A stretch of DNA of 12,754 nt. Source: an uncultured Clostridia bacterium (GTDB lineage Bacteria; Bacillota; Clostridia; Oscillospirales; Ruminococcaceae). Below, in pieces: positions 1 through 12,754 of the stretch (position 1 is its first letter; every line of letters starts with the position of its first letter). Under the pieces are notes generated by a model that saw only the letters and a list, made by a program, of their open reading frames with translations, was not told the DNA's origin and did no database searches. The stretch is taken from positions 1-12,754 of the forward strand of contig CAMHBE010000024.1 in assembly GCA_946183095.1 (NCBI GenBank). Reading direction: 5' to 3'. The translations under genes and the position numbers were made by a program.

Positions 1-1534
1 GGCGAAGAACGGGCTGTGCGCAGTGATGACCGGTGCGCACAGCTATACCGAGTTCATTGAGTCTTGCACCGACTTCATCATTGCTGTGACCGTCGAGGAC
101 GAACGAGAGTACGCTCGCTTTGTCGGCAGCCGTACCGATGAGATGAAGACCCGGTATCTTCCGAAGTTCGCCCATTGCATAAACGAGCAGGTCATGCTCA
201 TGCTTGTTGACCGCCGGCATACCTATCCCGGTCAGGTATTGCAGAGCCGCGCCCATTCCCACAGCGTCCGCGATACTGCCGGTCCCCGCTTCAAACTTGT
301 TCGGCGCGGGATTGTATATGGTGCGCTCGAACGTAACGTCCTTTATCATGTTGCCGCCGCCGTGGTAAGGTCTTGCGGCTTCGAGAAGATCGGACTTTCC
401 GTAAAGAGCGCCGATACCGGTGGGGGCGAATATCTTGTGACCGGAAAATACGTAGAAATCCGCGTCCAGTGCTGTAACATTCACAGGAATATGCGCAACG
501 GACTGCGCGCCGTCTATCATTATCGGAACACCGTGCGCGTGCGCGATCGCGATAAGCTCGGCGACCGGAGTTATCGTTCCGAGTACGTTGGAAACGTGAG
601 CTGCGCTGACAAATTTCGTGTGCCGTGTGAACAGCTTCTCGTATTCCGACATGATGAGCTGACCGCTCTCGTCGCAGGGTACGACTTTCAGCACCGCGCC
701 TGTCTCTTCCGCGACGAGCTGCCACGGTACGATGTTCGCGTGATGTTCGAGGATAGTCAGTATAATCTCGTCGCCGGGCTTCAGAAGCGGTTTGACATAG
801 GCGTTCGCCACAAGGTTTATGCCCTCGGTGGTACCGCGCACGAACACGATATCATCCTTTGAGGGAGCGCCTATAAAGTCTGCGGTTATCTGACGCGCGT
901 TCTCATAAGCGTCGGTGGAGCGTGCAGCAAGTTCATGCGCGCCGCGGTGAACGTTGGAGTTCTCGTGTGTGTAGTAATACGAAAGCCTGTCGATGACAGC
1001 CTGCGGACGCTGCGTGGTCGCGCCGTTGTCGAGCCATACCAGCGGATGACCGTTTATGACCTCACCGAGTATCGGGAAATCCGAACGTATCTGCCGGAGA
1101 GTCTTTGTACCGATAACGACATCATTGCTCGCCGAAACCGGTGCGGCAGCCGCCTGCGGAGCTGTTTTCGGGACATAGCTCTCAGCCTGCTTTTCGGACA
1201 TCACCGAGGGCGAGTACCCCGCCGGCGCGCCGGAAACCGCGGGAACGGACTCATTCACGCCGAAGTCGGTCCCGTTCATCAGTTCATCCGCAAGCCGCTC
1301 ATATTCGGAAAGATACCCGCCGCCGAAACCGTCCGCAAGCTGTTCGTAGCTGCTGTAACTTCCGGCGTAGTTCTCCGCTTTCTGCGCGGCTTCGTATATC
1401 ACCGAAGGGTCGCCGGATACCGCAAGCTTCTCTATGCCGTCGGCGCAGTGCTGCGCGTCGAAGTCCGGGAAAAGAGAGTTTGCAAGCGCTTCGAGTTCCC
1501 GCTCGGACGGAACGCCGTAATTAGTCGTAATCAT
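1..1534 (-). CDS. Encapsulin-associated type II cysteine desulfurase (SufS-like), 3' end cut by window
   Basis: PLP enzyme that takes sulfur from L-cysteine, giving alanine and an enzyme persulfide. About 511 residues are visible on the minus strand. The catalytic domain starts near residue 143. It shows LDNGATTQRP (169-178), the NVHRGAH segment (194-200), ILEHHANIVPW (261-271), DGAQSVAH (341-348), the PLP lysine in FSGHK (K367) and the persulfide cysteine in RTGHHCAQP (C505), which lies only 6 codons from the window edge. Some 40 more residues are expected outside. Ordinary SufS proteins have about 405 residues. Here residues 1-142 are an added, low-complexity, Ala/Ser/Pro-rich region, the known cargo-loading feature of desulfurases in family 2A encapsulins. 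The ATG overlaps the encapsulin 3' end by 14 bp with only a weak GGTGA site upstream, so translation is probably coupled to the shell gene. Function is firm; encapsulation is inferred from family knowledge and context. Confidence 0.93.
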   Translation of the reverse strand, partial: MITTNYGVPSERELEALANSLFPDFDAQHCADGIEKLAVSGDPSVIYEAAQKAENYAGSYSSYEQLADGFGGGYLSEYERLADELMNGTDFGVNESVPAVSGAPAGYSPSVMSEKQAESYVPKTAPQAAAAPVSASNDVVIGTKTLRQIRSDFPILGEVINGHPLVWLDNGATTQRPQAVIDRLSYYYTHENSNVHRGAHELAARSTDAYENARQITADFIGAPSKDDIVFVRGTTEGINLVANAYVKPLLKPGDEIILTILEHHANIVPWQLVAEETGAVLKVVPCDESGQLIMSEYEKLFTRHTKFVSAAHVSNVLGTITPVAELIAIAHAHGVPIMIDGAQSVAHIPVNVTALDADFYVFSGHKIFAPTGIGALYGKSDLLEAARPYHGGGNMIKDVTFERTIYNPAPNKFEAGTGSIADAVGMGAALQYLTGIGMPAVNKHEHDLLVYAMGELRKIPGLHLIGTAADKASVLSFVLDGHSNDEVGARLNELGIAVRTGHHCAQPVLR

Positions 1535-2477
1535 AGTATTCACCAACTTCAACATCTTCAAGTACCGCTATAGCATCGTCCGCAAGAATTGCAGCCGAGC
1601 AGTACAGCGACAGCAGGTACGATGCAACGCCCTTGTCGTCGATACCGCGGAAGCGTACCGCAAGTCCGCGTCCCTGCTCATTCTTGAGGTTACGCTGATA
1701 AAGACCGATAACACCGCGCTTTGCTTCACCGGTGCGGACCAGCAGGATGTTGGTCTTGCCGCCCTTGCCCTTGGGCTCCTTCACGCCGTCAACGAGCAGC
1801 TTGTTGGTGGGTATGATCGGGATGCCGCGCCAGAGTATGAACGTACCGCCCGCGATATTGGTCGTTGTGGGGGGAACTCCGCGCTTCGTGCATTCACGCT
1901 CGAATGCCGCTATAGCACGGGGATGCGCGAGGAAGAAGGACGGATCCTTCCACACCTTTGTGATAAGCTCATCGAGATCGTCGGGTGTGGGAGCGCCGCT
2001 TGCGGAAACAGGCTGGATGCGCTGCTTGTCGGCAATGTTTTTCAGCAGACCGTAATCATCGTTGTTGATGAGCTGGCTCTCCTGACGTTCACGCAGACTG
2101 TCTATCGCAAGGGAGAGCTGCTCCTTGGCCTGATCGAAAGGTGAGCTGTAAACATCGTCGATCGCGGTATGTACATTGATGATCGTCGAAATATTAGCAA
2201 GGCGGTATTCGCGGGGTTTCGCCTCGTATTCCACAAATCCCTGCGGGATGATGTCGGACTTCTTTTCGGAGCTGCACAGCACGTCAAGGGGAGTATCGCC
2301 CTCTTTTACCTTGTTCACGCGGTAGATACCGGAATCGAGCCCCTTGAATTCCAGCACCTTTGTGAGATACTTGGGGGTAAGCGCCGCGAACTGCGGTCTT
2401 GTCTTGTTGACATCGGCAAGGTTATACGCCGCGTCAGCTCCGAGAGCTATTATTTTTTCTTCATCTTTGGTCGCCAT
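1521..2477 (-). CDS. Family 2A encapsulin shell protein
   Basis: Shell protein of a protein nanocompartment with the HK97 phage-capsid fold. It has 318 residues, the usual length for shells without the cyclic-nucleotide-binding insert of family 2B. Recognisable family 2 segments are the N-terminal arm (AAYNLADVNKTRPQF, 16-30), the GIYRVN strand (about 50-55), a linker ending in GAPTPDDLDEL, the near-invariant FFLAHPRAIAAFERECTKRG helix, TFILWRGIPIIPTNKL, and the C-terminal ASYLLSLYCSAAILADDA with VLEDVEVGEY. Family 2A shells package cysteine desulfurase, and characterised examples store elemental sulfur; the same role is inferred here. GGAGG lies 8 nt before the ATG. It is the first gene of a unit driven by the promoter at 2539-2567, and the desulfurase gene overlaps its stop. 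Base composition does not differ visibly from its neighbours. Confidence 0.95.
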   Translation of the reverse strand: MATKDEEKIIALGADAAYNLADVNKTRPQFAALTPKYLTKVLEFKGLDSGIYRVNKVKEGDTPLDVLCSSEKKSDIIPQGFVEYEAKPREYRLANISTIINVHTAIDDVYSSPFDQAKEQLSLAIDSLRERQESQLINNDDYGLLKNIADKQRIQPVSASGAPTPDDLDELITKVWKDPSFFLAHPRAIAAFERECTKRGVPPTTTNIAGGTFILWRGIPIIPTNKLLVDGVKEPKGKGGKTNILLVRTGEAKRGVIGLYQRNLKNEQGRGLAVRFRGIDDKGVASYLLSLYCSAAILADDAIAVLEDVEVGEYYDYD

Positions 2478-2511
2478 TTTGATTGCCTCCTGTATAGCTT
2501 ATCTTATTTTA

Positions 2512-2528
2512 CATATCATTTTGATATG
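2512..2528 (-). promoter_or_regulatory. Palindromic operator candidate of the encapsulin operon
   Basis: CATATC-N5-GATATG, perfect 6-bp arms, centred about 20 bp downstream of the -10 box and upstream of the ribosome binding site. The gene-sense spacer is AAAAT. The same arms and spacing recur before the E1/rhodanese gene at 4117-4133. A DNA operator is the likeliest reading; a small hairpin in the 5' UTR is possible. Confidence 0.6.
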
Positions 2529-2538
2529 CTTAATGTGC

Positions 2539-2567
2539 ATTATAACACAGTTTTTTTGAAATTGCAA
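2539..2567 (-). promoter_or_regulatory. Sigma-A promoter of the encapsulin-desulfurase operon
   Basis: On the minus strand TTGCAA (2562-2567), a 17-bp spacer ending TGTGT, and TATAAT (2539-2544). No convincing terminator lies between the upstream gene's stop (2611) and this promoter, so read-through from the E1/rhodanese gene is also possible. Confidence 0.75.
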
Positions 2568-2610
2568 TAGTTTTCACATATTTTTCAATATAAAACACCA
2601 AACCATTTTA

Positions 2611-4086
2611 TCAGTATTGCGGGAAAGAACTGTCAACTTCTCGTGACCACGCGTTCGTACCGCCGGCAAGGTTGTACGCCGCACCCTTATATCCCGCTTC
2701 ATGCAGGGTGCGCACCGCGAGGATGCTGCGCTTTCCCTCCTTGCACACGAACACGGTATCGGCTGTCGGGTCAAGTTCGTCCTGTCTGCGGGCGAGCTGC
2801 CCTATCGGTATCACCAGCGCATCGGGGAACTTCGCGATAGCACGTTCATGAGGTTCCCGCACATCGACTATGGTTATCTTCTCACCCGCGTCGATACGGC
2901 GTTTCAGCTCCTTCGGCTCTATTCCCTCGACTTCCTCGTCCTCTTCTTCCTGCGCCTTTATGCCGCAGAAATCCTCGTAGTCGTATTCCTCTATCTCTGT
3001 GATCGAGGGATGTTCGCCGCATACAGGGCAGTCCGGGTCTTTTCGTATTTTCAGTTCCCGCCAGCGCATACGCCACGCGTCGAACATCACGAGCCGTCCG
3101 ATAAGGGGCTTGCCGCCGCCGACTATCAGCTTTATGACCTCGTTAGCCTGCACCGTGCCTATTATGCCGGGGAGGACTCCCACAACTCCGCCCATTGCGC
3201 AGGACGGGACAAGACCGGCAGGCGGCGGCGCGGGGTACATACAACGGTAGCAGGGACCCTCTTTGGCGTAGTAAACAGCCGCCTGCCCCTCGAACTGATA
3301 CATGGCGCCGAACACGTCCGGCTTCCCGAGCAGAACGCACGCATCGTTCACGAGATAACGGGTCTGGTAGTTGTCGGACGCATCCGCCACGACATCATAC
3401 TGCGAGATGAGCTCCCGGGCGTTCTCCGCCGTGAGCCGCACGTTGTACGTTTCCACTTTGACCAGCGGGTTTATCTGCTTTATGCTGTCCTTTGCGCTTG
3501 CAACTTTCGGTCTGCCGATATCCCGCGAACCGTGTATGACCTGTCTTTGCAGGTTGCTCTCCTCGACTTCGTCAAAATCCACCAGACCGAGCGTTCCCAC
3601 ACCGGCGGCGGCGAGGTACTGCGCGAGGGGAGTTCCGAGACCGCCCATCCCGACTATCAGGACTTTTGCGGCTTTAAGGCGGCGCTGACCTTTCACGCCT
3701 ATCTCTTTCAGCAGCAGGTGGCGGGAATACCGTTTTATCTCGTCATTAGTGAGCTTATCGCCTATCCTGTCGCCGAGTATGCCGGGATGCTCGTCGTTCA
3801 CGGTATCGCCGCTGCCTCCTGCTATAGCGGGTATCAGCATTATCTCGTCACCGTCCTTCACCGCGGTATCATAGCCTTGCAGGTCGCGGATATTGTCCGC
3901 CCCGACGAACACGTTTATGAATCCGCGCAGTCTTCCGTCTTCGCCGTAAAGCACTTTTCCGGTCTCGGGGTACTCGTCCGAGAGCGCGGTTATGACTTCG
4001 CCGACCGTCGAGCCTTCGAGTTCTATTTCCGACCTGTGTTCCGTGAACATACGGAGCGTGGTCGGTACGATCACTGTTACAGACAT
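2611..4086 (-). CDS. MoaD/CysO-like sulfur carrier - MoeB/ThiF E1-like - rhodanese three-domain fusion
   Basis: Predicted one-chain system for making a protein thiocarboxylate, 491 residues. Residues 1-91 are a beta-grasp carrier ending in LIPAIAGG, the MoaD/CysO-type diglycine tail. A linker (92-111) follows. The E1-like adenylyltransferase (112-about 365) shows RYSRHLLLKEIG, the nucleotide loop GMGGLG (146-151), SNLQRQ, DASDNYQTRYLVND, two zinc CxxC pairs (C279/C282, C353/C356), and C296 in PSCAMGG as the probable conserved thiol. An acidic linker (about 379-388) precedes a rhodanese domain with active loop CKEGKR (C448). Together they match CysO plus MoeZ in mycobacteria or Urm1 plus Uba4. 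The ATG at 4086 is chosen because AAGGAG sits 7 nt upstream; an ATG 33 bp earlier lies within the palindrome and has no such site. The carrier's GG is internal, so thiocarboxylation would need cleavage after G91. It shares an operator motif with the encapsulin operon. Confidence 0.92.
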   Translation of the reverse strand: MSVTVIVPTTLRMFTEHRSEIELEGSTVGEVITALSDEYPETGKVLYGEDGRLRGFINVFVGADNIRDLQGYDTAVKDGDEIMLIPAIAGGSGDTVNDEHPGILGDRIGDKLTNDEIKRYSRHLLLKEIGVKGQRRLKAAKVLIVGMGGLGTPLAQYLAAAGVGTLGLVDFDEVEESNLQRQVIHGSRDIGRPKVASAKDSIKQINPLVKVETYNVRLTAENARELISQYDVVADASDNYQTRYLVNDACVLLGKPDVFGAMYQFEGQAAVYYAKEGPCYRCMYPAPPPAGLVPSCAMGGVVGVLPGIIGTVQANEVIKLIVGGGKPLIGRLVMFDAWRMRWRELKIRKDPDCPVCGEHPSITEIEEYDYEDFCGIKAQEEEDEEVEGIEPKELKRRIDAGEKITIVDVREPHERAIAKFPDALVIPIGQLARRQDELDPTADTVFVCKEGKRSILAVRTLHEAGYKGAAYNLAGGTNAWSREVDSSFPQY

Positions 4087-4113
4087 AGCGTATCTCCTTG
4101 CATATTTCATATT

Positions 4114-4136
4114 ATTCATATCGGTTTGATATGAAT
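4114..4136 (-). promoter_or_regulatory. Palindromic operator candidate of the E1/rhodanese gene
   Basis: Perfect 9-bp inverted repeat ATTCATATC-N5-GATATGAAT, 2 bp downstream of the -10 box, so it should cover the transcription start. Its core CATATC-N5-GATATG matches the site at 2512-2528. In gene sense both spacers begin AAA. Position over the start site suggests repression. The regulator is not identifiable from this window. Confidence 0.65.
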
Positions 4137-4138
4137 AT

Positions 4139-4167
4139 ATTATAACGCAGACTTACGGTTTTGTCAA
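4139..4167 (-). promoter_or_regulatory. Consensus sigma-A promoter of the E1/rhodanese gene
   Basis: Minus-strand TTGACA (4162-4167), exactly 17 bp, TATAAT (4139-4144): a full match to the housekeeping consensus. The palindrome at 4114-4136 follows directly. Confidence 0.82.
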
Positions 4168-4212
4168 TAGGGTTTTGCAAATTTTTATATTTTCGGGAAA
4201 AAAATCGCATAC

Positions 4213-5541
4213 TCACATCTGCCGCATACGGTATCTCTTGTCATCATCTATCATTTTCAGCATTATATCCGCAAATCCGGGGTCGAACTGCGTACCGCTG
4301 CCCTTCTCTATTTCCGCCCTTACTACATCCTGCGGCAGTACATCCCTGTAGCTGCGTTTGGAAGTCATTGCATCATAGGTGTCCGCGACCGCGATGATCC
4401 TTGCAAACAGCGGGATATCGTCCCCTTTCAGACCCTCCGGATAGCCTGTCCCGTCATAGCGTTCGTGATGATAATGAGCACCAATGCAGAGTTCGGGATT
4501 TTTTTGTATTTTTTTCAATATCTGATATCCTATGACGGTATGCGTTTTTATGACATCGTTCTCTTCATCGGTCAGCCTGCAGTCCTTGTTGATTATGCTT
4601 TCGGGTATGCCTATCTTCCCGACGTCATGCAGCAGCGCCGCAAGATAGATGTTTCGGCAGTCTTTTTTGTCCATGCCGTATTTCTTCGCGATTTTTCTGG
4701 AGTAATGCGCCACTCTCGCGGAATGTCCGTGTGTGTATTCGTCCTTTGCATCTATCGCGGCTGCAAGCGCATAGGCAGTCTCCTCGATCATTTCGGACAT
4801 ATCTTCCTGTTTCTGTGACATAAGCTCCTTTTCTCTTTTATGCGACGCTTCAAGTTCATTATTGGTATTGATGATCTCGATGAGCCTCAGAGCGACCGTC
4901 AGTACGGCAAGAGCGGTATTTGTGACCGACAGCCCGTAACAGAAGAACTGCACCAGCGATGCCAGTACAGGCAGCATAGAAAAGACGAGAAGCGACCCCA
5001 GCATCAGGTGATTGAGCTTCTTCCTGTTCTGTATGACTGTAATACTTTGCAGCACCCACACGACTGCGGGTATCAGGTAAGCTATAAAATACAGGTCGGA
5101 TCTCTGATAGACGTTGTTATCATCGAAAGTATAATATAATCCCGTGAATTGTGATACAATGAGCAGCACGACCCCGAGCAGCAGCAGTCCTTCATTTACA
5201 ACGAGCATCAGCGGTGTTTTTTCGCCCTTGTCCTTATCCTTGAGAATACCGACAAGATACCAGTTGAACGCCTGTATCGTCAGCAGTGTGAGAAAAAATA
5301 CCGCAAAATTGCTTATCCTTACCATCCAGTACCCTGTCTCGCTCCGGTCGCCTCTGAAAATATATGCGTTGCGATCCGCAACTATAAGAAAAGTTGAAGC
5401 GAAGCCCATAATGAGCAGCGCCATTTTCTTTTGTCCGGATGTATGCGAAAACAGTCCGCAAACAGTTATGGCAAAACAGATACCCTCAAGCACAAGCATG
5501 ATATCCAGCTGATTTTGTTTCAGAACATCCAAAATACTCAT
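4213..5541 (-). CDS. Membrane-anchored HD-GYP cyclic-di-GMP phosphodiesterase
   Basis: 442 residues. The N-terminal half has about seven hydrophobic segments (roughly 12-32, 40-56, 75-98, 110-131, 150-170, 179-200, 203-222), an integral membrane module that may sense a signal. A charged coiled-coil-like linker (about 225-255) follows. The C-terminal HD-GYP domain has metal and substrate residues H271-H273, HD in LLHDVGKIG (H305/D306), H334, HYHHE (356-360), GYP in DGTGYPEG (G366-P368) and AVADTYDAMTS. All key residues appear intact, so cyclic-di-GMP hydrolysis is likely. The ATG has GGAAGG upstream and its own consensus promoter at 5622-5650. Transcription leads towards the E1/rhodanese gene. 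I see a T-run after the stop but no good hairpin terminator. The signal sensed is unknown. Confidence 0.9.
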   Translation of the reverse strand: MSILDVLKQNQLDIMLVLEGICFAITVCGLFSHTSGQKKMALLIMGFASTFLIVADRNAYIFRGDRSETGYWMVRISNFAVFFLTLLTIQAFNWYLVGILKDKDKGEKTPLMLVVNEGLLLLGVVLLIVSQFTGLYYTFDDNNVYQRSDLYFIAYLIPAVVWVLQSITVIQNRKKLNHLMLGSLLVFSMLPVLASLVQFFCYGLSVTNTALAVLTVALRLIEIINTNNELEASHKREKELMSQKQEDMSEMIEETAYALAAAIDAKDEYTHGHSARVAHYSRKIAKKYGMDKKDCRNIYLAALLHDVGKIGIPESIINKDCRLTDEENDVIKTHTVIGYQILKKIQKNPELCIGAHYHHERYDGTGYPEGLKGDDIPLFARIIAVADTYDAMTSKRSYRDVLPQDVVRAEIEKGSGTQFDPGFADIMLKMIDDDKRYRMRQM

Positions 5542-5608
5542 TGTTTTTCCTTCCGCTTTACAAATGGCTTCGGGTCAGCCAGACAGATACCGGAAGACAT
5601 TTCCGCAG

Positions 5609-5621
5609 TATCGTCCTGATA
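5609..5621 (-). promoter_or_regulatory. Possible degenerate copy of the TATC-N5-GATA palindrome
   Basis: TATC-N5-GATA directly abuts the -10 box of the HD-GYP promoter. It matches only the inner 4+4 bp of the two palindromes before the sulfur genes, with the same 5-bp spacing; the spacer (AGGAC) differs. It may be chance. Confidence 0.25.
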
Positions 5622-5650
5622 ATTATACATCTTTTCGGATTACTTGTCAA
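5622..5650 (-). promoter_or_regulatory. Consensus sigma-A promoter of the HD-GYP gene
   Basis: Minus-strand TTGACA (5645-5650), 17-bp spacer, TATAAT (5622-5627). It gives a 5' leader of about 75 nt. Confidence 0.82.
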
Positions 5651-5688
5651 TCGAACCTCCGAAAAAAATGTCCTCGCTCTTCGCAAAC

Positions 5689-5723
5689 AAAAAACGCCTG
5701 TCTGTACAGCGACAAACAAGCGT
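5689..5723 (-). terminator. Intrinsic terminator of the TetR-CPBP protease unit
   Basis: In minus-strand sense, a 12-bp stem with two G-U pairs (ACGCTTGTTTGT / ACAGACAGGCGT), a 6-nt loop, then six T. It lies 210 bp beyond the protease stop codon because the MITE-like element sits in between. Confidence 0.7.
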
Positions 5724-5766
5724 CTGCGTGACAATAAAGCAGGTGCAGCGGCGCATTTCCGATATC

Positions 5767-5935
5767 ATCAGGGCTCCTCTAAAAACCTATTGTCGTTCAG
5801 GCGTGCCGGCATTTAGTCGGCAGATTGTACAGAAATTTTGCAGGAATACTGGCGTATTTCAAGAAATTTCTGTGCAATATGACGGCTAAAGGGCGGTGCG
5901 AATGGGCGGCAAGAGGTTTTTAGAGGTGCCCATCA
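5767..5935. mobile_element. 161-bp MITE-like palindromic element (5771-5931) with 4-bp target duplication ATCA
   Basis: Terminal inverted repeats GGGCTCCTCTAAAAACCT (5771-5788) and its complement at 5914-5931 match at 17 of 18 positions. ATCA flanks both sides (5767-5770 and 5932-5935), as expected of a target duplication. The two halves are complementary without gaps along nearly the whole length, including an inner arm with ACAGAAATTT at 5841-5850 and its complement near 5863-5872. It has no open reading frame, so a transposase acting in trans is inferred. I cannot assign the parent IS family. The right ATCA contains the complement of the protease stop codon. Together with 5651-5766 this fills the gap between the HD-GYP promoter and the protease gene. 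Confidence 0.8.
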
Positions 5936-6685
5936 GTCTTTCAGTGCGGATCTCTTCGGCGTAACTTTCAGCACATACAGCAGATATGCACCGGCAAACA
6001 CTATGCGCAGTGCCGCATTAAGCATTGCTCCGCCCTGTTCGCTCCCCGCGATGTCGGAAAGTATTTTCGCTGAGCCGAATCCCGCCAGTATATTGTTGAA
6101 CGAATGGAACACGATACACGGGATAAGGCTGCCCGTCCTTACGAATATGAACACCAGCAGGAATCCCACCGCAACGGCATATACTATCTGCACGAGACTG
6201 CTCACGATGTCATAGCCGTTCAGCAGATTGACGATGTGACCGACACCGAACGTCACTGCCGAAACGATCATCGCGGAACTCATATTCTTCTTTGCCATTC
6301 CCCTGAAAAGGAATCCGCGGAATATCACCTCTTCGAGGAACCCCACGAACAGCATATATACAGTATGCGCCGCAAGCGCTGCCGGTCCATACTGCGGCGC
6401 AAAGCCGAATATCACGCCGACCGACGCTGTTATGAGCAGAGGTATATAAAACAGCATCTTCCCCGCGCTTATTTCCGGCTTGCACAGTCCGAGATGCTTC
6501 CGCAGACCGTTCCTGCCGATGAACACTGCCAGCACCGCAAAGAGCGCGATACCGAACACGGCTTCGGCGAGAAAGCTAACGCCTGTCAGTTCCGAAAGCT
6601 GCTTCATGAGCGTTGAACCGACCACATAAATGACTATCAGGATTATTGCGAACAACACTTCGTTCTTGTCAAAAAGTTTCTTCAT
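5933..6685 (-). CDS. CPBP-family intramembrane metalloprotease (Abi/CAAX-like)
   Basis: 250 residues, mostly hydrophobic, with about seven to eight membrane segments. The three signatures are present: EEVIFR (E118, E119, R123), FGVGH (F146, H150) and HSFNN (H194, N198). Family members cleave within or near membranes. Bacterial members have been linked to peptide maturation, bacteriocin self-immunity and processing of membrane regulators; the substrate here is unknown. The ATG overlaps the stop of the upstream TetR gene (ATGA) and is preceded by GAGGAGAGGG, so the two genes are co-transcribed and probably coupled. The stop codon lies in the target duplication of the MITE-like element and remains intact, so the protein should be full length. 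Confidence 0.9.
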   Translation of the reverse strand: MKKLFDKNEVLFAIILIVIYVVGSTLMKQLSELTGVSFLAEAVFGIALFAVLAVFIGRNGLRKHLGLCKPEISAGKMLFYIPLLITASVGVIFGFAPQYGPAALAAHTVYMLFVGFLEEVIFRGFLFRGMAKKNMSSAMIVSAVTFGVGHIVNLLNGYDIVSSLVQIVYAVAVGFLLVFIFVRTGSLIPCIVFHSFNNILAGFGSAKILSDIAGSEQGGAMLNAALRIVFAGAYLLYVLKVTPKRSALKD

Positions 6686-7254
6686 TTTCCCTCTCCTCTC
6701 AGGATGCCGACAACACCGCGGAATATATTTCCGAGCATCCTGACATAATACGCTTCATCGAATGTCATCTCGTTATTTGCGAGCATACTTGCCGCCCCGT
6801 GAACACAAACGAACAGTGTTTCAAACGCTTCTTTCGCCTGCATTTCCGTAAGTCCCGTCCGTCCGCACACAGCTTGTATCACAGGCAGCGCTTCATCCGA
6901 ATATATCAGCCCGCGCAGGTCTGTATTGCGGAATTTTCCCGACTGGAACAGGAACCCGAACAGGTGCTTCTCCTCATACGCAAAACGTATATACCGCAGT
7001 CCTATCGACATTGTGGGATCAGCGGCGTTTTCGTCGGGGATCATGATATACTCCGTGTGAAACTCGTCTGCGGCTGCATACACATCGGCTTTCAGTTCAT
7101 CAACGGTCTTATAATGGTACATTACCGGCTGGGTAGAGCATCCAAGCTCTGCGGCTGTCCTGCGGACGTTCAGGGCATCGGCACCCTCTTTGCGGATTAT
7201 AGCCAGTCCCGCTTCGATTATCATTTCTTTTGTTATCCTTGCTTTTGGCGGCAT
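6682..7254 (-). CDS. TetR/AcrR-family transcriptional regulator
   Basis: 190 residues from the chosen start. The N-terminal DNA-binding domain (about 7-55) has the TetR helix-turn-helix pattern: ALNVRRTAAELGCSTQPVMYHYKTVDELKADV. The rest is an alpha-helical ligand/dimer domain of a type I cannot narrow down. Three in-frame starts exist (GTG 7263, ATG 7260, ATG 7254). AAAGGG lies 8 nt before the ATG at 7254 and would overlap the other two, so 7254 is preferred. The stop overlaps the protease start. A 22-bp palindrome at its own start site suggests autoregulation of the two-gene unit. The inducer is unknown. Confidence 0.9.
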   Translation of the reverse strand: MPPKARITKEMIIEAGLAIIRKEGADALNVRRTAAELGCSTQPVMYHYKTVDELKADVYAAADEFHTEYIMIPDENAADPTMSIGLRYIRFAYEEKHLFGFLFQSGKFRNTDLRGLIYSDEALPVIQAVCGRTGLTEMQAKEAFETLFVCVHGAASMLANNEMTFDEAYYVRMLGNIFRGVVGILRGEGK

Positions 7255-7273
7255 TTGCATCACCCTTTATATC

Positions 7274-7295
7274 ACATTTGTTATATAACGCTTGT
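7274..7295. promoter_or_regulatory. Probable TetR autoregulatory operator
   Basis: ACA-N3-GTTATATAAC-N3-TGT: a perfect 10-bp inner palindrome with matching outer triplets. It begins 1 bp downstream of the -10 box of the tetR promoter and covers the expected start site, the usual place for a TetR-type operator. Confidence 0.6.
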
Positions 7296-7296
7296 A

Positions 7297-7325
7297 ATTA
7301 TAACACATCGTATCTGTTTTGTCAA
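7297..7325 (-). promoter_or_regulatory. Consensus sigma-A promoter of the TetR-protease unit
   Basis: Minus-strand TTGACA (7320-7325), 17-bp spacer, TATAAT (7297-7302). It is divergent from the rplJ promoter at 7410. Confidence 0.82.
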
Positions 7326-7409
7326 GTGTTTTTTTGACATCTATTTCCCGCAGCAATAACATAAAATTGCATAAAAATAATGCCTTTTTTAAAAATTATA
7401 AAAAAGTGC

Positions 7410-7438
7410 TTGACAAATCATCAACTGTATGGTATAAT
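7410..7438 (+). promoter_or_regulatory. Consensus sigma-A promoter of rplJ-rplL
   Basis: TTGACA (7410-7415), 17-bp spacer, TATAAT (7433-7438). Transcription should start near 7445, giving a leader of about 170 nt. Confidence 0.85.
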
Positions 7439-7444
7439 ACATAC

Positions 7445-7618
7445 GCTGTTCTAAAGACAGCAGGTCACAGCGCCGTAAAATACGGTAATGTGCTAACGGG
7501 AGACCGCCTGCCGAGGAATGGGAGATATCACGATGTTTTCCCCCGTTCTTGTGTTTGGACGGGGATTTATATTTCCCCCGCTTTTGACAGCATATCATCA
7601 AAAAAGGAGGAATACCTG
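7445..7618 (+). ncRNA. L10 (rplJ) leader with attenuator-like hairpins
   Basis: The leader has the AAAGACAGCAGG ... GCCTGCCGAGG arrangement of Firmicute L10-binding leaders. GCAGG (7460-7464) pairs with CCTGC (7507-7511), and GTC (7464-7466) can pair with GAC (7502-7504). Inside is a CCGTA-AAA-TACGG hairpin (7473-7485). Downstream, CCCCGT (7541-7546) pairs with ACGGGG (7559-7564), followed by a U-rich but interrupted tail. GGGGA (7561-7565) could instead pair with TCCCC (7574-7578), excluding the first hairpin. In Bacillus the L10-L12 complex binds such a leader and lowers expression by attenuation; the same is inferred here. Confidence 0.8.
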
Positions 7619-8137
7619 ATGGCAAGCGAAAAGATCATTCAGCAGAAGCAGGAGTACGTCGATGAGCTCGCAAAGAAGCTCGAAAATGCCGCAGGCGGTG
7701 TCATCGTTGATTACAAGGGCATCACAGTCGCGGAAGATACAGCGCTCCGTAAGGCTCTCAGAGAAGCAGGCGTCGATTACTTCGTAGTAAAGAACACACT
7801 GCTCAGAAGAGCTGCGGAAAAGGCAGGTATCACAGGCATCGAGGAGCACCTCGAAGGTACTACCGCTATCGCACTGCATGAGAGCGACATCATCTCTGCA
7901 CCGAAAATTCTCTACAAACAGTCCGAGGACTGCGGTGACGCCAGATTCAACATCAAGATCGGTTTCATCGGCAAAGAGGCTATATCGGTACAGGAAGTCG
8001 AGGAGTACGCAAAGCTCCCGAGCAAGGAAGTTCTCATTTCCAAGCTGCTCTTCATGCTCCAGTCTCCTATGCAGAGACTCGCGATCGCTGCAAGCGAGAT
8101 CGCAAAGAAAAAAGAAGGCGAAGACACTGCTGCGTGA
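7619..8137 (+). CDS. rplJ: Large ribosomal subunit protein uL10
   Basis: 172 residues, usual for bacterial L10. It forms the base of the ribosomal stalk and binds L12 dimers through its C-terminal helix. The N-terminal domain shows GGVIVDYKGITVAEDTALR, then VKNTLLRRAAEKAG; the acidic/Lys-rich C-terminus ends EIAKKKEGEDTAA. An upstream in-frame extension exists but runs through the structured leader. The ATG at 7619 has a perfect AAGGAGG 8 nt upstream and begins the conserved protein, so it is the true start. First gene of the stalk operon. Confidence 0.97.
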   Translation: MASEKIIQQKQEYVDELAKKLENAAGGVIVDYKGITVAEDTALRKALREAGVDYFVVKNTLLRRAAEKAGITGIEEHLEGTTAIALHESDIISAPKILYKQSEDCGDARFNIKIGFIGKEAISVQEVEEYAKLPSKEVLISKLLFMLQSPMQRLAIAASEIAKKKEGEDTAA

Positions 8138-8221
8138 ATGCACCGGCTGCTTGAGCCTATCGGCGTGCCTGTCACGCTGACATCTATCAACAATTTCAAT
8201 TATTAACAGGAGGAAACTAAA

Positions 8222-8599
8222 ATGGCTTCAGAGAAAGTTTTAAAGATCGTAGAAGACGTTAAGGAGCTCACAGTTCTTGAGCTCAATGATTTGGTAAAGG
8301 CACTTGAGGAAGAATTCGGCGTATCCGCTGCCGCTATGGTTGCAGCAGGTCCGGCAGCAGGCGCAGGCGCTGCGGCAGCTGAAGAAAAGACAGAATTCGA
8401 TGTAGTTCTCGCTTCCTTCGGCGACAGCAAGATGGGCGTTATCAAGGCTGTCAAGGATATCTGCGGACTCGGACTCAAGGAGGCTAAGGAACTCGTTGAG
8501 GCTGCTCCTAAGACCCTCAAGGAAGGCGTTGCAAAGGCTGAGGCTGAAGAGATCAAGGCTAAGCTCGAAGAAGCAGGCGCAAAGATCGAACTCAAGTAA
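8222..8599 (+). CDS. rplL: Large ribosomal subunit protein bL12 (L7/L12)
   Basis: 125 residues. The N-terminal dimerisation domain (about 1-35, [20 protein letters not shown]) is followed by an Ala/Gly-rich hinge (about 38-57) and the C-terminal factor-binding domain with [35 protein letters not shown] and [11 protein letters not shown]. It recruits translation factors to the ribosome. AGGAGG lies 8 nt upstream. The 84-bp gap after rplJ holds only a short GCGTG/CACGC hairpin without a T-run, so the two genes are co-transcribed. Confidence 0.98.
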
Positions 8600-8620
8600 G
8601 TTCATACATCTTCAAAAAAC

Positions 8621-8657
8621 AACTGCGGTATGGCGTGTGCTGTACCGCAGTTTTTTT
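8621..8657. terminator. Bidirectional intrinsic terminator between rplL and the CDF gene
   Basis: A 10-bp perfect stem AACTGCGGTA (8621-8630) / TACCGCAGTT (8643-8652) with a 12-nt loop. T7 follows on the plus strand and a T6 run on the minus strand. It serves both convergent units: rplL stops 21 bp before it and the CDF gene 3 bp after. Confidence 0.9.
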
Positions 8658-8659
8658 CA

Positions 8660-9820
8660 TCACACCTTGTCGATCTTCACCGATACACCGAGGCTGCTGT
8701 CATATCCCGCAAATCCCCGGGCGATGCGTTCCCGTATCTCCTCGTCCGTCTGCGGCAGTCCGAAAGGCACTTCTGCATCAAACGCGACGATGAATTTACC
8801 GCCCCGCTCGTTCACGCGGAAATCGTGCATACTCGCATCTGGGCTGACCGATTTTATCAGCGACAGTGCAAGTTCCCGGTACCGCGCAGCCTGTTCGCTG
8901 TCGTCGCACACGGGGTCCATGTGTATCGTTACTTCCGCCCTGAACTTTTCTTCAAGCTCTTTCTCGATGATATCAACAATGTCGTGGGCTTCCGAAAAGC
9001 TCATGGATGCGGGAAGCTCAACGTGCAGCGACACGATATTGCGGTTCACGCCGTAGTTGTGTACGCTCAGGTCATGCACACCGATGACCTCGCTGTACGC
9101 GGTCACGGTCTCCCTTATCCTTGCGGTGTATTCGTCATCCGCTTTTTTTCCGAGCAGCAGCGCGAGACTGCTTCTTGCAGCATCTATCCCCGCTTTCAGG
9201 ATTATGAAAGTTATGAACAGACCTATCCAGCCGTCGATATTCACGCCCCACACCATGTATATGATAAGCGAGGCGGCAGCGGATATCGTTGAGATGCAGT
9301 CGGAAAGGCTGTCCACCGCGGTGGCGCGCATGGGTTCAGAATCTATCAGCTTTCCGTAATGGCGGTTGTATGCGAACATATACAGTTTCACGAGTATCGA
9401 CGCACCGAGTATTATTACCGAGAAAATACCGGAGGTGAGCTCTTCGGGAGCAAATATTTTCGTTATCGAGCTCTTTCCCGTTTCAAACGCCATGAACACG
9501 ATCGATGCCGCAACTATCAGCCCTGCGGCATACTCCGCCCGTCCGTGACCGTAGGGGTGCTCGCTGTCGGCGGGCATGGCGGCGATCTTGCAGCCGGCTA
9601 TCGAGACTACCGAACTTCCGGCATCGGAGAGGTTGTTGAACGCGTCCGCGGTAACAGAAACGGATGATGTCACCAGACCGGCTATGAGCTTACCCGCAAA
9701 CAGCAGGAAATTCAGCACTATCCCGACAGTTCCGGTGAGAATGCCGTAAGATGTGCGCACTTTCGCGTCGGCATAATTCAGCCGGTCTTTTATGAAGATC
9801 CTTGAAAGCAGACCTATCAC
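8660..9820 (-). CDS. Cation diffusion facilitator (CDF) family metal exporter, likely Mn-type
   Basis: 386 residues. Six membrane segments lie between about 28 and 223. The transport site reads NNLSD in TM2 (N62, D66) and DSLSD in TM5 (D170, D174). N-D-D-D is the pattern described for manganese-exporting members such as MntE, whereas zinc members have a histidine in TM5. The family motif HPYGHGRAE is at 88-96. The usual cytoplasmic dimerisation domain (about 249-305) is followed by a second, similar domain (332-386), making the protein some 80 residues longer than E. coli FieF. The start is a GTG at 9820 preceded by a G-rich stretch (GGGGGTGAGG). It has its own consensus promoter, divergent from the EAL gene. 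Family certain; metal inferred. Confidence 0.9.
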   Translation of the reverse strand: MIGLLSRIFIKDRLNYADAKVRTSYGILTGTVGIVLNFLLFAGKLIAGLVTSSVSVTADAFNNLSDAGSSVVSIAGCKIAAMPADSEHPYGHGRAEYAAGLIVAASIVFMAFETGKSSITKIFAPEELTSGIFSVIILGASILVKLYMFAYNRHYGKLIDSEPMRATAVDSLSDCISTISAAASLIIYMVWGVNIDGWIGLFITFIILKAGIDAARSSLALLLGKKADDEYTARIRETVTAYSEVIGVHDLSVHNYGVNRNIVSLHVELPASMSFSEAHDIVDIIEKELEEKFRAEVTIHMDPVCDDSEQAARYRELALSLIKSVSPDASMHDFRVNERGGKFIVAFDAEVPFGLPQTDEEIRERIARGFAGYDSSLGVSVKIDKV

Positions 9821-9856
9821 TGCCTCACCCCCGTTCGTTCCGTTTTACCGATAGAT

Positions 9857-9885
9857 ATTATAACATATTCGCACCCTGCTGTCAA
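9857..9885 (-). promoter_or_regulatory. Consensus sigma-A promoter of the CDF gene
   Basis: Minus-strand TTGACA (9880-9885), 17-bp spacer, TATAAT (9857-9862). Confidence 0.82.
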
Positions 9886-9938
9886 TCATTACAGTTTCTG
9901 TGCATATCACTTGATTTTGTGAAATTTTACCGCAACTA

Positions 9939-9967
9939 TTGCAAAATCTATCAAAACAGTGTATAAT
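9939..9967 (+). promoter_or_regulatory. Sigma-A promoter of the EAL-domain gene
   Basis: TTGCAA (9939-9944), 17-bp spacer, TATAAT (9962-9967). It is divergent from the CDF promoter, with 53 bp between the two -35 boxes. Confidence 0.78.
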
Positions 9968-10002
9968 ATTACCAAAGAGCTGTGTTCAGAGGAGGAGCGA
10001 TC

Positions 10003-11730
10003 ATGCCGGATACCAACAACAATATCAGCGATATCAACCATATCCCCACCGGTCTGCCGGGCGGTTTCTTCATCTACCGCGCCGACGAGAAAGAGGAGAT
10101 ACTGTTCGCGGAAGAGAACGTAATAAAGCTGTTCGGATGCGAAACTATCACCGAACTGCGGGAATTCACCGGCAACAGCTTTCAGGGCATGGTGCATCCC
10201 GACGACCTCGACAAGATACAAAACGAGATAAAGTCTCAGACCATGACTTCCGAGAAACGCCACGACTATGTGCGCTACCGCATCGTGACCAAGCAGGGCG
10301 ATACCCGCTATATCGAGGATTTCGGGCATTTGCTGCACGGTGAGCACGGCCTCAGCTACTTCTATGTGTTCATAGTTGATATCGACAAGAACGAATACCT
10401 CAACCGCAGCCGCAACAGCTTCGCGGAAACGCAGATTTTCTCCATGAACCAGAACAGCGACCGGCTTACCGGTCTGTACAATATGGCGACCTTCTACCGG
10501 AAAGTGCAGGATATCATATCCGACGACAGCCAACGCACCGCTGACAAGTTCACTTTTGTGCATCTCGACATTGCGAATTTCAAGATATTCAACGAGCGAT
10601 ACGGTTTCCAGCGCGGCGACGACCTGCTGTGCCGTATAGCATACACTATCCGCAGCCTTTTCGGCGATATCAGTATCGCGGCGCGTTTCTCCAACGACCA
10701 TTTCGTGATATTCACCGCAGCGCACAATGTCACCGAACTTGTGGAAAAACTGCATGACAGTATTCTGAATATTATAGAAGGTACACGCGTAGAGATACGC
10801 GCGGGCATCTACGAACTCGAAGACTCCTGCAAGGAAGTCGGTCTTGCCTGCGACCGCGCCCGTCTTGCCTGCAACACAGTAAAGCACCGCTACGACATCA
10901 TCTACAACATATATGACGTGAAGCTCTACGAAAAGCTCCGCAAGCAGCAGTACGTTGTGGATTACGTTGATGACGCGGTCGAAAAGGAGTACATAAAGGT
11001 GTACTACCAGCCTGTCATCCGCGTAAAGACAGGCGAGATATGCGGCTATGAAGCGCTTGCAAGGTGGATCGACCCGAAAGTCGGGTTTCTCTCCCCTGCC
11101 GACTTTATCGAAACGCTTGAAAAGTTCCACCTTATACACAAGATAGACGCGTTCATCGTAAAAAAAGTCTGCGAGGGCTACTGCACACTCCGTGACATGG
11201 GAGAGCCTCTCGTTCCCGTGTCGATAAACCTTTCGCGTCTCGACTTTGAGCTTTGCAACATCGTCGAGATCGTTGAGAACTACCGCAGGCTGTACGATGT
11301 TCCGCGGAATATGCTGGATATCGAAGTAACGGAGAGCGCTCTGAACGAAAGATCCGACCACCTGAAAAACGAGTGCAGGAAGTTCCGCGACAACGGCTAC
11401 CAGATATGGATAGACGATTTCGGCAGCGGTTACAGTTCACTGAACACCCTCATGGAGTACGACTTCGATGTGCTGAAGCTCGACATGGAGTTTCTGCGCA
11501 CCTACGACCACAACCCCAAGACCGGCAATCTGCTCAACTACATAGTCTATGCCGCTGTGGAAATGGGCATTCAGCCGCTCACGGAGGGCGTTGAAACGCA
11601 GGAGCACTACGAATTTCTGAAAGGCATAGGCTGCGAAAAAGCACAGGGTTACTTCTTCGGAAAACCCTTGCCAATGGAGGAGACCCGCAGGCAAACACGG
11701 GAAAAGGGACTTGCATGGGAACAGGTGTGA
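10003..11730 (+). CDS. PAS - degenerate GGDEF - EAL cyclic-di-GMP phosphodiesterase
   Basis: 575 residues, no membrane segments, so cytoplasmic. Residues about 15-130 form a PAS-like sensor (PGGFFIYRAD, MVHPDDLDKI, RYRIVTKQGDTRYIEDFG). Residues about 151-305 have the GGDEF fold (DRLTGLYN) but the signature loop reads RFSNDHF (218-224), so diguanylate cyclase activity should be lost. The EAL domain (about 312-570) keeps YEALARW (E340), N399 in SINLSRLDF, E431 in DIEVTES, DDFGSGYSSL (D461, D462), K482 in LKLD, E518/E521 in TEGVE and Q538 in AQGYFFGKPLP, so phosphodiesterase activity is expected. The ATG at 10003 has AGGAGG 7 nt upstream; an in-frame ATG at 9982 lies before that site and is rejected. 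Single gene with its own promoter. Confidence 0.92.
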   Translation: MPDTNNNISDINHIPTGLPGGFFIYRADEKEEILFAEENVIKLFGCETITELREFTGNSFQGMVHPDDLDKIQNEIKSQTMTSEKRHDYVRYRIVTKQGDTRYIEDFGHLLHGEHGLSYFYVFIVDIDKNEYLNRSRNSFAETQIFSMNQNSDRLTGLYNMATFYRKVQDIISDDSQRTADKFTFVHLDIANFKIFNERYGFQRGDDLLCRIAYTIRSLFGDISIAARFSNDHFVIFTAAHNVTELVEKLHDSILNIIEGTRVEIRAGIYELEDSCKEVGLACDRARLACNTVKHRYDIIYNIYDVKLYEKLRKQQYVVDYVDDAVEKEYIKVYYQPVIRVKTGEICGYEALARWIDPKVGFLSPADFIETLEKFHLIHKIDAFIVKKVCEGYCTLRDMGEPLVPVSINLSRLDFELCNIVEIVENYRRLYDVPRNMLDIEVTESALNERSDHLKNECRKFRDNGYQIWIDDFGSGYSSLNTLMEYDFDVLKLDMEFLRTYDHNPKTGNLLNYIVYAAVEMGIQPLTEGVETQEHYEFLKGIGCEKAQGYFFGKPLPMEETRRQTREKGLAWEQV

Positions 11731-11733
11731 CAG

Positions 11734-11753
11734 TTGTTACTGTATTGTAACAA
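11734..11753 (+). other. Short hairpin after the EAL gene
   Basis: Perfect inverted repeat TTGTTAC-N6-GTAACAA beginning 4 bp after the stop codon. No T-run follows, so it is at best a weak terminator or an mRNA 3'-end structure. Confidence 0.35.
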
Positions 11754-11779
11754 ACCTCTGATCCGTTCATTCTCAACTC

Positions 11780-11995
11780 GGTGCAGCGTTAGGCTGCCGC
11801 AGGTCAACAATTGACCGCTTGGTAAGCGCTCCTCATGAGCGCCTTTGGCGGTCAAAGCACTGCATCGTGCAGTGGAGCGCGCAGCCCTTGTGCCGTCCGG
11901 CAATGCAGGAGGCATTGGTAGGGGCAATCAAAAGCGTGCAGGATGCACGCAAATAAATTGCCCCGAAAAGACAAGCGCGAACGCGCCGCTGCACC
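11780..11995. other. 216-bp hairpin-rich element, candidate structured RNA or repeat
   Basis: Closed by GGTGCAGCG (11780-11788) and CGCTGCACC (11987-11995). Inside are successive perfect stems: TTGACCGC/GCGGTCAA (11811-11818, 11848-11855) enclosing GCGCTC-N5-GAGCGC (11826-11842); CACTGCA-N3-TGCAGTG (11858-11874); CAATGC-AGGAG-GCATTG (11901-11917); GGGGCAAT/ATTGCCCC (11921-11928, 11957-11964) enclosing GCGTGC-AGGAT-GCACGC (11934-11950); and GCGCG-AA-CGCGC (11975-11986). GGTCAA-CAA-TTGACC (11802-11816) competes with the first. No convincing coding frame covers it. This multibranched plan resembles a structured non-coding RNA; a dispersed mobile repeat is the alternative (CAACT flanks at 11774 and 11995). 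I do not recognise the family, and the strand is unknown. With the hairpin at 12012-12043 it accounts for most of the 352-bp gap between genes. Confidence 0.55.
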
Positions 11996-12011
11996 AACTT
12001 TATTGACACGC

Positions 12012-12045
12012 AACCCGACCTTGAACATAATCAGGGTCGGGTTTA
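12012..12045. terminator. Terminator-like hairpin between convergent units
   Basis: AACCCGACC (12012-12020) pairs with GGTCGGGTT (12035-12043). The stem extends after one mismatch by TGA/TCA. Only TTTATTA follows on the plus strand, so the U-run is short. It could end transcription from the EAL gene or the hairpin-rich element, or stabilise the 3' end of the convergent hydrolase transcript. Confidence 0.5.
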
Positions 12046-12082
12046 TTACTATAGACATCTTATTAAAGCAATAATTCTTGAT

Positions 12083-12709
12083 TCATAATTTGAAAACCGT
12101 CTTCGTGTTTTTATCGACAAGTTTCGCAAATTTCTCCCCGTCGCCCTTGCTGCCGACTATCGAGCCGTAATGTATGGGAATGACGATCTCCGGCTGTATC
12201 ACGTTCACCAGAGCTGCGGCTTCTTTTGCGTTCATGGTGTATGTTCCGCCGATCGGGATAAGAGCGATGTCACACTTTACGGCTTTTACATCGTCGTTCG
12301 CGTCGGTATCGCCTGCCGCGTAGATGCGCTTGCCGTCAACGGTCACTATATATCCGAGCCAGCCGTTCTTCTTCGGGTGGAAGAGTTTCCCCACGTTATA
12401 CGCGGCGACCGTTTCTGCCGCAAACCCGCCGATCTCGGTTTTTTCGCCGGCTCCGAGCAATACCGCGTCTGTAATGCCGATATCCGCGAGGTCTTTCTTC
12501 ATGCTCTCCGGCGCGGCGAATACCGTCCCGGGCTTGCTTACTTTCGCGATATCGTCGGGCGAGAAGTGGTCATAGTGAGAGTGTGTGATAAATATGATGT
12601 CAGCGTCATGCGGTTCTCCGGTTATCTTAAACGGGTCAATGCGTATCACCGCACTGCCCGCGTCAATGCGGATGCTGCTCTGTGTGTTTACCGTTATCCT
12701 GTCTGTCAT
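12083..12709 (-). CDS. UlaG-like metallo-beta-lactamase-fold hydrolase
   Basis: 208 residues. It carries the metal motif HSHYDH (H43, H45, D47, H48), then AAGDTD (Asp metal ligand) and IPIHYGS (C-terminal histidine). The short length and layout match the UlaG/UPF0173-like MBL group, whose members include lactonases and phosphodiesterase-type hydrolases; substrate unknown. AGGAG lies 6 nt before the ATG at 12709. The same frame stays open to the window edge, so a longer form cannot be strictly excluded, but the ribosome binding site favours this start. No promoter is visible in the 45 bp upstream, so it may be a distal gene of an operon that begins outside. Confidence 0.88.
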   Translation of the reverse strand: MTDRITVNTQSSIRIDAGSAVIRIDPFKITGEPHDADIIFITHSHYDHFSPDDIAKVSKPGTVFAAPESMKKDLADIGITDAVLLGAGEKTEIGGFAAETVAAYNVGKLFHPKKNGWLGYIVTVDGKRIYAAGDTDANDDVKAVKCDIALIPIGGTYTMNAKEAAALVNVIQPEIVIPIHYGSIVGSKGDGEKFAKLVDKNTKTVFKL

Positions 12710-12754
12710 GTCAAGCTCCTTTATCTTTGCGGTAACTGCCCCGGAAAGCTGCTG

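Follow-up and report, generated by a model that had tools for sequence, protein, structure and literature searches.

The window (the whole stretch of 12,754 nucleotides that was analysed, which is the complete contig C24) encodes a protein of 491 amino acid residues in which a CysO-like sulfur carrier, a MoeB/ThiF-type E1 and a rhodanese domain are joined in one chain, beside the genes of a family 2A encapsulin system. This fusion architecture is real and recurrent, and the diglycine of its carrier is kept inside the chain. We consider it probable that the fusion is a precursor, from which a JAMM peptidase releases the carrier after Gly91, the carrier then being loaded with sulfur from the encapsulated cysteine desulfurase. 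Fused carrier-E1 proteins and CysO-JAMM-CysM operons are already known; as far as our literature searches show, a carrier-E1-rhodanese chain with a kept internal Gly-Gly and tied to a sulfur encapsulin is new.

The fusion gene occupies positions 2611..4086 of the minus strand (open reading frame and Pfam domains), a strand that had not been given when the sequence was first read, within a frame (2611-4119) whose likely start codon is ATG 4086. A ribosome-binding-like AAGGAG (4094..4099, minus strand, by sequence reading) is located 7 nt upstream of this codon. ATG 4119 was rejected as the start, since the ribosome-binding-like site is better at ATG 4086, which also agrees with the starts of most aligned homologues. 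Upstream of the gene, a sigma-70-like promoter, TTGACA-17-TATAAT, was noticed by consensus match only (4139..4167, minus strand) and, with promoter-like and ribosome-binding-like sites of its own, the gene may be the first of a transcription unit with the encapsulin and desulfurase genes. The sequence-only reading had placed carrier, E1 and rhodanese in one chain, and Pfam matches to ThiS (residues 5-91, 8e-12), ThiF (120-355, 3e-84) and Rhodanese (391-482, 4e-14) within the 491 residues bear this out. The same three-domain architecture is present in all 120 listed homologues (the best of 7998 scored, down to 73% identity), and a chance or misframed open reading frame was therefore rejected. 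A long open reading frame, 2701-4134(+), runs antisense to the fusion gene.

The E1 adenylation domain (residues 112-358; 3013..3753, minus strand; Pfam, residue check and fold match) contains GMGGLG (146-151), CYRC (279-282), CPVC (353-356) and C296, and the rhodanese domain (residues 391-482; 2641..2916, minus strand; Pfam and residue check) contains C448 in CKEGKR, so that the glycine loop, the two CxxC pairs and the rhodanese cysteine are intact, as had been read from the letters. R122, R181, K194, D238 and C296, which we take to be the residues of MoeB/ThiF catalysis, are also all present. Uba4/MOCS3 and the bacterial MoeBR share the E1 plus rhodanese arrangement, and to our knowledge their chains have no carrier domain. 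With both CxxC pairs and the rhodanese active cysteine, the E1-rhodanese part fits the MoeBR/Uba4 type, and the mark of MoeZR, loss of the two CxxC motifs, is absent (C279, C282, C353 and C356 are present); keeping both pairs is a mark of MoeBR rather than MoeZR (PMC3227635). The score exceeds the cut-off of the MoeB subfamily model NF004281 (311.7 vs 266) and lies under the cut-offs of the four best-scoring equivalog models. The first fold match is Uba4 (6yub, E 4.6e-35), with a TM of 0.47 of the query and the domains placed differently.

In one branch of fused proteins from Lachnospiraceae/Succinivibrionaceae (L015, L017, L024, L027 and L029), G149 is replaced by Ala or Ser and R181 by Ser or Cys in all five, and R122 by Lys in three of the five, while the GG and C448 stay; elsewhere, G149 and R181 are kept. 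A second E1, with JAMM and TusA, is encoded a few kb downstream in these five loci, and the fused E1 of this branch may have ceded adenylation to it.

Residues 1-91 of the fusion (3814..4086, minus strand) align with residues 1-93 of CysO (3dwg_C, E 6.5e-14), the best match among nine PDB sequences, and the CysO chain terminates at the equivalent of G91; this full-length match places the end of a free carrier at residue 91. The diglycine G90-G91 (3814..3819, minus strand), after which we propose the cut on the basis of its conservation in relatives, is followed by 400 residues, and the earlier observation that it stands away from the C-terminus holds. A free C-terminal GG as translated, which is a CysO-type trait, is thus absent (GG at 90-91 of 491), and cleavage would be needed, since Gly91, held in a peptide bond, offers no carboxylate for adenylation. 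The diglycine is followed by a variable linker (residues 92-111; 3754..3813, minus strand), with model pLDDT below 50 at residues 90-98 and, in the alignment, a length of 10 to 23 residues among 33 fused proteins. The predicted model of the fusion has a mean pLDDT of 84.6 and a pTM of 0.70, and its low values at residues 90-98 are consistent with an open, flexible cleavage site.

The diglycine is strongly conserved. PAIAGG is present in 119 and PPIAGG in one of the 120 listed homologues (the best 120 of 7998 scored, at least 73% identical), and the GG is present in 45/45 carrier domains from 80 loci, 19 of these fused. All 19 fused loci from the genome scan, whose proteins are 48-89% identical to that of the window, keep it too, and its codons vary synonymously among them in 10 combinations. 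Among the 33 fused proteins, five of the six PAIAGG columns are invariant, as compared with 0/20 in the linker and 3/85 in the remaining carrier, and Ala or Ser directly follows the GG in 31. Relatives without the GG, which the sequence-only reading had named as counter-evidence, were found in none of the sequences examined. A control is provided by PF14453 (ThiS-like-ThiF fusions), present in 7/148 genomes: the GG is absent in 5/5 matches over the cut-off, two weaker matches standing outside this count, and the five frames read have only 268-273 residues. These five show how a fused domain looks once it has given up its carrier role. PF14453 had no match in the window's own genome, and the window's fusion retains the GG. 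Taken together, the sequences indicate that the carrier role has very probably been kept in the fusion family.

A scan of genome contigs gave at least 587 confirmed stretches, the best 80 loci of which were sorted by hand into three sets: 19 fused, 22 split, in which a separate carrier gene is linked to that of the E1-rhodanese, and 39 other (L038 and L076 were counted among the latter, though a ThiS match lies further off). Fusions occur in Bacillota, Succinivibrionaceae, Gemmatimonadota, Chloroflexota and Acidobacteriota, mostly in metagenome bins. The window's class was represented by 391 genomes; a match at E <= 1e-60 occurs in 36 of these and covers the carrier part in two, the window's and G313, the fusion of the latter sitting between a JAMM gene and an encapsulin gene. 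A further ThiS-family match, perhaps a second fusion, lies within a 509-residue frame of contig C26 in G398, the genome of L017.

Fused and split forms are intermingled. On a tree of 81 E1-rhodanese sequences (a quick search with SH-aLRT only and several long branches), the fused/split state changes seven times, at least five of these changes being forced by starred branches; fused L028 neighbours split L034 and L042, and fused and split forms are neighbours in Solibacteraceae. A candidate E1 start lies at most 20 nt from the carrier stop in 16/21 split loci (further off in the other five), and the idea that the split forms are sequencing errors was accordingly rejected. In the split carriers read (21 of the 22, L040 being left out), the chain extends 1-18 residues beyond the GG in 18 and ends at the GG in three; the tail of L034 was here counted from a later GG, and its carrier domain as listed with the loci shows six residues. 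Since 18/21 run past the GG, the split forms too would need trimming. The two forms appear equivalent from their sequences, and in both the peptide after the GG generally appears to require removal.

The sulfur nanocompartment that had been placed next to the fusion was recovered: 1521..2477 of the minus strand encodes a family 2A encapsulin shell protein (SrpI-like; NF041162, 464 bits, cut-off 380). The adjacent gene (2..1561, minus strand), which is interrupted by the contig end, encodes a cysteine desulfurase with an N-terminal extension, by best match an encapsulin cargo (NF041166, 716 bits, below the cut-off of 800). The window thus has the operon trait of family 2A encapsulins, a shell gene with adjacent cysteine desulfurase, its cargo being incomplete and below the model cut-off. 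In the 18-row tree group that includes the window's protein (support 100, midpoint root), the shell gene is present in 15 of the 17 loci in addition to the window, the desulfurase gene adjoining it in 15/15 (located in L026 on the other strand from the E1). Two loci lack it, L008 and L016, of which the latter has the shell on another contig of its genome; in L008, neither encapsulin nor desulfurase nor JAMM was hit in the locus, and neither encapsulin nor JAMM was matched in its genome. By comparison, the shell gene is present in 0/24 other carrier-linked loci, and in one (that of L030) of the nine genomes of these loci that were searched for a shell gene elsewhere.

Genes of cysteine metabolism are found around these systems. 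A PALP gene is present in 7/19 fused and 18/22 split loci. A cysteine synthase homologue precedes the JAMM gene in L009 (a short frame, with the cysM model best yet below cut-off) and in L018 (best PDB matches to cysteine synthase B), and serine O-acetyltransferase homologues follow the desulfurase in L009 and L012, both below the cysE cut-off, the former just over and the latter just under the EpsC cut-off. L010 has thioredoxin reductase and an Rrf2 regulator among its neighbour genes.

The sequence-only reading had proposed a survey for the three-domain architecture and for nearby JAMM genes; the architecture recurs in several phyla, and a JAMM frame abuts the fusion in 14/19 fused loci (gaps being measured between stop-to-stop frames). 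JAMM is present in the locus in 15/19 fused, 21/22 split and 2/39 other E1-rhodanese loci, 27 of these 39 belonging to one actinobacterial clade. It is over the cut-off in 17 of the 18 fusion genomes searched, these 18 being those of every fused locus except L029, as compared with 50/391 genomes of the window's class (127/391 at E <= 0.001), a comparison that ignores kinship, since the fusions span phyla and the 391 genomes are one class; the Fisher values computed for the locus counts ignore it likewise. Because JAMM genes accompany non-fused carrier-E1 systems too, their presence is more direct support for a working carrier than for cutting of the fusion. On a tree, the JAMM sequences fall into two clades, members of the first abutting fusions and those of the second accompanying an E1/TusA operon. 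The genomes of the window, L010 and L012 contain JAMM of the second clade only, which keeps an intact E/HxHP...S..D signature.

Earlier, release by a protease and a dead docking module had been left as alternatives. Conservation of the GG, the JAMM linkage and the GG-less PF14453 control favour the former, and release of the carrier by JAMM is likely across the family, to judge from these patterns. The proposal stands less firmly for the window's own genome, where no JAMM was found near the fusion and the only one found is of the type that lies beside another carrier operon; there, the gene content makes such release plausible.

From the domains, the intact active residues, the conserved GG and the gene neighbours, we infer the following chemical steps, including cleavage and the path by which sulfur leaves the shell. 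A JAMM metallopeptidase would cut after Gly91 post-translation, giving a carrier of the CysO kind that ends in a free Gly-Gly, and the remainder would be an E1-rhodanese enzyme of the MoeBR/Uba4 kind. This enzyme would adenylate the carrier, the encapsulated cysteine desulfurase would pass sulfane sulfur to Cys448 of its rhodanese, and a thiocarboxylate would arise on the carrier. This thiocarboxylate would be used by a PLP enzyme, which resembles CysM in many relatives and is an O-acetylhomoserine sulfhydrylase homologue in others, to form a carrier-amino-acid adduct (HcyS/HcyD is said to be a homocysteine carrier system), and JAMM would then free the amino acid from the adduct. Both JAMM cuts would be at one kind of bond, Gly-Gly-X: the CysO-cysteine adduct is hydrolysed by the protease Mec+ (PMC3227635), so that precursor maturation and product release could be the work of a single enzyme. 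Cutting of the carrier by a protease, as the relatives suggest, would point to a module for cysteine recycling that is linked with the shell.

Several described systems share parts of this scheme. With CysO/MoeZR/CysM/Mec+ (an operon type listed in row 4c by Iyer et al., 2006, PMC1779556), the window and its relatives share a CysO-like carrier, an E1 with rhodanese and, in many relatives, nearby cysteine synthase and JAMM genes; the window differs in that the carrier is fused to the E1, both CxxC pairs are kept and an encapsulin is linked. MoaX, which is cut between Gly82 and Ser83, a cut needed for activity (PMC4326299), and DR2607, a MoaD-MoaE fusion cut by JAMM (PMC8832034), share the internal Gly-Gly carrier end, with Ser as the next residue in both MoaX and the window's fusion, and are known to be cut post-translation. 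Their fusion partner is MoaE, the sulfur acceptor, whereas that of the window's carrier is the activating enzyme. By analogy with this pair, release after Gly91 would be the best explanation for the window's carrier as well. The PF14453 Ub-like-ThiF fusions (the Campylobacter type of Iyer et al.) and archaeal Ubl-E1 fusions (PMC2948915) share a beta-grasp domain before the E1; the PF14453 proteins differ from the 491-residue, GG-containing fusion in their lack of the GG and their short frames, and a separate ThiS gene accompanies the Campylobacter-type fusions (PMC1779556). Family 2A encapsulin-cysteine desulfurase systems (SrpI) share the shell and cargo genes, and a 2021 survey lists rhodaneses and serine acetyltransferases as enriched neighbours (PMC8346489), whereas the window's rhodanese is part of a carrier-E1 enzyme and its relatives add JAMM and cysteine synthase genes. 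The terms MoeB, ThiF and 'sulfur carrier' are absent from that survey's main text, as are, by term search, rhodanese, MoeB and ThiF from the 2021 SrpI paper, and our literature searches returned no description linking an encapsulin with a sulfur carrier, MoeB or CysO.

The remainder of the window's genome (72% complete, 389 contigs) contains a second sulfur-carrier operon on contig C313 (L088), positions 1-3078, encoding a Cys/Met PLP enzyme, TusA, thioredoxin, a ThiS ending in GGGAV and an E1 without rhodanese. The PLP gene of this operon has a frame change in its 5' part, near base 275. The single JAMM found in the genome, of the second clade, is encoded at the start of contig C164. In L010, MetZ-TusA-Trx-ThiS-E1-JAMM stand directly behind fusion-SrpI-desulfurase and, since the ends of C313 and C164 share a repeat, the same gene order is likely in the window's genome. 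A CCGCTAATCGGG-like repeat is common to the end of L088 (C313) and the start of L089, where the assembly probably broke. CysM was not seen in this 72% complete genome, the single PALP match being TrpB.

This second operon bears on an alternative in which the fusion stays intact, its carrier domain being a built-in docking or self-occupying module with the GG tail occupying the E1 site, and the enzyme loads another carrier, for instance the C313 ThiS. We regard it as unlikely. In its favour, the window's genome encodes a second ThiS-type carrier that is free and accompanied by an E1, TusA and thioredoxin of its own, the search of this genome (72% complete) returned no JAMM of the clade that abuts fusions, and a pseudo-substrate tail could likewise conserve the GG. 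Nevertheless, the second operon has an E1 of its own, fused and split forms interchange, and the GG is gone in 5/5 proteins read of the GG-less fusion family. Moreover, no second ThiS-family match was found in the genomes G394, G399 and G391, and in G394 and G399 JAMM is present with the fused domain as the sole ThiS-family match.

It is quite unlikely that, in the window's branch, the carrier is released by a non-JAMM protease or the fusion is decaying after loss of its own JAMM. PMC4326299 names no protease for MoaX, the genome of L008, whose fusion is the closest to the window's among the fused loci (89% identity), gave no JAMM match, and the genomes of the window, L010 and L012 have the other type only; but these genomes are mostly metagenome bins, perhaps incomplete, the signature of the other-type JAMM is intact, and the window, L008, L010 and L012 all retain the GG and the active residues that were counted. 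That the fusion belongs to a ubiquitin-like conjugation system (SAMP/Urm1-like), with the carrier attached to proteins and JAMM as the deconjugase, is extremely improbable: Urm1/SAMP carriers perform both sulfur transfer and protein conjugation, and the JAMMs scanned, one of each type, match the desampylase model under its cut-off, but the identified neighbours are cysteine/homocysteine enzymes, encapsulin and desulfurase.

Family 2A encapsulins reportedly store sulfur. The shell and desulfurase genes beside a carrier-E1-rhodanese clade, joined in many loci by JAMM and cysteine synthase or sulfhydrylase genes, offer a specific acceptor and a testable use for encapsulin sulfur, and the recurrent joining and separation of carrier and E1 leads to a simple prediction about processing. 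Returning to release of the carrier by JAMM, we tentatively extend it to a single sulfur bank formed by encapsulin and carrier fusion, a possible but doubtful reading in which the encapsulated desulfurase would deposit cysteine sulfur into the shell, the rhodanese-E1 would withdraw it, and the PLP enzyme and JAMM would remake cysteine or homocysteine. The cleaved fusion would supply the carrier one-to-one, and JAMM would have two jobs, precursor maturation and product release.

Outside the sulfur genes, the window contains an HD-domain gene, 4213-5541(-), which scores above the cut-off of the HDIG model, and 9982-11730(+) reads as a GGDEF-EAL protein.
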